A stretch of DNA of 64,000 nt from Hymenobacter nitidus (GTDB taxonomy: Bacteria; Bacteroidota; Bacteroidia; Cytophagales; Hymenobacteraceae). The stretch lies in NCBI RefSeq assembly GCF_020447315.1, contig NZ_JAJADQ010000012.1:124001-188000 (forward strand), read 5' to 3'. The position numbers were made by a program, and so were the translations under genes. A model generated the notes under the pieces. The model did not search any database and was not told the origin of the DNA. It worked only from the letters and a program-made list of their open reading frames with translations. Numbering within the stretch: the first letter of the stretch is position 1; each line of letters starts with the position of its first letter. Positions 1-64,000 of the stretch are shown in pieces.

Positions 1-1
1 G

Positions 2-46
2 GACGACAACATGAAGGCCAAGGCTAAAACCAAGCCCGGCATGTAA
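2..46 (+). CDS. C-terminal tail of a gene entering from the left edge (partial)
   Basis: The frame ending in TAA at 44-46 reads a Lys-rich tail ending KAKAKTKPGM. A strong hairpin terminator follows 23 bases later, which fits the end of a real plus-strand gene. Only about 14 codons are visible, so no family can be named, and the reading frame itself is inferred from the stop and terminator positions. Confidence 0.35.
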   Translation, partial: DDNMKAKAKTKPGM

Positions 47-69
47 TTCCACGTCGGAACCCTCATTCT

Positions 70-106
70 AAAAAGCCCTTGCTATCCTGTATAGCAGGGG
101 CTTTTT
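70..106 (+). terminator. Rho-independent terminator of the left-edge gene
   Basis: AAAAAGCCC at 70-78 pairs with GGGCTTTTT at 98-106, and TGCTAT/ATAGCA extends the stem inward to a 5-base loop. It ends in a T run on the plus strand. Confidence 0.85.
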
Positions 107-145
107 GGTGGATAAAACTAAGGATGCCATGAGAGCTAAGCGCAG

Positions 146-182
146 AAAAAAGCCCACCCGCATTGTGCAGGTGGGCTTTTTC
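146..182 (-). terminator. Terminator downstream of the uvsE operon
   Basis: AAAAAAGCCCACC and GGTGGGCTTTTT form a GC-rich stem with A/T runs on both sides. It lies just beyond the stop of the minus-strand gene ending at 198. Confidence 0.85.
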
Positions 183-197
183 CGTGGAGGCTGCCGC

Positions 198-554
198 TTA
201 CGCCGGTTGGCCCTGCAGCTCCGTGCCCAGCCGCAGCAGCAGGTCGCCGATGGAGCGGACATCGGCTTGCTGGTCGGCCGTGGCCTGGAAGGCAAACTGC
301 GTGGTCTGGGAACCCAGCAAGCTCAGGGCGCGGCCCACGGCCGGACCATCAATCTTGGGGGCCGTTAGTAAGGACTGCAGGTTGCCTATTTCGCGGGCTA
401 TGTCCTGCAGGGCCGGAATGCCGCTCTGCAGAAACTCTTGCTGCCAGGCTTCGGTATTGTCCATGGCCGCGCTGAGCGGAATGCTGGTGAGGCCTTTTTT
501 CAGGGCCTGAATCGTATCGGCCAGATGGTTCTGGGGAAGGGTGTCATTTGCCAT
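198..554 (-). CDS. Hypothetical 118-aa protein, second gene of the uvsE unit
   Basis: I do not recognise this protein. It is 118 residues, has no signal peptide or membrane segment, and is predicted mostly helical, with Leu/Gln-rich stretches around residues 12-22, 52-65 and 95-112. It starts 36 bases after the stop of uvsE on the same strand and is followed at once by a terminator, so the two are probably co-transcribed. That position suggests, but does not show, a link to DNA repair or the UV response. No cysteine cluster or catalytic signature is visible. Confidence 0.7.
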   Translation of the reverse strand: MANDTLPQNHLADTIQALKKGLTSIPLSAAMDNTEAWQQEFLQSGIPALQDIAREIGNLQSLLTAPKIDGPAVGRALSLLGSQTTQFAFQATADQQADVRSIGDLLLRLGTELQGQPA

Positions 555-590
555 TGAGGAGAGTAAATACTGTGGAAAGTTTGAGTGGGT

Positions 591-1505
591 TCAGGACAGG
601 GTAGCGGCTTCGGCGGCTACCAGCTGCAGCTCACGCAGCACGCTCACGGCCCGGCAGGCGCTGGCCTCCTTGTCCTTTATTTCGAGCATGATATCGACGT
701 CGAGGCCGTGCAGGTGGGTTAGGAACTCGCGGAACAGGTCTTCCTCCAGCGTGCTGGTGTGCTTGCCTTTCCGCTCGCCTAGCTGCTGCGAGCTGTAGTC
801 CATCATCATCACACCGTCGCGCTCGGGGTGCCAGGTGCCGGCCGCCAAGCGCAGGGCCTCGGCCATCGACTCGCCGTGGTTGAGGCACTCGTGGTGAAAG
901 TTGTCAAACAGAATCGGGATGCCCACGGCCTCATGTACCCGCAGACAGTCGCGCAGGCTGAACAGGCGGTCATCGTTTTCAATCACCAGCCGCCGCTGCA
1001 CTTCCGTAGGCAACTCGCGGTAGGTGGCAATAAAGCGGCTGATGGCCAGGTCCCGGTCGCCGTAGAGGCCCCCGACGTGAATCTGGAGCTTGGCCGTGCT
1101 GTCGAGCTCCATCAAATCCAGCATCGAGCCCTGATACACTAGCTCGGCCACGCTGCGCTGCACAATATCCTCGCTGGGCGAGTTGAGCACCACAAACTGG
1201 TCGGGGTGAAACGAGATGCGCATGTGCTGGGCCTTCACGTAGTCGCCGATGGCGCGAAACTCGGCGGCAAAGCGCGTCTGCCACGGGAAGGTGTTGATGG
1301 GGTGGGAACCAAAGGGCACGATGCCCGAGCTGATGCGGAAAAAGCGCAGCCCGTGCGCCACATTGTACTCCAGAATGCGCTGCAGACACAGCAGGTTGCC
1401 AGCCACGGCCAGCTCTACCCGCTCATCGGAGTAGGAAGCCAGCCGAAACGTGGCCGACGAGGTGCAATCCAGGGATTCATTGACGCAGGGATATCCGATT
1501 CTCAT
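591..1505 (-). CDS. uvsE: UV DNA damage endonuclease (UvdE/UvsE)
   Basis: UvsE is a TIM-barrel, metal-dependent endonuclease that nicks DNA 5' of UV photoproducts (pyrimidine dimers and 6-4 products) and starts an alternative excision repair. The 304-residue protein has the family's N-terminal MRIGYPCVN motif. It also has a full set of candidate metal ligands in the order known for the Thermus enzyme: H68, H100 (SFHPDQ), H143, E176 (VIENDD), D201, H204, H226, H249 and E275. Length is normal and nothing is truncated. The start at 1505 is the natural family start. It is the first gene of a two-gene unit with the small protein ending at 198. Confidence 0.95.
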   Translation of the reverse strand: MRIGYPCVNESLDCTSSATFRLASYSDERVELAVAGNLLCLQRILEYNVAHGLRFFRISSGIVPFGSHPINTFPWQTRFAAEFRAIGDYVKAQHMRISFHPDQFVVLNSPSEDIVQRSVAELVYQGSMLDLMELDSTAKLQIHVGGLYGDRDLAISRFIATYRELPTEVQRRLVIENDDRLFSLRDCLRVHEAVGIPILFDNFHHECLNHGESMAEALRLAAGTWHPERDGVMMMDYSSQQLGERKGKHTSTLEEDLFREFLTHLHGLDVDIMLEIKDKEASACRAVSVLRELQLVAAEAATLS

Positions 1506-1548
1506 ACCCTGGGTTTACGACGGGGCAGAAGTGAAGTTGTGAAGGATT

Positions 1549-1667
1549 AATGTGCTGAAGTGCTAATGTGGATAATGTGTTGAAATGTGAAAATGTGTCC
1601 TGCGGGTGCTTCGGCTGCGCCTCGCAAGGACACGAGCACATTACCCACAGCAGCACTTCAGCACATT
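1549..1667. repeat. Nested inverted repeat with AATGTG-rich arms
   Basis: A perfect 16-bp outer arm, AATGTGCTGAAGTGCT (1549-1564), is inverted at 1652-1667. The left arm continues as degenerate AATGTG words. Inside lies a second hairpin, GTGTCC at 1595-1600 against GGACAC at 1628-1633, with the CTCGCAAGGACAC core seen again at 26664. The right arm ends 2 bases from the stop of the gene ending at 1670. Confidence 0.75.
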
Positions 1668-1669
1668 CC

Positions 1670-2350
1670 TCATTCGTAGCCGGTGTTATCCTTGAAGTTC
1701 TTGTTGTATTTCTGGCGGGCTTTTTCGGCCTGGATGGCTTTTTCCTGGGCCTGAATCTCCTCCATCTTACGGCGCTGCTGGCCCTCGCGCGAAAACTGGT
1801 CGTAGATCAGGCTAATTGGGCTGGCCAGTGTCGGGACGGGCATGCGGGGCGCAATGGTATCGACCGGGAACAGGGGCTTGGGCGGGGGCGCCCTTCGCAC
1901 GGCATTGGCCGGCGGGGTAGGGCGGCGCACGTTGCGCAAGGCCCGGTTAATCACGGCCCGGTCGGGGCGGCCCTCCTGAATGCGCACTTCGCCCAGCTGG
2001 ATACTGTCGCGCACCATGTAAATCTGCACCACAATCTGGGCTAGGCCGGTGCGGCCCAGCGGCAGGCGCTGGGGCTTGAAGCCCACGGCCCGGAACACAA
2101 GCGTATCGGTGTTGGACACGCTGATGCTGAAGTCGCCTTCGCCGTTGGCTACGGCGCCGCGGTTGGTGCCTTGCACAAGCACTGCGGCCCCGGGAATCGG
2201 CTGCCGGCCCTTTGCCTCCGACACGGTGCCGGTGACGCGCACCTGCGCCGCTGCCGAGCCGACCAGCAGCCACAACGCTACCAGCAGGGAAAGCACCCGC
2301 TTGGGGTGGATAGAATGACGTAATCGAACCAAATTATTCACAAAGCACAA
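1670..2350 (-). CDS. Exported carboxypeptidase-like regulatory-domain protein
   Basis: This is a 226-residue secreted protein. It has a long basic N-terminus and hydrophobic signal (about residues 18-36, ending SAAAQ). Residues 37-115 form a CarboxypepD_reg-like (beta-sandwich) domain of the kind that introduces TonB receptors (VTGTVSEAKGRQPIPGAAVLV, GEGDFSISV). The second half is Pro/Arg-rich (residues 125-160), and the end is a charged helix rich in Gln, Glu and Lys. No receptor barrel follows, so it stands alone, probably in the periplasm or at the outer membrane. Function is unknown. A TATTTTTG promoter lies 39 bases upstream. Confidence 0.75.
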   Translation of the reverse strand: MCFVNNLVRLRHSIHPKRVLSLLVALWLLVGSAAAQVRVTGTVSEAKGRQPIPGAAVLVQGTNRGAVANGEGDFSISVSNTDTLVFRAVGFKPQRLPLGRTGLAQIVVQIYMVRDSIQLGEVRIQEGRPDRAVINRALRNVRRPTPPANAVRRAPPPKPLFPVDTIAPRMPVPTLASPISLIYDQFSREGQQRRKMEEIQAQEKAIQAEKARQKYNKNFKDNTGYE

Positions 2351-2388
2351 ACAAGGGAAAACTGCCGCGAAGCAGCCAACTACTGAGC

Positions 2389-2396
2389 CAAAAATA
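2389..2396 (-). promoter_or_regulatory. Bacteroidota -7 promoter element for the gene starting at 2350
   Basis: On the minus strand this reads TATTTTTG, matching TAnnTTTG. A TTC triplet sits 19 bases upstream where the -33 TTG is expected. It lies 39 bases from the start codon. Confidence 0.45.
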
Positions 2397-2644
2397 CCCG
2401 CTACCGTTGCAGCCGGAAGCGCTTAGCCAACGAAAAGTTATGCGCAAAGGTGCATCCTGAAACCGGATGCCGACCTGCCGCCGCTACTTTCTGCCATTCA
2501 TGCAACCCAGTCCGGAATATGTTCTAGGCTGTGCGGACGGTAAACCACCAGAGCTTCATGTGTCGACCAGCAAAAGACATGACGCGCAATGAAGCCGAAG
2601 AGCAGCATTTTCACTTGCTGTCCACACAGATACTGGTACAACAG

Positions 2645-2673
2645 AAAAGCCCGGTCTGGTAGACCGGGCTTTT
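2645..2673 (-). terminator. Terminator of the lipoprotein gene ending at 2700
   Basis: AAAAGCCCGGTCT and AGACCGGGCTTTT are perfect 13-bp arms around a 3-base loop. Confidence 0.88.
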
Positions 2674-2699
2674 CAATAAGGGGCGCTAAACCGCAACGA

Positions 2700-3368
2700 C
2701 TACTCTGTTTTGGTCTTGTTGCCGTCGGCGTCTTTCACCTTCATCTTGCCGTCTTCCTTCACTTTCAGCTTGCTGCCGTCGGAGCCCTTGGCTTTAAGCT
2801 TTTCAACCTGCGTGCCGCCCATCTGGGTGCTGGCCGCGGCCGAGTTGTCGGTTGAGGTGGTCGTGGAGGTTTCCGTGGTGGTGCTCATATCGGCTGTAGT
2901 GCTCATATCCGCCGAAGATGACATAGCCGAGTTGTCGTCCATGTAATTCGACTCGTCGTAGGCCGAGCGGTTGGTTTCGTAAGCCTGGTACTGGGTGGGC
3001 TCGGTGAAGATGGTCTTGAACTCCGAGTCGGTTTCCATGTTGGCCTCACGCATGGCGGCGGCCATGCCCGTGGTGTCTGAGGTATACTGGTTGCGCAGCT
3101 CGGCCAAACGGCGCGAGCGGTTGTAGTAGGCCGTGCGCACCCGCGACACCGTGGCTGTATCCTCGATTTTCATGTCCGAAGCCATTTTGGTGGCAATGGT
3201 ATTGGCGCGGTTCCGGTACTGAGTGTCCATGTCGCCGGTGTTCATGGCGGTGCCCGCCGAGCCGTCGGTGGTGATGGTGGTATCGGTCGTTTCGGTGGTT
3301 TTTTCCTGCGAGCAGGAGGCCATGGTCAGTGCAGCGGCACACGACAACAGCAAAAGTGAATTTTTCAT
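2700..3368 (-). CDS. Low-complexity lipoprotein
   Basis: This 222-residue lipoprotein has a signal peptide with a lipobox ending at Cys19 (LTMASC). It has three compositional zones. A Thr/Asp-rich linker covers residues 22-45. A helical middle covers residues 50-125 and is rich in Arg, Tyr, Glu and Thr. A Ser/Thr/Asp stretch of DMSTT-type words covers about residues 145-180. The final 40 residues are Lys/Asp/Gly-rich, built from KLKxKxxDGxK units. It is likely anchored in a cell membrane facing the periplasm or surface. No enzymatic motif is visible and I do not recognise a named family. Confidence 0.75.
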   Translation of the reverse strand: MKNSLLLLSCAAALTMASCSQEKTTETTDTTITTDGSAGTAMNTGDMDTQYRNRANTIATKMASDMKIEDTATVSRVRTAYYNRSRRLAELRNQYTSDTTGMAAAMREANMETDSEFKTIFTEPTQYQAYETNRSAYDESNYMDDNSAMSSSADMSTTADMSTTTETSTTTSTDNSAAASTQMGGTQVEKLKAKGSDGSKLKVKEDGKMKVKDADGNKTKTE

Positions 3369-3463
3369 GGTCTAGAGAGTCGGTTGTGAGAGAAATCAGA
3401 AACTGATGCGGCATATACGCTCCTCCAAACTCCTCGGTTACTGCCAGGTAAACTAGGGAAATA

Positions 3464-3498
3464 AAAAAAGCGACTAGGAATAATCCTAGCCGCTTTTT
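3464..3498 (-). terminator. Terminator of the metallophosphoesterase gene
   Basis: AAAAAAGCG and CGCTTTTT flank CTAGGAT/ATCCTAG, giving a stem with one mismatch, 22 bases past the stop of the minus-strand gene ending at 3520. Confidence 0.85.
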
Positions 3499-3519
3499 CT
3501 CCGGAAATAAATTGTTCTG

Positions 3520-4779
3520 CTACGCCCGGCGCAGCTCAAATACGGTGATTTCGGGCAGGAAACCCACCCGGCCGGGGTAGCCGATAAAGCCCAGCCCGGT
3601 ATTCACGTACAGGTGCTGCTTGCCCTTGGAATAGAGGCCCGCCCACTGCTTGTACACGTACTGCACCGGGCTCCACTTCAGAAACGACAGGTTGACGCCG
3701 AACTGCATGCCGTGGGTGTGGCCCGAGAGCGTAAGGTCGATGTCGGGGTATTCTAGCACCTGGGCTTCCCAGTGCGAGGGGTCGTGGCTGAGCAGGATTT
3801 TGAACGGGGCGTCGCCGCTGCCGGCGTGGGCCTGAGCCAGGTTGCCGTACTTGGGAAAGCGCATCTGGGCCCCCCAGTTCTGCACGCCCAGCACCGCTAT
3901 TTTCTCGCCGTTGCGCTCAATCGTGTGGCTTTCGTCCATCATCAGCTTCCAGCCGATTTTGGCGTGGTTCTGCTTGATGCGGTCCAGGTTGGCCTGCTTG
4001 GCCGCCGGCCCGCCCAGGTCGGTCCAGTCCACGTAGTCGGCGTAGTCGTGGTTGCCCAGGACCGAGTATATCGGCAGCTTCGACTGAATCTTGGCCAGCG
4101 TCTCGATGTGGGGCTCCACTTCCGTGGCCACGTTATTCACCAGGTCACCAGTCATGAAGACCAGGTCGGCCTGCTGCTTGTTGATCAGGGCCACGGCGCG
4201 CTCCAGCGGCTCGGGGTCGGCGTTGAAGCTGCCGGTGTGCAGATCCGAAATCTGGAGCAGCTTGAAGCCGTCGAACGAGGCGGGCAGGTTCGGGAAATTG
4301 AGCACGACGCGCTTCACCTGGTAATCGGTAGCGCCCTTTATCATGCCCCAGATCAGGGCCGCGAACGGAATGCCGCCCGCCACCAGGGCCATGCGGTTCA
4401 GAAACTGGCTGCGCGAAATGCCGGGCCCGCCGTTGCCGAGCGGGTCGGGCTTGGCGCCAAACTTGGAGGCCATGAAGCGCACCAGCCGGCCCGCGTCATC
4501 GACGAGCAGAAACAGCACAACCACCAGCTTCGAGACAAACAGCACCATAATGGCGCTGGTCAGGTAGGTGCGCGTCAGGGTGGGCGGCGTGCCCCGCATG
4601 GCGGCCATCCACAGAATGCCGAGCAGGGAAATGATGGTGAGCAGCCAGTAGCCGATGGTAATGAAACGCTGGGTAGCCGCCGAAGCGCCCTGGCTGACGG
4701 TGCGCACGGCCTGAAACACGTACCAGTCGACACCCAATAAAAGCACGACAAACAGCGCGCTGGTGATGATTCTTTGCAT
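3520..4779 (-). CDS. Membrane-anchored metallophosphoesterase (calcineurin-like, YkuE type)
   Basis: The protein has 419 residues. Four hydrophobic segments (about 4-20, 38-60, 72-93, 131-147) precede a calcineurin-like phosphoesterase domain from residue 170. The dimetal signature is complete: D179-x-H181 (ISDLHTG), G-D212 (TGDLVNN), GNHD at 242-245, H332 (LSHDPSHW) and GHTH at 353-356. Family members hydrolyse phosphoesters with a dimetal centre; YkuE-type members act on membrane or cell-wall substrates. The substrate here is not evident. The gene is divergent from radC, and their start regions are only about 115 bases apart. Confidence 0.9.
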   Translation of the reverse strand: MQRIITSALFVVLLLGVDWYVFQAVRTVSQGASAATQRFITIGYWLLTIISLLGILWMAAMRGTPPTLTRTYLTSAIMVLFVSKLVVVLFLLVDDAGRLVRFMASKFGAKPDPLGNGGPGISRSQFLNRMALVAGGIPFAALIWGMIKGATDYQVKRVVLNFPNLPASFDGFKLLQISDLHTGSFNADPEPLERAVALINKQQADLVFMTGDLVNNVATEVEPHIETLAKIQSKLPIYSVLGNHDYADYVDWTDLGGPAAKQANLDRIKQNHAKIGWKLMMDESHTIERNGEKIAVLGVQNWGAQMRFPKYGNLAQAHAGSGDAPFKILLSHDPSHWEAQVLEYPDIDLTLSGHTHGMQFGVNLSFLKWSPVQYVYKQWAGLYSKGKQHLYVNTGLGFIGYPGRVGFLPEITVFELRRA

Positions 4780-4894
4780 AATGAAAGGAGAAACTGCCGC
4801 GGAGCACCGAAGGTTTGGCTGCCGCTGCCTACTTTACCAGACGAATTACGCCTCGTTATACTTTATCCGTTACGCTCTACAACACCAATACCAG

Positions 4895-5638
4895 ATGGAA
4901 TCGTTTGACAATCTGTCCGAAGAATCAATTACCCCCGTTATGTACCAGACCCCGACCAGCTTCAGCATCAAGAGCTGGGCCGAGGAAGACCGACCCCGCG
5001 AAAAGCTTATGCAGAAGGGCCGCACAGCCCTTTCCGACGCCGAATTGATGGCCATTCTGCTCGGTTCGGGTACGGCCAAGCTCTCGGCCGTAGACGTGGC
5101 CAAGCTGATTCTGGCGGCCGTTAAGAATGATCTGAACGAATTGGCGCGCTTGTCGATAAAGGATCTGATGCGCCATAAAGGCATAGGCGAGGCCAAGGCC
5201 ATTACCATCGTGGCGGCTCTGGAGCTGGGCCGCCGCCGCAAGGAAACGGCCGCCGCGGCCCGCACCACCATCACCAGCTCCCTCGACATCTACAACCTGG
5301 TGCGGCCCAACCTGCAGGATCTGCCCCACGAGGAGTTCTGGGTGATCCTATTGAACCGGGCCAACGTGGTGATGCGCAAAACCGCCGTCAGCAGCGGGGG
5401 CGTGGCCGGCACCGTGGCCGACCCCAAGATGATTTTCAAGGAAGCCCTGGAGCAGCTGGCCAGCAGCATTATCCTGGTGCACAACCACCCCAGCGGCAAC
5501 CGCCAGCCCTCGGCCGCCGACATTGCCCTGACCCGTAAGCTGAAGGAAGGCGGGCAGTTTCTGGATCTGCCTATTCTGGACCACCTCATCTACACCGACC
5601 ACGGCTACTACAGCTTCGCCGACGAAAACATCCTGTAG
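4895..5638 (+). CDS. radC: RadC family JAB/MPN-domain protein
   Basis: RadC proteins combine an N-terminal helix-hairpin-helix domain (here about residues 90-115, MRHKGIGEAKA) with a C-terminal JAMM metalloprotease-like domain. The JAMM ligands are present as H196-x-H198-x10-D209 in HNHPSGNRQPSAAD. Despite the historical name, a role in recombinational repair is unproven. The frame is open back to 4763, but that would overlap the divergent gene. ATG at 4895 (MESFDN) or 4940 (MYQTPT) fits the family length (247 or 232 residues); I chose 4895. Confidence 0.9.
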   Translation: MESFDNLSEESITPVMYQTPTSFSIKSWAEEDRPREKLMQKGRTALSDAELMAILLGSGTAKLSAVDVAKLILAAVKNDLNELARLSIKDLMRHKGIGEAKAITIVAALELGRRRKETAAAARTTITSSLDIYNLVRPNLQDLPHEEFWVILLNRANVVMRKTAVSSGGVAGTVADPKMIFKEALEQLASSIILVHNHPSGNRQPSAADIALTRKLKEGGQFLDLPILDHLIYTDHGYYSFADENIL

Positions 5639-5700
5639 AGCAAGCAGGCTCGTCTGATGCGGCAGGTGTGGGCAACGCGGCAGCTTTGCCCGCGAGGCGC

Positions 5701-5708
5701 TACTTTTG
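5701..5708 (+). promoter_or_regulatory. Bacteroidota -7 promoter for the DUF1684 gene
   Basis: TACTTTTG matches TAnnTTTG and lies 8 bases before the chosen ATG at 5717, implying a very short leader. No clear -33 element is seen. Confidence 0.45.
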
Positions 5709-5716
5709 CCCTTACT

Positions 5717-6358
5717 ATGCGCATCAACCCCAAAATTTTCATTGGCCTGGGCTTCCTGCTCATCCTTGCCTACTTCCTGCAGGATATTGTGCTGGGCCAC
5801 GACCAGTACGCCACCGGCATTCAGAAAGCCCGCACCGAGAAAAACAACTCGTTCCGGCGCGCCAAAGACTCGCCCCTGAACGCCGAGCAGCGCGACCATT
5901 TCGACTCGCTGCGCTACTACGCCCCCGATAAGGCGTTCCGTATTACGGCCAAACTGGAGCGTTTTGCCACCCCCGATACCATCGCCATACCGCTCACCGA
6001 TGGCAAAGCCGACCAGTACCTGCGCTGGGGCAAGGCCACGTTTGAGCTCAATCAGCAACCCCAGCAGCTAGTCTTGCTGCTAAAGGTCAACGATGACAAG
6101 CCCGAGCTGTTCGTGCCCTTCACCGACAAAACCAACGGCTTCGACACCTACGGCGGGGGCCGCTACCTCGATATTGCCCTGCCGGCCGAGAAGGACAAGC
6201 AAGTAGTGCTCGACTTCAACGCGGCCTATAACCCGTTCTGCGCCTACAACAACGAGTATGCCTGCCCCGTGCCGCCCGCCGATAACCGCCTGGTGGTGCC
6301 CGTGCCGGCCGGGGAAAAAAGCTTTCCGGAAATCGACCATACCGGTCATTCACACTAG
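5717..6358 (+). CDS. DUF1684 protein, N-terminally anchored
   Basis: The protein has 213 residues. It has one hydrophobic segment (residues 5-25), then a DUF1684 domain. The family marks are KDSPLNAEQRDHFDSLRYY near residue 52 and the closing motif NPFCAYNNEYACPVPPADN with two cysteines. DUF1684 proteins are beta-rich and of unknown biochemical role. The frame is open to 5657, but the ATG at 5717 follows the promoter-like TACTTTTG and gives a clean signal anchor. A His-containing tail (DHTGHSH) ends the protein. Confidence 0.85.
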   Translation: MRINPKIFIGLGFLLILAYFLQDIVLGHDQYATGIQKARTEKNNSFRRAKDSPLNAEQRDHFDSLRYYAPDKAFRITAKLERFATPDTIAIPLTDGKADQYLRWGKATFELNQQPQQLVLLLKVNDDKPELFVPFTDKTNGFDTYGGGRYLDIALPAEKDKQVVLDFNAAYNPFCAYNNEYACPVPPADNRLVVPVPAGEKSFPEIDHTGHSH

Positions 6359-6382
6359 CTTTTTGCCGCCCGCCCGAATCCG

Positions 6383-6390
6383 TACCTTTG
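6383..6390 (+). promoter_or_regulatory. Bacteroidota promoter of pheT
   Basis: TACCTTTG matches TAnnTTTG. A TTTTG at 6361-6365, 17 bases upstream, is a candidate -33 box. It predicts a leader of about 85 bases containing the imperfect repeat at 6402-6480. Confidence 0.6.
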
Positions 6391-6401
6391 CCGCTTGGTG
6401 T

Positions 6402-6480
6402 AGTTGATGGCTGATGGGTGATTGTTAATTCATTCAACAAGCCCCAGCAATCAACAAGCAGCCATTAGCAATCAACAACT
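6402..6480 (+). repeat. Imperfect inverted repeat in the pheT leader
   Basis: GTTGATGGCTGATGGGTGAT-type words on the left (6402-6431) face CAATCAACAAGCAGCCATTA-type words on the right (6448-6480). The arms are only loosely complementary. The element ends 3 bases before the pheT ATG. It could fold in the 5' UTR, or be another of the ATG-rich intergenic repeats of this window. Confidence 0.45.
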
Positions 6481-6483
6481 AAG

Positions 6484-8919
6484 ATGAAAATATCCCTCGA
6501 CTGGCTCCGCACCCTGATTCCGACCGACAAACCCGCCGTGGAACTCGGCCAGCTGCTCACCGGCTCCGGCCTGGAAGTAGAGGGAATCGAGGAGCTGGAA
6601 AGCATCCCCGGTGGCCTGCGCGGTGTGGTGCTGGGCACGGTGCTCACCTGCGAGCGGCACCCCGACGCCGACAAGCTCAGCCTGACCACCGTGGACGTGG
6701 GCGACGCCACGCCCCGCCAGATTGTGTGCGGCGCTCCCAACGTGGCCGCCGGCCAGCGCGTGGTGGTGGCCCTGGAAGGCGCCATGCTGTACCCCAGCAG
6801 TGGGGAGCCGTTCAAAATCAAAAAGTCCAAGATTCGCGGGGCTGCCTCCGAGGGCATGATTTGCGCCGAGGATGAAATCGGGCTGGGCCAGTCGCACGCC
6901 GGCATTATGGTGCTGGACACTGCGCTGCCCAACGGCACGCCCGCCGCCGACTACTTCGGCCTGGGCTCCGACTCGGTCTACGAAATCGGCCTGACCCCCA
7001 ACCGGGCCGACGCGGCCTCCCACTACGGCGTGGCCCGGGAGCTGCGCGCCCTGTTGCGCCAGCCCTGCCAGCTGCCCGACATCAGCCAGTTCCACGCCCC
7101 GGCCTCGGCTGCGCAGAACATTGCCGTGGAAATCCAGGATGCCGAAGCCAGCCCGCGCTACGCCGGTCTGCTGCTGGAGAATGTAACAGTAGGCCCGTCG
7201 CCGGAGTGGCTGCAGCGCCGCATGCGCAGCATCGGTTTGTCGCCCATCAACAATGTGGTGGACGTGACCAACTTCGTGCTGCACGAGCTGGGCCAGCCCT
7301 TGCACGCCTTCGACGCCGACCAGATTACGGGCAACAAAATCATTGTGAAGCGGGCCGCGGAAGGGGAGAAGTTCACGACCCTGGACGGCACCGAGCGGAC
7401 GTTGAAAGGCGCCGACCTGGTTATTGCCGATGCCAACGGTGCGCCCATGGCCCTGGCTGGCGTGTTCGGGGGCAAAACTTCCGGCGTGTCGGAGGCTACC
7501 ACCCGCGTGTTCCTGGAAAGCGCCTACTTCCAGCCGGCTGCGGTGCGCAAAAGCTCCCAGGTGCACCAGCTCAAAACCGACGCGTCGTTCCGCTTCGAGC
7601 GGGGCACCGACCCGCACATGGTGCCCGTAGCGTTGAAGCGCGCCGCCTTGCTGCTGCAGGAAGTGGCCGGTGCTACCATTGCCGCGCCCATCGTGGATGA
7701 GTACCCTGCGCCCATCAGCCACACGCCGGTGCGCCTGCGCCTGCCCCGCGTCGAGCGGCTCGTGGGCCAGTTCATTGCCCCCGAGCGAATCCGCCAGATT
7801 CTCACCGACCTCGACATTCTCATCAGTGAGGAAAGCACCGATGCCGCCGGCCACACCGAGTGGATTCTGAGCGTGCCCCCGCACAAGGTGGACGTGACCC
7901 GCGAGGCCGACGTGATTGAGGAAATTCTGCGCATCTACGGCTACAACCACGTGGCGCTGCGGCCCCACAACTCGGCTTCTTACCTGGCCAAGTTTCCGAA
8001 CCCCGACCCCGAGGTGCTGCGCCAGAACACGGCCCGCCTGCTCAGCGGCCAGGGCTTTTCGGAAATCATCACCAACTCCCTGACCAACTCGCTCTACTTC
8101 GAGAAAGAAGGCGAAAAGGACGAAACCCTGGTGCCGGTGCTCAACTTCAACAGCGCCGACCTGAACGTGATGCGCTCCACCATGCTGCACTCGGGCCTGG
8201 AAATCATCCGCTACAACGTTAACCGCCGGCAGCGCGACCTGAAGCTCTACGAGTTTGGCAAAACCTACCACCGCGAAGCCGAGGGCAAGTACACCGAGAA
8301 GAACAAGCTCGTCATCTTCCTGAGCGGCAACACTACCGCCGAAACCTGGCAGCAGAAGTCCGACAAAACGACTTTTCACCAGCTGGCCGCCGCCGTGCAG
8401 CAGGTGCTGGCCTCGTTCGGCTTTGCCCAGTCCGCTTCTCAGCCGGTGCAGCACCCGTATCTGGCCGGCGGCCTCACGCTGCTGGCTCAGAACCAGCCGG
8501 TAGCTCACCTTGGGGCCGTATCACCCGCCATTTTGAAACGAATGGACGTGAGCCAGCCCGTGTGGTACGCCGAGCTGGATTGGGATTGGCTGATGAAGAA
8601 GTACAAGAACACGCTCACGGCCAAGGAGCTGGCCAAATTTCCCGAGGTGCGCCGCGACCTTTCCCTGGTCGTCGACCGGACTGTGACTTTCGACCAGCTC
8701 CGCCAGATTGCCCAGCGCACCGAGAAAAAACTGCTGCAAAGCGTGAACGTGTTCGACGTGTATGAGGGCGAAAACCTGGGTGCCGGCAAGAAGTCGTACT
8801 CTGTAAGCTTCACCCTGCAGGACCCGACCCAAACCCTGACCGAGCAGGCCATCGATGGCGTCATGCAGCGCCTCATTGGTCAGTTTGAGAAGCAGGCTGG
8901 CGCCGTTATCCGGCGGTAG
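6484..8919 (+). CDS. pheT: Phenylalanine--tRNA ligase beta subunit
   Basis: PheT pairs with PheS to form the alpha2-beta2 enzyme that charges tRNA-Phe, and it carries the editing site that removes mis-attached Tyr. The 811-residue length is typical of the full bacterial form. Domains in order are: N-terminal module with tRNA-binding OB fold (about 40-150), B3/B4 editing domain (about 210-385, with TPNRADAASHYGVARELRAL just before it), B5 (about 405-480), catalytic-like core (490-700) and C-terminal anticodon-binding FDX-ACB fold (715-808, KFPEVRRDLSLVVD). pheS is not adjacent, as is common in Bacteroidota. The gene has its own TACCTTTG promoter. Confidence 0.97.
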   Translation: MKISLDWLRTLIPTDKPAVELGQLLTGSGLEVEGIEELESIPGGLRGVVLGTVLTCERHPDADKLSLTTVDVGDATPRQIVCGAPNVAAGQRVVVALEGAMLYPSSGEPFKIKKSKIRGAASEGMICAEDEIGLGQSHAGIMVLDTALPNGTPAADYFGLGSDSVYEIGLTPNRADAASHYGVARELRALLRQPCQLPDISQFHAPASAAQNIAVEIQDAEASPRYAGLLLENVTVGPSPEWLQRRMRSIGLSPINNVVDVTNFVLHELGQPLHAFDADQITGNKIIVKRAAEGEKFTTLDGTERTLKGADLVIADANGAPMALAGVFGGKTSGVSEATTRVFLESAYFQPAAVRKSSQVHQLKTDASFRFERGTDPHMVPVALKRAALLLQEVAGATIAAPIVDEYPAPISHTPVRLRLPRVERLVGQFIAPERIRQILTDLDILISEESTDAAGHTEWILSVPPHKVDVTREADVIEEILRIYGYNHVALRPHNSASYLAKFPNPDPEVLRQNTARLLSGQGFSEIITNSLTNSLYFEKEGEKDETLVPVLNFNSADLNVMRSTMLHSGLEIIRYNVNRRQRDLKLYEFGKTYHREAEGKYTEKNKLVIFLSGNTTAETWQQKSDKTTFHQLAAAVQQVLASFGFAQSASQPVQHPYLAGGLTLLAQNQPVAHLGAVSPAILKRMDVSQPVWYAELDWDWLMKKYKNTLTAKELAKFPEVRRDLSLVVDRTVTFDQLRQIAQRTEKKLLQSVNVFDVYEGENLGAGKKSYSVSFTLQDPTQTLTEQAIDGVMQRLIGQFEKQAGAVIRR

Positions 8920-8934
8920 AACGGTTAATAGGGA

Positions 8935-9025
8935 CGTCATGCTGAGCTTGTCGAAGCATCCCTACCGCCAAAGTAACTCTGAGTTACTCGTGCAGTAGAG
9001 ATACTTCGGCAGGCCCAGCATGACG
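8935..9025. repeat. REP-like inverted repeat (CGTCATGCTGAGC type)
   Basis: The left arm begins CGTCATGCTGAGCTTGTCGA at 8935; the right arm is its inverted partner ending at 9025 (GGCCCAGCATGACG). The arms are 34 bases with 6 differences, all transitions, so much of the stem is kept through G-T pairs. It lies 15 bases past the pheT stop and probably serves as its 3' end. I recall this word as a common intergenic repeat of Hymenobacter-type genomes; that is from memory. Confidence 0.7.
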
Positions 9026-9175
9026 GCTTTTAAGAACAATGCTCAACGGCAAACTCCCCGGCGCTTTTTGGTGTTAAGCGCTATTGGCTGAAGTAAGTTA
9101 AAGCGCAACTTTAACTGCGAAGTACCAGAGGCGGTATCTTCGTCTTACATTAGCTTCCAAAATATTTCTTTTTCG

Positions 9176-9472
9176 ATGGCCTCTTCCAAGCAACTTGCCC
9201 AACTAGACCGCTTAGAGCGTCAGGTGACGTCTTTAGTGGCTGCCTATCAGGGCTTGCGCGAGGATCTGGCCGATGCCCAGACCACCATTCAACAGCTCCG
9301 GGCCGACGTGCGCGACCGGGAGCGGCAGTTGAAGGATTTCCAGAATCAAGAGAATATCGCTAAACTTGTCAATACCATAGCAGGGGAACCTGCCAACGCA
9401 AACGAGCTGAAACTTCGCCTCAACGAATATATCCGCGAAATAGATAAGTGCCTTGCCTACTTGAGAGAGTAA
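9176..9472 (+). CDS. Coiled-coil protein upstream of zapA (possible divisome partner)
   Basis: This 98-residue protein is almost wholly alpha-helical. A long heptad-patterned coiled coil runs from about residue 8 to 58 (LDRLERQVTSLVAAY, IQQLRADVRDRERQLKDF), followed by a shorter helix to the end (LNEYIREIDKCLAYLRE). It has no signal or membrane segment. It lies 31 bases before zapA on the same strand, so the pair is probably one operon. Its size, coiled coil and position resemble ZapB-like or TIGR-type small divisome accessory proteins, but I cannot assign it to a named family. Confidence 0.8.
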   Translation: MASSKQLAQLDRLERQVTSLVAAYQGLREDLADAQTTIQQLRADVRDRERQLKDFQNQENIAKLVNTIAGEPANANELKLRLNEYIREIDKCLAYLRE

Positions 9473-9503
9473 CAACCTTACCACCCCACGACTGCTGCTC
9501 CCG

Positions 9504-9794
9504 ATGAGCGAACTTTCCATCAAAATCCGCATTGCCGACAGGGATTACCCTATGCGGGTAGCCCCCCTAGAGGAGGAACGCCTGCGCATGGCGGGCCGCC
9601 TGCTGGGTGAGCGGATCAAGGAATTTCGCGAGCAGTATGGCATTCAGGACAAGCAGGATCTGCTGGCCATGATTGCCTTGTCCACCATGGCTGACAGCCT
9701 GAAGGTCAGCAAGGAAAAGGACGGCACCGATGCGGCCCTGACTGAACGCCTGGCGCGTTTGGACGAGCTGCTTTCGGGCGTGGTGCTGGGCTAA
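9504..9794 (+). CDS. zapA: Cell division protein ZapA
   Basis: ZapA binds FtsZ, crosslinks protofilaments and helps the Z-ring form at midcell. The 96-residue length and layout match: a short beta domain at the start (SIKIRIADRDYPMRV), a helix that resembles the ZapA globular domain (EEERLRMAGRLLGERI), then a C-terminal coiled-coil helix (ALSTMADSLKVSKEKDGTD). It is preceded by a coiled-coil partner and followed by rny, an arrangement seen in other Bacteroidota. Confidence 0.88.
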   Translation: MSELSIKIRIADRDYPMRVAPLEEERLRMAGRLLGERIKEFREQYGIQDKQDLLAMIALSTMADSLKVSKEKDGTDAALTERLARLDELLSGVVLG

Positions 9795-9827
9795 CGCACT
9801 GGCACCGGCATAGTTTCAGACTCGAAT

Positions 9828-9912
9828 CGGGTGGGGCAAGCGGCTCCGCCATTCGTTCGTCGTCGGCAGTATTTTCCGTGTTATGGTTTCTTCCCCACCC
9901 CCTAAAACCATA
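9828..9912 (+). other. Structured zapA-rny intergenic leader
   Basis: Two foldable elements overlap in this 123-base gap. GGGTGGGG near 9830 can pair with CCCCACCC near 9893-9900, enclosing an inner GGCTCCGCC hairpin. TATGGTTT (9882-9889) can pair with AAAACCATA (9904-9912), whose loop holds the CCCCACCC. They would compete or form a pseudoknot directly before the rny ATG. This is by-eye pairing only. Confidence 0.3.
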
Positions 9913-9917
9913 GCTCA

Positions 9918-11615
9918 ATGCCCGACATTTTGTATATCATCCTGGCCGCCGTGCTTGCCCTTGGGGTCGGCATCGTGGTCGGCAGGCAGCTGGCCGGCAA
10001 GGCCCGCCTGGACCACGAGGCCGACGCCAAAGCCCGCGCCCAACAGATCATTCAGGAAGCCGAAACCCAGGCCACCCGCACCCGCGACGAGCGGATTCAG
10101 CAGTCGAAAGACAAATTCCGTCAGCTCAAGAGCGAGTTTGAACAGGAAAGCAAGCGCCAGAAGCAGGAGCTCGAGGCCGAGTTGACCCAGCGCCGCCAAG
10201 GCGTGGTAGAGCAGGAGCAGAGCATCAAGCAGCTCACCCAGACCACCCAGCGTCAGATCGAGCAGATCCAGAAGAAGGAACAGGATTTGGATCTACTGCG
10301 CGAAAAGTTGCAGAACGACTCCCAACAGCAGCGTGAGCGGCTGGACGCCCAGGAAGAAAAGCGCCGCGCCACGGTAGAGGCCCAGCTGGCTAAACTCCAG
10401 CAACGCGAGCAGGAAGTGGAAGAGGAGCTGGAAAGCACCCGTGAGTCGCTCAGCGCCCAGCTCACCCAGGTGCAGCACCAGCTCGAAACGATTTCGGGCC
10501 TCACCGCCGCCGAAGCCCGCGAGCAGCTCGTGGAGTCGCTCAAGAACGAAGCCCAGATTCAGGCCAGCTCCTACATCAAGGACGTGGTGGCCCAGGCCAA
10601 ACTCACGGCCACCAAGGATGCCAAGAAAGTGGTGCTCGAAACCATTCAGCGCACCGCCGCCGAGCACGCCATTGAAAACTGCGTGTCCATCTTCAACATC
10701 GAATCGGACGACGTCAAAGGCAAAATCATTGGCCGCGAAGGCCGCAACATCCGCGCCCTGGAAGCCGCCACCGGCGTCGAAATTATCGTGGACGACACGC
10801 CCGAGGCCATTATCATCTCCGGCTTCGACCCGGTGCGCCGCGAAGTTGCCCGTCTGAGCCTGCACTTGCTGGTGAAAGACGGCCGCATTCACCCCGCGCG
10901 CATTGAGGAAATCGTGGCCAAGACCCGCAAGAATATCGACGAGGAAATCGTGGAAATCGGCGAGCGGACCATCATCGACCTAGGCATTCACGGTCTGCAC
11001 CCCGAGCTGATCAAGATGGTGGGCCGTATGCGCTTCCGCTCCAGCTACGGCCAGAACCTGCTCCAGCACTCGCGCGAAGTAGCCAACCTTTGCGCCACCA
11101 TGGCTGCCGAGCTGGGCCTGAACGTGAAGCACGCCAAGCGCGCCGGCCTCCTGCACGACATTGGCAAAGTAAGCACCGAGGAGCCCGAGCTGCCCCACGC
11201 CATCCTGGGCATGGAGATGGCCAAGAAGTACAAGGAGCACCCGGATGTAGTGAATGCCATCGGCGCCCACCACGACGAAATCGAGATGACGGCCATGATT
11301 TCGCCTTTGGTGCAGGCCTGCGACGCCATTTCGGGCTCCCGCCCCGGCGCCCGGCGCGAGATGATGGAAAGCTACATCAAGCGCCTGAAGCAGCTCGAAG
11401 AAACGGCCGTGTCGTTCGACGGCGTGCTGCAGTGCTACGCCATTCAGGCCGGCCGCGAGCTGCGCGTAATGGTGAATGCCGACAACGTAACCGACGACCG
11501 CGCCCAGGAGCTGAGCTACGAAATCTCGCAGAAAATCGAGAAGGAGATGCAGTATCCCGGTCAGATTAAGATTACCGTAATCCGGGAAATGCGCGCCGTG
11601 TCTTACGCCAAGTAA
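9918..11615 (+). CDS. rny: Ribonuclease Y
   Basis: RNase Y is a membrane-tethered endoribonuclease that initiates mRNA decay. The 565-residue protein shows the full layout. There is an N-terminal membrane anchor (residues 3-22) and a long Gln/Glu/Arg coiled coil (about 30-220). A KH RNA-binding domain (258-320) carries the signature GREGRN at 272-277. The HD phosphohydrolase domain has H384, the H413-D414 pair (GLLHDIGK) and D469. The normal family length is about 520, and the extra is in the coiled coil. It is preceded by zapA and a structured gap, and followed by a bidirectional terminator. Confidence 0.97.
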
Positions 11616-11634
11616 GCTCTTGCGTATTCTAAGT

Positions 11635-11669
11635 AAAAAGCCCCCGCAGCGAAAGTTGCGGGGGCTTTT
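11635..11669. terminator. Bidirectional terminator between rny and the DUF695-like gene
   Basis: AAAAGCCCCCGCA and TGCGGGGGCTTTT are perfect arms around an 8-base loop, placed between two convergent genes. Confidence 0.92.
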
Positions 11670-11676
11670 GCTTGTA

Positions 11677-12771
11677 TTAAGTAGTCTGAAACCGCTCGAA
11701 CGACTGCCAATACTTGTCCTTATATATATCGTACTCAATATCAAATACGTCTGAGAATCTTTCCTGGATATCATTCAATACTTTGGCGGGAAGCCTGAAA
11801 TCCTTACAGGCAAAATATATTTCTCTTGTATTATCGGCCGTTTGCCTTCCTATGTTCAAATAACCCTCATAGTCTTTCAAGTTCTCTAAAATATCTTCTT
11901 CTATCTTTTCTAGTAACTCGTAAGTTTTTTTATTAGGCATTCCACTAGTATTGTCTCCATCGTATTTCAACTCAATAGAAGCAATCCAAGGATGCGAGGC
12001 CTTTGCGTCCCATTCGAGCAAGCCTGTGTTAACAACTGCTACCAAATAATTACCACTTTTAAGTTTGGCCTCAAGAGCAGAATAGGTGTCATTCTCTGTA
12101 TTACGCCGGGTTTCTTGATACTTCTCAACAAACTCCTTTTCTCGCCAAGCTAAAAAGCTTCCTAGCTTCTCAATCGGAACAAGTTCTTTTTGTGCTTCCT
12201 CTTTACTGACGACAGTGATGTCATCAATCATAGTTATAGAAGCCAGTTCTCCGATATAGTTATCCAAAAAGATGTATACACCATTAGTTATTATCTCTCT
12301 ATTATCTTCATTAAAATCACTGTGAATAATGGTTACATCAATTTGGTCTGGATAAGTAGAATTATCGTTTGCATAAAAAAACAGGGTGTCCTTGTTAAAA
12401 GAATAAGCTGACATTTCAACGCTCATATCTGGTATGTTCGATGCTGGTTTGAGTGCAATGAATTTCCAATCTTTTAGTTTTGGAGCAGCATTAACCAGCT
12501 CTTCTACAAACACGATATTTTTTATAGTGCCGTCTGGAGTTAAGATCAGTTCAGCCGTATTGTCGTCGTGCATACCGGTCAAGAAGAAAATTCCTTCCTT
12601 CACCTCATCCAGCTTGGGAGATAATGCTTCAAAGAAATTTTCATCTATATTCTCTCCAGACTTAACTGTCTCGAAAAAAGCTCTTTCATGCTTGCTGAAC
12701 CAAGTCCAAAAAGCTTGGTGAGGATGAACCGGGTTCTTCTTCTGGCTGAAGATATTCCTTATGAAGCTCAT
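11677..12771 (-). CDS. DUF695-like protein in an AT-rich patch
   Basis: The protein has 364 residues with no signal peptide or membrane segment. The C-terminal half (about 235-364) resembles the DUF695 family: YLVAVVNTGLLEWDAKASHPW, GYLNIGRQTADNTREIYFAC, and an Asp/Tyr-rich end. The N-terminal 180 residues look like a separate acidic alpha/beta domain that I do not recognise. Biochemical role is unknown. Base composition is plainly AT-rich against neighbours (many AAA, TTT and ATA codons), and the next 350 bases upstream share this. That points to recent acquisition or a different codon history. Confidence 0.75.
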   Translation of the reverse strand: MSFIRNIFSQKKNPVHPHQAFWTWFSKHERAFFETVKSGENIDENFFEALSPKLDEVKEGIFFLTGMHDDNTAELILTPDGTIKNIVFVEELVNAAPKLKDWKFIALKPASNIPDMSVEMSAYSFNKDTLFFYANDNSTYPDQIDVTIIHSDFNEDNREIITNGVYIFLDNYIGELASITMIDDITVVSKEEAQKELVPIEKLGSFLAWREKEFVEKYQETRRNTENDTYSALEAKLKSGNYLVAVVNTGLLEWDAKASHPWIASIELKYDGDNTSGMPNKKTYELLEKIEEDILENLKDYEGYLNIGRQTADNTREIYFACKDFRLPAKVLNDIQERFSDVFDIEYDIYKDKYWQSFERFQTT

Positions 12772-13131
12772 GGCGCGTTAGTAGGTAAGTGTGATAATTA
12801 AGAGTACAAATAACTGCTTTACTTTTGACCAAAAGAAACGCAAAGCAGGTTATGCTTCCGTCCCGGCTGATGAGTAAACTCAAATGTAACTAGGGTATTT
12901 AATTAGTTCGATTTGGCCTTATTGCGAAGATGTCAAGTGTCTATATTCAAGTGTGCTATTATACATTGAAAGTGTGTTTAAAAGTATTAAAAGCCATTAT
13001 TAAGGCGAGCAGAGCTTGTTTTAGAACCCAATCAAAAGTCTAATAAATCGGAAAGCTCGTTTCCGGTGGCAGTGGGGGAAGCGTACGTTTGAGGCATCAA
13101 CAAACCCAAGCTATTCCTTCCACTGTCCGTC
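12772..13131. other. AT-rich intergenic region
   Basis: These 360 bases lie between the divergent DUF695-like and lipoprotein genes. A short inverted pair CTGCTTT/AAAGCAG (about 12814-12848) sits inside it, and the promoter TACGTTTG is at 13084-13091. No further open frame or RNA is seen. Confidence 0.5.
13084..13091 (+). promoter_or_regulatory. Bacteroidota -7 promoter for the lipoprotein gene at 13132
   Basis: TACGTTTG matches TAnnTTTG, 40 bases before the ATG. A TTTC about 20 bases upstream is a weak -33 box. Confidence 0.5.
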
Positions 13132-13956
13132 ATGGCAACCCGCAATTTGTATTCAGCCCTTAGCTATTCCCTGACCCTTCTGTTGCTGGGTAGCTGCACG
13201 GTGTATGTGCCCATGCAACCCACCGTATCGACGGTCAGCTGCCAAGGGCAATTGGAGCTGGCGGGCAGCATGCAGGCCAACAGCCGGCTGGAAGGAACCG
13301 CCGTTTATTCGCCCCTGCCGCACACGCTGGTCATGGCCGCCGGCTCGTTTCGGCCCAAGATTGGCGACACCACTTTTTCTGCCACCCGGCAGTGGGAAGC
13401 CGGCTTGGGCAGCTACGCGCATCTGGGCTCCGGCTGGCTGCTCACGGGCATGGCGGGCTACGGCCGGGCCACTACCTCGAAAGCCATTCCGGGAGTTGCA
13501 ATCGGGATATATGGGGGCGGGACCAGCGTATACGATGCCAGATACCGCAAACTATTCGGGCAGCTGAGCTTGGCGCACGAAGCGCGGCGGCAGTCCTTTG
13601 GCGTGGTGTACCGCCTGGCCCGGGTAAGCTACGACCAGCTCGACTACCGCTTTGGGCTCGACAACACGGCGGCGGTAGTAGCCATACCGATGAAAAGCGC
13701 GTTCCGGCACGAAGGTCTGTCGTTTTACCGGGTGGGCCTCGACCCGCGCAACCGCTGGCAGCTACAGGCTACTTTAGGCCTATCGGTAGCGCAGCAGCCG
13801 GAACGGGTAGTAACGCCAGTCGGGCCCAACCGTAACGACGGCTACACCGAGCAAAATGAGGCCAAAAAAGCGTCGCGCCCGGTGCTGATGACCAGCCTGG
13901 GCGTAGTGTTTCGGCCGCAGTTTCTGAGCAGGAAAGCCGCTGGTAGTCAGCCTTAA
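13132..13956 (+). CDS. Outer-membrane-type lipoprotein
   Basis: This 274-residue protein has a signal peptide and lipobox at Cys22 (LLGSC). The mature part alternates Tyr/Gly/aromatic strands (LGSYAHLGSGWLLTGMAGYGR, FGVVYRLARVSYDQLDYRFG, LQATLGLSV), as in small outer-membrane beta-barrels. The early TVSTVSCQGQLELAGSMQANS stretch matches in layout the sequence after the lipobox in the gene at 15512, so the two are probably distant paralogues. Function is unknown. It converges on the flavoenzyme gene with a 9-base gap. Confidence 0.8.
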   Translation: MATRNLYSALSYSLTLLLLGSCTVYVPMQPTVSTVSCQGQLELAGSMQANSRLEGTAVYSPLPHTLVMAAGSFRPKIGDTTFSATRQWEAGLGSYAHLGSGWLLTGMAGYGRATTSKAIPGVAIGIYGGGTSVYDARYRKLFGQLSLAHEARRQSFGVVYRLARVSYDQLDYRFGLDNTAAVVAIPMKSAFRHEGLSFYRVGLDPRNRWQLQATLGLSVAQQPERVVTPVGPNRNDGYTEQNEAKKASRPVLMTSLGVVFRPQFLSRKAAGSQP

Positions 13957-13965
13957 GTTGTGTAG

Positions 13966-15360
13966 CTATTCCGGCTTCTTGAGCTTGGTAAACACATTAT
14001 TGAGTCCCTCGGCCCAGGTAGGATGGGCAATAACCATGCTCTGCAGCTGCGGATACTTGAGCTTGCCCATCATGGCCAATTGAAACATGGTCATGATTTC
14101 GCCTCCTTCCGCACCCAGAATGGCGGCGCCCAGAATCCGGCCCTGGGCATCGACCAGCACCTTCCAGAAGCCCGTGGTATTGCCCGTTTCGCGCGCCCGC
14201 CCGATGGTGCGCACCGGCATCTTGCCCACCCGATACACTATGCCCTGCTTCCGGGCCTGCTCCTCATTCAGGCCGATGCGGCCTAGCTGCGGGTCGGTAA
14301 AAACGGTGTAGGGCAACGGGCGCTGCCGGGCTGAGCGGCGCTTGCCGTGCAGAATAGCGTCGCGCACCACGCGGTAGTCGTCGTAGCTGATGTGCGTAAA
14401 CTGCGGCCCGCCGTGAATGTCGCCCAGCGCGTACACGCCGCGGGCTGCGGTTTGCAGCTGACTGTTGACCTGGATGTAGCCCTTCTCGTCGGTTTTGACG
14501 CCGATGGTAGCCAGCCCGAGCTTGTCGGAGTTGGGCACGCGGCCCGTGGCTACCAGCAGGTGGGTGCCGCGCAGGCGCCTTTCGCCGGCTTTGGTGTGGG
14601 CCGACAGCGTAATCAGGCCCTCCGCGTTGCGCGACACGCGCCGCGCCTCGGCGCCCAGCACCAGTTCGATGCCCTCGACCTCCAGCATTTCCTGCATGGC
14701 CGCGCACACGTCGGCATCCTCGTGCTCGAGCAGGTGCGGGCCCGACTCAACGAGGGTGACCCGGCTACCGAAGCGGCGGAACATCTGGCTGAACTCGATG
14801 CCGATGTAGCCGCCCCCCAGAATCAGCAGGTGCTCGGGCAGCTCCGGCAAGTCGAGCAGTTCGGTGGTTGTCAAGTAGGGCACATCGGTGAGGCCTTCCA
14901 GCTCGGGTAGTGCGGCCCGCGTGCCGGTATTGATGAATACGAGCGGTACCTTTATTTCCCGGGTTTCGCCGCCCGCCAAAGCCACCTGCACGGTGCGCGG
15001 ACCCGTAAAAGTGGCGTGCCCGTGCAGCACCGTAATGCCCTCGTGCTCCTGCGTCAGATTGCTGCGCACGCCCTCCCGCGACTTTTTGATGATGGCATTT
15101 TTGCGCGCCATTACGGCCTGGAAGTCGACGGTTGGCTCGGGGGCGCCTATGCCGTAGGTGGCAGCCGTGCGCACCTGGTGGGCCCGCTCGGCTGAGGCCA
15201 GCAGGGCTTTAGTGGGCGAGCAGCCGTAATTGATGCAGGACCCGCCCAGGTGATTTTCCTCAACCAGCACCACTTTCCGGCCGGCTTCGGCCATAGCCAC
15301 GGCCAAGGGGTTGCCGGCCTGGCCGGAACCAATAATCAGAACATCGTACGAAGTAGGCAT
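13966..15360 (-). CDS. Pyridine nucleotide-disulfide oxidoreductase (mercuric reductase-like)
   Basis: This is a class I flavoprotein disulfide reductase, 464 residues. FAD is bound through the N-terminal Rossmann motif GSGQAG (11-16). The redox-active disulfide is C42-INYG-C47 in GGSCINYGCSPTKAL, and NAD(P) is bound by GGGYIG (182-187). The dimer domain ends with H446-PTWA-E451, the His-Glu pair that serves the disulfide. The pattern is close to MerA-like and dihydrolipoamide dehydrogenase-like enzymes. The N-terminal mercury-binding domain and the C-terminal CC pair of true MerA are absent, so mercury reduction is unlikely. The substrate is unknown, and no partner pyruvate dehydrogenase genes are nearby. 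Confidence 0.88.
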   Translation of the reverse strand: MPTSYDVLIIGSGQAGNPLAVAMAEAGRKVVLVEENHLGGSCINYGCSPTKALLASAERAHQVRTAATYGIGAPEPTVDFQAVMARKNAIIKKSREGVRSNLTQEHEGITVLHGHATFTGPRTVQVALAGGETREIKVPLVFINTGTRAALPELEGLTDVPYLTTTELLDLPELPEHLLILGGGYIGIEFSQMFRRFGSRVTLVESGPHLLEHEDADVCAAMQEMLEVEGIELVLGAEARRVSRNAEGLITLSAHTKAGERRLRGTHLLVATGRVPNSDKLGLATIGVKTDEKGYIQVNSQLQTAARGVYALGDIHGGPQFTHISYDDYRVVRDAILHGKRRSARQRPLPYTVFTDPQLGRIGLNEEQARKQGIVYRVGKMPVRTIGRARETGNTTGFWKVLVDAQGRILGAAILGAEGGEIMTMFQLAMMGKLKYPQLQSMVIAHPTWAEGLNNVFTKLKKPE

Positions 15361-15511
15361 AAAAAGCAGAAATTGGCGGGAAATAGGATCTTGGCCCCGT
15401 AAGCGGCACTGGCCTGTTGAGCTTCCGAATGAAGGCTATACGAGTCGAGTGGCCGGCTAGCTACCCTATCGAAAAGCGTTTTCTCATTTCTGGTCTTTTT
15501 CCGCCGTTCCT

Positions 15512-16270
15512 GTGGCTAGTAAGTTGTTGCTGCGGCCTGCGCTGCTAAGTGTCCTGATTATCGTGAGCAGCTGCTCGTCGCTGTATTTTCCGCCCCCGCC
15601 CCAGGCCCCGCTGCTCACGCAGAAAGGCGAGTTCAGCGGCGGTATCCATACCAACTTCAGCCAGAACACGGCTCTGCAGGGCGCTTATGCCCTCGGCGAC
15701 CATATCGGGGTGCAGGGCAGCGCCTCGTTTCTGCGCTCCGACAAGAAGCAGTCGTTTTTTGGCAGTAAAAACAACCGTAAGTACGAGGAGCACAGCTTTG
15801 GCGAGGTAGGCCTGGGTTACTTCACCCGTCTGCCCGACCAGCGGGTGCTGGAATTCTACGGCGGCTACGGCCTGGGCTACGGCAAGCGCACGGAGAGCCG
15901 GGAAGGCGTGTCGAAAACCCTGGAGGGCAACCTGGAGAAGTACTACCTGCAGGCCAATTTCAGCAAGAAGGAAAGCAAAACCTGGCACTTTTTCAGCCGC
16001 GACTGGCCCGTATCCTACGGTATGGCTCTGCGCGCCAGCTACGTGCAGCTCCACGACTTCACCATCGACGGCAAGCCCCAGGAGCCGGAGGATAATATCT
16101 TCCTGGAGCCCATCAGCTTCACCCGTATCAGCGTGCTGGGCCCCATCCAGTTTCAGATGATTAGCGGCAGTAATTTCGGCCTGCGCAGCCGCCGCTACCT
16201 GAAGGCGGCCAACTCAGTGTTTCAGCTCGGCATTGTGGTCAACCTGGGCGGGCAGGAGGGTATGCGGTAA
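15512..16270 (+). CDS. Outer-membrane-type lipoprotein, GTG start
   Basis: This 252-residue protein starts at GTG (15512), since no ATG fits before its signal peptide. The lipobox Cys is residue 21 (VSSC). Mature strands are Tyr/Gly-rich (FTRLPDQRVLEFYGGYGLGYGKR, YGMALRASYVQLHDF), ending in ANSVFQLGIVVNLGG, typical of a beta-barrel. The region after the lipobox (PLLTQKGEFSGGIHTNFSQ) parallels the lipoprotein at 13132. It may belong to the same barrel-lipoprotein family. Function is unknown. A terminator follows 18 bases after the stop. Confidence 0.8.
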   Translation: MASKLLLRPALLSVLIIVSSCSSLYFPPPPQAPLLTQKGEFSGGIHTNFSQNTALQGAYALGDHIGVQGSASFLRSDKKQSFFGSKNNRKYEEHSFGEVGLGYFTRLPDQRVLEFYGGYGLGYGKRTESREGVSKTLEGNLEKYYLQANFSKKESKTWHFFSRDWPVSYGMALRASYVQLHDFTIDGKPQEPEDNIFLEPISFTRISVLGPIQFQMISGSNFGLRSRRYLKAANSVFQLGIVVNLGGQEGMR

Positions 16271-16288
16271 GGCAGTATCAGATACGGC

Positions 16289-16322
16289 AAGAGCTTCCCA
16301 CGCGAGTAGGAAGCTCTTTTTG
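16289..16322 (+). terminator. Terminator of the lipoprotein gene ending at 16270
   Basis: AAGAGCTTCC and GGAAGCTCTT enclose a 10-base loop and run into TTTT. Confidence 0.85.
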
Positions 16323-16437
16323 CTTTTCGTTGAACTGGATTAGGGGCGCAAGACTCTGAAAAAGCCTGTTCTTTTGCCATCCACACTGTCCGTTGGCCGC
16401 TGTGGGGCCGCTTGGGTGCCTTAAGAAACAGACCAAC

Positions 16438-16470
16438 AAAAAAAGCCCCGACTTGCGCCGGGGCTTTTTT
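16438..16470 (-). terminator. Terminator of sucD
   Basis: AAAAAAAGCCCCG and CGGGGCTTTTTT flank a 7-base loop, 22 bases past the sucD stop on the minus strand. Confidence 0.9.
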
Positions 16471-16492
16471 ATCCTGTAGACAGAGGCAGAAA

Positions 16493-17374
<882 letters not shown>

Positions 17375-17442
17375 TCGGAGAAGTGTTAAAGGATAATGTC
17401 GATTTGGGGTGGGAACCAGTAGCCTCCTGGGCTACCGGTGTG

Positions 17443-17472
17443 CAAAAGTAGCCTTTTTTGGGGGCGCGGCAA
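17443..17472 (-). promoter_or_regulatory. Consensus Bacteroidota promoter of sucD
   Basis: On the minus strand TTG at 17472-17470 is followed by exactly 19 bases and then TACTTTTG at 17450-17443, the TTG-N19-TAnnTTTG form. The start codon is 68 bases downstream. Confidence 0.75.
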
Positions 17473-17909
17473 GCCAGTATAGGATTCAATCCGAAGGACC
17501 TAAAGCCGCGACGGTGCCGCCCGCCGGCCCGGCTCAAACAACCGCGCGGCTATGGTTCTGTTCAGGCCAATTTGTGCCGGCTCGTCCAGAGCCTTTTCCC
17601 TTTTTCCACGATTATTTTCCCTCCGCGGCTACCCGCCGCAAGGTCCATTAGGCGGGCGCGGTGCCTGAATTGAGAATTAACCTTATGATTTTAAAAGATT
17701 TATAGAATTTCTGAAGTGGCTTCCGTCCACCTGAAGGCAACGAGACAGCTACACGAATCCTTTGGCACCCTCCGGGCACTTTAGGCGGCCGAACTGGTGT
17801 AGGTCCTGCCGGGCACTCGGCACAATTGCAGAAAGCCGTCAATTTTTAGCCGGGCCCAAGGGTAGGGGAGAAAAGCGCGGGGGGCATAAGGGCTACGGCC
17901 GCAAATCCG

Positions 17910-17917
17910 TACCTTTG
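17910..17917 (+). promoter_or_regulatory. Bacteroidota -7 promoter for the cystathionine synthase-like gene
   Basis: TACCTTTG matches TAnnTTTG, 34 bases before the ATG at 17952. Confidence 0.55.
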
Positions 17918-17951
17918 CGGCCCTCTCACTCAAAATGCTTACCTCTCTCGC

Positions 17952-18929
17952 ATGTATTTGAATAACATCGTTGAGGCCATCGGCAACACGCCTTTGGTGA
18001 AACTCAACAAAGTCACCGACGGCATCAAAGGCACTGTGCTGGCAAAAGTGGAATACTTCAACCCCGGCAACTCGGTGAAAGACCGGATGGCCATGCGGAT
18101 GATTGAGGACGCTGAAAAGGCCGGCCTGCTGAAGCCCGGCGGCACCATCATCGAAGGCACCAGCGGCAATACCGGCATGGGCCTGGCCCTGGGCGCCATT
18201 GCCAAAGGCTACCAGTGCATCTTCGTGATGAGCGACAAGCAAAGCAAGGAGAAGCAGGACATTCTGCGGGCCGTGGGCGCGCAGGTGGTAGTATGCCCCG
18301 TAGACGTAGCGCCCGACGACCCGCGCTCCTACTATTCGGTAGCCAGGCGCCTGAGCGAGGAAACGCCTAACTCATTCTACCCCAACCAGTACGACAACAT
18401 GTCGAACACGGCCGCGCACTACGAAGGCACCGGCCCCGAGCTTTGGAAGCAGACCGAAGGCACCATCACGCACCTGGCCTGCGGCGTGGGCACGGGCGGC
18501 ACCATCTGCGGCACTTCGCAGTACCTGAAAGAGCAGAAGCCCGAGCTGGTAACGGTTGGGCTTGACACCTACGGCTCAGTGTTCAAGAAGTACAAGGAGA
18601 CGGGTATTTTCGATGAAAACGAAATCTATCCGTATAAGACAGAAGGCATTGGGGAAGATATTCTTCCTAAAAATGTTAACTTTGACCTCATTGATCTGTT
18701 TATCAAAGTCACTGACCAGGACGCGGCCGTCATGACTCGGCGGTTGGCCAAGGAAGAAGGCTTATTCGTGGGCTGGTCGTGTGGCTCGGCGGTATACGGC
18801 GCTTTGGAGTACGCCAAAGAGCACTTGAAAGAGGAAGATGTGATGGTTATTATTCTTCCTGACCACGGCACACGCTACCTCGGAAAAATCTATAATGACG
18901 ACTGGATGCGCGAGCAGGGCTGGTTGTAA
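17952..18929 (+). CDS. PLP-dependent cysteine / cystathionine beta-synthase-type enzyme
   Basis: This is a fold-type II PLP enzyme of 325 residues. The PLP lysine is K43 in NSVKDRM, and the phosphate-binding loops are GTSGNTGMG (69-77) and GVGTGGT. Details such as SVKDRMAMRMIEDAEKAG and the final HGTRYLGKIYNDDWM are closer to the catalytic core of cystathionine beta-synthase than to CysK. It lacks the haem and C-terminal CBS domains of the eukaryotic enzyme. It therefore makes cystathionine from serine and homocysteine, or cysteine from O-acetylserine; sequence alone does not settle which. A receiver-domain gene follows 60 bases later. Confidence 0.9.
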   Translation: MYLNNIVEAIGNTPLVKLNKVTDGIKGTVLAKVEYFNPGNSVKDRMAMRMIEDAEKAGLLKPGGTIIEGTSGNTGMGLALGAIAKGYQCIFVMSDKQSKEKQDILRAVGAQVVVCPVDVAPDDPRSYYSVARRLSEETPNSFYPNQYDNMSNTAAHYEGTGPELWKQTEGTITHLACGVGTGGTICGTSQYLKEQKPELVTVGLDTYGSVFKKYKETGIFDENEIYPYKTEGIGEDILPKNVNFDLIDLFIKVTDQDAAVMTRRLAKEEGLFVGWSCGSAVYGALEYAKEHLKEEDVMVIILPDHGTRYLGKIYNDDWMREQGWL

Positions 18930-18989
18930 TTGAATTCCCCGGTTTCAAACCAAGCCGGGCTTACGCTTTCAACAAAAACCACGAACGCC

Positions 18990-19415
18990 ATGCTCAAGAA
19001 ACTGCGCAACGTCGTGCTGGTCGATGATAACGAGACGACCAGCTTCCTCAACAACCGTCTGCTCAGCCGCCTCGACGTGGCCGATAAAGTGTACACCTTC
19101 TCGCGGGCCGAACAAGCCTACGACTTCCTCTGGGGCAATGGCGCCGACCGGGCCAGCTCCATGGAGCCCGATGCGCCCCAGCTGGTGTTCGTCGACCTGA
19201 AAATGCCTGGCATGGACGGCTTCGAGTTCCTGGAGCAATACAGCCAGCTCCCGCCCGACATCAAGGAGAAAACGGTGATGGCCGTGCTGACAACTTCCAT
19301 GCACTCGGCCGATACGGCCCGCGTCGCGAAGTTTGAAGGCGTGGAATACCTGGCCAAGCCCCTGACGGAAGAGAAGATGCGCAAGCTCCTGGACAAGCGC
19401 TTCGTCACGAACTAG
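18990..19415 (+). CDS. Single-domain response regulator
   Basis: This 141-residue protein is a stand-alone CheY-like receiver. Acidic residues D12 and D13 (VVLVDDN), the phosphoacceptor D69 (VFVDLKMPGMDG), the switch Thr (T101 or T102, VLTTS) and K123 (YLAKPL) are all present. There is no output domain, so it acts by protein contact or phosphotransfer. The frame is open to 18930, but the ATG at 18990 gives the normal receiver start. The cognate kinase is not in the window. It shares orientation with the upstream PLP enzyme. Confidence 0.92.
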   Translation: MLKKLRNVVLVDDNETTSFLNNRLLSRLDVADKVYTFSRAEQAYDFLWGNGADRASSMEPDAPQLVFVDLKMPGMDGFEFLEQYSQLPPDIKEKTVMAVLTTSMHSADTARVAKFEGVEYLAKPLTEEKMRKLLDKRFVTN

Positions 19416-19434
19416 CTTACTTTAGCTTTAATAT

Positions 19435-19472
19435 AAAAAAGGCCGCTGCAAGCATTTGCAGCGGCCTTTTTT
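19435..19472. terminator. Bidirectional terminator between receiver gene and adenine deaminase
   Basis: AAAAAAGGCCGCTGCAA and TGCAGCGGCCTTTTTT form a long stem between convergent genes. Confidence 0.92.
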
Positions 19473-19496
19473 ATGCCTTCACCAGAAAACAGGCAA

Positions 19497-21149
19497 CTAT
19501 ACCACCGCCTCCACAAACCGGAAAGCCTCGCCGTCGAACAAGCCTTTGTCGCTGAGCTTGAGGCTGGGAATTACCAGCAGGGCCATAAACGACAGGGTCA
19601 TGAATGGCGCACCGAGCGGGCTGCCCAGGCGCTTCGATAGCGCATCGACAGCGGCGTAGGCTTCGGCCACGTGGTAGCCGCTCTGGTCCGACATCAGGCC
19701 GGCCACGGGCAGAGGCAGCAGGATTTCTTCGCCATTAGGGCCTACGGCCGCCAGTCCGCCTTTGGCCTCAATCACCAGGTTGATGGCGCGGGCCAGGCTT
19801 TCGTCGTCGCAGCCCACGGCCGTAATGTTGTGCGAATCGTGGCCCACGCTGGAGGCCAGGGCCCCGCGCTGCAGGCCGAAGCCGGTGATGAACGACACAG
19901 CCGGCGCGGCCGGCTGGTAGCGGTTTACCACCGTAAGCTTCAACACGTCCTTCTCCACATCGGGCACCACCAGGCCAGTTTCCACCCGCGCGGCCAGGTC
20001 GTGGCGGGCCGTAATGAGCTGGCCGTCGAAGCACTCGATAACCCGAACCGTGGCGGCCGCCGCCGGAGCCGGCAGCTGGAAATCCTGGGCCGCCACGGGC
20101 CGGGCGTGGAAGTTGTTGACCACTTCACTGGGCACCGACGCAATGCGCGTTTCCCCGTTTTCGGCCACCAGCGCGCCATCCAGATACGTCTGGCGCACCA
20201 GAAAGTCCCGCAGGTTGTCGACCACGATAAAGTCGGCCGGGTCGCCTTCGCGCAAGAGGCCCACCGGCAGCTTATAGTGCAGCACGGGGTTGAGGCAGGC
20301 CACGCGCAGCACCTTGAGCACGTCCTGGCCGCGGGCCACGGCCCGCTGCACCAGCTGGTTGATGTGGCCCAGCACCAAGGTATCGGGGTGCTTGTCGTCG
20401 GAGCAGAACATCAGGTTCTCGTAGTGCTCCGGGAGCAAATCAATCAGGGCGTCGAAGTTGCGGGCGGCCGAGCCTTCCCGAATCAGGATTTTCATGCCCA
20501 CGGCCAGCTTGTCGAGGGCTTCTTCGGCGGTAAAGCATTCGTGGTCGGTGCTGATGCCGGCCTCGGCGTAGCGGCGCGCATCGTCGCCGCGCAGGCCGGG
20601 GGCGTGGCCATCTACGGGGCGGCCGTAGCGCCGGGCTAACTCAATTTTCTCCATCACGCCGGCGTCGCGCTGCAGCACGCCGGGCCAGTTCATCATTTCG
20701 GCCAGGTAGCCGATTTCCGGGTTTTGAAACAGCTGCTCAATGTCGGCCGCCGTTATTTCGGCCCCGGCCGTTTCGAAGGGCGTGGCCGGCACGCAGGACG
20801 GGGCTCCAAAGCAGAACTTAAACGGCACCGAGCGGCCGCTTTGCAGCATGTACTCCACCCCGGCCACGCCCAGCACGTTGCCGATTTCGTGGGGGTCTGA
20901 TACGGTGGCCACGGTGCCGTGCGTGACGGCCAGGCGGGCAAACTCGGCGGGCACCAGCAGGGAACTTTCCACGTGCACGTGCGCGTCCACAAAGCCGGGC
21001 AGGGCGTAAGGCAGCGCGGGGTCGGGAGCAGTAGCTGCCTCCAGCGCCACGGCCCGAATCCGGCCCGCCGTTACGTGAATGGTCCCCGGCAGTATGGTGT
21101 TCGAAAACAGATTGATAACGTTGGCCCGCAGGCTAAAATCGGCAGACAT
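19497..21149 (-). CDS. ade: Adenine deaminase
   Basis: Ade deaminates adenine to hypoxanthine in purine salvage, using a metal centre in an amidohydrolase barrel. The 550-residue form starting at ATG 21149 (MSADFSLRAN) matches the family. Upstream in-frame codons would run through the promoter of the divergent gene. The metal-binding H57-x-H59 is in GFVDAHVHVESS. The middle GHAPGLRGDDARRY and CFGAPSCVPATPFE are further family marks, and the C-terminal GHDSHNITAVG is the usual closing domain. The gene diverges from a small lipoprotein gene starting 86 bases away. Confidence 0.95.
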   Translation of the reverse strand: MSADFSLRANVINLFSNTILPGTIHVTAGRIRAVALEAATAPDPALPYALPGFVDAHVHVESSLLVPAEFARLAVTHGTVATVSDPHEIGNVLGVAGVEYMLQSGRSVPFKFCFGAPSCVPATPFETAGAEITAADIEQLFQNPEIGYLAEMMNWPGVLQRDAGVMEKIELARRYGRPVDGHAPGLRGDDARRYAEAGISTDHECFTAEEALDKLAVGMKILIREGSAARNFDALIDLLPEHYENLMFCSDDKHPDTLVLGHINQLVQRAVARGQDVLKVLRVACLNPVLHYKLPVGLLREGDPADFIVVDNLRDFLVRQTYLDGALVAENGETRIASVPSEVVNNFHARPVAAQDFQLPAPAAAATVRVIECFDGQLITARHDLAARVETGLVVPDVEKDVLKLTVVNRYQPAAPAVSFITGFGLQRGALASSVGHDSHNITAVGCDDESLARAINLVIEAKGGLAAVGPNGEEILLPLPVAGLMSDQSGYHVAEAYAAVDALSKRLGSPLGAPFMTLSFMALLVIPSLKLSDKGLFDGEAFRFVEAVV

Positions 21150-21210
21150 GAAGCAGGAGAGAAGTAGGGGGAAAGTTGAGCTTAAGCAAAGGCGAACGGG
21201 TAAAGAACCG

Positions 21211-21218
21211 TATATTTG
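21211..21218 (+). promoter_or_regulatory. Bacteroidota -7 promoter for the small lipoprotein
   Basis: TATATTTG matches TAnnTTTG, 16 bases before the GTG start at 21235. Confidence 0.55.
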
Positions 21219-21234
21219 CCGAAAATCCGTGCCG

Positions 21235-21393
21235 GTGAGAAAGATTGTGACTTTGCTGTTGGCCGCCCTCATAGCGGGTTCCGGCCTTACCCTGACGAGC
21301 TGTGCCCAGCGCACGGTGCAGCAGAAAAAAACGGCTTCCTTTAAGCGCAAAGCCAAATCCGGTAAAACGCCCTGTCCCTGCGACAGTCATTAG
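21235..21393 (+). CDS. Small lipoprotein (52 aa), GTG start
   Basis: A 52-residue precursor starts at GTG: basic MRK, a hydrophobic helix, then lipobox LTSC with Cys23. The mature peptide is only about 30 residues, is Lys/Gln-rich and ends CPCDSH with two extra cysteines. It is supported by a well-placed TATATTTG promoter 16 bases upstream. A longer in-frame start at 21079 would overlap adenine deaminase. Such tiny lipoproteins are common and poorly characterised in Bacteroidota. Function is unknown. Confidence 0.7.
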   Translation: MRKIVTLLLAALIAGSGLTLTSCAQRTVQQKKTASFKRKAKSGKTPCPCDSH

Positions 21394-21446
21394 CCCCGTG
21401 CCTCTGTAAGCTGGTATCCTCCTATCACCTCGTATCTCTTCCTGTT

Positions 21447-22115
21447 TTGGCCGTCCTCTCACACTCCGCTGCCCCGTTTGCTTTGCTGCTTTGCGCAGGA
21501 GTGTGCCTGGCCGTGACGCCGGCGCAGGCCCAGTACACGAGTGGTGGAGCCGGCTTGCCGCGCATCGTCAATTACCACGACGGCGCTTACCAGCTAGCGG
21601 ATGGCCACTGGCAAACGGGACAGCTGTACCTGGAAACGTCGGGCCAGCTGCGGGTGCGCCCCATCGACAGCAAAGCCACTACCGTTTATCAGCCGGGCCA
21701 AGTAGAAGCCTTTGTGCTGAAGACCGATACGTTTGGCACCGTGCGCAACGTGGATATGTCGTACCGGCGAATCCCGGCCGTATTTGCCCAGCGGCTTTAT
21801 CGATATGGCCAGCTTACCGCCTTCACGCTCGACCATCGGTATATGGGTGAAGGCAGCCAGCTGCTTGGCAGCAACACGGTGGTGCCCGCCGGAGCCGTTG
21901 ATCTGGTGCTGCAGCCCGCCGTCGGCGACGCCGTAGTCGTACCCGCCGGGCGCCGGGCATTCACCCAGACCATGCTTGCGTTGGTGGGCGACTGTCCGGA
22001 GCTAGCGGCCCAGATTACGAAAGGCAAAGTAGGACGTCAGCATATGCGGCAGATTTTGCGAACGTATGCCCGCTGGCAACAGGCGGGTTCAGCGCAACCT
22101 ACTTCCGTCAACTAA
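21447..22115 (+). CDS. Exported protein, first of a tandem paralogous pair
   Basis: The protein has 222 residues. It starts at TTG (21447), the only plausible start ahead of the signal peptide (LLLCAGVCLAVTPAQAQ). The mature part has a beta-rich opening (DGAYQLADGHWQTGQLYLE, QVEAFVLKTDTFGTVRNVD) and a helical close (ITKGKVGRQHMRQILRTYARW). The next gene has the same sections in the same order (DGQWHPVQIAGWL, MTAFVLGSDTMVTVAGV, LRARRVGRWRVPQLLARYADF), so the two are paralogues. I do not recognise the family. It is likely periplasmic or surface exposed. Confidence 0.7.
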   Translation: MAVLSHSAAPFALLLCAGVCLAVTPAQAQYTSGGAGLPRIVNYHDGAYQLADGHWQTGQLYLETSGQLRVRPIDSKATTVYQPGQVEAFVLKTDTFGTVRNVDMSYRRIPAVFAQRLYRYGQLTAFTLDHRYMGEGSQLLGSNTVVPAGAVDLVLQPAVGDAVVVPAGRRAFTQTMLALVGDCPELAAQITKGKVGRQHMRQILRTYARWQQAGSAQPTSVN

Positions 22116-22127
22116 TTGCGCCGCTTC

Positions 22128-22829
22128 ATGCCACACGTCACGCGAGCCGCTGTGCCCCTGAAATACCTGCTGGCTGCCGGGCTGCTGGTGGCCGGGCACT
22201 TCGTCGGGGTGGCGCAGCAGCGGCCCCACGCGGCCTTTATTCCCCCAACGTCTTACCCCGAGCAGACCCGCAACCCCACGCTGCGCTACGAGCCCGGCGG
22301 CCGGCCCGGCACGTTTCGCGGCCTCGATGGGCAGTGGCACCCCGTGCAGATTGCCGGCTGGCTGCCCGACCGCGTCTACCTGAACGAAAGCGGCAACCAC
22401 TACCGCGCCTTCTCGCCCGAGGAAATGACGGCCTTTGTGCTGGGCTCCGACACAATGGTGACGGTAGCGGGCGTGGCCCCCGGCAAGCTGGGCCACCGGC
22501 ACCGGCTCACGGCCTTCGGGCGGCAGCTGTTTCGGGGTGGGGGCATGCAGCTGGTGGATGTCACGGACGAAACCACCTCCCTGCTCACGCTGCTGGTAAC
22601 GCCCCACAAGCTCTTTATTCGCAAGAACGCCGGTGGCTGGGAGCTGTTGCCTAAAGACCGGTTTGCCCTGCAACAGCTCCTGCTGGCCATGCTCGCCGAC
22701 GACCCCACGCTGGTGGCCGAGCTGCGGGCCCGGCGCGTGGGCCGCTGGCGGGTGCCGCAGCTGCTGGCCCGGTACGCCGATTTTCGAACCACGCAGTTTT
22801 TGCAGACGGCTGCTCAGCCGCGTCCTTAG
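22128..22829 (+). CDS. Exported protein, second of the tandem pair
   Basis: This protein has 233 residues from ATG 22128; a TTG four codons earlier is the alternative. Signal peptide is about residues 10-30 (YLLAAGLLVAGHFVGVAQQ). Its sections parallel those of the gene before it: a short beta segment on how a substrate or scaffold is displayed (DGQWHPVQIAGWLPDRVYLN), the xxAFVLGSDTMVTV segment, and a C-terminal RVGRWRVPQLLARYADF helix. The 12-base spacing and shared strand suggest one transcript made by duplication. Function is unknown. Confidence 0.75.
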   Translation: MPHVTRAAVPLKYLLAAGLLVAGHFVGVAQQRPHAAFIPPTSYPEQTRNPTLRYEPGGRPGTFRGLDGQWHPVQIAGWLPDRVYLNESGNHYRAFSPEEMTAFVLGSDTMVTVAGVAPGKLGHRHRLTAFGRQLFRGGGMQLVDVTDETTSLLTLLVTPHKLFIRKNAGGWELLPKDRFALQQLLLAMLADDPTLVAELRARRVGRWRVPQLLARYADFRTTQFLQTAAQPRP

Positions 22830-22839
22830 CCTGTAGCCT

Positions 22840-23232
22840 ATGACTTCCGAAAACCCGATTATTCCTTTGCAGAAAGCGGCCGAAGCCGTGCGCCGGCAGC
22901 TGCAGGTAAATGCCTTTGATGCCGCCGCCGTGCAGCGCCTCGCCGAGTTTATTGACGCCCAGCGCACCAACATCAAGGATGCTGAGCGCGAAGGTGTAAT
23001 TTCGGCCCTGGGCTGCTTTCTGGGCCAGTGCCTGGTGAGCACCTACCAGGGCGAGTGGGCGCTGGGGCCGGATAAAACCACCGGCGTCGGTATTGCCGGC
23101 AAGCATTTTTTCAACCCCTTCTACCGCGTGTCGCAGCAGTTGGCTCATGGCCAAAAAGAGTCTGTTGCCGTATTCTTCGCGGGTATACCTGAACGCGTGG
23201 CCACCGAGCCGCGTCGTAAAAATTGGATTTAG
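22840..23232 (+). CDS. Hypothetical protein upstream of cmk
   Basis: This protein has 130 residues with no signal or membrane segment, and is probably an alpha/beta fold. Helix-rich start (QKAAEAVRRQLQ, VQRLAEFIDAQRTN), then a core around GALGCFLGQCLVSTYQGEW-like residues 56-73 with a mixed end (GIAGKHFFNPFYRVSQQLAHG). It follows the paralogous pair by 10 bases and runs up to cmk. I do not recognise a family; the glycine-rich tryptophan segment resembles uncharacterised DUF proteins only loosely. Confidence 0.65.
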   Translation: MTSENPIIPLQKAAEAVRRQLQVNAFDAAAVQRLAEFIDAQRTNIKDAEREGVISALGCFLGQCLVSTYQGEWALGPDKTTGVGIAGKHFFNPFYRVSQQLAHGQKESVAVFFAGIPERVATEPRRKNWI

Positions 23233-23267
23233 TGACTACGACCAGCCCCCAGCCCACCGACTTTGCC

Positions 23268-24005
23268 ATGAGAAAAATCGTCATTGCCATCGACGGATAC
23301 TCTTCCTGCGGCAAGAGCACCACGGCCAAAGCCGTAGCGGCCGAGCTGGGCTATGCCTACATCGATACCGGCGCCATGTACCGGGCCGTGACGCTCTACC
23401 TGTTGGAGCGCGATATTGCCTTCGATGACCTGCCCCGCGTGGAGCAGGCCCTGCACGATATCCACATTTCCTTTAAGCGCAACCGCAAAACCGGCCGCAA
23501 TGAGCTGTGCCTGGATGGTGTGATTCGGGAAGACGAAATCCGGCAGATGCGCATTTCCAACTCCGTGAGCGAGGTGTCGGTGATACCGGCCGTGCGCCAC
23601 ACGCTGGTGGCCCAGCAGCAACGCATGGGCCGCAAGCGCGGCGTGGTGATGGACGGGCGCGACATTGGCACCACCGTCTTTCCCGATGCCGAAGTCAAAA
23701 TCTTCATGACGGCCGAGGTCGAAACCCGCGCCCGCCGCCGGCAGGAAGAGCTGGCCGTGAAAGACGAGCACGTGCCGCTGGAAGACATTGTGGAAAACCT
23801 GCGCAAGCGGGACCACATCGACTCGACCCGGGCCGAAAGCCCGCTACGCCGTGCCGCCGACGCCGTCTTGCTCGACACAACCCACATGATGATCGACGAG
23901 CAGGTAGATTTTGTGCTGGAGCGGGTGTCGGCCCGCCTGTTTGAGCGTAGCTTGCTGGCCCTTACCGGCAATGAGGAACGGAATACTTCCGGCGCTGGTC
24001 TATAA
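23268..24005 (+). CDS. cmk: Cytidylate kinase
   Basis: Cmk phosphorylates CMP and dCMP to the diphosphates in pyrimidine nucleotide synthesis. The 245-residue protein begins MRKIVIAIDGYSSCGKST, with the P-loop at residues 10-18. The NMP-binding region (DTGAMYRAVTLYLLERDI) and the lid-region aspartate motif (VVMDGRDIGTTVFPDAEVKIF) are complete. The frame is open to 23223, overlapping the previous gene by 10 bases, but the ATG at 23268 is the family start. It is followed 59 bases later by ispH. Confidence 0.95.
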   Translation: MRKIVIAIDGYSSCGKSTTAKAVAAELGYAYIDTGAMYRAVTLYLLERDIAFDDLPRVEQALHDIHISFKRNRKTGRNELCLDGVIREDEIRQMRISNSVSEVSVIPAVRHTLVAQQQRMGRKRGVVMDGRDIGTTVFPDAEVKIFMTAEVETRARRRQEELAVKDEHVPLEDIVENLRKRDHIDSTRAESPLRRAADAVLLDTTHMMIDEQVDFVLERVSARLFERSLLALTGNEERNTSGAGL

Positions 24006-24064
24006 AGGAATATGGGCGCGAAAGTTGCTGCCAGCACCGCGTCTTTGCTACTTGAACGAGAGTC

Positions 24065-24952
24065 ATGAATGTCACGATAGATAAGAATTCGGGGTATTGT
24101 TTCGGGGTTGAATTCGCCATTCAGATGGCGGAGGATGAGCTGGCGCACGAGTCGACGCTCTACTGCCTGGGCGACATTGTGCACAATCGTATGGAGGTGG
24201 AGCGCCTGCACCAGCAGGGCCTGCGCATCATCGACCGGGAGCAGCTCCAGACCCTGCGTGACTGCAAGGTGCTGATCCGGGCCCACGGTGAGCCGCCGGA
24301 AACCTACGAGCTGGCCCTGCGCAACAACCTGGAGCTGATTGACGCCTCCTGCCCGGTGGTGCTCAAGCTGCAGAACCGCGTGAAGCACGCCTTCGACAGC
24401 ACTACCCGCCAAAACGGCCAGGTTGTCATCTACGGGCAGCCCGGCCACGCCGAGGTAACCGGCCTCAACGGGCAGACCGGCAACCAGTCCATCATCGTGA
24501 TGACCGAAGCCGACCTCGACCAGATTGACTTCGCCCGGCCCGTGACGTTGTTCAGCCAGACCACCAAGAGCACCGCCGGCTTCTACCACATGAAGGAGGT
24601 CATCGAGCAGCGTATTGCCGCTGCCGGGGGCAGCCTGGAGTCGTTCGATGCCAATGACAGCATCTGTCGGCAGGTGAGCAACCGGGAGCCCGCTCTGCGC
24701 AAGTTCGCCGTGGACTACGACGTGGTGTTATTCGTGAGTGGCCGCAAAAGCTCCAACGGCAAGGCCCTGTTCAGCGTGGTAAACCAGACTAACCCGCGCA
24801 GCTACTTTATCGAGAACGAGCAGGAATTGGACGAAGCCTGGCTGCAGGGTGTCGGCAGCGTGGGTATCTGCGGGGCAACCAGCACACCCATGTGGCTGAT
24901 GCAGCGCGTAGCCGACCGGGTAGCCGGGGTGGCCGAAAGTCTGCCGGCTTAA
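24065..24952 (+). CDS. ispH: 4-hydroxy-3-methylbut-2-enyl diphosphate reductase
   Basis: IspH (LytB) performs the last step of the MEP pathway and makes IPP and DMAPP through a [4Fe-4S] cluster. Three conserved cluster cysteines are at C12 (SGYCFGV), C96 (DASCPVV) and C201 (DSICRQV); the catalytic-site Glu is E130 (GHAEVTG). Its 295-residue length is normal for the short bacterial form. The partner ispG is not in the window. A terminator begins about 54 bases after the stop. Confidence 0.95.
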   Translation: MNVTIDKNSGYCFGVEFAIQMAEDELAHESTLYCLGDIVHNRMEVERLHQQGLRIIDREQLQTLRDCKVLIRAHGEPPETYELALRNNLELIDASCPVVLKLQNRVKHAFDSTTRQNGQVVIYGQPGHAEVTGLNGQTGNQSIIVMTEADLDQIDFARPVTLFSQTTKSTAGFYHMKEVIEQRIAAAGGSLESFDANDSICRQVSNREPALRKFAVDYDVVLFVSGRKSSNGKALFSVVNQTNPRSYFIENEQELDEAWLQGVGSVGICGATSTPMWLMQRVADRVAGVAESLPA

Positions 24953-25005
24953 GACCACGGCCGAGCTAAAAACTCCAATTTTCTACCGTCATTCTTTGTT
25001 ACTTG

Positions 25006-25034
25006 CCCGGCCGGTTATGGCCGGGTATTTTTTT
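25006..25034 (+). terminator. Terminator of ispH
   Basis: CCCGGCC and GGCCGGG around a 6-base loop, followed by a run of T (TATTTTTTT). Confidence 0.85.
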
Positions 25035-25048
25035 GCCTTTTTCTCGCT

Positions 25049-25606
25049 ATGAGCAGGTTTTTCAACTACTTCCTGAACGGGTTTCTTATCGTCGCGCCCA
25101 TCACCCTGACGATCTACATCCTGTTTTCCATCTTTAGCTGGCTTGATAACACCTTCGACCTGACCTGGGACGGTAGCCATATTCCGGGCCTGGGCCTGGT
25201 GATTATCGTGGCCATGGTAACGGCGGTGGGCTTCATTGCCAAGTCGTTTATGGTGCGGCCCTTCCTGGTGCTGGCCGAGCGGATTCTGCACCGCACCCCG
25301 CTGGTCAGCATCATCTATTCCAGCTTGAAAGATCTGCTCGACGCTTTCGTGGGCGACAACCAGAAGTTCAACCAGCCGGTGCTGGTGCTGGTGAACAAGG
25401 CCACGCAGTGCTACAAGATGGGCTTCGTGACCCAAACCAGCATGACGGCCATTCACCGCGAAACGCTGATGGCGGTATACTTTCCCCATTCCTACAACTT
25501 CTCGGGTGAGCTGGTACTGGTGCCCGCCGACCACGTGACCTACCTCGATTTGCCCAGCAGCGACGTGATGAAATTCATCGTGTCGGGTGGCGTAGCGCGC
25601 CTGTAA
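25049..25606 (+). CDS. DUF502 family membrane protein
   Basis: The protein has 185 residues. Two hydrophobic segments (about 8-30 and 48-68, the second VIIVAMVTAVGFIA) precede a soluble beta-rich part with the DUF502 marks RTPLVSIIYSSLKDLLDAF and DVMKFIVSGG near the end. It is an inner-membrane protein of unknown function. It is separated from ispH by a terminator, so it is probably its own transcript, and it is followed by an alpha/beta hydrolase gene 103 bases on. Confidence 0.88.
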   Translation: MSRFFNYFLNGFLIVAPITLTIYILFSIFSWLDNTFDLTWDGSHIPGLGLVIIVAMVTAVGFIAKSFMVRPFLVLAERILHRTPLVSIIYSSLKDLLDAFVGDNQKFNQPVLVLVNKATQCYKMGFVTQTSMTAIHRETLMAVYFPHSYNFSGELVLVPADHVTYLDLPSSDVMKFIVSGGVARL

Positions 25607-25709
25607 AAGGTTCTTACGATGCAGCCAGCCCCGAAAAAGCCCCGGCCGGCACCGGCATCGGGCGGCCGCGACCGTATAGGTAGGCTTTACTATAGCCACT
25701 GACTGCCGC

Positions 25710-26504
25710 ATGAAAACGACCCTGCATTTTCGCACGTATGGCACCGGGCCGCGGGTGGTGCTGGCTTTTCACGGCTACGGGCAGAGCGAGGGGCACTGGC
25801 GCGGTATGGCTGCCATTTTGGGCAATGACGTGACGCTCTACGCCTTCGACCTGTTTTACCACGGCCACAGCAAGCTGGCCAAAGCCGATGCTCCACTGCG
25901 CAAAAAGCGGCTGGGGGAGTTATTAAGGGTATTTTTAACGGAACAACACATTACCACCTTCGGGCTGCTGGCCTTCAGCATGGGCGCCAAATTTGCCCTG
26001 ACCGCCGTGGAGGAGTTCCCCGACCGGGTGGAAAATGTCTGGCTGATAGCCCCGGACGGCATCAGGACGCAGTTCTGGTACGCCCTGGCTACCTATCCGC
26101 CCTGGATGCGGGGCGTGCTGGGCCGGGCCGTGCTGCGGCCCCAGCGCCTGCTGCGCTTCATCGATGGGCTGGCCCAGCGCCGCCTCGTCGATTCGGGGCT
26201 GGTGCGCTTTGCCCAATGGCAGCTCGACAGCCGCGAAAAGCGCCTGCGCGTGTACCGCAGCTGGGTTGGGTTTCGCCATCTGGTGTTCGATACCAAGCGC
26301 CTGGCCGCGTTGCTCAACCAGCGGCCCACGCCCGTCACGTTCTTTCTGGGCCGTTTCGACCGAGTGATTCCGCACGCGGGCCTGCAGGAGTTCATTGCTT
26401 CCCTCAAAAACGCCCATACCGTGCTGCTGGAAGCTGGCCACGCCGGCCTAATCTACGACGTGGGCAACTACCTGCGCCGCCACCCGGAAGAGGTAAAATG
26501 GTGA
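25710..26504 (+). CDS. Alpha/beta hydrolase
   Basis: This is a 264-residue alpha/beta hydrolase with no signal peptide. Candidate triad: nucleophile S90 in LLAFSMGAK (the elbow has Ala in place of the usual first Gly), acid D217 (GRFDRVIP) and H244 (EAGHAGLIYD). The oxyanion HG is at 21-22 (AFHGYGQSEGHW). An 80-residue helical lid (about 120-200), rich in Arg, Leu and Trp, sits between. The substrate is unknown. The end is close to the repeat at 26523, which lies between it and the convergent macro-domain gene. Confidence 0.85.
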   Translation: MKTTLHFRTYGTGPRVVLAFHGYGQSEGHWRGMAAILGNDVTLYAFDLFYHGHSKLAKADAPLRKKRLGELLRVFLTEQHITTFGLLAFSMGAKFALTAVEEFPDRVENVWLIAPDGIRTQFWYALATYPPWMRGVLGRAVLRPQRLLRFIDGLAQRRLVDSGLVRFAQWQLDSREKRLRVYRSWVGFRHLVFDTKRLAALLNQRPTPVTFFLGRFDRVIPHAGLQEFIASLKNAHTVLLEAGHAGLIYDVGNYLRRHPEEVKW

Positions 26505-26522
26505 GTTGTCGTTCGAAGACGC

Positions 26523-26676
26523 GTGTCCTTGCGAGGCGTGGCCGAAGCAATCCGTCCGCTGAGATGCGCTGCGCTTTCTTCACTAAAAAGGCCTTTCTGG
26601 TAAAAGGTCATTCCGTACTGCGCAGAAGACGGCTGGCCGTGTCTCTGCTTCACGCGCAGAATGCTCGCAAGGACAC
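26523..26676. repeat. 154-bp inverted-repeat element with GTGTCCTTGCGAG ends
   Basis: GTGTCCTTGCGAG at 26523-26535 is perfectly inverted as CTCGCAAGGACAC at 26664-26676. Internal text GCCGAAGCAATCCGTCC and the segment CTTTCTTCACTAAAAAGGCC parallel the element at 30263-30410. It fills the gap between two convergent genes, ending 7 bases from the macro-domain gene's stop. Confidence 0.8.
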
Positions 26677-26683
26677 AGTTTTT

Positions 26684-27253
26684 CTATTTGCTCAATTCCA
26701 ATTCATACAAGCGGCGGCTTTCCTCGTCGAATACCACGAAAACAACCGTCTGGGGTAGCGCATGACTTTCCAGGAACTGCCGCACCTCCCGCACCGCTAT
26801 GGTGGTAGCTTCTGCTTTGGGGTAGCCGTAAATGCCGGTGCTAATGCCGGGGAATGCCACGCTGTCGATTTGGTTTTCGGCGGCCAGCCGCAGGCTGTTG
26901 CGGTAGCAGCTGGCTAGCTTTTCGGGCGCCCCTTTCTGGCCGTCATTCCAGACCGGCCCTACGGTATGAATGACGTGGGTGGCGGGCAGGCGGCCGCCGG
27001 TGGTAACGACGGCCTCGCCGGTAGCCAGACCTTTGCCGTAGTGGCCGGCCCGCAGGCGGCGACAGGCTTCCAGAATCTCGGGGCCGCCGGCGCGGTGAAT
27101 AGCCCCATCGACGCCCCCGCCACCCAGGAGCGAAGAGTTGGCCGCATTAACAATAGCCGTGGTATCGATGGTGGTAATGTTGCCCTGGTACAGAAGAATG
27201 CGGCCGAAGGAAACGGCCTGGGTCTGCCAGTCGGCAGCGGCAGTAGGTGCCAT
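26684..27253 (-). CDS. Macro domain protein (O-acetyl-ADP-ribose deacetylase type)
   Basis: Macro domains bind ADP-ribose; the YmdB/MacroD group removes it from proteins or deacetylates O-acetyl-ADP-ribose. This 189-residue protein shows the family marks: QGNITTIDTTAIVNAANSSL (23-42), the GGGGVDGAIHRAGG loop and FPGISTGIYGYP in the second half, all expected at the ADP-ribose site. It lacks extra domains. The start at 27253 gives a slightly extended N-terminus (MAPTAAADWQTQAVSFG) compared with YmdB. Located alone on its strand next to the 154-bp repeat. Confidence 0.92.
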   Translation of the reverse strand: MAPTAAADWQTQAVSFGRILLYQGNITTIDTTAIVNAANSSLLGGGGVDGAIHRAGGPEILEACRRLRAGHYGKGLATGEAVVTTGGRLPATHVIHTVGPVWNDGQKGAPEKLASCYRNSLRLAAENQIDSVAFPGISTGIYGYPKAEATTIAVREVRQFLESHALPQTVVFVVFDEESRRLYELELSK

Positions 27254-27439
27254 AGTAAACAGATGAGGTTGGCAAAAATGGAGGAAAGCCGCCCAACAGC
27301 GGGTAGGAGATACTACGCTTCGTCGGGCTTTTTCGACGCTTCAGCCCCGGCAGGAGCCCAATCCGGTATATTACGATTTGCCTATGTAAAAGCGAATGAA
27401 TAGGTTCGTTGCGTCTTCACCCTCTAACGCACCTTCGCT

Positions 27440-27745
27440 ATGGAAGCTACCAATCGTGACCCCCAGCTGTGGCGCCTGGCCAAAGCCCGCGCCAAGTTCA
27501 AAACTCATCTGTTTACTTACCTGGTGGTAAATGCCCTGCTCTGGGCCATCTGGCTGCTCACCAATGCTAACAGCGGCGGGCACCACGTGGGGCGTCATTT
27601 TGGCTACATTCCCTGGCCGGTGTGGTCCACCGTCTTCTGGGGCTTTGGCGTGCTCATGAACGGCATTCGGGTGTACAGCGGCTTCGGCGGGCAACAGTCG
27701 GAGCGGGAGTACGAGCGGCTGGTGCGCGAGCGGGACGGCCGCTAA
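27440..27745 (+). CDS. 2TM domain protein
   Basis: This 101-residue protein has two hydrophobic helices (about 25-45 and 58-78), separated by a His/Gly-rich loop (NSGGHHVGRHFGYIPWP), and charged ends. It matches the 2TM domain found in Bacteroidota membrane proteins and at the C-terminus of some histidine kinases and regulators. No other domain is attached here. Likely an inner-membrane protein of unknown function, converging with the MBL gene at 27756. Confidence 0.85.
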   Translation: MEATNRDPQLWRLAKARAKFKTHLFTYLVVNALLWAIWLLTNANSGGHHVGRHFGYIPWPVWSTVFWGFGVLMNGIRVYSGFGGQQSEREYERLVRERDGR

Positions 27746-27755
27746 TCTCGTTAGC

Positions 27756-28892
27756 CTACTGCCCCACACTCAGCCACCACGGGCGCTGCGGCAGCGGCCC
27801 GGCCCCGAGCGTGACGGGCTGGCCCAGCTCGGGTGTGGTGATGGGTTGAGCCAGGCGCGTGGCCTCGGTGGTGGCCCGGCGTATTGGGTCGTTCCAGGCG
27901 TGGTTGGCCTCGGTGAAAGCGCCCCAGTGCACCGGCAGCAGCACCCGGGCCTGCACGTCGCGGGCGGCCTGCACGGTTTGCTCGGGCAGCATATGAATCT
28001 GGGCCCAGTTGGCATCGTACTGCCCGCACTCCATCAGGGCCAGGTCGAAGGGGCCGTGCTGTCGGCCGATGGTTTGGAAATGCGGGCCGTAGCCCCCGTC
28101 GCCGCTGTAGAACACGCGCTTCGAGGCCGACTTCACCACCCAGGAGCTCCAGGAGGTAGAGTTGCGGTTGGTGAGGCCCCGGCCCGAAAAGTGGCGCGCC
28201 GGCGTGCTGATGATGGTCAGGCCCCCGAGCTGCACCGAGTCGTGCCAGTCCAGCTCGTGCACTTTTTCGGGGGCCACGCCCCAGGCCAGCAGGTGAGCCC
28301 CCACGCCCAGGGGCACGTAGAAGTGGGCCGTTTTATCCTTGAGCCGCCGGATGGTCTGGTAGTCGAGGTGGTCGTAGTGGTCATGCGAAATCAGGACCGC
28401 ATCGATGGGCGGCAGTTGCTCGGCGGTAATGGCCAGCGCGGGGTTGTAGCGCTTGGGCGTCACCCAGGGAATGGGGCCCATTTTTACGCTCAACATAGGG
28501 TCGAACAGGATGTTGCGGCCCGCTATTTCCACCAGGCTGGCCGAGTGCCCGAACCAGGTGACGCGCAGCAGGTTGGCCGTTTTGCGGGTGATGCTGAGCG
28601 AATCCAGCGGCTGGGTGGGCAGGGGCGCGGGCGGCATGGCATCGGGCGTCTTGCTGAACAGAAACTTCCAGAGCACCGACACCGTGCTGCCGCCAGTCAT
28701 CATCGTAGTCGGCACCAGATTCTGAAATTCCCCGTCGCGGTAGTGGCCGGTTTTGGCGTAGGCCGCCCGCTGGGCCTTGGTGGGCTTGCCGCCCAGCTCG
28801 GGACTCAGGTTGGCAAAGGCCACGCCCGCTACCAGCAGGACCGCCAGCAGGCTGGCCACCAGGCGGCCAAGTAGTTTCAGGGGTTGGGTCAT
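27756..28892 (-). CDS. MBL-fold metallohydrolase (NAPE-PLD / UlaG-like)
   Basis: The protein has 378 residues. A signal or anchor segment (about 5-28) leads into a metallo-beta-lactamase fold. The metal motif is H170-x-H172-x-D174-H175 (ISHDHYDHLD), with downstream ligands in DLALMECGQYDA and VLLPVHWGAF. The GHSASLVEI stretch (115-123) is typical of the group that includes N-acyl-phosphatidylethanolamine phospholipase D-like proteins. The natural substrate may be a phospholipid, but that is inference. The start at 28892 gives a proper signal region. Convergent with the 2TM gene. Confidence 0.88.
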   Translation of the reverse strand: MTQPLKLLGRLVASLLAVLLVAGVAFANLSPELGGKPTKAQRAAYAKTGHYRDGEFQNLVPTTMMTGGSTVSVLWKFLFSKTPDAMPPAPLPTQPLDSLSITRKTANLLRVTWFGHSASLVEIAGRNILFDPMLSVKMGPIPWVTPKRYNPALAITAEQLPPIDAVLISHDHYDHLDYQTIRRLKDKTAHFYVPLGVGAHLLAWGVAPEKVHELDWHDSVQLGGLTIISTPARHFSGRGLTNRNSTSWSSWVVKSASKRVFYSGDGGYGPHFQTIGRQHGPFDLALMECGQYDANWAQIHMLPEQTVQAARDVQARVLLPVHWGAFTEANHAWNDPIRRATTEATRLAQPITTPELGQPVTLGAGPLPQRPWWLSVGQ

Positions 28893-29099
28893 AGAAAGTC
28901 GGGGTAAAAACGGCAGGAGGGCAGAGGCAGAACAGGCAAGCCGCTGAGTTGGCTTGGCAGACGAAATACGATGACAAATACTTTAAGGGCGCCGACGGTG
29001 GCCTCTGTGCCCCGGCTTACGAGTCTTGGCGCCCCTAAAGCCGCCCGCTAAAGCCCGCGGAGCCGCAACCTTCGGGCGAAACTCATGGTTGTAGGCAAT

Positions 29100-30224
29100 A
29101 TGACAACGCGCCGACTTCTTCCCGTTCTGCTGCTGGCCCCTTTGGCCCTGGCTTTCAGCCCCGACCGCCCTAACGCTCCCGCCGATGCCAACCTGGCTAA
29201 AATCAAGCTGCCCGCGGGCTTCACCATTACCTACTTTGCCCAGGGTGTGAAAAGCGCCCGGGAGCTGGCCGTGGGTCCCGACGGCACCGTGTACGTGGGC
29301 ACTAAAGACGACAAGGTGTACGCCCTGCCCGACCGCAACAAGGACGGCCGCGCCGATGAAGTTGTTACCATCGCCACTGGCCTGAACGCGCCCAACGGCG
29401 TGGCCGTGCGCAACGGGGCCCTCTACGTAGCCGAAATCAACCGGGTGGTGCGCTACGACAACATTGCCAAAACCCTCAAGCAAAAGCCCAAGCCGGTGGT
29501 GGTGTACAACCAGCTGCCCAACAAAGACTGGCACGGCTACAAGTACATTGCCTTCGGCCCCGACGGCAAGCTCTACATTCCGGTGGGCGCGCCCTGCAAC
29601 TCCTGCGAGCCGGAAGAGCCGATTTTTGGCACCATCAACCGGATGAACGCCGACGGCTCGGGCTTCGAAACCGTGGCCAAGGGCGTGCGCAACACCGTGG
29701 GCTTCGACTGGAGCCCGGTGGATAAGGCCATGTGGTTTACCGACAACGGCCGCGACCAGCTCGGCGACAATCTGCCCGCCGACGAGCTGAACCGCGCCGC
29801 CGCGCCCGGCCTGCACTTCGGCTTTCCCTACTTCTTTGCCGGCGACGTGGCCGACCCCGAGTTCAGTGCCGGCAAAACGGCCGCAACCTACACCAAGCCG
29901 GCCCGCAAGCTGGGGCCGCACGTAGCCGCGCTGGGCATGAAGTTCTACACCGGCAAGCAATTCCCGGCCCAGTACCGCAACCAGATTTTCATCCCCGAGC
30001 ACGGCTCCTGGAACCGCAGTTCCAAAATCGGCTACCGCATCAGCCTCGTCAAGCTCGACGCCAGCGGCAAGCAGGCCACCAGCTACGAAACCTTCGCCGA
30101 CGGCTGGCTGCAGGGCAAAACCAGTTGGGGCCGCCCCGTGTGCCTGCTCCAGCTCCCCGACGGCTCCCTGCTGCTCTCCGACGACCAGAACGACGCCGTC
30201 TACCGCATCAGCTATAAATCTTAA
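29100..30224 (+). CDS. PQQ-dependent sugar dehydrogenase-like protein (exported)
   Basis: This is a 374-residue exported protein with signal peptide (residues 5-20, LLPVLLLAPLALAFS). It looks like a six-bladed beta-propeller of the soluble sorbosone/glucose dehydrogenase type: LPAGFTITYFAQGVKSARELAVGPDG, FGPDGKLYIPVGAPCNSC, VRNTVGFDWSP, FIPEHGSWNRS and the closing DGSLLLSDDQNDAVYRI. PQQ use is inferred from family; a Ca-PQQ site cannot be proved by eye. The start at 29100 (MTTRRLL) is preferred to an ATG 15 bases earlier. Its stop overlaps the arm of the repeat at 30223. Confidence 0.85.
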   Translation: MTTRRLLPVLLLAPLALAFSPDRPNAPADANLAKIKLPAGFTITYFAQGVKSARELAVGPDGTVYVGTKDDKVYALPDRNKDGRADEVVTIATGLNAPNGVAVRNGALYVAEINRVVRYDNIAKTLKQKPKPVVVYNQLPNKDWHGYKYIAFGPDGKLYIPVGAPCNSCEPEEPIFGTINRMNADGSGFETVAKGVRNTVGFDWSPVDKAMWFTDNGRDQLGDNLPADELNRAAAPGLHFGFPYFFAGDVADPEFSAGKTAATYTKPARKLGPHVAALGMKFYTGKQFPAQYRNQIFIPEHGSWNRSSKIGYRISLVKLDASGKQATSYETFADGWLQGKTSWGRPVCLLQLPDGSLLLSDDQNDAVYRISYKS

Positions 30225-30470
30225 TGTGATAGAATGTAAGAAATGTGCTGTGGAGAATGTTATTGCGAGGCATAAGCCGAAGCCATTCGTCCTCTAAAAT
30301 GTGCGGAGCTTACTTCAGTGAAAAGCCCTTTCCTACTCGTGCGGGAAAGGGCTTTCTGGTAAAAGGGGGGGGTGACTACCGGTGCCGAGGACACATGGCT
30401 TCGCCCGCCGTGATAGAACAATAATTAGTACAGCAGCACATTCAACCACATTTCTCACATTCTCCACATT
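30223..30470. repeat. Composite inverted repeat, AATGTG arms around a GCGAGGC core
   Basis: Outer arm AATGTGATAGAATGTAAGAA (30223 onward) faces its inverted partner at 30447-30470, with one indel and two mismatches. The inside has TTGCGAGGCATAAGCCGAAG at 30263, the GCCGAAGCCAT/ATGGCTTCG pair, and a GC hairpin AAAGCCCTTTCC/GGGAAAGGGCTTT (about 30322-30355) that can act as terminator for the upstream gene. The left arm overlaps that gene's stop codon. Confidence 0.7.
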
Positions 30471-30515
30471 CGCATTTTAGAACTTCCGCACATTAACCTC
30501 CTATCTTGCCCGCCG

Positions 30516-30992
30516 ATGAAAAAGCAACGGTTTCCGAAGCGCGTAGTAGGCCGCCGCGAGCTGGTCGATTTTCCCGAGTTTGATATTCAGGGCGTGGAAG
30601 CCAAGGTAGACACCGGGGCGTATACCGGGGCCATTCATTGCTCCAACATTCACGTGGAGCGCCTTGCAGATGGCCGCGAGATTCTGCGCGTGCAGCTGCT
30701 CGACGACACGCACCCCAACTTCAACGGCCGGCCCATGGAGTTTACGGAGTTCAGCCTGCGCGACATCAAAAGCTCCAACGGCGACGTGCAGGAACGCTAT
30801 GTTATCCAGACCATTATCCGCCTGTTCAACGAAGATTACTCCACCGAATTCTCCCTTTCCGACCGTTCCGATATGAAATATCCGGTCCTGATTGGGCGGC
30901 TGCTGCTGCGTAGCGCCCGGTTTGTGGTGGACGTGGCCCGACGCAATCTTTCTGCAAAATTTCAGCATGCCACGAACCAAGCGCGGCCATAA
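30516..30992 (+). CDS. RimB-like ATP-dependent zinc protease family protein
   Basis: The protein has 158 residues. VDTGAYTGAIHC (residues 31-42) is the aspartic-protease-like DTG motif of the family often called ATP-dependent Zn protease or RimK/LysX-associated. The close KYPVLIGRLLLRSARFVVDVAR is also characteristic. In Pseudomonas and others the homologue RimB trims glutamates added by RimK to ribosomal protein S6. The rimK gene follows 70 bases later on the same strand, which supports that role here. I keep the gene symbol blank because the family has several functions. Confidence 0.85.
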   Translation: MKKQRFPKRVVGRRELVDFPEFDIQGVEAKVDTGAYTGAIHCSNIHVERLADGREILRVQLLDDTHPNFNGRPMEFTEFSLRDIKSSNGDVQERYVIQTIIRLFNEDYSTEFSLSDRSDMKYPVLIGRLLLRSARFVVDVARRNLSAKFQHATNQARP

Positions 30993-31062
30993 GCGCTTTG
31001 GGTAGTTACTTTGCACTCCCGCTTCTGCTCTTCTCACAACCTCCTCCAAGACACCCTTTCCG

Positions 31063-32022
31063 ATGAAACTTGCGATTCTGTCGCGTGAGCCGAAGCTGTA
31101 TTCTACGACCCGTCTGGTAGAAGCCGCCCGCGAGCGAGGCCACGACGTGGCCGTCATCGACCATATGAAATGTAACCTGGTGCTCGAAAAAGGGGCGCCC
31201 GGCATTGTATATCTCGACAACAAGCTCGAAAAGTTCGACGCCATTATTCCCCGGATCGGGGCCTCGGCCACGTTTTACGGTACGGCCGTAGTGCGGCAGT
31301 TCGAGATGATGAAAGTGAAAACCGCCGTCGAAAGCCAAGCCATCATCCGCTCCCGCGACAAGCTGCGCTCCATGCAGATTTTGTCGCGCGCCGGAGTAGG
31401 CATGCCCAAAACGGCCTTTACCAACTACTCCAACGAGGTTTCCGAGCTGATCGGGCTGGTCGGCGGCGCGCCCGTCATCATCAAGCTGCTCGAAGGTACC
31501 CAGGGCCTGGGCGTGGTGCTGGCCGAGTCGGAAAAGGCGGCCCAGTCCGTTATTGAGGCTTTCCACAACCTCAAGGCCCGCATTATCGTGCAGGAATACA
31601 TTGCCGAAAGCAAGGGCGCCGACCTGCGCGCTTTCGTGGTGAATGGCGAAGTGGTGGGGGCCATGAAGCGGCAGGGCAAGGAAGGCGAATTCCGCTCGAA
31701 CCTGCACCGCGGCGGCACCGGCACCCTGGTCAAGCTCACCCGGGCCGAAAAAGCCGCCGCCCTGCTGGCTACCAAAGCCCTGGGCCTGGGCATTGCCGGC
31801 GTAGATATGCTGCAAAGCAAGCGCGGCCCGCTGGTGCTGGAAGTAAACTCCTCGCCCGGTCTGGAAGGCATTGAAAAAGCCACCGGCCTCAACATTGCCG
31901 GCAAAATCATCGAGTACACCGAGGCCCTGACCCAGCGCAAAACTAAGCCCAAAGAAGCTGTTGCTAAAGAAATAGCCGCCGAGCCCATGCCCGACTCGCA
32001 GGCCGACGCGCAGCTGCGGTAA
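31063..32022 (+). CDS. rimK: Ribosomal protein S6 glutamate ligase RimK (ATP-grasp)
   Basis: RimK uses ATP to attach glutamates to the C-terminus of ribosomal protein S6, tuning translation. The 319-residue protein shows the ATP-grasp fold: [10 protein letters not shown] start, [15 protein letters not shown], the glycine-rich [13 protein letters not shown] loop, [18 protein letters not shown] and the metal motif [13 protein letters not shown] near the end. A Glu/Lys-rich tail beyond residue 295 extends it. It follows the RimB-like gene and precedes a terminator. An AstE-like gene follows beyond a GNAT gene. Confidence 0.93.
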
Positions 32023-32044
32023 CGGCGAAACCGATTTAATATGT

Positions 32045-32086
32045 AATGGCCTCTTTTTGCATTCTTACGTGCGAAAAGAGGCCATT
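32045..32086 (+). terminator. Terminator of rimK
   Basis: AATGGCCTCTTTT and AAAAGAGGCCATT are perfect 13-bp arms around a 16-base loop, followed by TTTTTT. Confidence 0.88.
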
Positions 32087-32140
32087 GAATTTTTTACCTA
32101 AGGGAAAGTTGGCAAGCCCGCCGCAGCCCGTCACCGCAAG

Positions 32141-32569
32141 ATGGCCACGACAATAGAAGAATATGCGGCTCACCACACGGCGGTACTCCGCCAGCTGTAT
32201 CTGGAAGCTCGGCAACAATCCTTTACCTGGGCCGACCCGCAAGCTTTCGACTTGCTCGACTTTGACATAGCTACGAGGGGCGAAACCATTCTAGTGGCCC
32301 TGAGCAGCGGAATACCGGTCGGCTTCATTGCCTGGTGGCCGCCCGACAACTTCATTCATTCTCTGTTTGTCGCGCCCGGGGAGCAGGGCAAAGGCGTGGG
32401 CAAAGAGCTGCTAGCGGCCGGACTGGCGCGAATGGGGCGGCCCGCTACGCTCAAATGCCTGCGGCAAAACCAGCAGGCGCTGGGGTTTTACGAGGCCCGG
32501 GGCTGGACAAGAATAGGGGAGGGAGAAACGACTGAGGGCCCGTATTGGCTGCTGGTATTGCCGGAATAA
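32141..32569 (+). CDS. GNAT N-acetyltransferase
   Basis: This 142-residue protein is of the GNAT fold, which uses acetyl-CoA. The CoA-binding motif is SLFVAPGEQGKGVGKELL (about residues 74-91), with the usual RxxGxG/A spacing altered to QGKGVG. CLRQNQQALGFYEARGW is the common motif B region. The substrate cannot be named. It lies between rimK and an AstE-like gene but behind a terminator, so it may be an independent unit. Normal length and no truncation. Confidence 0.88.
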   Translation: MATTIEEYAAHHTAVLRQLYLEARQQSFTWADPQAFDLLDFDIATRGETILVALSSGIPVGFIAWWPPDNFIHSLFVAPGEQGKGVGKELLAAGLARMGRPATLKCLRQNQQALGFYEARGWTRIGEGETTEGPYWLLVLPE

Positions 32570-32708
32570 ACGGTGGCCGATTGGGATTGGGCGGAGTGCC
32601 ACCGCAATTAATCACGCAAATTTTTGAAACTTACGGGCTTTCTGAGCGGGTAAGAAGCCCGGTCCCGGCCTGCGTCCGGTGGTTGCGCAGCCCTAACGCT
32701 GCCCGACT

Positions 32709-33761
32709 TTGCTGGAAGACCCGTTTGCCGCCCCCGCCAATCTACACATCAACGGCCTGACCATCCGGCCCGGCGAGCAGGTCCTGACGCGGCTCGTTAT
32801 TTCGCGCCTGCCCTCGGGCACTGTCATCGACGTGCCGGTGTACGTGTTTCGCTCTACCCAGCCCGGCCCCACGGTACTGCTCATGGCCGGCATGCACGGC
32901 GACGAAGTGAACGGCATTGAAACCATCCGCCGTCTGATCCGGCGCGACCTGCTGCACCCGCTGCGGGGCACCATCATTGCCATTCCTATCCTGAACATCT
33001 ACGGCTTCCTGAATTTCAGCCGGGAGGTGCCCGATGGCAAAGACGTGAATCGCAGTTTTCCGGGCCACCCGCGGGGCTCCCTGGCCAGCCGCGTGGCCCA
33101 CCGCTTCATGCGCGAAATCCTGCCCTTGGTCGACTGCGGCATCGATTTCCACACCGGCGGGGCCGCCCGCAGCAACTTTCCGCAGGTGCGCTGCCAGCTC
33201 GGCTCCCCCGATAGTGACGCGCTGGCCCAGGCGTTTGCCGCGCCCTTCACCCTGCATTCTGCCCTGCGGCCGGGCTCGTTGCGGGAGGCGGCCTTCAAGC
33301 AGGGCAAGTCCATTATCGTGTACGAGGCCGGCGAGTCGCTGCGCCTTGATGAGGACGGCATTGAGCTGGCTATTGCCGGCACGTTTCGGGTGCTGCACCA
33401 CCTGGGCATGGTGGCCGAAGCTACGCCGCCGGCTCAGCCCAGCATCGTGTGTTTGCGCCACACCTGGCTGCGGGCCAAGTTTGCGGGCCTGTTTCGGAGC
33501 CACGTGCAGAACGGCCAGTACCTGGAAAAAGGCCAGACCTACGGCAGCGTGGCCGACCCCTACGGCGAGCAGGCCGTGCGCCTGGAGTCGCCGGTGGCGG
33601 GCTACATCATCGGCCTGAACCACATGCCGGTGGTCAACCAGGGCGACGCGCTGCTGCACGTGGGCTTGGTGGATGAGGCCGAAGCCGCCCGCCTGGCGCT
33701 CAATCCGCCTTTCAACGAGAAACCCAACACCCCCGAGGAGTTGGATGAAGAAGATCTGTAA
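32709..33761 (+). CDS. AstE/AspA-family deacylase (succinylglutamate desuccinylase-like)
   Basis: The protein has 350 residues. Zinc ligands are H63 and E66 in GMHGDEVNG and H148 in CGIDFHTG, with DVNRSFPG downstream of the first, as in carboxypeptidase-like M14 and AstE/aspartoacylase enzymes. The C-terminal 90 residues (TYGSVADPYGE, SPVAGYIIGLNHMP, QGDALLHVG) form a beta-rich domain. In other Bacteroidota such proteins travel with RimB-like and RimK genes, as here. A role in removing amino-acyl groups from a RimK product is a reasonable inference. Start is TTG at 32709. Confidence 0.85.
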   Translation: MLEDPFAAPANLHINGLTIRPGEQVLTRLVISRLPSGTVIDVPVYVFRSTQPGPTVLLMAGMHGDEVNGIETIRRLIRRDLLHPLRGTIIAIPILNIYGFLNFSREVPDGKDVNRSFPGHPRGSLASRVAHRFMREILPLVDCGIDFHTGGAARSNFPQVRCQLGSPDSDALAQAFAAPFTLHSALRPGSLREAAFKQGKSIIVYEAGESLRLDEDGIELAIAGTFRVLHHLGMVAEATPPAQPSIVCLRHTWLRAKFAGLFRSHVQNGQYLEKGQTYGSVADPYGEQAVRLESPVAGYIIGLNHMPVVNQGDALLHVGLVDEAEAARLALNPPFNEKPNTPEELDEEDL

Positions 33762-33795
33762 GCTGTAATTTAAGTCGCGCTACCAAGTTGCTGCC

Positions 33796-34356
33796 ATGAG
33801 TGCCACCCCTCTCTTGCTGACTGCCCGCCTGCGTTTGCGGGCGTTTCAGCCTACTGATGTCACGGCCTTTGCCACCTACCGCGCCGCGCCGGAAGTTGCG
33901 CGCTTCCAAAGCTGGGAGCCGTACTCGGCCGAACAGTCGGCGGCCTTTGTGGCCTCCCAGGCCGGTATTTCGATTCCCGGGGAGCCGGGCAGCTGGGTGC
34001 AGATTGCCATTGCCCGCCCGGATACCGACGAGCTGCTCGGTGACTGTGCCCTGTGCTTGAATGCCGACGAGCCGCGGCAGGCCGAAATCGGTATTACGCT
34101 GGCCCCGCAGCACCAGGGGCAGGGCTACGCCACCGAGGCCCTGCGCGGCCTGCTGGGCTACTGCTTCCAGGAGCTGAAGCTGCACCGCGTGGTGGCCGTG
34201 ACCGACTGTCTGAACCAGAGTTCGGTGCAGTTGCTGATGCGGGTGGGAATGCGGCGGGAGGCGCACTTCCGGCAGAATATCTGGTTCAAGGGCGCCTGGG
34301 GCGACGAGTACGTGTTTGCCCTGCTGGGCGAAGAATGGGCTTCCATCGAAGGATAA
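33796..34356 (+). CDS. GNAT N-acetyltransferase (RimJ/RimL type)
   Basis: The protein has 186 residues. It starts with LTARLRLRAFQPTDV, typical of RimJ/RimL-type acetyltransferases, and has the acetyl-CoA loop QHQGQGYATEALRGLLGYCF (about 112-131). The final third (NQSSVQLLMRVGMRREAHFRQN) is the recurrent closing motif of that branch. RimJ/L enzymes acetylate the N-termini of ribosomal proteins, but most homologues modify small amines or antibiotics. Given the rimK neighbourhood, a ribosomal target is possible but not shown. It follows the deacylase gene by 34 bases. Confidence 0.9.
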   Translation: MSATPLLLTARLRLRAFQPTDVTAFATYRAAPEVARFQSWEPYSAEQSAAFVASQAGISIPGEPGSWVQIAIARPDTDELLGDCALCLNADEPRQAEIGITLAPQHQGQGYATEALRGLLGYCFQELKLHRVVAVTDCLNQSSVQLLMRVGMRREAHFRQNIWFKGAWGDEYVFALLGEEWASIEG

Positions 34357-34448
34357 AACGCGCTGACCGGCAGGAAGCTTGCCGCTTTTTACGTTTCTTT
34401 GGGTAGCCATTGACGGGCTTATTCTCTTTTCTCCCCTTTTTCTGCCGA

Positions 34449-35099
34449 ATGAACAATCCCCTGCGCCTGATTATCGACGCCGTACTTGTGGTGGCCGTAG
34501 CCGTCCTGTTTTACCTGCATTTCTCTTCCAAGTCTGCTGCCCCCGCGCCCGCCAAAGCGGCCGTGGTGCAGCCCGTAGCCAAGGACGACGACGATACCAC
34601 CGCCACCGTGGCCGAGCCCATCGTGGCCGTGGCCGATACCGACAAAGTAGCCTACGTGGAATCGGGCAAGCTGCTGGAAGGCTACAAGGCCATGCAGGAT
34701 GCCCGCCGCAGCTTCGAGGCCAAGGCCCGGGGCTGGGAAAAGCAGAACCAGGCGCTGGTAACCGGCTTCCAAAACGCCGTGCAGCAGTACCAGAAGCAGG
34801 CCGAAAGCCTGACGCCCGAGCAGCGCGCCGCCACTGAGCAGAAGCTCCAGGCCCAGCAGCAGCAGGCCGGCGTAGCCCAGGAAAAGCTCCAGCGCCAGGC
34901 CCAGGAAGAAGAAGCCAAGATGACCCAGCAGGTGCTGGAGCGCGTGAACAAGCAGATTGAAAAATACGGCAAAGACAACGGCTATAAGCTGATTCTCATC
35001 GCCGCGCCCAGTGGCACCATTGCTTACGGCCGCAAGGACATCGACATTACCGATGCCGTGCTCAAGCACCTGAACCGCGAGTATAGCGCCAAGAAATAA
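34449..35099 (+). CDS. OmpH/Skp-like periplasmic chaperone
   Basis: This 216-residue OmpH/Skp-like protein has an N-terminal hydrophobic anchor (about 8-26), a spacer rich in Ala, Pro, Val and Asp (30-60), then a Skp-type body: VAYVESGKLLEGYKAMQDARRSFE followed by a Gln/Glu-rich coiled coil (about 90-165) and the closing VNKQIEKYGKDNGYKLILIA. Skp chaperones hold unfolded outer-membrane proteins in the periplasm; this form seems membrane-tethered. The ATG at 34449 is chosen because the longer version gives an odd N-terminus. Terminator follows. Confidence 0.85.
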   Translation: MNNPLRLIIDAVLVVAVAVLFYLHFSSKSAAPAPAKAAVVQPVAKDDDDTTATVAEPIVAVADTDKVAYVESGKLLEGYKAMQDARRSFEAKARGWEKQNQALVTGFQNAVQQYQKQAESLTPEQRAATEQKLQAQQQQAGVAQEKLQRQAQEEEAKMTQQVLERVNKQIEKYGKDNGYKLILIAAPSGTIAYGRKDIDITDAVLKHLNREYSAKK

Positions 35100-35132
35100 C
35101 CCTGCTCTATCCGCCGGATACTGCCTGCAAAG

Positions 35133-35168
35133 CGCCTGCTGTTTACTGAAAACGGCAGGCGTTTTTTT
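35133..35168 (+). terminator. Terminator of the OmpH-like gene
   Basis: CGCCTGC and GCAGGCG with an inner GTTT/AAAC pair and a following T run (TTTTTTT). Confidence 0.88.
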
Positions 35169-35293
35169 GGGTGTTCCGGCCAACTATTCACCCTCCACGC
35201 TACTCTTTCCCTTACGCATACCAAACTCTTCGGCCCGGGCGTTCAGGGCCTTTCACCAGCTACTCTCTCTATATCCCTTAGCTACTCTCCTTT

Positions 35294-37690
35294 ATGAGCC
35301 ACTTTCGCTCAACCTTGTTACTCGGCGGCCTGCTGCTGAGCGCCGGCGCGGCCCAGGCCCAGCAGCCCGGCAAACTCACCATCAGTGGCTACGTGCGCGA
35401 CCAGGCCACGGGGGAAAACCTCATCGGCGTGGCCGTGATGAACCCTACCACCGGCCAGGGCACGGCCACCAACAACTACGGCTTCTACTCGCTCACCCTG
35501 CCCGTCTCGGCCGACTCCGTGCGGCTGTTCGTGTCGTACCTGGGCTACGAGAAAGGCCGCTTCGCCGTGAAGTCGGAGCGGAGCGTAAGCCACGATTTCC
35601 GGCTGCGGCCCGCCACGGCCGAAATAGCCGGGGTGGAAGTGGTGGGGGCCAAAGAGGAAAAGATTGCCCAATCCACCCGCATGGGCACCATCAACGTGCC
35701 CATCACCCAGATCAAGACGCTGCCGGCCCTGTTTGGGGAAACCGACGTGCTGAAGGTGCTGCAGCTGCTGCCCGGCGTGCAGAGCGGGGGCGAGGGGCAG
35801 AGCGGCCTCTACGTGCGCGGCGGCTCCCCCGACCAGAACCTGATTCTGCTCGACGGCACGCCGGTGTACAACGCGGCCCATTTGTTCGGCTTCTTTTCCG
35901 TGTTCAATGCCGACGCGCTGAACAATGTGGAGCTGATCAAGGGCGGCTTTCCGGCCCGCTACGGCGGCCGGCTTTCCTCGGTGCTTGATATCAGCATGAA
36001 GGAAGGCAACATGCAGGAGTTTCACGGCGAGGGGGCCATTGGGCTGGTGGCCTCCAAGCTCACGCTGGAAGGGCCCATCAAGAAAGACACGGCCTCCTTC
36101 ATTATCTCGGCCCGCCGCACCTACATCGACATTCTGGCCCGGCCCTTTATCAACCTGGCCATGGCCAGTGAGGGTATTCCGTACGACGAGCGGCCCACGG
36201 TGGGCTACTTTTTTCACGACCTGAACGGCAAGTTCAACTGGAAAGTAAGCCGCCGCGACCGGCTCTACCTGAGTGCCTACACCGGTTACGACAAGTTTTA
36301 CGCCCGCTACAACGACAAGCGGGAGGACGGCGGCTACGCCAAGGAAAACGACGGCCTGGGCTGGGGCAACCTCACGGCGGCCCTGCGCTGGAACCGGGTG
36401 CTGAACGACCGGCTGTTTATGAACACGCACTTCACCTACAGCAAGTACCAGTTCAACATCCGCATCAACCAGGAAAACAAGTCGGTGAATCCGCAGAACC
36501 CGGACGAGTCGCGCACGGAGAAGTTTGCCCTGCACTACCTGTCCAACATCCGGGACCTGAGCCTGAAAACCGACCTGGACTACGTGCCCAACCCCGACCA
36601 TTACATCCGGTTTGGGGGCCAGTACATTCTGCACTCGTTCCGGCCCGGCGCCCTGCAGGTGCGGGGTGAGGGCATGGACGACATTGCCTCGGGTGTGCAA
36701 ACCCTGGCCAGCGAAGCCAGCCTGTACGCCGAGGACGACTTCCGTGTTACGGACCGCCTTAAGGTAAACGGCGGGGTGCGGCTGAACAGCTTTCTGGTCG
36801 ACAACAAGCTGTACCCGTCCCTGGAGCCGCGCCTGGCTGCGCGCTTTCTGCTCACCGAAAACTGGGCCCTGAAAGCCTCCTACGCCCGCACCACGCAGTA
36901 TATTCACCTGCTCACCAACTCGGGCATTGGCCTGCCCACCGATTTGTGGGTGCCTTCCACGGCCAAGATCAAGCCCCAGAAAGCCCAGCAGGTGAGTATC
37001 GGGGCGGCCCGCACGCTGCGCTACAAGGACGAGGAGTACGAGCTCAGCTTCGAGAGCTACTACAAGCCCATGCGCCACCTGATTGAGTACCAGGAAGGCG
37101 CCAACTTTCTGGGCACTACCGACAGCAAGTGGGAAGATAAGGTGACCAGCGGCAACGGCTGGGCCTATGGCGGGGAGCTGTTTCTGCAGAAGAAATCGGG
37201 CCGCACCACGGGCTGGATCGGCTACACGCTGGCCTGGAGCAACCGCCGGTTTGCGGAGCTGAACCAGGGCCGGCTCTACCCCTACAAGTACGACCGGCGT
37301 CACGACGCCACCCTGGTCGTGATTCACAAGTTCAGTCCCACCTTCACACTGTCGGGCACCTGGGTATACGGCACCGGCAACGCCACCACGCTCTCTCAGG
37401 GCCGCTTTCAGCTGGGCCAGGGCGAGCAGTATGAGGAATACGGCGAGCGGAACAGCTACCGCATGCGCGCTTACCACCGCCTCGACCTGGACCTGAGCAA
37501 AACCAAGAAGAAGAAGTGGGGCGAAGTGGTGAACAGCTTCAGCCTCTACAACGCCTACAGCCGCCGCAACCCCTACTACATCTACCTCTCGCGCGAGGTG
37601 GACTACCGCACCGGCACCAGCAAGGGCGTCTACAAGCAGATTTCCCTGTTCCCGATTATTCCTTCCTTCAGCAAGAGCTTTAAATTTTAA
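35294..37690 (+). CDS. TonB-dependent receptor with carboxypeptidase-like domain
   Basis: This is a 798-residue outer-membrane receptor. Signal peptide is residues 1-22. A CarboxypepD_reg-like domain follows (about 28-110, ISGYVRDQATGENLIGVAV, SYLGYEK). The plug follows (about 125-235, DVLKVLQLLPGVQSG, GLYVRGGSPDQNLILLDGTPVYN, GGFPARYGGRLSSVLDI). The rest is a 22-strand barrel ending in an aromatic residue (SFSKSFKF). It is shorter than SusC, so it is a FecA-like importer rather than a SusCD pair. The next gene, a DUF4249 lipoprotein 12 bases on, is its usual partner. The ligand is unknown. Confidence 0.93.
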   Translation: MSHFRSTLLLGGLLLSAGAAQAQQPGKLTISGYVRDQATGENLIGVAVMNPTTGQGTATNNYGFYSLTLPVSADSVRLFVSYLGYEKGRFAVKSERSVSHDFRLRPATAEIAGVEVVGAKEEKIAQSTRMGTINVPITQIKTLPALFGETDVLKVLQLLPGVQSGGEGQSGLYVRGGSPDQNLILLDGTPVYNAAHLFGFFSVFNADALNNVELIKGGFPARYGGRLSSVLDISMKEGNMQEFHGEGAIGLVASKLTLEGPIKKDTASFIISARRTYIDILARPFINLAMASEGIPYDERPTVGYFFHDLNGKFNWKVSRRDRLYLSAYTGYDKFYARYNDKREDGGYAKENDGLGWGNLTAALRWNRVLNDRLFMNTHFTYSKYQFNIRINQENKSVNPQNPDESRTEKFALHYLSNIRDLSLKTDLDYVPNPDHYIRFGGQYILHSFRPGALQVRGEGMDDIASGVQTLASEASLYAEDDFRVTDRLKVNGGVRLNSFLVDNKLYPSLEPRLAARFLLTENWALKASYARTTQYIHLLTNSGIGLPTDLWVPSTAKIKPQKAQQVSIGAARTLRYKDEEYELSFESYYKPMRHLIEYQEGANFLGTTDSKWEDKVTSGNGWAYGGELFLQKKSGRTTGWIGYTLAWSNRRFAELNQGRLYPYKYDRRHDATLVVIHKFSPTFTLSGTWVYGTGNATTLSQGRFQLGQGEQYEEYGERNSYRMRAYHRLDLDLSKTKKKKWGEVVNSFSLYNAYSRRNPYYIYLSREVDYRTGTSKGVYKQISLFPIIPSFSKSFKF

Positions 37691-37702
37691 CGCCCCCTTC
37701 CG

Positions 37703-38737
37703 ATGGCTATGTCTCTATCCAACTTACCGGCGCGGGTTGCGGCGCTCCTGCTGCTGAGCCTGCCCCTGGGGGCCTGCGAAACCACCCTCGACCTGCCCGA
37801 GCCCGAGCACACGCCCCGCATTGCCCTGCAATATTCCCTGAGCAACTACGATGCGCAGGCCCAGGCCGGCTCCGAAAACGACGAGCTGGCGCGGGTACGG
37901 CGCCTCTACGTAAGCAACAGCCAGCGCGTATTCGATCTGCGCCAGCTGCGCGGCCGCCAGGATGCTACCGTGGTTATCGTGGATGAAAGCGGGGCCGTGG
38001 TCGAGTCGTTTCTGCCCGTGCCGCCCCGCAGTGCTTACCCCGGCGACACCTTTGATATCGGTTATTACCAGCCGACTATGTCCCTGAAAGGCGAGCCGGG
38101 CCGCACCTACACGTTGCGGGCCTCGCTGCCGGGCTTCGAAACCGTGGAAAGCACCCAGACCATGCCCAAGGCCCCGGTCATTGAAAGCGCCACGTTCACC
38201 AAAGACCAGAGCGCCAGCAACCCCAACGACGTGTACGGCCGGCTCGCCGTTACCATTGCCGACGACCCGAACGTCACCAACTACTACGTCGCCTTCGCCC
38301 GCGTAGTCGACAAGAACTACAAGCTGACCACGGGCTGGGCCCAAGTACAGCCCGATGAGCGCGACAGCAATGGTGATATAACGCCCGAAGTGGGGCAGTT
38401 TCAGCTTTCCAGCATCGGGGCCTTCGCCGGCTCCGGCTATTACGGCTTCTACCCGTACGCCGATACCAACGTGAATGGCAAGCGTTTTGGGCTTACGGCC
38501 GATGTGCGCTACTATCCCGGCTGCCCCTCGTCGCCTGGCTGCACCGAGGCGGCGTATATGGAGGTGTTCGTGAGCAGCCTCACCCGCGACGCCTACAATT
38601 TCTACCTCTCGCGCCAGCGCTACACCGATACCGAGTTTAATCCCTTTGCCGAACCCGCGCCGCTGGTTTCCAACCTGAAAAACGGCTACGGCCTGTTCGG
38701 CGGCATCACCGACGCCGTGTACCGCATCAAGCTGTAG
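37703..38737 (+). CDS. DUF4249 lipoprotein, partner of the TonB receptor
   Basis: This is a 344-residue lipoprotein with a signal peptide and lipobox at Cys25 (LPLGAC). DUF4249 features are the beta-rich early part (RRLYVSNSQRVFDLRQL, ATVVIVDESGAVVESF), GRTYTLRASLPGFETVESTQTMP, and the closing NPFAEPAPLVSNLKNGYGLFGG. DUF4249 proteins sit downstream of TonB-dependent receptors in Bacteroidota and are thought to act as the surface lipoprotein of that uptake system. Spacing of 12 bases shows co-transcription. Ligand unknown. Confidence 0.9.
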   Translation: MAMSLSNLPARVAALLLLSLPLGACETTLDLPEPEHTPRIALQYSLSNYDAQAQAGSENDELARVRRLYVSNSQRVFDLRQLRGRQDATVVIVDESGAVVESFLPVPPRSAYPGDTFDIGYYQPTMSLKGEPGRTYTLRASLPGFETVESTQTMPKAPVIESATFTKDQSASNPNDVYGRLAVTIADDPNVTNYYVAFARVVDKNYKLTTGWAQVQPDERDSNGDITPEVGQFQLSSIGAFAGSGYYGFYPYADTNVNGKRFGLTADVRYYPGCPSSPGCTEAAYMEVFVSSLTRDAYNFYLSRQRYTDTEFNPFAEPAPLVSNLKNGYGLFGGITDAVYRIKL

Positions 38738-38789
38738 CCGGGCTGGGCAGCGGCAGCGGCAGCGTGCGCGCTGCCTGAAAAGTAATAGT

Positions 38790-38832
38790 CAACAAAAATC
38801 CCCGCTACGGCTTATAGCGGGGATTTTTGTTG
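38790..38832. terminator. Bidirectional terminator between DUF4249 and T9SS cargo genes
   Basis: CAACAAAAATCCCCGCTA and TAGCGGGGATTTTTGTTG are perfect long arms around a short loop. Confidence 0.93.
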
Positions 38833-38851
38833 TAAGCGCATGAGGCAAGCG

Positions 38852-40204
38852 TTACTGCTTAATAAGCCGCTTGACCACTGTGCCCTCGGCTGCGTGCAGG
38901 CGCACGGAATACACCCCGGCGGGCAGCTTGCGCACATCCAGCACCTGACTGACCGTGCCCGCCTGTGCCGGTACGGCCTGCGCCTGCACGAGTTGCCCCA
39001 GCGTGTTGAATACCGCTATCTGCACCGGGCGCTGTGGGCGCAGTCCGCCCAGCTGCAGCGTAGCTGTACCGGTCGTGGGGTTAGGGAAAAGCTGAGTCTG
39101 GGCTTGCAGGGCCGGAGCATTGGTGGCCAGCACGAAAGACTGGAAATTGGAGTAGTAGAACTTATTGGCGTTTACCCAGGCACGGGTGGTGGTATTGACA
39201 TTCTGCCGGAAACGCCGAATCAAATCATTGGTGGCGTTGAAGACGTCAGTGAAGCGGTTGCCGGAGTCAAGCTGCCAGGCCGAGCCGGTCCAGGTTTCGT
39301 TGCTAAAGCCGGTCCCGATGCCATTGGGAGTTGGAAACTCGGTGAAGCGGGTCGAGTTCTGCCAGATGCCGCCAACCAACTGCTCGGTGAGGCGCACGCT
39401 GCCACCACCGGCCGGAAAAGACGACGTAGTGCGTGAGGCCAATTGCCAGGTGGTAGCGTTGGTCCAGGTCTGAGTTTCGTAATACGTAGCCCGGCCCTGG
39501 GCGTCGTAGACGAAAGCATTTTGCTGCGTACTGTTCACCCAGGCATTATTGGTCCAGCGCTGATACACGTAGGAGCTGTAGTTGGAGGTGGTGCCCGCGT
39601 AGCTGTACTGGTAGCGGCTGGTTGGCTGAAAGGTGCGCGTAGTCGTGCTCCAGTCGCTCTGGGTTTGCTCCGTCACGCGGTTTTGGGCATCATACACGTA
39701 GCGAATCTGGTAGCCAAAGTTGGTCACCCAGGCATTCGTCACCCAGCCCTGCCCGATGTACTCCGTGGTTCGGCCCTGGCTGTCGTAGGCGTAGAGAAAC
39801 TGGGTGGTGTTACGCCAGGCGCCGGCCACCCAGCTTTCGTCGAGCAGCGACGTGGTCAGGTTGGCTGCATTGTAGGTATATGTCGTCCGGATTGTTGGCA
39901 CCAGCGTAGCCGAATCGACGGTAACAGCCTGCTGAACGTTCGCCATCTGGTTGTACACCGGATTGTTAATAGTGGGGCTGCCCCAGCGGCCCGTGCTGCC
40001 CGACCATACGTAGGATGCTATGCGAGTGGGCCGCCGCACAGTCGTGGAGCGGACCCCTGGCAAGTTGTCTTCAATCGGCGCGATGGCAGCACAGGCCGCC
40101 GAATGCCAGTGGCGGGCCTCATCGGCACCATCAGTAGACTGCGCGAATGTGGGCACTCTGCCATACAGCAACGCTACGAGCAATAGAAGTAGTGGTTTTC
40201 TCAT
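38852..40204 (-). CDS. Secreted protein with T9SS type A sorting domain
   Basis: The protein has 450 residues. Signal peptide (residues 4-21, ending FAQS). The middle has tandem repeats of a tyrosine/tryptophan/asparagine-rich unit (for example YVYDAQNRVTEQTQSDWS, FVYDAQGRATYYETQTWT), a little like YD repeats. Residues about 375-450 are a type IX secretion sorting domain (LFPNPTTGTATLQL, LDVRKLPAGVYSVRL, KRLIKQ at the end). It is therefore exported through T9SS, and either released or anchored to the cell surface. It has no recognisable enzymatic motif. Confidence 0.9.
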   Translation of the reverse strand: MRKPLLLLLVALLYGRVPTFAQSTDGADEARHWHSAACAAIAPIEDNLPGVRSTTVRRPTRIASYVWSGSTGRWGSPTINNPVYNQMANVQQAVTVDSATLVPTIRTTYTYNAANLTTSLLDESWVAGAWRNTTQFLYAYDSQGRTTEYIGQGWVTNAWVTNFGYQIRYVYDAQNRVTEQTQSDWSTTTRTFQPTSRYQYSYAGTTSNYSSYVYQRWTNNAWVNSTQQNAFVYDAQGRATYYETQTWTNATTWQLASRTTSSFPAGGGSVRLTEQLVGGIWQNSTRFTEFPTPNGIGTGFSNETWTGSAWQLDSGNRFTDVFNATNDLIRRFRQNVNTTTRAWVNANKFYYSNFQSFVLATNAPALQAQTQLFPNPTTGTATLQLGGLRPQRPVQIAVFNTLGQLVQAQAVPAQAGTVSQVLDVRKLPAGVYSVRLHAAEGTVVKRLIKQ

Positions 40205-40559
40205 TGGATTGAACAGTGAAAAGCGAAAAAACGTGTGTAGCGGCGTTTCAGCCTCAGAACGAGCCTCATCCGGGAATAGCTGAACTGGTTTATATAATAT
40301 AAATTATAATATCTATTGTATAACGATGAAGGTAGGCTTTGCTAGTAAGCCCGGCAATACCTACTTGTGGGTATTATGTGGACAGGGCAACAGCAGATAG
40401 CAGTTGCTTGAAGCGTCTCAAGCATACGCCTGGGAATACCGGACTGACGGAGGCTACCCGTGGGTACAGACCAAAAAAAGGCCAGCCGTGGAAGCTTCCA
40501 CGGCTGGCCAGATATGCTGGAGCAAAGAGCCAACTAGGCGTTGGCGCCGATACGCAAGC
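40205..40559. other. AT-rich intergenic region upstream of the T9SS cargo gene
   Basis: These 355 bases hold an AT-rich stretch (40290-40330) likely upstream of the minus-strand gene ending at 38852, an imperfect TGCTTGA/TCAAGCA pair near 40407 and the terminator at 40473. No clear gene seen. Confidence 0.45.
40473..40510 (-). terminator. Terminator of the outer-membrane protein gene ending at 40560
   Basis: A perfect 30-bp palindrome at 40480-40509 (half-site GGCCAGCCGTGGAA) is preceded by seven A, which give the U run on the minus-strand transcript. Confidence 0.88.
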
Positions 40560-41141
40560 TTAGAATGTGTAGCGCAGGCTTACGGCTGCGTCGTTGTAGA
40601 AGCCAGTGTAGCCGTTGAACACCTCGAAGTACGGCTTATAGTCGACGCCCACGACGAAGGGCAAATCCTCCATCTTGTACTCCAGGCCCAGAATCAGGTC
40701 GGCGCCGAAGGCTACGTAGGTTTCCTCGTCGTAGCGGTAGTCGTAGAGTACATACACGTCTTTTTTCTTACGGCCATAGCGGTAATAGCGCGCATCGGCG
40801 AAATAGTAGCGGCCCTGGTAGGCGCCCAGGTGAAAGCCGGCGCCGTAGTAGAACTGCAGGCCTTTCACGTCCGGAATGCCTTTGTGCTTTTCCCCCAGCA
40901 GGGTCAGCCGGGCGCCGCGGGCCTTATATTCCGTCGTCACCAGGGCTTCGATGGCCACGCCGTTTTTGCCGCTCATGAAGTGCTTGATGGTCAGGCCCGA
41001 GGAGTAACCACCGCCGCGCAGACCAATGCCCGTGTTGTAGCCTGAGCTGCTACCGCCGGATTTCTTCTTGGATTGGGCCGATACCAGCGTGGTGCTGAGC
41101 AGGGCAAGCGAGAAAAACAGGAATACAGAAAAACGCTTCAT
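40560..41141 (-). CDS. Outer-membrane beta-barrel protein
   Basis: This 193-residue exported protein starts at ATG 41141 (MKRFSVFLFFSLALL), with signal cleavage near SAQS. The mature chain is Lys/Ser-rich at first (KKKSGGSSSGYN) and then has alternating strands rich in Gly, Tyr and Phe (GIGLRGGGYSSGLTIKHFM, LQFYYGAGFHLGAY, YEVFNGYTGFYNDAAVSLRYTF), ending in a C-terminal Phe. That ending is the classic outer-membrane insertion signal. Function unknown. A TACTTTTG promoter lies 36 bases upstream on the minus strand. Confidence 0.85.
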   Translation of the reverse strand: MKRFSVFLFFSLALLSTTLVSAQSKKKSGGSSSGYNTGIGLRGGGYSSGLTIKHFMSGKNGVAIEALVTTEYKARGARLTLLGEKHKGIPDVKGLQFYYGAGFHLGAYQGRYYFADARYYRYGRKKKDVYVLYDYRYDEETYVAFGADLILGLEYKMEDLPFVVGVDYKPYFEVFNGYTGFYNDAAVSLRYTF

Positions 41142-41176
41142 GAGTCCAGAGACAGGTAAATGAAAAAGTGCAAGCC

Positions 41177-41184
41177 CAAAAGTA
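41177..41184 (-). promoter_or_regulatory. Bacteroidota -7 promoter for the barrel protein gene
   Basis: Minus strand reads TACTTTTG, matching TAnnTTTG, 36 bases before the start at 41141. The -33 is weak. Confidence 0.5.
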
Positions 41185-41201
41185 CGCACCCGGGCCCGAA
41201 C

Positions 41202-41876
41202 TTAGCGCCCCGGCTCGTACTTAGCGGCTATTTCATCTGATAAGTGCACTAAAATCCCGCCCCCGTCATCTTCTGCCGCCCGCAGCATAGCCCGGGCTAC
41301 GGAGCTGGCCTGCACTGCCCGGTACTTGCGCAGCGGGCCGATCAGCAGCGGGTTCAGCACCTGGAGCAAAACCGCGCCTATCTGCTCACCGGTGCGCTTT
41401 TCGCTTCGGTCGCCGAGCAGGAGCGAGGGGCGGAAAATGTGAATGGCCCGGAACTGCGTCTGGCGCACGGCCTCCTCCATCTCGCCCTTCACGTGATTAT
41501 AATAGATGCGGGAGCCGGCGTCGGCACCCATAGCCGAAACGACTATAAACTGCGCCGCGAAGTTGGTAGCCGTAACGGCTGCTAGCTTCACCACATACAA
41601 ATAATCCACTTTGTAGAAAGCCTCCTTCGAGCCGGCCTGCCGCATGGTGGTGCCCAGGCAGCAGAACACGTCGTCGGCAATGAGGGCCATGCGGTGCTGC
41701 TCTAGCTGGTCTAGGTCCAGCACGCGCTGCTCGAGCTTGGGGTGCACCATGGGCAGGGGCCGCCGGCCCACGGCAATGACTTTGGCGTAGCGGTCGGAGG
41801 CCAGCAGCAGGGGCAGCAGCTGGCTGCCGATCAGGCCGCTGGCCCCGGCAATAAGAGCGGTTTTTTGCAGTTTCAT
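41202..41876 (-). CDS. NAD(P)-binding protein (NmrA/HTATIP2-like)
   Basis: This 224-residue protein has an N-terminal Rossmann loop GASGLIG (11-17), and then LGTTMRQAGSKEAFYKVD, VVSAMGADAGSRIYYNHVKGEMEE and FRPSLLLGDR. This pattern is that of extended-type SDR proteins related to NmrA and the human HTATIP2/TIP30. The YxxxK dyad of classical SDRs appears as Y-x-x-x-K (YNHVK). Enzymatic activity is plausible but not established for the family. It is a single gene, with CvfB-like gene upstream on the same strand. Confidence 0.85.
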   Translation of the reverse strand: MKLQKTALIAGASGLIGSQLLPLLLASDRYAKVIAVGRRPLPMVHPKLEQRVLDLDQLEQHRMALIADDVFCCLGTTMRQAGSKEAFYKVDYLYVVKLAAVTATNFAAQFIVVSAMGADAGSRIYYNHVKGEMEEAVRQTQFRAIHIFRPSLLLGDRSEKRTGEQIGAVLLQVLNPLLIGPLRKYRAVQASSVARAMLRAAEDDGGGILVHLSDEIAAKYEPGR

Positions 41877-41982
41877 GGCGCGGCGTAAGCGGGTGGCACG
41901 GGAAGCGAGGAGAGGAAAGTCCGGCTACCCATACGCAAGAATACCGCTCGGGAACGAATCAAACGTGGGGAAAGCGCGCCGG

Positions 41983-42819
41983 CTACTTTCCCTCTACCAG
42001 ACGCGTCTGCTCGGGCAACAGTTGTACGAGGCCCCGCTTATAGAGGGAGCCCAGCGCCTTTTTGAATACTTTCTTGCTCATTCCCAGGCGCCGATAAATA
42101 TCATCGGGCTCACTTTTGTCCGACAGCGGTAGCGTGCCGCCGCCTTTGCGCAGGGCCGTCAGCAGGGTTTCGGCTGCGTCGAGGGCTTCGTCGTAGCCCA
42201 GCTTCTGCAGGCTGATGTCGAGCTTGCCGTCGGGCCGTATCTGGCGCACGTAGCCCGTGGGCGTGTCGCCCAGGCGCAGAGGCTTGAACACTTCATTATA
42301 GTAAAGCAGGCCCTGGTGGGTGCCGTTTACGATGGCCGAGTAGCCCAGGTCGGTTTCGGCCGCTATCAGCAGCTGCACCGCGTCGCCGGTCTGGCCGGGG
42401 AAGGGCTCCTCGCTCAGGAACCGGTCCCACTTGGCGGTGGCCACGATGCGGTCCGTGGTTTCGTCCAGGTACACGTACACCGTCACGCGCTGGCCGGGGC
42501 GCAGGTCGCGCCACTGGTTGCTGTAGGGCAGAAACAGGTCCTTTTCCAGGCCCCAATCCAGAAAAGCGCCCACCGACGATACGTCGCGCACGCTCAGGGC
42601 GGCAAACTGATCGACGCGCACGTACGGCTCGAGGGTGGTGGCAATCAGGCGGTCTTCCGAGTCGCGGTAGACGAACACGCGCAGCACGTCGCCGATCTGA
42701 GTGCCTTCGGGCACGTACTTGCCCGGAATCAGCAGGTCGCCGTCGTCGGAAGTCAGATACAGGCCAAAATCGACCGCGCGGGCCACTTCCAGTTCGTTAA
42801 AATCGCCTAGCGCCAGCAT
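41983..42819 (-). CDS. CvfB-like S1 RNA-binding protein
   Basis: The protein has 278 residues from ATG 42819 (MLALGDFNELEVARAVDFG), which is the start used across the CvfB family. Three S1-like OB-fold repeats are visible: one near the start (VDFGLYLTSDDGDLLIPGKYV), one at about 75-140 (VGAFLDWGLEKDLFLP) and one at about 145-210 (GYSAIVNGTHQGLLYYNEVF). They are followed by a winged-helix end (LGMSKKVFKKALGSLYKRGLVQL). CvfB proteins bind RNA and affect virulence and stress expression in Gram-positives. Its role in Bacteroidota is not known. The start region sits beside the inverted repeat at 42823. Confidence 0.88.
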   Translation of the reverse strand: MLALGDFNELEVARAVDFGLYLTSDDGDLLIPGKYVPEGTQIGDVLRVFVYRDSEDRLIATTLEPYVRVDQFAALSVRDVSSVGAFLDWGLEKDLFLPYSNQWRDLRPGQRVTVYVYLDETTDRIVATAKWDRFLSEEPFPGQTGDAVQLLIAAETDLGYSAIVNGTHQGLLYYNEVFKPLRLGDTPTGYVRQIRPDGKLDISLQKLGYDEALDAAETLLTALRKGGGTLPLSDKSEPDDIYRRLGMSKKVFKKALGSLYKRGLVQLLPEQTRLVEGK

Positions 42820-42822
42820 ACC

Positions 42823-42945
42823 GTGAATTAGTGAGTTAGAAAGCGGCAAAGGTAACCGGAATAGAAGTAGTCTTGCCCGCAGTAGCTACGCGCCAGATTA
42901 TTTCGAGGATATAAAACTCGCTAAATCGCTAAGTCACTACTTCAC
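42823..42945. repeat. Inverted repeat between two minus-strand genes
   Basis: GTGAATTAGTGAGTTAG (42823-42839) matches the inverse of CTAAGTCACTACTTCAC (42929-42945) at 15 of 17 positions. The right arm ends 3 bases beyond the stop of the upstream gene (42949) and the left arm is 3 bases before the CvfB start, so it fills the gap. Confidence 0.65.
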
Positions 42946-42948
42946 CGC

Positions 42949-44865
42949 TTACTCGTAGCGCACGGTGTTGGGCTGGGCGAAGTTAAAGTCGCTGAAGTCG
43001 TAGTAGGGGCGGGCGTTTTCGAAGATGCGGAAGCCGTTGGCCGTAGTCTGGCCGCGCGGGTAATAGCCTAGCAGCAGCTGTACTGTGCGCACGGCAATGT
43101 ACTCGTTGCGCAGGCGCAAGCCCAGGCCGAAGCCAGTGTAGGGCGTGTTGCGGAAGGGAAGCTCCTGGCCCGGCTGCTTGGCCAGCCAGGCAGCATCGAC
43201 GAAAGCCACGCCGGCCACGCGGAAGCCCAGGAAGGAAACCGGCGTAAACACGGTGGTTTCGTAGTTGACCACGAAGCGGCTGCCCCCGCGCATATCCGAC
43301 TCGAAGCCGCGCAGGCCGCGGTTGCCGTCGATGAGCAGGCCCTGCTCACCGGGCAAGCGGTTGAAGCCCAGGGCCGAACGGTTCCAGAAAAAGTGGCGCC
43401 ACTGAAAGTTGCCGGTGTGGTAGAGGCGCGTGAAATACAGCACTTCGGTGCTCAGCAGGCCCTGCTGCCAGTCTTTGTCGCGCTGCCGGATAAAGCTGCC
43501 GAACTCCCCGCTCAGGTAGAGGTAGCCGTTGCGCAGGCTGAAGTTGCCGGTGGCCGCGCGCAGGGCGTAGTAGTTGCGGTTGGCGCGCGTATTCATGTCG
43601 TAGCCCGCCGTGAAGCTCAGGATTGAGCCGGTAGGAATGTCCTCGGTGCGGCCGAAGCCAAAGAGGTACTTGTCTTTGTAGTAGCGCCGTACGCTGTAGC
43701 CCACCGTGCTCAGCATCAGCGACGAGTTGAGGTAGTCGGGGTTGGGCCGGGCGGTGTACATCGTGTTGATAACGCGCCCCGAGACAATCAGGCGGCCGGG
43801 GTTTTCGTAGCCCAGATCGTAGCTGCGCAGGCGAAAGGCCCGGCCCAGCCACACGTCTTTCACGCTGTAGTTGGCCGGTACAAACGTGTAAGGCTCGCCG
43901 GGCGGGGGCTCCGATATGGGAATTCCCTGCTGGGCCATACGCAGGGAGGCCGCCCCGGCGTAGCGCGTATTGAGCGAGTAAAAGTTGCGCGACACCGAAA
44001 TAGCCTGCTCCTGGTACTGAAACACGTTGCGGTAGCGCACCTCGGCATTGATGAAGTTGCGGAACGGCACCACGTAGCTGCCCTCGTAGCTCCACGACTG
44101 CGGCGCGTTGCGGCCGTACTCGAAGCGGTTGCGCACCTGGTGGCCCTGGCCCAGGAAGTTGATGTCGCGCAGGGCAATGACGCCCGCGCCCACGTCGCGC
44201 AGCTGGTAGGAAGCCCCGATGCTGAACACGTCCTTGGTGATAATGCGGATGTCGACGCTGTCCTGGGTGGTGGTTTGCTCGTCCACGAACACGCGGGCGT
44301 CGAGCAGCTCATCGGTTTGGCGCAGCAGACGTTCCGATTCGGTCAGGGCCTGTGGGGCCAGCTCCTCGCCCACCCGAAACAGCAGCAGCTGCCGGATACG
44401 GGCCCGGGAGGTGGTCACGTGCAGGCTGTTGCCGGTGCGCTCCAGAATGTTGCGGGGCTGGCGGGCGGGGTCCGAGACGCTGTAGCCAAAGGCATCGAGG
44501 GCCCGGATTTCGATGCTGCGCACGATTTTGTAGCTGTGCTGGTCGAACTGCCGGTCGAGCAGCTCCACGTCGATGCCCATGCGGTCTTCCTTGCGCTCGG
44601 TGAAGTTGAAGATGGCTGAGGCTACCTTACCGGCTATGGTTTTGCGCCTGGTATAGGCCTTCAGACCCGTCAGCACGCGCTCCTCGTCGAAGCGGCGGCG
44701 CAGGGAGTCGCGCCGGGTTTCGGGCTGGGTACGCATCGAGTCCGTCACGACGGGCACGGGGGAAACGGGCTGCTGGGCCCGCGCCGTGCCGGCCAGCAAC
44801 AGCAACGCCAGCAGCCAGGGCAGGCGGCCGAGCAACACTCGAGCAAACCGAAAAGAAGAAATCAT
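42949..44865 (-). CDS. BamA/TamA-like outer membrane protein
   Basis: This 638-residue protein from ATG 44865 has signal peptide about 10-30 (LPWLLALLLLAGTARAQQ). An N-terminal region with a POTRA-like repeat follows (about 80-190, VRSIEIRALDAFGYSVSD, LLLFRVGEELAPQALTESERLLR). The rest is a beta-barrel rich in Tyr, Arg and Gly, with GLGLRLRNEYIAVRTVQLLLGYYPRG near the end. The length and order fit the Omp85 superfamily (BamA/TamA-like), though with few POTRA repeats. It probably inserts or transports envelope components; the substrate is unknown. The strictly conserved Omp85 barrel signature was not checked. Confidence 0.82.
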   Translation of the reverse strand: MISSFRFARVLLGRLPWLLALLLLAGTARAQQPVSPVPVVTDSMRTQPETRRDSLRRRFDEERVLTGLKAYTRRKTIAGKVASAIFNFTERKEDRMGIDVELLDRQFDQHSYKIVRSIEIRALDAFGYSVSDPARQPRNILERTGNSLHVTTSRARIRQLLLFRVGEELAPQALTESERLLRQTDELLDARVFVDEQTTTQDSVDIRIITKDVFSIGASYQLRDVGAGVIALRDINFLGQGHQVRNRFEYGRNAPQSWSYEGSYVVPFRNFINAEVRYRNVFQYQEQAISVSRNFYSLNTRYAGAASLRMAQQGIPISEPPPGEPYTFVPANYSVKDVWLGRAFRLRSYDLGYENPGRLIVSGRVINTMYTARPNPDYLNSSLMLSTVGYSVRRYYKDKYLFGFGRTEDIPTGSILSFTAGYDMNTRANRNYYALRAATGNFSLRNGYLYLSGEFGSFIRQRDKDWQQGLLSTEVLYFTRLYHTGNFQWRHFFWNRSALGFNRLPGEQGLLIDGNRGLRGFESDMRGGSRFVVNYETTVFTPVSFLGFRVAGVAFVDAAWLAKQPGQELPFRNTPYTGFGLGLRLRNEYIAVRTVQLLLGYYPRGQTTANGFRIFENARPYYDFSDFNFAQPNTVRYE

Positions 44866-45125
44866 TGAACGCAACAACACAGCTACTCGCCGGGGGCTGC
44901 GCGTGCAGCCGGCGGAGCCCTACACGGCAAGTTACGAAGGAGAAGGGGCGGCTCGCAACAGTGGCCGGAAACTAAGCCAGCCCAGGCAGGCAGCAGGTAA
45001 GGAAAGAGCCGGGAAAGTTAAGAGAAGCCCAAGCCTTGCGGAACCATTTCCTAAAAAAATTAGCTTAGTATAGTATTGCGTGTAAAGAATCAACCTGCTA
45101 TTTTTAAGCCTTCAAACAGCCAATA

Positions 45126-46391
45126 ATGAACGAGCGGATTCAGGAAAAGCTAAGTATTTTGGCAGATGCCGCGAAGTACGACGTGTCGTGCTCCAGCAGC
45201 GGTGGCAAGCGGAAAAACGAGAACAAGGGCTTAGGCAATGCCGAGGGCATGGGCATCTGTCACTCGTTCACCGAGGACGGCCGCTGCGTGTCCCTGCTCA
45301 AGATCCTGCTGACCAACTACTGCATCTTCGACTGCGCCTACTGCGTGTCGCGCCGCTCCAACGACGTGAAGCGCGCCGCCTTCACCGTGGATGAGGTTGT
45401 GGACCTGACCATGAACTTCTACCGCCGCAACTACATCGAAGGGCTGTTTCTGAGCTCCGGCATTTTCAAGGACTCCGACTATACGATGGAGCGGCTGGTG
45501 CGCATTATCAAGAAGCTGCGCACCGAGCACAAGTTCAACGGCTATATCCACGTCAAGACCATTCCGGGGGCTTCCCCCGAGCTCATTGCTGAAGCCGGCC
45601 TGTATGCCGACCGCCTCAGCGTGAACATCGAGCTGCCCTCGGAGCTGAGTTTGACCACGCTGGCGCCGGAGAAGAACTACCAGGAAATCCTGACCCCGAT
45701 GGGCCAGATTCGGGACGGCATCACCCAGAACAAGGAGGAAAAGGCCCTGTTCAAGAAAGTGCCCAGCTTTGCCGCCGCCGGCCAGAGCACCCAGCTCATC
45801 GTGGGCGCCTCGGCCGAAACCGACCACCAGATCATCACGCTCACCGACTCGCTCTACAAGGGCTACGGGCTGAAGCGGGTGTACTACTCGGGCTATATTC
45901 CGATAACCGACGACGCCCGCCTGCCCCAGGTAACCCAGCCGCCCGTGATTCGGGAGCACCGACTCTACCAGACCGACTGGCTGATGCGCTTCTACGGCTT
46001 CGAGGCCGACGAAATCCTGGACCCCGAGCACCCGTTTCTGGACCTCGAAATCGACCCCAAGCTGGCCTGGGCCCTGCGCAACCGCCACGTGTTTCCGGTC
46101 GACATCAACTCGGCCGACTACGAGATGATTCTGCGCATTCCCGGCGTGGGGGCGCGCTCGGCCAAGCGCATCGTGGCTGCCCGCCGCTTCTCGCCCCTGA
46201 GCCTCGACCACCTGCACAAGTTTGGCGTGGTGCTCAAGCGGGCCAAGTACTTTATTACCTGCAAGGGCCAGGCCCTGGAAACCCGCGACTACGACGAGCA
46301 GACCATCCGCCGCCAGATTCTGTTTGGCGCGGGCTCGGTCCGCTCGGCCCTGGTCACCCAGCAGCTCGATTTGTTTGCCCAGGCCAGCTGA
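45126..46391 (+). CDS. Radical SAM DNA modification/repair protein (TIGR03916 type)
   Basis: The protein has 421 residues. The radical-SAM cluster motif is CIFDCAYC (C-x3-C-x2-C, about residues 66-73), flanked by LLTNYCIFDCAYCVSRR. The C-terminus has a helix-hairpin-helix (INSADYEMILRIPGVGARSAKRIVAARR), pointing to DNA contact. This is the family described as radical SAM linked to a uracil-DNA-glycosylase-like protein. The partner DUF4130 protein normally lies next door; here it lies 1.3 kb downstream (47671), after two other genes. Substrate is not established in the family. Confidence 0.9.
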   Translation: MNERIQEKLSILADAAKYDVSCSSSGGKRKNENKGLGNAEGMGICHSFTEDGRCVSLLKILLTNYCIFDCAYCVSRRSNDVKRAAFTVDEVVDLTMNFYRRNYIEGLFLSSGIFKDSDYTMERLVRIIKKLRTEHKFNGYIHVKTIPGASPELIAEAGLYADRLSVNIELPSELSLTTLAPEKNYQEILTPMGQIRDGITQNKEEKALFKKVPSFAAAGQSTQLIVGASAETDHQIITLTDSLYKGYGLKRVYYSGYIPITDDARLPQVTQPPVIREHRLYQTDWLMRFYGFEADEILDPEHPFLDLEIDPKLAWALRNRHVFPVDINSADYEMILRIPGVGARSAKRIVAARRFSPLSLDHLHKFGVVLKRAKYFITCKGQALETRDYDEQTIRRQILFGAGSVRSALVTQQLDLFAQAS

Positions 46392-46514
46392 CGACCCTTA
46401 TAGTGGTGATGAGGAGAGAGGAAAAGCAGCAGAAACGCACCCGACAAAACCAGCCAGTACCCCGTTGATTGTTGCCCTCTTTCCTGACCCGCTACCCCTG
46501 CTTAACCTACTACG

Positions 46515-46703
46515 ATGATGACTATTACCCACCGCGGTGCCGACGCGTCGGCCGCTTCGCTCACTACTGAATCCAAACCCGAAAAAGTAGCCCGCCTGGC
46601 CTGCTGCTGCAAGCTCAGCGACCTGCTGCCCATCGTGCGCCAGCTGCACGAGCAAACCCGGGCCCGTGCCACCCAAACGGCCGACCGGCCTGAGGCAGCC
46701 TGA
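46515..46703 (+). CDS. Small hypothetical protein with a CCC motif
   Basis: The 62-residue frame (start ATG 46515) has a Thr/Ser-rich front and RLACCCKLSDLLPIVRQLHE, with three consecutive cysteines near residue 30, and a charged end. It sits between the radical-SAM gene and the hydrolase gene, 22 bases before the latter. No family is known to me. The gene is supported by spacing and an uninterrupted frame only, so it could be spurious. Confidence 0.45.
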   Translation: MMTITHRGADASAASLTTESKPEKVARLACCCKLSDLLPIVRQLHEQTRARATQTADRPEAA

Positions 46704-46725
46704 GCCCGACCGCAACCCCGGCGCT

Positions 46726-47607
46726 ATGCTAGCGGTAAAGCGTAGGGTTCACTACGACCTCGAACATCACTATGTCGAAACCAACGGCATCCGGCTGCAC
46801 GTGGTGCAGTGCGGCCCCGTGGATGGGCCTTTGGTGGTATTGCTGCACGGTTTCCCGGAATTCTGGTATGCCTGGCACAAGCAAGTCGACGCCCTGGCGG
46901 CGGCTGGCTACCGCGTGTGGGCCCCCGACCAGCGGGGTTACAACCTGAGCGACAAACCCCGCCGCGTAGCCGACTACCGCCTCGATACGCTGGCCTGCGA
47001 CGTGCTGGGCCTGCTCGACGCCGCCGGGCAACAGCAGGTCTTGGTGGTGGGCCACGACTGGGGCGCGGCCGTTACCTGGCACCTGGCTACGCACTATCCC
47101 GGGCGGATACGCAAAGCGGCAGTGCTGAACGTGCCCCACCCGAGCGTGATGTTTCGCACGCTGCGCCGCAGCCTGGAGCAGTTGCGCAAGAGTTGGTACA
47201 TCTTCTTTTTTCAGCTGCCCTGGCTGCCCGAGTGGCTGGTGCGGCGCAATAACTGGCTATTTGGCCGGCAAGCGCTGGTACAGACCAGTCGGCGCGGTAC
47301 CTTCAGTACTGCTGATCTGGCCGAGTACGTGGCGGCCTGGCGGCAGCCTGGGGCCATGCGCAGCATGATCAACTGGTACCGCGCGGCGGTGCGTACGCCC
47401 GGTCACACGAAGTCGGCGGGGCGGGTAACGGTGCCGGTCCATATCATCTGGGGCGTGAAGGACGCGTTTCTGAAGCGGGAAATGGCCGAGCGCAGCCTCA
47501 TGCTCTGCGACCAGGCCCAACTGACCTATCTGCCCGCCAGTCACTGGGTGCAGCACGAGGAAGCCGAGGCTATAAACGCCCTGCTGCTGCGTTTTTTTGC
47601 GGCCTGA
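46726..47607 (+). CDS. Alpha/beta hydrolase, epoxide hydrolase-like
   Basis: The protein has 293 residues from ATG 46726. Signature HGFPEFWYAW (41-50), RGYNLSDKP and GHDWGAAVTW with nucleophile D111 fit the epoxide hydrolase/haloalkane dehalogenase branch, in which an aspartate attacks the substrate. The closing H-containing motif is SHWVQHEEAE. Two catalytic-site tyrosines in the cap domain are probable but not placed. This gene sits inside the radical-SAM/DUF4130 pair. Substrate unknown; possibly a detoxifying or repair-linked function. Confidence 0.88.
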   Translation: MLAVKRRVHYDLEHHYVETNGIRLHVVQCGPVDGPLVVLLHGFPEFWYAWHKQVDALAAAGYRVWAPDQRGYNLSDKPRRVADYRLDTLACDVLGLLDAAGQQQVLVVGHDWGAAVTWHLATHYPGRIRKAAVLNVPHPSVMFRTLRRSLEQLRKSWYIFFFQLPWLPEWLVRRNNWLFGRQALVQTSRRGTFSTADLAEYVAAWRQPGAMRSMINWYRAAVRTPGHTKSAGRVTVPVHIIWGVKDAFLKREMAERSLMLCDQAQLTYLPASHWVQHEEAEAINALLLRFFAA

Positions 47608-47670
47608 TTATCCCAACTCAGCCGATAAATAGTATAGTCATAGTGTTGCCGCCTTCCCATCGTATCTGCT

Positions 47671-48600
47671 ATGAGCCGCTCCCTGACTCCTTTGAACCAG
47701 CCCGCCACGCCTGGCAAAGCCATACGCGCCGACCGGCCCGCGGCCCCGGCGCTAACGGCTTCCCCGCTCGACTACACCTACGACGGCTCATTTGAGGGCC
47801 TGCTGACGGTTCTGTTCACCATTTATGACCGCAAGGCCGCACCCAACAGCATTCAGCCGGAAGGCGCGGTCCAGGGCGGACTGTTCACGCAGCCGCTGCT
47901 GGTCGAAACGCACGAGGCCACGGCGGTACGGGTGTGGGAAGGGCTGCTGCGCCACATGACTCCGGAGGCGCGTACCCGCCTGTTTCACGCGTTCTTGAGC
48001 GAGCAGCCCGACCGGGAGCTGCTCATTTTTCGCTACGCCGACCTGGCCATGCGCTCCAGTCAGGATATAGCCGAAAACTACGCCGACGACAATGTGCGGC
48101 GCGTAGCGCACCTGGCCCAGCAGATGGGCCGCGAAAAGCACCGCATGGAGGCCTTTGTGCGCTTCGAGAAAACCGCGGACGAGCTGTTTCACGCCACCAT
48201 TGAGCCCGATTTCGACGTGCTGCCGCTGATTGCGCCCCACTTCACCAAGCGCTACGCCGACCAGCGCTGGCTGATTTATGACCGGCGCCGCCACTACGGC
48301 CTCTATTACGATTTGCACCGCACCGACATCGTGCAGTTTGAGCCCGATACCGCCGCGCCGCGCCGCAGCACCAGCGTGTCGGCCACGGTGCTCGACGAGC
48401 GGGAGCCGCTGTTTAAAGTGCTGTGGCAAACGTATTTCGACCACGTCAATATTCCGGAGCGCAAGAATATCAAGCTGCACCGGCGCCACATTCCGCTGCG
48501 GTACTGGAAGTATCTGAGCGAAAAACAGCCCCGGGAAACCCGCTTCGAGCCCATCAAAAACAAGCGCCCACCCCAGCCTGATACCTTGCGGCTCGGGTAA
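47671..48600 (+). CDS. DUF4130 DNA-repair-type protein (TIGR03915)
   Basis: The protein has 309 residues. The first 35 residues are a Pro/Ala-rich extension (SPLDYTYDGSFEGLLTVLF begins the family domain). Then RFEKTADELFHATIEPDFDVLPLIAPHF, RWLIYDRRRHYGLYYDL and the closing FDHVNIPERKNIKLHRRHIPLRYW match the DUF4130/TIGR03915 protein linked with the radical-SAM gene at 45126. It is proposed to belong to a DNA repair system. In some species it is fused to a uracil-DNA-glycosylase domain; here that domain is absent. It ends with an Arg/Pro tail (KRPPQPDTLRLG). Confidence 0.88.
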   Translation: MSRSLTPLNQPATPGKAIRADRPAAPALTASPLDYTYDGSFEGLLTVLFTIYDRKAAPNSIQPEGAVQGGLFTQPLLVETHEATAVRVWEGLLRHMTPEARTRLFHAFLSEQPDRELLIFRYADLAMRSSQDIAENYADDNVRRVAHLAQQMGREKHRMEAFVRFEKTADELFHATIEPDFDVLPLIAPHFTKRYADQRWLIYDRRRHYGLYYDLHRTDIVQFEPDTAAPRRSTSVSATVLDEREPLFKVLWQTYFDHVNIPERKNIKLHRRHIPLRYWKYLSEKQPRETRFEPIKNKRPPQPDTLRLG

Positions 48601-48683
48601 AACCCTCTTACTTTGTCGTGGCACCGGCCCCCTGCACCACGCGCGGCCGGCCACTCTTTTGATCAACTCAAGCGGCAAAGTAT

Positions 48684-49541
48684 ATGGGTAGCGTACTGGT
48701 TTTTGGAGCTTCCGGGCAATTAGGGCAGTGTTTGGCGCACGTAGCCAAGGAAAGAAATACCCCGGATCTGGTGTTTCTGCCCGAAGAGCAAGCCAATATT
48801 CTCAACCCCGAAGGCCTACAAGCTTTGTTTGCCCAGCACAAGCCCACGTACGTCATCAACTGTGCCGCTTATACCGCCGTCGATAAGGCGGAAGATGAGG
48901 TGGACATTGCCCGGAAGGTGAACCGCGACGGAGTGGAAAACCTGAGCCGGCTGTGCGCCGCGCACGGCACCACCCTGATTCACATTTCGACGGACTTCGT
49001 GTTTGCCGGCACCGGCAACCAGCCGTTGGTCGAAACCGACGAAACCGCGCCTATTAGCGTGTATGGCCTCACCAAGCTGGAAGGCGAGCAGGTGATTTCG
49101 CAGCATACGCCGCAGTACTTCATTCTGCGCACCAGCTGGCTGTATTCCGAATACGCCAACAACTTCGTGAAAACCATGCTCAAATTTGGCCGGGAGCGGG
49201 ACGAGCTGCGCGTTATCTGGGACCAGACTGGTACGCCGACCTACGCCATCGACCTGGCTGGCTGCATCCTGACCATCATTGAAACCCAGAGCCCGCACTA
49301 CGGCACCTACCACTACAGCAACGAGGGCGTGACTTCCTGGTACGATTTTGCCGTGGCCATCTTCGAGCTGAGCCAGACCCAAGTGAAAACTACCCCGATT
49401 CGCACGGCCGAATACCCAACCAAGGCCATGCGCCCGGCTTATTCGGTGCTGGACAAGACCAAGGCTAAAACCCAGCTGGGCGTAGCCATTCCGCACTGGC
49501 GCGACAGTCTGACGGTGTGCCTCAGCCGCCTGCCCGCGTAA
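48684..49541 (+). CDS. rfbD: dTDP-4-dehydrorhamnose reductase
   Basis: RfbD reduces dTDP-4-keto-L-rhamnose to dTDP-L-rhamnose for surface polysaccharide. The 285-residue protein starts with GASGQLGQ (Rossmann loop, residues 8-15). The SDR catalytic YxxxK is VYGLTKLEGE. The substrate-site ISTDFVFAG and RTSWLYSEYANNFVK segments are typical of RmlD. Other rml genes (rfbA-C) are not in the window, so it is isolated or the cluster lies elsewhere. A bidirectional terminator follows. Confidence 0.92.
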   Translation: MGSVLVFGASGQLGQCLAHVAKERNTPDLVFLPEEQANILNPEGLQALFAQHKPTYVINCAAYTAVDKAEDEVDIARKVNRDGVENLSRLCAAHGTTLIHISTDFVFAGTGNQPLVETDETAPISVYGLTKLEGEQVISQHTPQYFILRTSWLYSEYANNFVKTMLKFGRERDELRVIWDQTGTPTYAIDLAGCILTIIETQSPHYGTYHYSNEGVTSWYDFAVAIFELSQTQVKTTPIRTAEYPTKAMRPAYSVLDKTKAKTQLGVAIPHWRDSLTVCLSRLPA

Positions 49542-49576
49542 GCGCGGCGTCCTAGCCGATAGATAGTCTTGAAATG

Positions 49577-49614
49577 CAAAGAGCCGCTATCCATACAAGG
49601 GCAGCGGCTCTTTG
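49577..49614. terminator. Bidirectional terminator between rfbD and the MFS gene
   Basis: CAAAGAGCCGCT and AGCGGCTCTTTG are perfect 12-bp arms between convergent genes. Confidence 0.9.
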
Positions 49615-49633
49615 GCGTTGAGCTACCTGGGGG

Positions 49634-50848
49634 CTACGCTTGCGCGGCGTTGCCGTAGAAGCGGTTTACCAGGTAAGCCGCCACGACGAAAAATAGGCCC
49701 ACGGCGCACACGCCCGGCCACTGGTAGTGGGCCCAGGCCGTGCCGCCGGCCAATGAGCCCACCGAGCCGCCGATGAAGTAAACCGTCATGTAAATGGTGT
49801 TGAGGCGGCTGCGGGCTGCGGGTACCAGGGAAAAGATGCGCGACTGGTTGGAAATATGCGTCACCTGCACACCAATATCCAGCACGATAACACCTACCAC
49901 GAGCCCCACCAGATAGTAGCCCCCCAGAGCCAGCACCAGATACGCCCCCAGCGACATGACAATGCCGATATTAATGGCGTAAGCCGGGCCTCGGGTATCG
50001 GCCGACTTGCCGGCCAACGGTGCGGCTAAGGCTCCTAAGGCGCCAATCAGGCCGAAGAAGCCGGCCACGTCGCTCTTGTAGAAGTAGGGGCTGCCCTCCA
50101 GGAAGAAAACCAGCGTAGTCCAGAATACGCTGAAGGACGCAAACAGGAAGCCACCCGTCAGCGCTGACTTGCGCAGCGAAGGCAGCGTGCGGGTCAGCGT
50201 AGCCAGGGACTTCATCAGGCTGCCGTAGGTGCCGGCAAAGTCGGGCTGGTCCTTGGGCAGGCGAAAGGCCAGAATCAGGGCCAGCACCAGCATGGCGCCG
50301 CTGCCCATGCCGAACACCAGCCGCCAGCCACCGTGGGCCCCGATGTAGCCGCTTAGGGTGCGGGAAAGCAGGATTCCAATCAGCAGGCCGCTCATAATCT
50401 TGCCTACTACCCGGCCCCGGTCGTCATCCGAGGCCAGGTGGGCGGCCATGGGTACCAGCAGCTGGGGCACGGCCGAAAATATCCCGATCAGTAGGCTGGC
50501 TCCTACGAGCAGAGCAAACGAGGGCGCCAGGGCCGCCGCCGCCATAGCCCCAGCCGCCAGCACAAGCAGCATCAGAATCAGACGCTTGCGCTCCAGCTTG
50601 TCGCCCAAGGGCACCACGAAGAACAGGCCCAGGGTGTAGCCGACCTGCGTGAGGGTAGCTACCAGGCTGGCCCGGCTGTCGGAGAGGCGGAAGGTGCGGC
50701 CAATATCGGCCAGCAGGGGCTGGTTGTAGTAGATATTGGCTACTACCAGCCCGCAGGCCACGGCCATCAGCCAGACCAGGGCGGGCGTCAGGGGCGGGGC
50801 CGCGTGGGGAGCAGGAGCGGTAGTGGGAGGGGAGGAAGAGGAAATCAT
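49634..50848 (-). CDS. MFS transporter
   Basis: This is a 404-residue major facilitator superfamily protein, with 12 hydrophobic segments and the usual GDKLERKRLI loop between helices 2 and 3. It starts at ATG 50848 (MISSSSPP) after a Pro/Ala-rich N-terminus; the longer frame to 50917 is less likely. The signature VVPLGDKLERKR and IGIFSAVPQLLVPMAA are typical of the YnfM/arabinose-exporter-like branch. Likely an efflux pump or sugar exporter; the substrate cannot be named. No regulator is adjacent. Confidence 0.88.
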   Translation of the reverse strand: MISSSSPPTTAPAPHAAPPLTPALVWLMAVACGLVVANIYYNQPLLADIGRTFRLSDSRASLVATLTQVGYTLGLFFVVPLGDKLERKRLILMLLVLAAGAMAAAALAPSFALLVGASLLIGIFSAVPQLLVPMAAHLASDDDRGRVVGKIMSGLLIGILLSRTLSGYIGAHGGWRLVFGMGSGAMLVLALILAFRLPKDQPDFAGTYGSLMKSLATLTRTLPSLRKSALTGGFLFASFSVFWTTLVFFLEGSPYFYKSDVAGFFGLIGALGALAAPLAGKSADTRGPAYAINIGIVMSLGAYLVLALGGYYLVGLVVGVIVLDIGVQVTHISNQSRIFSLVPAARSRLNTIYMTVYFIGGSVGSLAGGTAWAHYQWPGVCAVGLFFVVAAYLVNRFYGNAAQA

Positions 50849-51104
50849 GCGGGAAAAGACCCGGAATAGTCGGCTGACTATCCGTGGGCCGCAGTAAAAA
50901 GTGTGGGGTTCAGGCAATGCTTGGCAGCGGCGCTTTATCTGTTTCGGGCCGCCGGGATGCTACGCGTAGTGCTAAACCCACAGGTATGTTGAAGAGTTAT
51001 AAAGAGGCCAATAATGTGGCCGGTGCCTTGGTTTTTGGCCGGGCTGCTTTTCTCACTACCGGTTTGGTATAACTCCGCTTCCGGCCGCTGCGTTAAGCAG
51101 AAGT

Positions 51105-51629
51105 ATGAGCCGCGCATTTACCAAAGAGGACGACGTTCAGGCGCCGACCATCATCCCGCCCCGGGCCGCTTTGCCGCCCAATACCCCCAACTACGTGACG
51201 CCCCGCGGCCTGGAACTGCTGCGCGAGGAGCTGACCACGCTGGAAGCCGAACGCGCGCAGGCCGAAGCCAACCGTGACAACGACGCCGACCGGACCCGCC
51301 ACCTCTCGCTCTACAACGGCCGCATCAGCGACCTGACCAGCCGCATTGCCAGCGCCAAGCTCGTGGACCCCAAAACCCAGCCCGCCAAGGAAGTGCGCTT
51401 TGGCGCCACCGTCACGCTACGCACCCAAGCGGGCGGCAAGGTGGGACTCGAGCGCAAATTTACGATTGTGGGCGTCGATGAGGCCTCAGTAGTGGCCGGC
51501 AAAGTAGCTTTCGTAGCGCCCATTGCCCGCGCCGTACTCGGGGCCAAGCTGGGCAAAACCGTGACCCTGAAGCTGGGCCCCAAGGAAGAAACGGTGGAAG
51601 TAGCCGCTATATCCTACGAAGCCGTTTAG
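51105..51629 (+). CDS. Gre-family transcription elongation factor
   Basis: GreA/GreB factors rescue backtracked RNA polymerase. This 174-residue protein has the N-terminal coiled coil (GLELLREELTTLEAERAQAEANR) with the acidic tip residues (DNDAD) and the C-terminal FKBP-like domain (VTLRTQAGGKVGLERKFTIVGVDEA to the end). The MSRAFTKEDD opening is close to GreB-like forms. The linker (PTIIPPRAALPPNTP) is Pro-rich. I keep the symbol open because GreA and GreB types cannot be told apart confidently here. Confidence 0.9.
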   Translation: MSRAFTKEDDVQAPTIIPPRAALPPNTPNYVTPRGLELLREELTTLEAERAQAEANRDNDADRTRHLSLYNGRISDLTSRIASAKLVDPKTQPAKEVRFGATVTLRTQAGGKVGLERKFTIVGVDEASVVAGKVAFVAPIARAVLGAKLGKTVTLKLGPKEETVEVAAISYEAV

Positions 51630-51656
51630 ATACTTTCAATATCACGGCATAGAAAA

Positions 51657-51694
51657 GAAAAGGCCCTTCACCACATAGTGAAGGGCCTTTTTCT
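51657..51694. terminator. Bidirectional terminator between Gre and M1 peptidase genes
   Basis: AAAAGGCCCTTCAC and GTGAAGGGCCTTTT are perfect arms around 6 bases. Confidence 0.93.
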
Positions 51695-51710
51695 GTTGAC
51701 CAAGTCAGGG

Positions 51711-54200
51711 CTACTTAGCCTGCTGAATTTCCGCTACGGCCTGGTCGATGGTTTGCTGGGCCTGCTGCACGTTGGGGCCGGTAGTTTTGCGCTCTTTCAC
51801 GCTCTGCAGCAGCCCAATCATGGGCTCGGCGGCGCCCTGGGCCTTAAACTGAATGGCTATGGCCTTGATGCGCTCCACGCCCTGAGCGAAGTTGGTCGGG
51901 TCGTTCAAGCGCACGAGCATGGTAGAAAGGCCTTCCAGCAGTCCGAAACGGGCCTGCAGGGGCGCGGCATCGAACTTGTCGCGCACATAAGCCCACTGCG
52001 TGTCTCCGCCCTGCGCGGCGTACACATTAATTACCGCCGCCAGCGTCGTCTGGTTGTCGCTCGACTCCAAAGCCTTGGCCCGGGCCAGGCCTTTGGCCGG
52101 TGCCACGGCCGTGAGGCCCGCCAGGGCCGCGGCACTCACCTGGTACGACTGGTTATCGAGCTGCTTGGCAAACAGCTTCTCGTCTTTCTTTTCCTTAAGC
52201 TTGGCCAGGGCCATCAGCGCATCGGCGCGCACCGAGTTCTGCGGGTCGTTGGCGGCCATTTTGCGCAGGGTAGGCGCTGCGGCTTTAGCTACCGGCGCTT
52301 TTTCCAGATCCAGGGCGCCTACCGCCACGGAGCGTAGGATATAGAATTTATCCGACAGGGCTTTTACCAGCAGGGTGCGGGCCGCAGCTTCGTCCTGCTT
52401 GTCCTTGGCCGCAATAATGGCCTCGCGCCGGTCGCCGAAAAGCGGGGCGTTGGCGTACTGGTACGCAAACTCCGACAGCGGCTTATTGTCTTTTTTCAGC
52501 CATACGGTCAGCTTGGTGGCGTCCACGTTCACCAGTTCGGGCTTGGCGCTGGCCGCCAGCTGGAAGGTTTCGGTGGCCTGGCGCATCATCACCTGGTGGC
52601 GCTGGGGCTTGCCGTTCACGTACAGATCAATGGTCAGGGGCAGCTGAAACGCGGGGCCTTCCTGAGTTTGCTTGATGGTCACGCTCTGCATTTTCTTGGC
52701 CGCGTCCCAGCTGTAGTCGATGCTGACTTCGGGGTGGCCGGCGTTGTAGTACCATTGGTTGTAGAACCAGTTCAGGTCGCGGCCCGAGGCGGCTTCCATG
52801 GCCAGGCGCATCTGGTGGGCTTCGCCGTTGCCCAGGGCGTTCTGCTTCAGGTACTGGTTCAGGCCGGCAAAGTACACGTCGTCGCCGAGGTAGGTGCGCA
52901 GCATGTCCTGAATAGCGCCGCCCTTCTGGTAGGTCACGGCGTCAAACATTTCCTCTTTGTCGCCATAGTGGAAGCGCACGAGGTTTTTGCCGTAGTTATT
53001 GGGGTTGTTGAGGTAGTTGCGAATGTACTGCAGGCGGTGGGCATCGGCGGCGTCCTTGCCGTACTTGTGCTCGGCCCACAGCGCTTCGCTCATGTCGGCC
53101 ATCGACTCATTCACCGTCAGGTTGCTCCAGCTCTCGGCCGTCACGTAGTCGCCAAACCACTGGTGAAACAGCTCGTGGGCAATAACGGACTGGTTGTTGG
53201 CATACTCCCGGTCAAGCAGCTCGCGGGCATCCATCTGCAGAAACTCGCCGTGCAGGGTGGCCGTGGTGTTTTCCATGGCCCCGCTCACGTAGTCGCGCGT
53301 CACAATCTGGGCGTACTTGTTCCAGGGGTAATCTACGCCCAGGCGCTTGGAGAAAAACTCCAGCATTTCGGGCGTGTCGCCGAAAATCTGCTTGGCGAAG
53401 GGCGCGTACTTGGGCTCCAGATAATAGGTCACGGGCTTGTCGCGCCACTTATCCTCGTAGATTTTAAAGTCGCCGACGGCCATCATAAACAGGTAGGGGG
53501 CGTGGGGCAATTCCATCTTCCAGGTATCGGTGCGCAGGCCCGCGGCAGCCGGTGTCTGGCTCACCAGCTTGCCGTTGCTCAGCGTCACGTACTTGCTGGG
53601 CACCGTCATGCTGATTTCGGAGGTCGTCTTCTGGTTGGGCCTATCGATGGTCGGAAACCAGGCCGACGAGGCTTCCGTCTCGCCCTGGGTCCAGATCTGC
53701 ACCGGCTTGCCCTTCACGGCGCTGTCGGGGTTGATAAAATACAGGCCCTTGGCGTCGGTAATGGCCGCGCTGCCTTTGGCTTTTAGCTCGTCGGGCTTGG
53801 CCGTGTACTCAATATAAATCGTGTAGGGCGTGCCCACTGGCATCATCCGGCCCAGCTGAATGCGCAGATTGCTCTGGTCGGCGTAGTCGTACTTAAGCGG
53901 CGTCTGAGTGGCACCGTCCATCAGGGCCACGGTTTTGATGTCCATGCCCTTGGCGTCGAGGCGCAGCGAGTCGGTGGCGTAGGCGTAGGGCTTGAGCGTG
54001 AGCCAGGCTTTGCCGTTGAGGTAGCGCTTGGCGTAATCGAAGCCCACGGCCAGCTTGGTGTGCACCAGCGCGTTGATTTTGGTGTCGGTAGCGCGGTAGG
54101 GCAGCTGGGGCTCCGAGGCAACGGGCGTAAGCGTTGGCGACTGGGCCCAGCTGGCGGAGGCGGCCAGCAAGCCAACACTCAGGGTAAGAATGTTCTTCAC
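51711..54200 (-). CDS. M1 family aminopeptidase (exported)
   Basis: This is an 829-residue zinc aminopeptidase with signal peptide (residues 1-19). The aminopeptidase N marks are GAMEN at 307-311, HELFH at 342-346, and the third zinc ligand E365 in NESMADM. After the catalytic domain a C-terminal HEAT/ARM-like helical repeat region (about 600-829, rich in AAAPTLRKMAANDPQNSVRADALMALAKL-type units) replaces the usual ERAP-C domain. It is likely periplasmic or surface exposed and digests peptides. The signal and the repeats are directly visible; the substrate range is not. Confidence 0.93.
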   Translation of the reverse strand: MKNILTLSVGLLAASASWAQSPTLTPVASEPQLPYRATDTKINALVHTKLAVGFDYAKRYLNGKAWLTLKPYAYATDSLRLDAKGMDIKTVALMDGATQTPLKYDYADQSNLRIQLGRMMPVGTPYTIYIEYTAKPDELKAKGSAAITDAKGLYFINPDSAVKGKPVQIWTQGETEASSAWFPTIDRPNQKTTSEISMTVPSKYVTLSNGKLVSQTPAAAGLRTDTWKMELPHAPYLFMMAVGDFKIYEDKWRDKPVTYYLEPKYAPFAKQIFGDTPEMLEFFSKRLGVDYPWNKYAQIVTRDYVSGAMENTTATLHGEFLQMDARELLDREYANNQSVIAHELFHQWFGDYVTAESWSNLTVNESMADMSEALWAEHKYGKDAADAHRLQYIRNYLNNPNNYGKNLVRFHYGDKEEMFDAVTYQKGGAIQDMLRTYLGDDVYFAGLNQYLKQNALGNGEAHQMRLAMEAASGRDLNWFYNQWYYNAGHPEVSIDYSWDAAKKMQSVTIKQTQEGPAFQLPLTIDLYVNGKPQRHQVMMRQATETFQLAASAKPELVNVDATKLTVWLKKDNKPLSEFAYQYANAPLFGDRREAIIAAKDKQDEAAARTLLVKALSDKFYILRSVAVGALDLEKAPVAKAAAPTLRKMAANDPQNSVRADALMALAKLKEKKDEKLFAKQLDNQSYQVSAAALAGLTAVAPAKGLARAKALESSDNQTTLAAVINVYAAQGGDTQWAYVRDKFDAAPLQARFGLLEGLSTMLVRLNDPTNFAQGVERIKAIAIQFKAQGAAEPMIGLLQSVKERKTTGPNVQQAQQTIDQAVAEIQQAK

Positions 54201-54279
54201 AGGATGCAGAGAAGGGGAGAGGAGTGGTTTTGCGTGAAAGTAACCGTTCCGGCCCTAAAGGCTGCAATCTGGTGCCGTT

Positions 54280-55200
54280 TTACCCCAGGCCATACTGTTT
54301 TTTGTACAGGCCCGGCGTGATGCCCTCGTACTTTTTGAAGATGGTCTGGAAGTAAGCCGTGTTGTTGAAGCCGGCCCGGAAGCACACATCCGCTACGGTC
54401 GTCACCGGGTTGCGCAGCAGGCGCTTGGCTTCGGCAATACGCTCCCGAATGATGTACTCGACCGGCGTGAGGCCAAACTCGCGCTTAAAGAGGCGAAAAA
54501 AGGTGGCCTTGCTCATGCAGGCCAGCTCACTGAGCTTGTCGACGGTAATCTGCTCGGTGAAGTGGCGCTTGATGTACTGCACCACCTGGGCAAAGCGGTG
54601 GGAGGTCAGGTGCTGGGCGTAGTTATGGAAAATCAGCTGGCGGGCATTGGTCTGCATCAGCCGGATCAGCAGCTCCTGCAGCGTGAAGCCGGCCAGCACA
54701 TCCTTAGCCGCGTGGGTTTCCTGCGACAAGTGCACCAGGCGCTCCAGGGTGCCGGTCAGCTCGGGCGTGTTGGTCAGGTGGGTATTGTTGTTAGCGTCGA
54801 GATGCCAGGGCGTGTGCTCCTCGGCCAGCGGGAACCGCTCGTTGAGCAAGTCCACGGTGTGCCGGATGGTATCCGAGGGAATGGCCACGGCCAGGCACTG
54901 GGTGGGGTTGTCGGGGGTGGCTTCGGGAAAGTCAATTTCCATCACCTGCTGCTCGCCCACAATCACCGACTCGCCCGGCAGGTAGTCGAAGGCGGCTTGC
55001 CCGCTCAGGTGCATCACTTTTTTGCCCCGCAGCATGGTCGTCAGCACCAGGCTGCCCATGCTCAGGGGCACGCGCCGGGCCGTCTGGTGGGTTTCGAAGA
55101 TGTTGAGCTCAAAGGCGTCCAGGCAGTATACGGTGCGGTTTTCAACCAGCGTGGTGAGGTCTTCCTGGGTGTGGAGGGCGGGCAGCAGGCGTGGGTTCAT
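54280..55200 (-). CDS. AraC-family transcriptional regulator
   Basis: The protein has 306 residues from ATG 55200 ([13 protein letters not shown]). The N-terminal 190 residues form an AraC_N-type sensor domain ([29 protein letters not shown]). The C-terminal 100 residues are the two HTH motifs of AraC ([28 protein letters not shown] and [25 protein letters not shown]). It is divergent from the aldehyde dehydrogenase gene with a 137-base shared region. This is the common layout where an AraC activator controls aldehyde dehydrogenase, so that gene is its probable target. Confidence 0.92.
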
Positions 55201-55337
55201 GGCAGCGGATAAATGGGCGGATGGCACCTTCGGGAAACTTGCGACTATCCCCGAGCTTGTTGAGAGAATACTACATATTTTCTGGCAATTTCAGAAGCTA
55301 CCTTGTGAGTAAGTCATCACTCATTAACACCCACCTC

Positions 55338-56865
<1,528 letters not shown>

Positions 56866-56867
<2 letters not shown>

Positions 56868-56942
56868 CAATGAGAGAATGAGTGAATGGAGAATGATTGA
56901 ATTTTGCTCCATCGTTCTCCATTCACTCATTCTCTCATTGTT
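56866..56942. repeat. Long perfect hairpin overlapping the aldehyde dehydrogenase stop codon
   Basis: A 28-bp perfect stem: the left arm starts AACAATGAGAGAATGAGTGA at 56866 (to 56893), and the right arm is its exact inverse at 56915-56942. A G-T pair and three more pairs extend it inward. It includes the stop codons of both convergent genes (ALDH and the four-helix protein). Confidence 0.9.
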
Positions 56943-57304
56943 CTATGGGTACTGCGGGCTTTTTCCAAGACGGAAACAATTTCTAAGTATTCCTGCATCA
57001 GATCAGTTAGGCGAGCATAAGGAACTATACCTGCCTCGCCCAGCAGTTCGAGCCAAAGCTGACTTTCATCGGCTTCCTCAACACAAATACAAAGCTTCGC
57101 AAACTGTTCATTCCCTGAACGAGCCCGGCATACTGCCCGGTAGTTGGCGGCAACAGATGTGGCTGAGCGCAACAGTTGCTTGCCAACTATTTGCGCCTCT
57201 CCGGTTTGGGGCAAGCTCTGGTATAGCTTAATAATTCGTAGCGCCGCATTCTTGGTTCGTTGTTTAAAAGTGCTGATAAATTCAACTTTTGTAGTAGTGT
57301 CCAT
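56927..57304 (-). CDS. Four-helix-bundle protein (23S rRNA-IVS / bAvd-like)
   Basis: The protein has 125 residues from ATG 57304 (MDTTTKVEF); the frame is open 12 codons further. The sequence is that of the four-helix-bundle family first seen in 23S rRNA intervening sequences and related to the accessory protein (bAvd) of diversity-generating retroelements: FKQRTKNAALRIIKLYQSLP, GKQLLRSATSVAANYRAVCRARS and a final helix. The role of free-standing copies is unknown. The AT content is higher than in the flanking genes. The stop lies in the 3' hairpin arm, and the gene sits inside inverted repeats. Confidence 0.85.
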   Translation of the reverse strand: MDTTTKVEFISTFKQRTKNAALRIIKLYQSLPQTGEAQIVGKQLLRSATSVAANYRAVCRARSGNEQFAKLCICVEEADESQLWLELLGEAGIVPYARLTDLMQEYLEIVSVLEKARSTHRTMRE

Positions 57305-57338
57305 TAGCCAAAGAAGTATAACAGCTTCAATATAAGTC

Positions 57339-57359
57339 ATTCAATCATTCTGCCATTCA
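57339..57359. repeat. Right inverted repeat of the four-helix-bundle unit
   Basis: ATTCAATCATTCTGCCATTC begins at 57339; its inverse matches 56883-56902 at every position except for one extra C. The repeat continues loosely to the DUF779 start codon at 57372. Confidence 0.75.
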
Positions 57360-57371
57360 TACATTCACCTC

Positions 57372-57776
57372 ATGCTCCCAACCCCGCGCGTACTCGTCAC
57401 AGCCGCCGCCGAAGCCACCATCGACCTGCTGCGCGACGAGCATGGCCCGCTAATGTTTCACCAGAGCGGGGGCTGCTGCGACGGTTCCTCGCCCATGTGC
57501 TTTGCCAAGGGCGAGTTCCGGGTGGGGGGCAGCGACATGTGGCTGGGCCAGATTCACGGCTGCGACTTTTTCATGAGCGCCAGCCAGTTTGAGTACTGGC
57601 AGCACACCCAGCTCACGGTGGATGTGGTGAAAGGCCGGGGCGCAAGCTTCTCCCTGGAAATCCCGCTGGGCATCCGTTTCCTGATTCGCTCCCGGCTGTT
57701 TACGGAGCAGGAGGAGCAGAACATGGCCCCAGTGTATGACGGGGAAGAATACCTGGAGCGGGCACCGGAAGAATAG
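57372..57776 (+). CDS. DUF779 protein
   Basis: This 134-residue DUF779 protein has the signature HQSGGCCDGSSPMCF (about residues 30-44) with three conserved cysteines, then GQIHGCDFFMSASQFEYW and a closing acidic tail. DUF779 genes are found next to aldehyde dehydrogenases in many bacteria, which matches this locus. The cysteines suggest metal binding or redox, but the function is not established. The first codon coincides with the outer end of the inverted repeat. Confidence 0.92.
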   Translation: MLPTPRVLVTAAAEATIDLLRDEHGPLMFHQSGGCCDGSSPMCFAKGEFRVGGSDMWLGQIHGCDFFMSASQFEYWQHTQLTVDVVKGRGASFSLEIPLGIRFLIRSRLFTEQEEQNMAPVYDGEEYLERAPEE

Positions 57777-57790
57777 AATTGGCTTCGGCC

Positions 57791-57835
57791 AAAAACAGAA
57801 AGCCCCGGCAGCAGCTGCCGGGGCTTTCTGTTTTT
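57791..57835. terminator. Bidirectional terminator, 22-bp perfect stem
   Basis: The arm AAAAACAGAAAGCCCCGGCA plus GC is mirrored exactly around a single central base. Confidence 0.93.
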
Positions 57836-57836
57836 C

Positions 57837-57915
57837 AGTAGCGCGAACTGTGTAGTTCGCGTGGTAGAACGATTATAACGGCGCGGGCCACGCAAACTAC
57901 GCAGTTCGCGCTACT
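57837..57915. repeat. REP-like inverted repeat (AGTAGCGCGAACTG type)
   Basis: The left arm (57837-57864, starting AGTAGCGCGAACTG) and right arm (57888-57915) are 28 bases and match at 26 positions when inverted. It ends 9 bases before the stop of the minus-strand lipoprotein gene. I recall this word as a dispersed repeat in Hymenobacter-type genomes, from memory. Confidence 0.7.
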
Positions 57916-57923
57916 AGTGCCGT

Positions 57924-58391
57924 TTACCGCACCCGAACCGGCAAGCCTTCGAGCTGGGCGTAGCTGAGCTTCCAGGCGCCCTTGGGGTTCTTTTTCCAGA
58001 GCAGGATAAAGTTGCCTTCGCCCACGCCCATAGGCGTGCCGGGCGTAGTCGGAATAACGTCGACGACGTAGGTGCCGCCCTCGTAGGCCGTCTGGGCATC
58101 GGTGCCGGAGGAGGCTACGTTCAGGCGCAGGTTGGAAATGGTGCCCATCGTTTCGCGCACCCAGCGGTTCGATACTTCCGATTTGCCCTGAAAGTGGGTT
58201 TCGCCCTGCAGGAAGTGCACGTCGTCGGCAAACAGGGTGTCGAGCTGAATTGCGTTTTTGCTGTTCCAGGCGCTGATGAATTGCTGGTTGAGCGTTTGCG
58301 CATTGACCGCCGTAGCGGGCGTTTCAGCGGTTTTGGTGCAGGAGGAAGCCAGAACTACCGTCAAGGGCATCATCCAGAGAAGGGACTTCAT
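57924..58391 (-). CDS. NTF2-like lipoprotein (DUF4440/SnoaL-type)
   Basis: This 155-residue lipoprotein has lipobox at Cys18 (VLASSC). The mature part is a small alpha+beta cone fold: QQFISAWNSKNAIQLDTLFADDVHFLQG, then WKLSYAQLEGLPVR-like strands, as in SnoaL/DUF4440/NTF2-like proteins. These bind small ligands or act as scaffold. No catalytic Asp/His pair is evident. Function unknown. The reversed REP-like element lies just 9 bases downstream of its stop. Confidence 0.82.
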   Translation of the reverse strand: MKSLLWMMPLTVVLASSCTKTAETPATAVNAQTLNQQFISAWNSKNAIQLDTLFADDVHFLQGETHFQGKSEVSNRWVRETMGTISNLRLNVASSGTDAQTAYEGGTYVVDVIPTTPGTPMGVGEGNFILLWKKNPKGAWKLSYAQLEGLPVRVR

Positions 58392-58423
58392 ACAGTCAGG
58401 GGTTTGGTGGGGGATGGAAACAA

Positions 58424-58460
58424 TTTCGCCGACTCCGGCACGGGGCTGGAGTCGGCGAAA
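58424..58460 (-). terminator. Terminator of the glycine-zipper gene
   Basis: TTTCGCCGACTCC and GGAGTCGGCGAAA are perfect 13-bp arms around 11 bases. The T tract is short, so termination efficiency is uncertain. Confidence 0.6.
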
Positions 58461-58477
58461 CTAAGCAAAGTCCGGAG

Positions 58478-59026
58478 TTACCAGCTCTTACGACGAACTT
58501 CCGAGGTCGAGTAGGCTTTGTTACGGTCGCCGTACGACTCGTTGGGCAGGTAGCCGGCGGCTACGGGGCCGTTAGCGGCGGTCAGCATCATGGGCGTGTT
58601 GGCGGCAAAGCCGTTGGCCATGGCAGGATACTGCTGCTGTTGTTTCTGGGCCTGAGCGGCCAGGTCGGCTTTACGCTCGGCGGCATCTACGCGGCGGGCC
58701 AGGGCGGCACGCTCGGCGCGGGCCTCAGCGGCGCGGTTGGCAGCAGCGCGGTTGGCGGCCGCTACGCGGGCGGCTTCCTTGCGCTTGTTGTCGGTGCGCT
58801 TACCAATGGCATAGCCTACACCGGCACCAGCCACACCACCTACTACGCCACCCACGGCGCGGTTGCGCTTGTGAATGATGGCACCGGCGGCAGCGCCGCC
58901 CAGACCACCAATAACTGCACCTTTAGCCTGGGGGCTCCATTTCTTTCGTTCCTGGGCCTGGGCTACGTTGCTAAGCACCGAGGTGAGCATCATTACCAGA
59001 GCGAGAATCAAACTGACCTTTTTCAT
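58478..59026 (-). CDS. Glycine-zipper envelope protein
   Basis: This 182-residue protein has signal peptide (1-24, ending AQAQ). A glycine zipper covers residues 33-76 (GAVIGGLGGAAAGAIIH, GGVVGGVAGAGVGYAIGK), of the YMGG-like type that packs in membranes. An Ala/Arg/Glu helix follows (about 85-125, coiled-coil-like). The end is Asn/Ala-rich and has an odd SYGDRNKAYSTSEVRRKSW tail. Likely associated with the envelope. Function unknown. Confidence 0.85.
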   Translation of the reverse strand: MKKVSLILALVMMLTSVLSNVAQAQERKKWSPQAKGAVIGGLGGAAAGAIIHKRNRAVGGVVGGVAGAGVGYAIGKRTDNKRKEAARVAAANRAAANRAAEARAERAALARRVDAAERKADLAAQAQKQQQQYPAMANGFAANTPMMLTAANGPVAAGYLPNESYGDRNKAYSTSEVRRKSW

Positions 59027-59224
59027 GACTATGTTCTTTAAGGTTTCAGAAACACTTCTTCAGTTGTGAGAAAGTGTTTTGCAAGCACCGTGCCAGTACG
59101 GATGCCATCGGGCTACGGTTCTGCTAAGCCTATACGAAGCCGCGCCGGCTCCGGATTAGCGGCCCCAGCCCAAGAAACAGCTGCCAGCAACCCGGATAAG
59201 GCTTCTCAGGGTTCAGCAAAAGGC

Positions 59225-60145
59225 TTATTTCGCCAGCCAGCCGTTGGCATCGAGCCAGTTCTGCAGCCGCTCGGGCCAGTTGTCTTTGGTGGTCTTATTG
59301 TGCAGGCCAAAGCCGTGGCCGCCCTTGGGGTAGAGGTGCATTTCGACCGGCACGCCGGCCCGCAGGCAGGCCTCGTAGAAGCGCAGGCTGTTCTGCACTT
59401 TCACCGTTTTGTCGTCGGCGGCGTGCACCAGAAAGGTGGGCGGCGTCAGGGACGTCACCTGCTGCTCGTTGGAGTAGAGCCGGATTTGCTCGGGCGTGGG
59501 CGCTGTGCCCAGCAGCCGCTCGCGGGAGCCGGCGTGGGCCAGGCTGTCGGTGAAGCTGATAACGGGGTAGAGCAGCACCAGAAAGTCGGGGCGCACAGAG
59601 GGGTTATCCTTCGTGTCGCCGGCGGGGGGGGCGAAATGGGTGCCGGCTGTGGAGGCCAAGTGGCCGCCCGCCGAGAAGCCCATGATGCCCACCCGGGAAG
59701 AGTTGATGCCGTACTCGGTGGCCCGCTGCCGCACCAGGCGCAGGGCCTGCTGGGCATCCAGCAGTGAGGCCGTAGTTTTGTCTGGCTGACTCTGGTCGTT
59801 GGGCAGGCGGTACTTGAGCACGAAGGCCGTGACGCCCATTTCGTTCAGGCGCTTGGCCACGTCGGTGCCCTCACTGTCGATAGAGAGGCGCGTGTAGCCG
59901 CCGCCGGGGCAGATGACGATGGCCGTGCCGTTGGCCTTGTCTTTGGCCGGCCGAAACACCTGCAGCGTGGGCTGCACCACGTTGGAGATGCGCACCCCGC
60001 CGTTGGCCAGCGTAATGCTGCTTTCCTGCAGGTTGGTGGCAATGGAGTTGGGAATGGTGCCCGAGTAGAGCGACACGGTAGCTTGGGCAAACAGCAAGGC
60101 AGGAGCGGCAACAAGGGCCAGAGTGAGGGCAAAGAGCTTTTTCAT
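59225..60145 (-). CDS. Exported alpha/beta hydrolase (esterase/acetyl-xylan esterase-like)
   Basis: This 306-residue hydrolase has signal peptide (1-20). The oxyanion hole is CPGGGYTRLS, and the nucleophile serine is in GIMGFSAGGHLAS (about residue 152). The acid is in HAADDKTV, and the histidine is in YPKGGHGFGLH. This is the BD-FAE/Aes-like branch used on acetylated polysaccharides or small esters. It is likely secreted, since the leader is canonical. The 5' region is GC-rich, with no promoter match seen. Confidence 0.9.
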   Translation of the reverse strand: MKKLFALTLALVAAPALLFAQATVSLYSGTIPNSIATNLQESSITLANGGVRISNVVQPTLQVFRPAKDKANGTAIVICPGGGYTRLSIDSEGTDVAKRLNEMGVTAFVLKYRLPNDQSQPDKTTASLLDAQQALRLVRQRATEYGINSSRVGIMGFSAGGHLASTAGTHFAPPAGDTKDNPSVRPDFLVLLYPVISFTDSLAHAGSRERLLGTAPTPEQIRLYSNEQQVTSLTPPTFLVHAADDKTVKVQNSLRFYEACLRAGVPVEMHLYPKGGHGFGLHNKTTKDNWPERLQNWLDANGWLAK

Positions 60146-60435
60146 ACGCAGGACGGGGCAAGAAGATGAGCGTTGAAAAGAAACGGGCAGCAGCTGGGCG
60201 CGCCGCGGGGCCGCGGAGCCGCACGGGAACAGGACCGCGCTGGTCCCCTCTCGGGCGGGGGCGCAACGCCGGGGCCCTGCACTCTGGGCTGGCCCAACAG
60301 GTGCTCAGCAAAGAAATGCAAAAGCCGGGTAGAACCCGCGCCGCAAAGCCGCGTGGCCGGAAATAAACTACCCCAGCCCCAACCGCCCCGTTCCCGCCCC
60401 GGTATGCGGCTCGCCCAGGGCCCGCCCGGAACATG

Positions 60436-60472
60436 CACAAGCCCCGTCGGCACCTGGCCGGCGGGGCTTGTA
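60436..60472 (-). terminator. Hairpin downstream of the array
   Basis: ACAAGCCCCG (60437-60446) and CGGGGCTTGT (60462-60471) form a 10-bp stem. It follows the array in the direction of the minus-strand gene at 60737, so it may end that transcript after the repeats. No long T run. Confidence 0.5.
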
Positions 60473-60509
60473 GAAAAGCCACTAGCTCTGGCAGGGGGCG
60501 CTATGGTAT

Positions 60510-60733
60510 CTGCACCGGTGCAGGGTGTCTGCCGGATCCTCCGGCTGCCTTCTGCACCGGTGCAGAGCCTGTATCGGCAGTCCGGCAGACACCCTGCACC
60601 GGTGTAGAACCTATTCCGGGTACCCGGCAATCCTTCTGCACCGGTGCACGATGGGTCCAGGCCACCCGGCAGGCTTCCTGCACCGGTGCAGAGCCTGTAC
60701 CGGCCGCCCGGTAGGCATCCTGCACCGGTGCAG
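60510..60733. repeat. Six 14-bp palindromes spaced exactly 42 bp apart
   Basis: CTGCACCGGTGCAG occurs at 60510, 60552, 60594 (one T), 60636 (last base C), 60678 and 60720. The palindrome is nearly fixed while the 28 bases between are only loosely similar (AGCCTGTACCGG-type start, CCGGCAGG-type end). The period of 42 is 4.0 turns of B-DNA. The last copy ends 3 bases before the stop of the minus-strand gene at 60737. Confidence 0.9.
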
Positions 60734-60736
60734 ACG

Positions 60737-61453
60737 CTATTCAGCCGCGGGAGCAGGGGGTAGAATGCCTTTGCGGGCGGTGGTGCGTTGGCCGTTCCGC
60801 TTCAGAAGCTTGTCGTAAGCGAAGTACGTGGGGGCTTTGGCGGGCTCGCGGCGGTGCACGTAGAGGGCGGTGCAGTGCACGTCCCACAAGGCGTCGGCCA
60901 GAGACTGGGCATCAGGACCCAAGGCTGAGATGGTGTCCTTTACGATCTTGCTGCCCTGGTTTTTGGCGGCCGTGGCGGCAGAGTAGGCTATCAGCAGGGC
61001 TTTGGCCTGGGCCCCGGCAGCCTGTAGGCCGGCGTCGGGGTGAGCTTCCAGCTGCTGCACGTAGGCCGTAAAGCGGGTGAAGCGCTTGGTTTTGGGAGCT
61101 TCGGTCAGGCCACTGAGCTTGTCGGGGTAGAACAGGGCTTTCTCGGTGGGGTGGTCGTAGAAGCGGGGCTGCAGCAGCTTCTTATCGGTGGCCTGCACCA
61201 GCTTTTTAAAGCTTTTGAAGGCCTGGTCCTCAGTTTGAGTACCGCTCTGGCGCTGCCCGCTGCCGCTGGTGCGCCCACTTAGGCCCTGGCGGTACTTATC
61301 GAGGGCAGCCTCTAGAGCAGGCCGCTCGTCGCGCAGCAGCTTGGGCACGGCGGCCAGGCGCAGGGCCTCCAGGGTGAAGTCGGCAAAAGAAGCCAGCGTG
61401 TCGCGCGAGGCCGTCAGGCGCCGGAAATGGTTGTCGTACCGTTCGTTGTACAT
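60737..61453 (-). CDS. Hypothetical helical protein beside the 42-bp array
   Basis: This 238-residue protein from ATG 61453 (MYNERYDNHFRRL) has no signal peptide. It is mainly alpha-helical (ASFADFTLEALRLAAVPKLL, RFTAYVQQLEAHPDAG, LADALWDVHCTALYVHRREP). A low-complexity Gly/Ser/Gln linker is at about residues 60-78 (SGRTSGSGQRQSG). The tail is Arg/Lys then Pro/Ala-rich (RKGILPPAPAAE). I do not recognise the family. Its stop codon abuts the tandem array, so its transcript may carry the repeats in its 3' UTR. Confidence 0.75.
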   Translation of the reverse strand: MYNERYDNHFRRLTASRDTLASFADFTLEALRLAAVPKLLRDERPALEAALDKYRQGLSGRTSGSGQRQSGTQTEDQAFKSFKKLVQATDKKLLQPRFYDHPTEKALFYPDKLSGLTEAPKTKRFTRFTAYVQQLEAHPDAGLQAAGAQAKALLIAYSAATAAKNQGSKIVKDTISALGPDAQSLADALWDVHCTALYVHRREPAKAPTYFAYDKLLKRNGQRTTARKGILPPAPAAE

Positions 61454-61671
61454 AACGGGGAAAAGGGAAGAAATAAGAGGATAAGACAAGCGGCCGGAGC
61501 GAAGATAAGCGCGGTGTGTAACGGGGCCCGAGCCAGGCGGATAGGGTAGCGGTAAGTGGTTGAAAGATGGGTAGAAATGGGCGCCGGTGCAAGGGTGGTG
61601 TCTGTTAGGATAGCAATATTCTTTGGCAGAACTTTACGGACTTAATCGCGCCCATACCTTATCCCTATTGC

Positions 61672-64000
61672 ATGAAACACGTCTTCTCTCTGCGGCTTCG
61701 GCTGCTCCTGCTGCTCGTGGCCTGTAGCCTGCTGGCCCGGCCTCTGGCGGCCCAGGTCCTGAGCGGCACCTTCGATACCGGCTTCACGCACACCGCAGCC
61801 ATTCACCCCGATGGTACGCTCTGGGCTTGGGGCAACAACACCAACGGCCAGCTCGGCGACGGCACCACTACCACGCGCACCAGTGCGGTGCAAGTAGGCG
61901 CGGCCACCACGTGGCAAAGCGTCAGCGCGGGCCGCAACTACACGTTGGCTCTAAGGGCCGACGGCACCTTGTGGGCCTGGGGGCTTAACAGCAGCGGTCA
62001 ACTCGGCGACGGCACCGTCGTGGACAAAACCACCCCCGTGCAAATCGGTACCGGCACCACGTGGAAAAACATTAGCGCGGGCGGTAGTCACACGCTGGCT
62101 GTACGGGCCGACGGCACCTTGTGGGCCTGGGGGCTTAACAGCAGAGGCCAGCTGGGAGACGGTACTGTCGTAAACAAAACCAGTCCGGTGCAAGTAGGCA
62201 CGGCCACCACCTGGCAAAGCGTCAGCGCGGGTATCAACCATACGCTAGCCGTGCGGGCTGACGGCACCTTGTGGGCCTGGGGCATCAACGTCAGCGGCCA
62301 ACTCGGCGACGGTACCCGGATCGACAAAAGCAGCCCGGTGCAAATAGGCACGGCCACCACGTGGCAAAGCGTCAGCGCGGGCGATATTCACACCGTGGCC
62401 CTGCGGGCTGACGGTACGCTCTGGGCCTGGGGCAACAATAGCAGCGGCCAGCTCGGCGACGGTAGCACTATCACGTACAGTAGCCCGGTGCAAGTAGGCA
62501 CGGCCACCACGTGGCAAAGCGTCAGCGCGGGCGATAGTCACACCGTGGGCCGTCGGGCCGACGGTACGCTCTGGGCCTGGGGGGATAATACAAACGGTCA
62601 GCTCGGCGACGGTACAACCGTCAGGAAAACCAGTCCGGTGCAAGTAGGTACGGCCACCACATGGACCGGCATCAGTGCGGGCAGCAGCCACACGCTGGCC
62701 CTGCGCGCCGATGGTGACCTGTGGGCCTGGGGCAGCAACAGCAGCGGCCAGCTCGGCGACGATGCTACCATCGGCCCCAACCGCACGGTACCCACGCAGA
62801 TTGGCACCGTTACCAGTTGGGCGCAAGTCAGCTCCAACAGCAACCACACCGTAGCCGTGCGCACCGACGGGACGCTGTGGGCCTGGGGCAGTAATGCCCA
62901 GGGCCAGCTCGGCGACGGCACGACCACCACCCGCACGGTCCCCGTGCAGATAGGTACTGCCACTACGTGGGTCCAGGTCAGCGCCGGGAACCTCCACACC
63001 CTGGCCGTGCGTGCCGATGGTACCCTGTGGGCCTGGGGCTATAATTTCTATGGGCGGCTCGGCGACGGTACGAACGTAAACAAAAGCAGCCCTGTGCAGA
63101 TTGGCACCGAAACCAGCTGGAAGCAGGTCAGTGCCAGTAATTCTCACTCCGTGGCCATCAAAACCGATGGCACGCTCTGGGCCTGGGGCTATAACATGCA
63201 AGGCCAGCTCGGCGACGGCACGACCACGGATAAATCCACCCCCGTGCAGATTGGCACCGCCACCGGCTGGGCGCAGGTCAGCTCCAGCGGCAGCCACACC
63301 GTAGCCGTGCGCACCGATGGCACCTTGTGGGCCTGGGGCCTTAATAGCCAGGGCCAGCTCGGCGATGGTACGACCCTGGGCAAAACCAGCCCGGTACGAG
63401 TGGGCGTGGAAACGACCTGGGTCCGCGCCAGCGGTGGTGGTTCTCACTCCGTGGCCGTACGCACCGATGGTACCTTGTGGGCCTGGGGCAACAACGCCAA
63501 CGGCCAGCTTGGCGACGGTACAACCGTTAGGAAAACCAGCCCGGTACAAGTGGGCACCGCCACCAATTGGACGCAGATTAGTGCTGGTCTTGACTACACC
63601 ACTGGTATTCGCACCGATGGTACCTTGTGGGCCTGGGGTGACAATTTCAACGGTCAGCTGGGCAACGGAACTGTCAATAACGCCAATGTGCCAACCCAAA
63701 CTGGCACAGCTACCGACTGGACGCAGGTCAGCGCCGGTAATAGCCGCACGCTGGCTATCCGCACCAGCGGCACGCTCTGGGGCTGGGGTGCTAATGGCGG
63801 CGGGTTTCTCGGGCTCGGCTACGCGGATGCCGGGTATGTCACGGCTCCCCAGCAAGCCGACGCGGCCCTGGTCACGCTCAGCCTGGCGGCTTCGCGCAGC
63901 TCCTTCAGCGCTGGTATCCGGCCCAACGGAGTGCTGGTCATGTGGGGCAGTAACAGCAGCGGCCAGCTCGGTAACGGCACCACTTCCTTTCCCCCCAACA
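61672..64000 (+). CDS. Exported RCC1-repeat protein (incomplete at the right edge)
   Basis: This gene starts at ATG 61672 and is open to the window end (776 codons). Signal peptide: RLRLLLLLVACSLLARPLAAQ. The rest is RCC1-type propeller repeats of 50 residues, each with TLWAWGxNxxGQLGDG. I count about 15 copies at near-exact 150-base steps (61822, 61972, 62122 and on), with one 156-base step at 62722-62878. RCC1 propellers bind protein or DNA partners. As an exported Bacteroidota protein it probably gains a T9SS sorting domain beyond the edge. Nucleotide identity between several repeats is very high. Confidence 0.92.
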   Translation, partial: MKHVFSLRLRLLLLLVACSLLARPLAAQVLSGTFDTGFTHTAAIHPDGTLWAWGNNTNGQLGDGTTTTRTSAVQVGAATTWQSVSAGRNYTLALRADGTLWAWGLNSSGQLGDGTVVDKTTPVQIGTGTTWKNISAGGSHTLAVRADGTLWAWGLNSRGQLGDGTVVNKTSPVQVGTATTWQSVSAGINHTLAVRADGTLWAWGINVSGQLGDGTRIDKSSPVQIGTATTWQSVSAGDIHTVALRADGTLWAWGNNSSGQLGDGSTITYSSPVQVGTATTWQSVSAGDSHTVGRRADGTLWAWGDNTNGQLGDGTTVRKTSPVQVGTATTWTGISAGSSHTLALRADGDLWAWGSNSSGQLGDDATIGPNRTVPTQIGTVTSWAQVSSNSNHTVAVRTDGTLWAWGSNAQGQLGDGTTTTRTVPVQIGTATTWVQVSAGNLHTLAVRADGTLWAWGYNFYGRLGDGTNVNKSSPVQIGTETSWKQVSASNSHSVAIKTDGTLWAWGYNMQGQLGDGTTTDKSTPVQIGTATGWAQVSSSGSHTVAVRTDGTLWAWGLNSQGQLGDGTTLGKTSPVRVGVETTWVRASGGGSHSVAVRTDGTLWAWGNNANGQLGDGTTVRKTSPVQVGTATNWTQISAGLDYTTGIRTDGTLWAWGDNFNGQLGNGTVNNANVPTQTGTATDWTQVSAGNSRTLAIRTSGTLWGWGANGGGFLGLGYADAGYVTAPQQADAALVTLSLAASRSSFSAGIRPNGVLVMWGSNSSGQLGNGTTSFPPN

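Follow-up and report, generated by a model that had tools for sequence, protein, structure and literature searches.

A PF05635 four-helix-bundle gene between matched short-repeat arms: a possible intercistronic relative of rRNA intervening sequences

The PF05635 family, described as functionally uncharacterised in the literature excerpts cited here, includes the protein of the Coxiella intervening sequence (IVS), whose gene is enclosed by an inverted-repeat stem of 28 bp, a substrate of RNase III in vitro; the role and origin of IVSs are still termed unclear in the same excerpt (PMC4990558). In the rRNA genes of CPR bacteria, insertions with and without open reading frames (ORFs) occur at shared sites, as reported in the sections of PMC11270868 considered here, and an excerpt on Flavobacterium columnare places a four-helix-bundle gene between those for guanylate kinase and nicotinic acid mononucleotide adenylyltransferase (PMC5524665). 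We report a PF05635 gene that sits between two protein-coding genes of Hymenobacter nitidus, in a stretch of 64,000 nucleotides (contig NZ_JAJADQ010000012.1, positions 124,001 to 188,000), hereafter the window, to which all coordinates refer unless a contig or locus is named.

The upstream host gene encodes an ExaC-like aldehyde dehydrogenase (ALDH; 55338–56867, plus strand; Pfam Aldedh, E 2.7e-159), which scores 882.5 bits against NF050026 in the profile search, slightly below the cut-off of 900, and the downstream host is a DUF779 gene (57372–57776, plus strand; Pfam DUF779, E 3.4e-47). The 504-nt gap from the ALDH stop to the DUF779 start is wholly occupied, as the preliminary description of this DNA had it, by a four-helix-bundle (4HB) gene and its arms. 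The 4HB gene (125 aa, 56927–57304, minus strand) is antisense to both hosts, and its start codon is consistent with those of its orthologues at the ALDH site. Its product exceeds the cut-offs of both PF05635 (E 3.8e-14, 53.2 bits against 33.8) and TIGR02436 (E 7.3e-22, 77.7 bits against 24), which bears out the assignment to the 23S-rRNA-IVS type of four-helix bundle; among PDB sequences searched with E up to 0.01, 2rld is the one solved sequence relative (E 1.9e-11). The motif R...S...N..E, part of the consensus given in PMC3936711, is present in the focal protein for its R, S and N and absent for its E, is complete in the relative at locus L008, and plays no part in Pfam's definition of PF05635 membership.

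The arms account for the remainder of the gap. On the 3' side of the gene, a left arm made chiefly of octamer units of the ATGNNTGA type (56866–56900, plus strand) and a right arm (56908–56942, plus strand) form a hairpin of 35 nt that is 94% complementary, with the first 28 pairs perfect. This perfect hairpin had been said to take in two stop codons, and it does contain the whole 4HB stop (56927–56929) together with two bases of the ALDH stop TAA (56865–56867), which abuts its end. Folded as DNA, it reaches z -13.9 and was equalled by 0 of 200 shuffles. Also as described, TGAATGGAGAATGATTGAAT at 56883–56902 recurs in inverse orientation, with one extra C, at 57339–57359; the longest exact stretch of this pair in the repeat search is 13 nt (100%, 56890–56902 and 57339–57351), and the distal arm as a whole (57339–57368, plus strand), next to the DUF779 start, comprises about four octamer-like units. 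When up to 3 mismatches are allowed, a 17-mer of the arm motif is matched 3 times in the window, against 0.06 expected, each time at the focal locus. Inverted repeats able to form a stem, one of the features of an IVS, are thus present, and the whole gap folds as RNA far better than shuffles on either strand (z -6.5 and -6.1). The best RNA fold on both strands, however, is the local hairpin and includes no end-to-end stem, which counts against an IVS-like reading of the focal unit. On the minus strand, two promoter-like matches overlap (57315–57356; 2 against 0.6 expected in a consensus scan of one kilobase at the focal locus), in or beside the distal arm and directed into the 4HB gene; given this position just upstream and the antisense orientation, the gene may have a transcript of its own and may be transcribed independently of its hosts. 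Rfam models matched no rRNA family between 55000 and 58000 at E up to 1 and gave the hairpin sub-threshold matches only, all to miRNA families, and neither a DNA search for plasmid matches nor a protein search for phage matches returned any.

Arms of this kind recur around other members of the family. We compared 166 PF05635 loci, chiefly the top scorers of each search rather than random draws, which represent 82 host-gene site clusters in several phyla; they remain from 170 after removal of the duplicates L206 and L207 and of two loci with too-short flanks, and include both L072 and L208, apparently the same DNA. In 56 of 60 loci from the genus, the inverted match between the upstream and downstream flanks outscored all 100 shuffles, with a mean arm score of 25.5 against 12.6 for control flanks. 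In 26 of these 60 the flanks also match directly, at a score above all shuffles, which agrees with the layout A-gene-A'-loop-a' of the focal unit, the others having the inverted pair only. Among named loci from many phyla, the arms beat all 60 shuffles in 60 of 79 (80 less L243; three are ALDH-site copies shared with the 60 genus loci), and in a wider sample of the phylum just 13 of 30 loci beat all shuffles, a result that counts against the reading favoured below. When downstream arms were ranked, a locus's own arm came first in 51 of 166 and among the top three in 84 of 166 (median rank 3); control windows shifted outwards gave 1 and 2 of 157, with a median rank of 49. Because orthologues inflate such pooled counts, one locus was also taken per host site: 52 of 82 then beat all 100 shuffles, and the own arm held first place in 35 of 82 and one of the first three places in 55.

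The arms also share a repeat period. With one locus per site and an arm score of at least 18, the best period is 7 or 8 nt in 57 of 64 elements, against 15 of 74 for the best inverted matches in shifted windows, and the 5' arm has fewer C than G in 56 of 64; the pooled figures are 122 of 135 for the period (23 of 163 control windows) and 127 of 135 for the composition. Chance matches between low-complexity flanks could account for those individual loci that fail to beat their own shuffles, yet as an explanation of the whole they are extremely improbable, being refuted by the motif-count, shuffle, shifted-window and one-per-site controls. Matching arms around PF05635 genes are the rule rather than chance; their letters are specific to each element and their layout recurs across several phyla. 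We found no account of short-repeat arms around PF05635 genes in open-licence PMC papers, and the generality of these armed cassettes, for which the sequence evidence is strong, is what appears to be new; the mechanism set out below is a hypothesis.

Among 140 elements whose arms score at least 18, 88 show end-to-end pairing of the arms in minimum-free-energy RNA folds of the sense strand, against 14 of 323 host windows not selected for arms. We tentatively regard the focal unit as a relative of the rRNA IVS that sits between cistrons and whose arms pair in the mRNA, and suggest that it may work like an IVS. A location in rRNA, a defining trait of the IVS, is lacking here, so that the unit is not classed as one. 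According to this model, a PF05635 gene between inverted arms of degenerate 7–8-nt repeats would fill the stop-to-start gap of a host pair, and the arms would pair in the host transcript either end to end or, as in the focal case, as a hairpin beside the 4HB stop. RNase III would probably cut the long duplex and so yield separate ALDH, cassette and DUF779 messages, and it is proposed that the host tolerates the load because cutting separates these messages. Cassettes would be inherited at their site and often be lost or, presumably, reduced to hairpins, while new sites would rarely be founded, by some putative relocation in which the native leader can give way to arms and spacer. Repeat slippage might change the letters of the arms with pairing kept, and for the putative role of the 4HB protein, binding of the arm duplex is our guess.

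The relation between the two arms of an element could be followed at shared sites. There, in 86 of 108 cases the own arm pair scored above the mean of swapped pairs; at the ALDH site it did so in 2 of 6 only, which counts against the IVS-like reading. In close pairs the own arms won 34 of 64 comparisons, with 10 ties and 20 losses, and these 64 pairs gave no clear sign of short-term compensatory change. The fit of own arms across sites, weak as it is in close pairs, points to arms that match over long times. A bolder reading, which we consider quite unlikely, is that PF05635 genes form multi-phylum intercistronic cassettes whose C-poor arms of 7–8-nt repeats are actively produced or replaced two at a time so as to match. 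The enzyme could be a polymerase or reverse transcriptase for which the 4HB protein, as a relative of Avd, acts as guide, and the arms would be rewritten both in cassettes that stay in place and in those that move between stop and start codons.

The protein family is widespread, with PF05635 matches in 99 of 120 genomes of the genus (up to 9 each) and, across the phylum, in 298 of the 395 genomes sampled. Of 167 named relatives, the best 80 are 44–83% identical to the focal protein and belong to Hymenobacter, Acidobacteria, Nitrospira, Bipolaricaulota, Patescibacteria and others; Hymenobacter sp. BT188, H. armeniacus and Hymenobacter sp. BT18 encode the cassette. Several copies with the same arms, in this genome or its relatives, had been named as support for a mobile element; the focal genome holds one intact PF05635 gene and no second, and arms differ from element to element. 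A partial 4HB piece (C30:23568–23723; residues 71–122, 42% identity over 52 aa) lies about 130 nt from the start of the MFS gene (C30:23854) of an HlyD-MFS pair and is probably decayed, and the arm motif is found elsewhere in the genome in a single octamer-armed, hairpin-only stretch resembling the focal arms with 2–3 mismatches (C21:186576; L037 1070–1175). Where the gene persists, its protein is conserved, with a median dN/dS of 0.065 over 60 pairs (range 0.01–0.33; a further 4 of the 64 pairs were saturated); the single usable pair from the ALDH site gives 0.12. A decaying parasite would not be expected to show such values.

ALDH and DUF779 are the usual neighbours they had been taken for, being adjacent in 110 of 111 loci read, with a contig end at the remaining one (112 genomes have DUF779; G096 was not included and G009 has no ALDH on its contig). 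Their gap holds a 4HB gene in only 5 of 110 genomes. By loose patterns, the classes of which overlap, 65 of the 110 gaps carry a dispersed hairpin of the GTCATGCTGAGC type, 38 a small ORF with an LPVPGxKNPDW-type stretch (e.g. L059, L063 and L066), and 6 non-carrier gaps traces of the octamer arms, an octamer that occurs once in 230 kb of coding flanks. The five carriers are scattered over a tree of 108 hosts (G081 and G093 being excluded for their short sequence), which, like the other trees, was built on few columns: 5 changes are counted, at least 4 of them forced, and a single origin would require 26 losses, or 14 with weak forks collapsed. In the two genomes placed closest to the focal one there, G005 (91% identity) and G037, the gap contains unrelated hairpins.

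Since the 4HB genes at the ALDH site nonetheless form one clade (98/100), a homing element that moved repeatedly sideways into this gap might be considered. We regard it as very unlikely, because the 4HB genes are only 65–72% identical in nucleotides where the ALDH flanks are 80–90% identical and are the more divergent in 9 of 10 pairs (all except G091/G008), and because the octamer-arm traces in the six non-carriers point to losses; recent lateral homing at this site is accordingly disfavoured. Divergence beyond that of the flanks favours an old insertion followed by many losses over recent lateral jumps, and such a history, with the cassette presumably inserted between ALDH and DUF779 long ago, would fit better.

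The strong purifying selection on the protein would fit a resident operon regulator, in which an RNA-binding 4HB protein acts with a terminator- or stability-type hairpin to the benefit of the host at favoured gene pairs, and is often lost. The presence of other hairpins in most ALDH-DUF779 gaps without a 4HB gene speaks for it, as does the grouping of thiolase site 1 with L177, L198 and L200 from another family of the phylum. We nevertheless think it rather unlikely: the focal site is occupied in so few genomes, the consensus scan found no terminator-like site at the focal locus, host functions are unrelated among the sites checked, and the gene is antisense at some sites and sense at others. 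Among the 156 loci whose neighbours could be read, 92 have it in the same direction as both of them and 22, like the focal locus, in the opposite direction to both.

Other sites were examined through the 30 loci nearest the query in each case, from 106 and 115 genomes with matches. HlyD, MFS, thiolase and sigma-54 domains of host genes were confirmed by Pfam; other hosts are those we take to be FadB and MiaB, the FadB-like piece having no Pfam match. The HlyD-MFS gap (families by Pfam) contains a 4HB relative in 15 of 30 loci. At the thiolase site, the leader motif AAGACT occurs in 15 of 19 loci without a 4HB gene and in 0 of 9 with one (2 of 30 unscored), a pattern from which it follows that the cassette replaces the native leader there rather than interrupting it. 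Gaps without a 4HB gene are mostly filled by other sequence. Those at the thiolase site (L319–L348) often hold other long hairpins, some with CTAGTTCCCCTCC arms, and L326 carries a hairpin-only form with heptamer (TTGTCAG) arms. As these sites so commonly carry hairpins but no 4HB gene, the hairpin may be host furniture, which goes against the IVS-like reading. The distance from the host stop to the start of the arm has a median of -4 nt (quartiles -14 and +34, n=124; 65 within -20 to +30), a spread such that a start exactly at the stop is true of the focal element and not in general.

A compact, transposase-free cassette at a gene boundary had been proposed, and this stands, the family being found at many gene pairs and mostly with arms. 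Its mobility stands in part. If the inverted arms were DNA ends, moved in trans or by the element's own protein into gene boundaries, one would understand the 82 site clusters among 166 loci, the patchy occupancy, the hairpin-only forms at the same sites, and the clade of 29 genus copies (99/99) that covers five site clusters and from which it follows that relocation has happened. Recent mobility does not fare as well: copies from one site come close to forming a clade in the protein tree (14 changes across 14 groups, where the minimum is 13 and shuffling gives 40), synonymous distances within sites are often large, the ALDH-site genes are old, as the 9 of 10 pairs above indicate, and no target duplication was noticed in the gaps read by eye. 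As the arms moreover differ between elements, the focal motif recurring in its genome in that one hairpin-only stretch, we judge a mobile element of this kind unlikely, and relocation between sites seems rare. Two findings together had been named as contrary to mobility: that related genomes keep the gene at the ALDH site, which four others do, and that no second copy with similar arms exists, whereas other genomes have octamer-armed 4HB copies at a different site (L073, L074 and L077 among them). A first tree showed the ALDH-site clade nested in the HlyD-MFS copies, and the nesting was not significant; with an AU p of 0.264 for the HlyD-MFS copies staying together, we claim no donor for the ALDH site.

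The window contains further repeats. A short-repeat inverted pair of the AATGTGCTGAAGTGC type (1541–1675; 39 nt, 85% in the repeat search) lies between two genes without a 4HB gene, and a GTCATGCTGAGC hairpin copy is found at 8935–9025, the arm of which has 54 matches in the genome with up to 3 mismatches. A palindrome-rich array around CTGCACCGGTGCAG (60496–60734) has several mutually inverted stretches and includes 4.4 copies of a 42-nt unit at 60552–60734 (TRF). We take the GTCATGCTGAGC hairpin to be a MITE/REP-like dispersed hairpin; hairpins of this sort are likewise intergenic and occupy the same sites as the cassettes, but they have one common sequence in many copies and no 4HB gene, whereas the arms of the cassettes are site-specific.

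Returning to the IVS-like reading, these comparisons suggest that a known parasite of rRNA genes may have a widespread form between ordinary genes. If PF05635 genes generally sit in short-repeat arms, the rRNA IVS would be a special case of a broader genetic unit. Annotators would then have reason for caution, since hairpins and small genes between operon members could prove to be exchangeable cassettes by which the next gene's leader is rewritten.

Among described systems, the 23S rRNA IVSs with an S23/PF05635 ORF of Coxiella and Leptospira are, from the part of PMC4990558 cited, alike in protein family, small size, stem-forming inverted ends and sporadic occurrence; the focal unit differs from them in lying between protein genes, in its antisense gene, and in arms of 7–8-nt repeats that differ from element to element. 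Avd of the diversity-generating retroelements is a PF05635 homologue by sequence and structure, according to the excerpt of PMC10053308, yet neither a reverse transcriptase nor a template repeat was noticed when the ORFs of 53000–60500 were read by eye. The TAACTGA heptamer arrays of Beggiatoaceae are likewise 7-nt repeats that end near start codons; they differ in being direct repeats, and the term four helix bundle is absent from the available text of that report (PMC4679880). The 23S_rRNA_IVP proteins of the CPR insertions belong to the same family and extend over several 16S and 23S insertion sites, their targets differing in being rRNA and the term inverted repeat being absent from the available text (PMC11270868). 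The Pleurocapsa 23S_rRNA_IVP gene, located between cmr3 and cmr2, is likewise intercistronic and within an operon, but is reported as a cas-locus function, with arms unmentioned in the part cited (PMC3936711). As far as these excerpts go, the latter two cases and that of F. columnare (PMC5524665) may be taken as published hints of a wider pattern.
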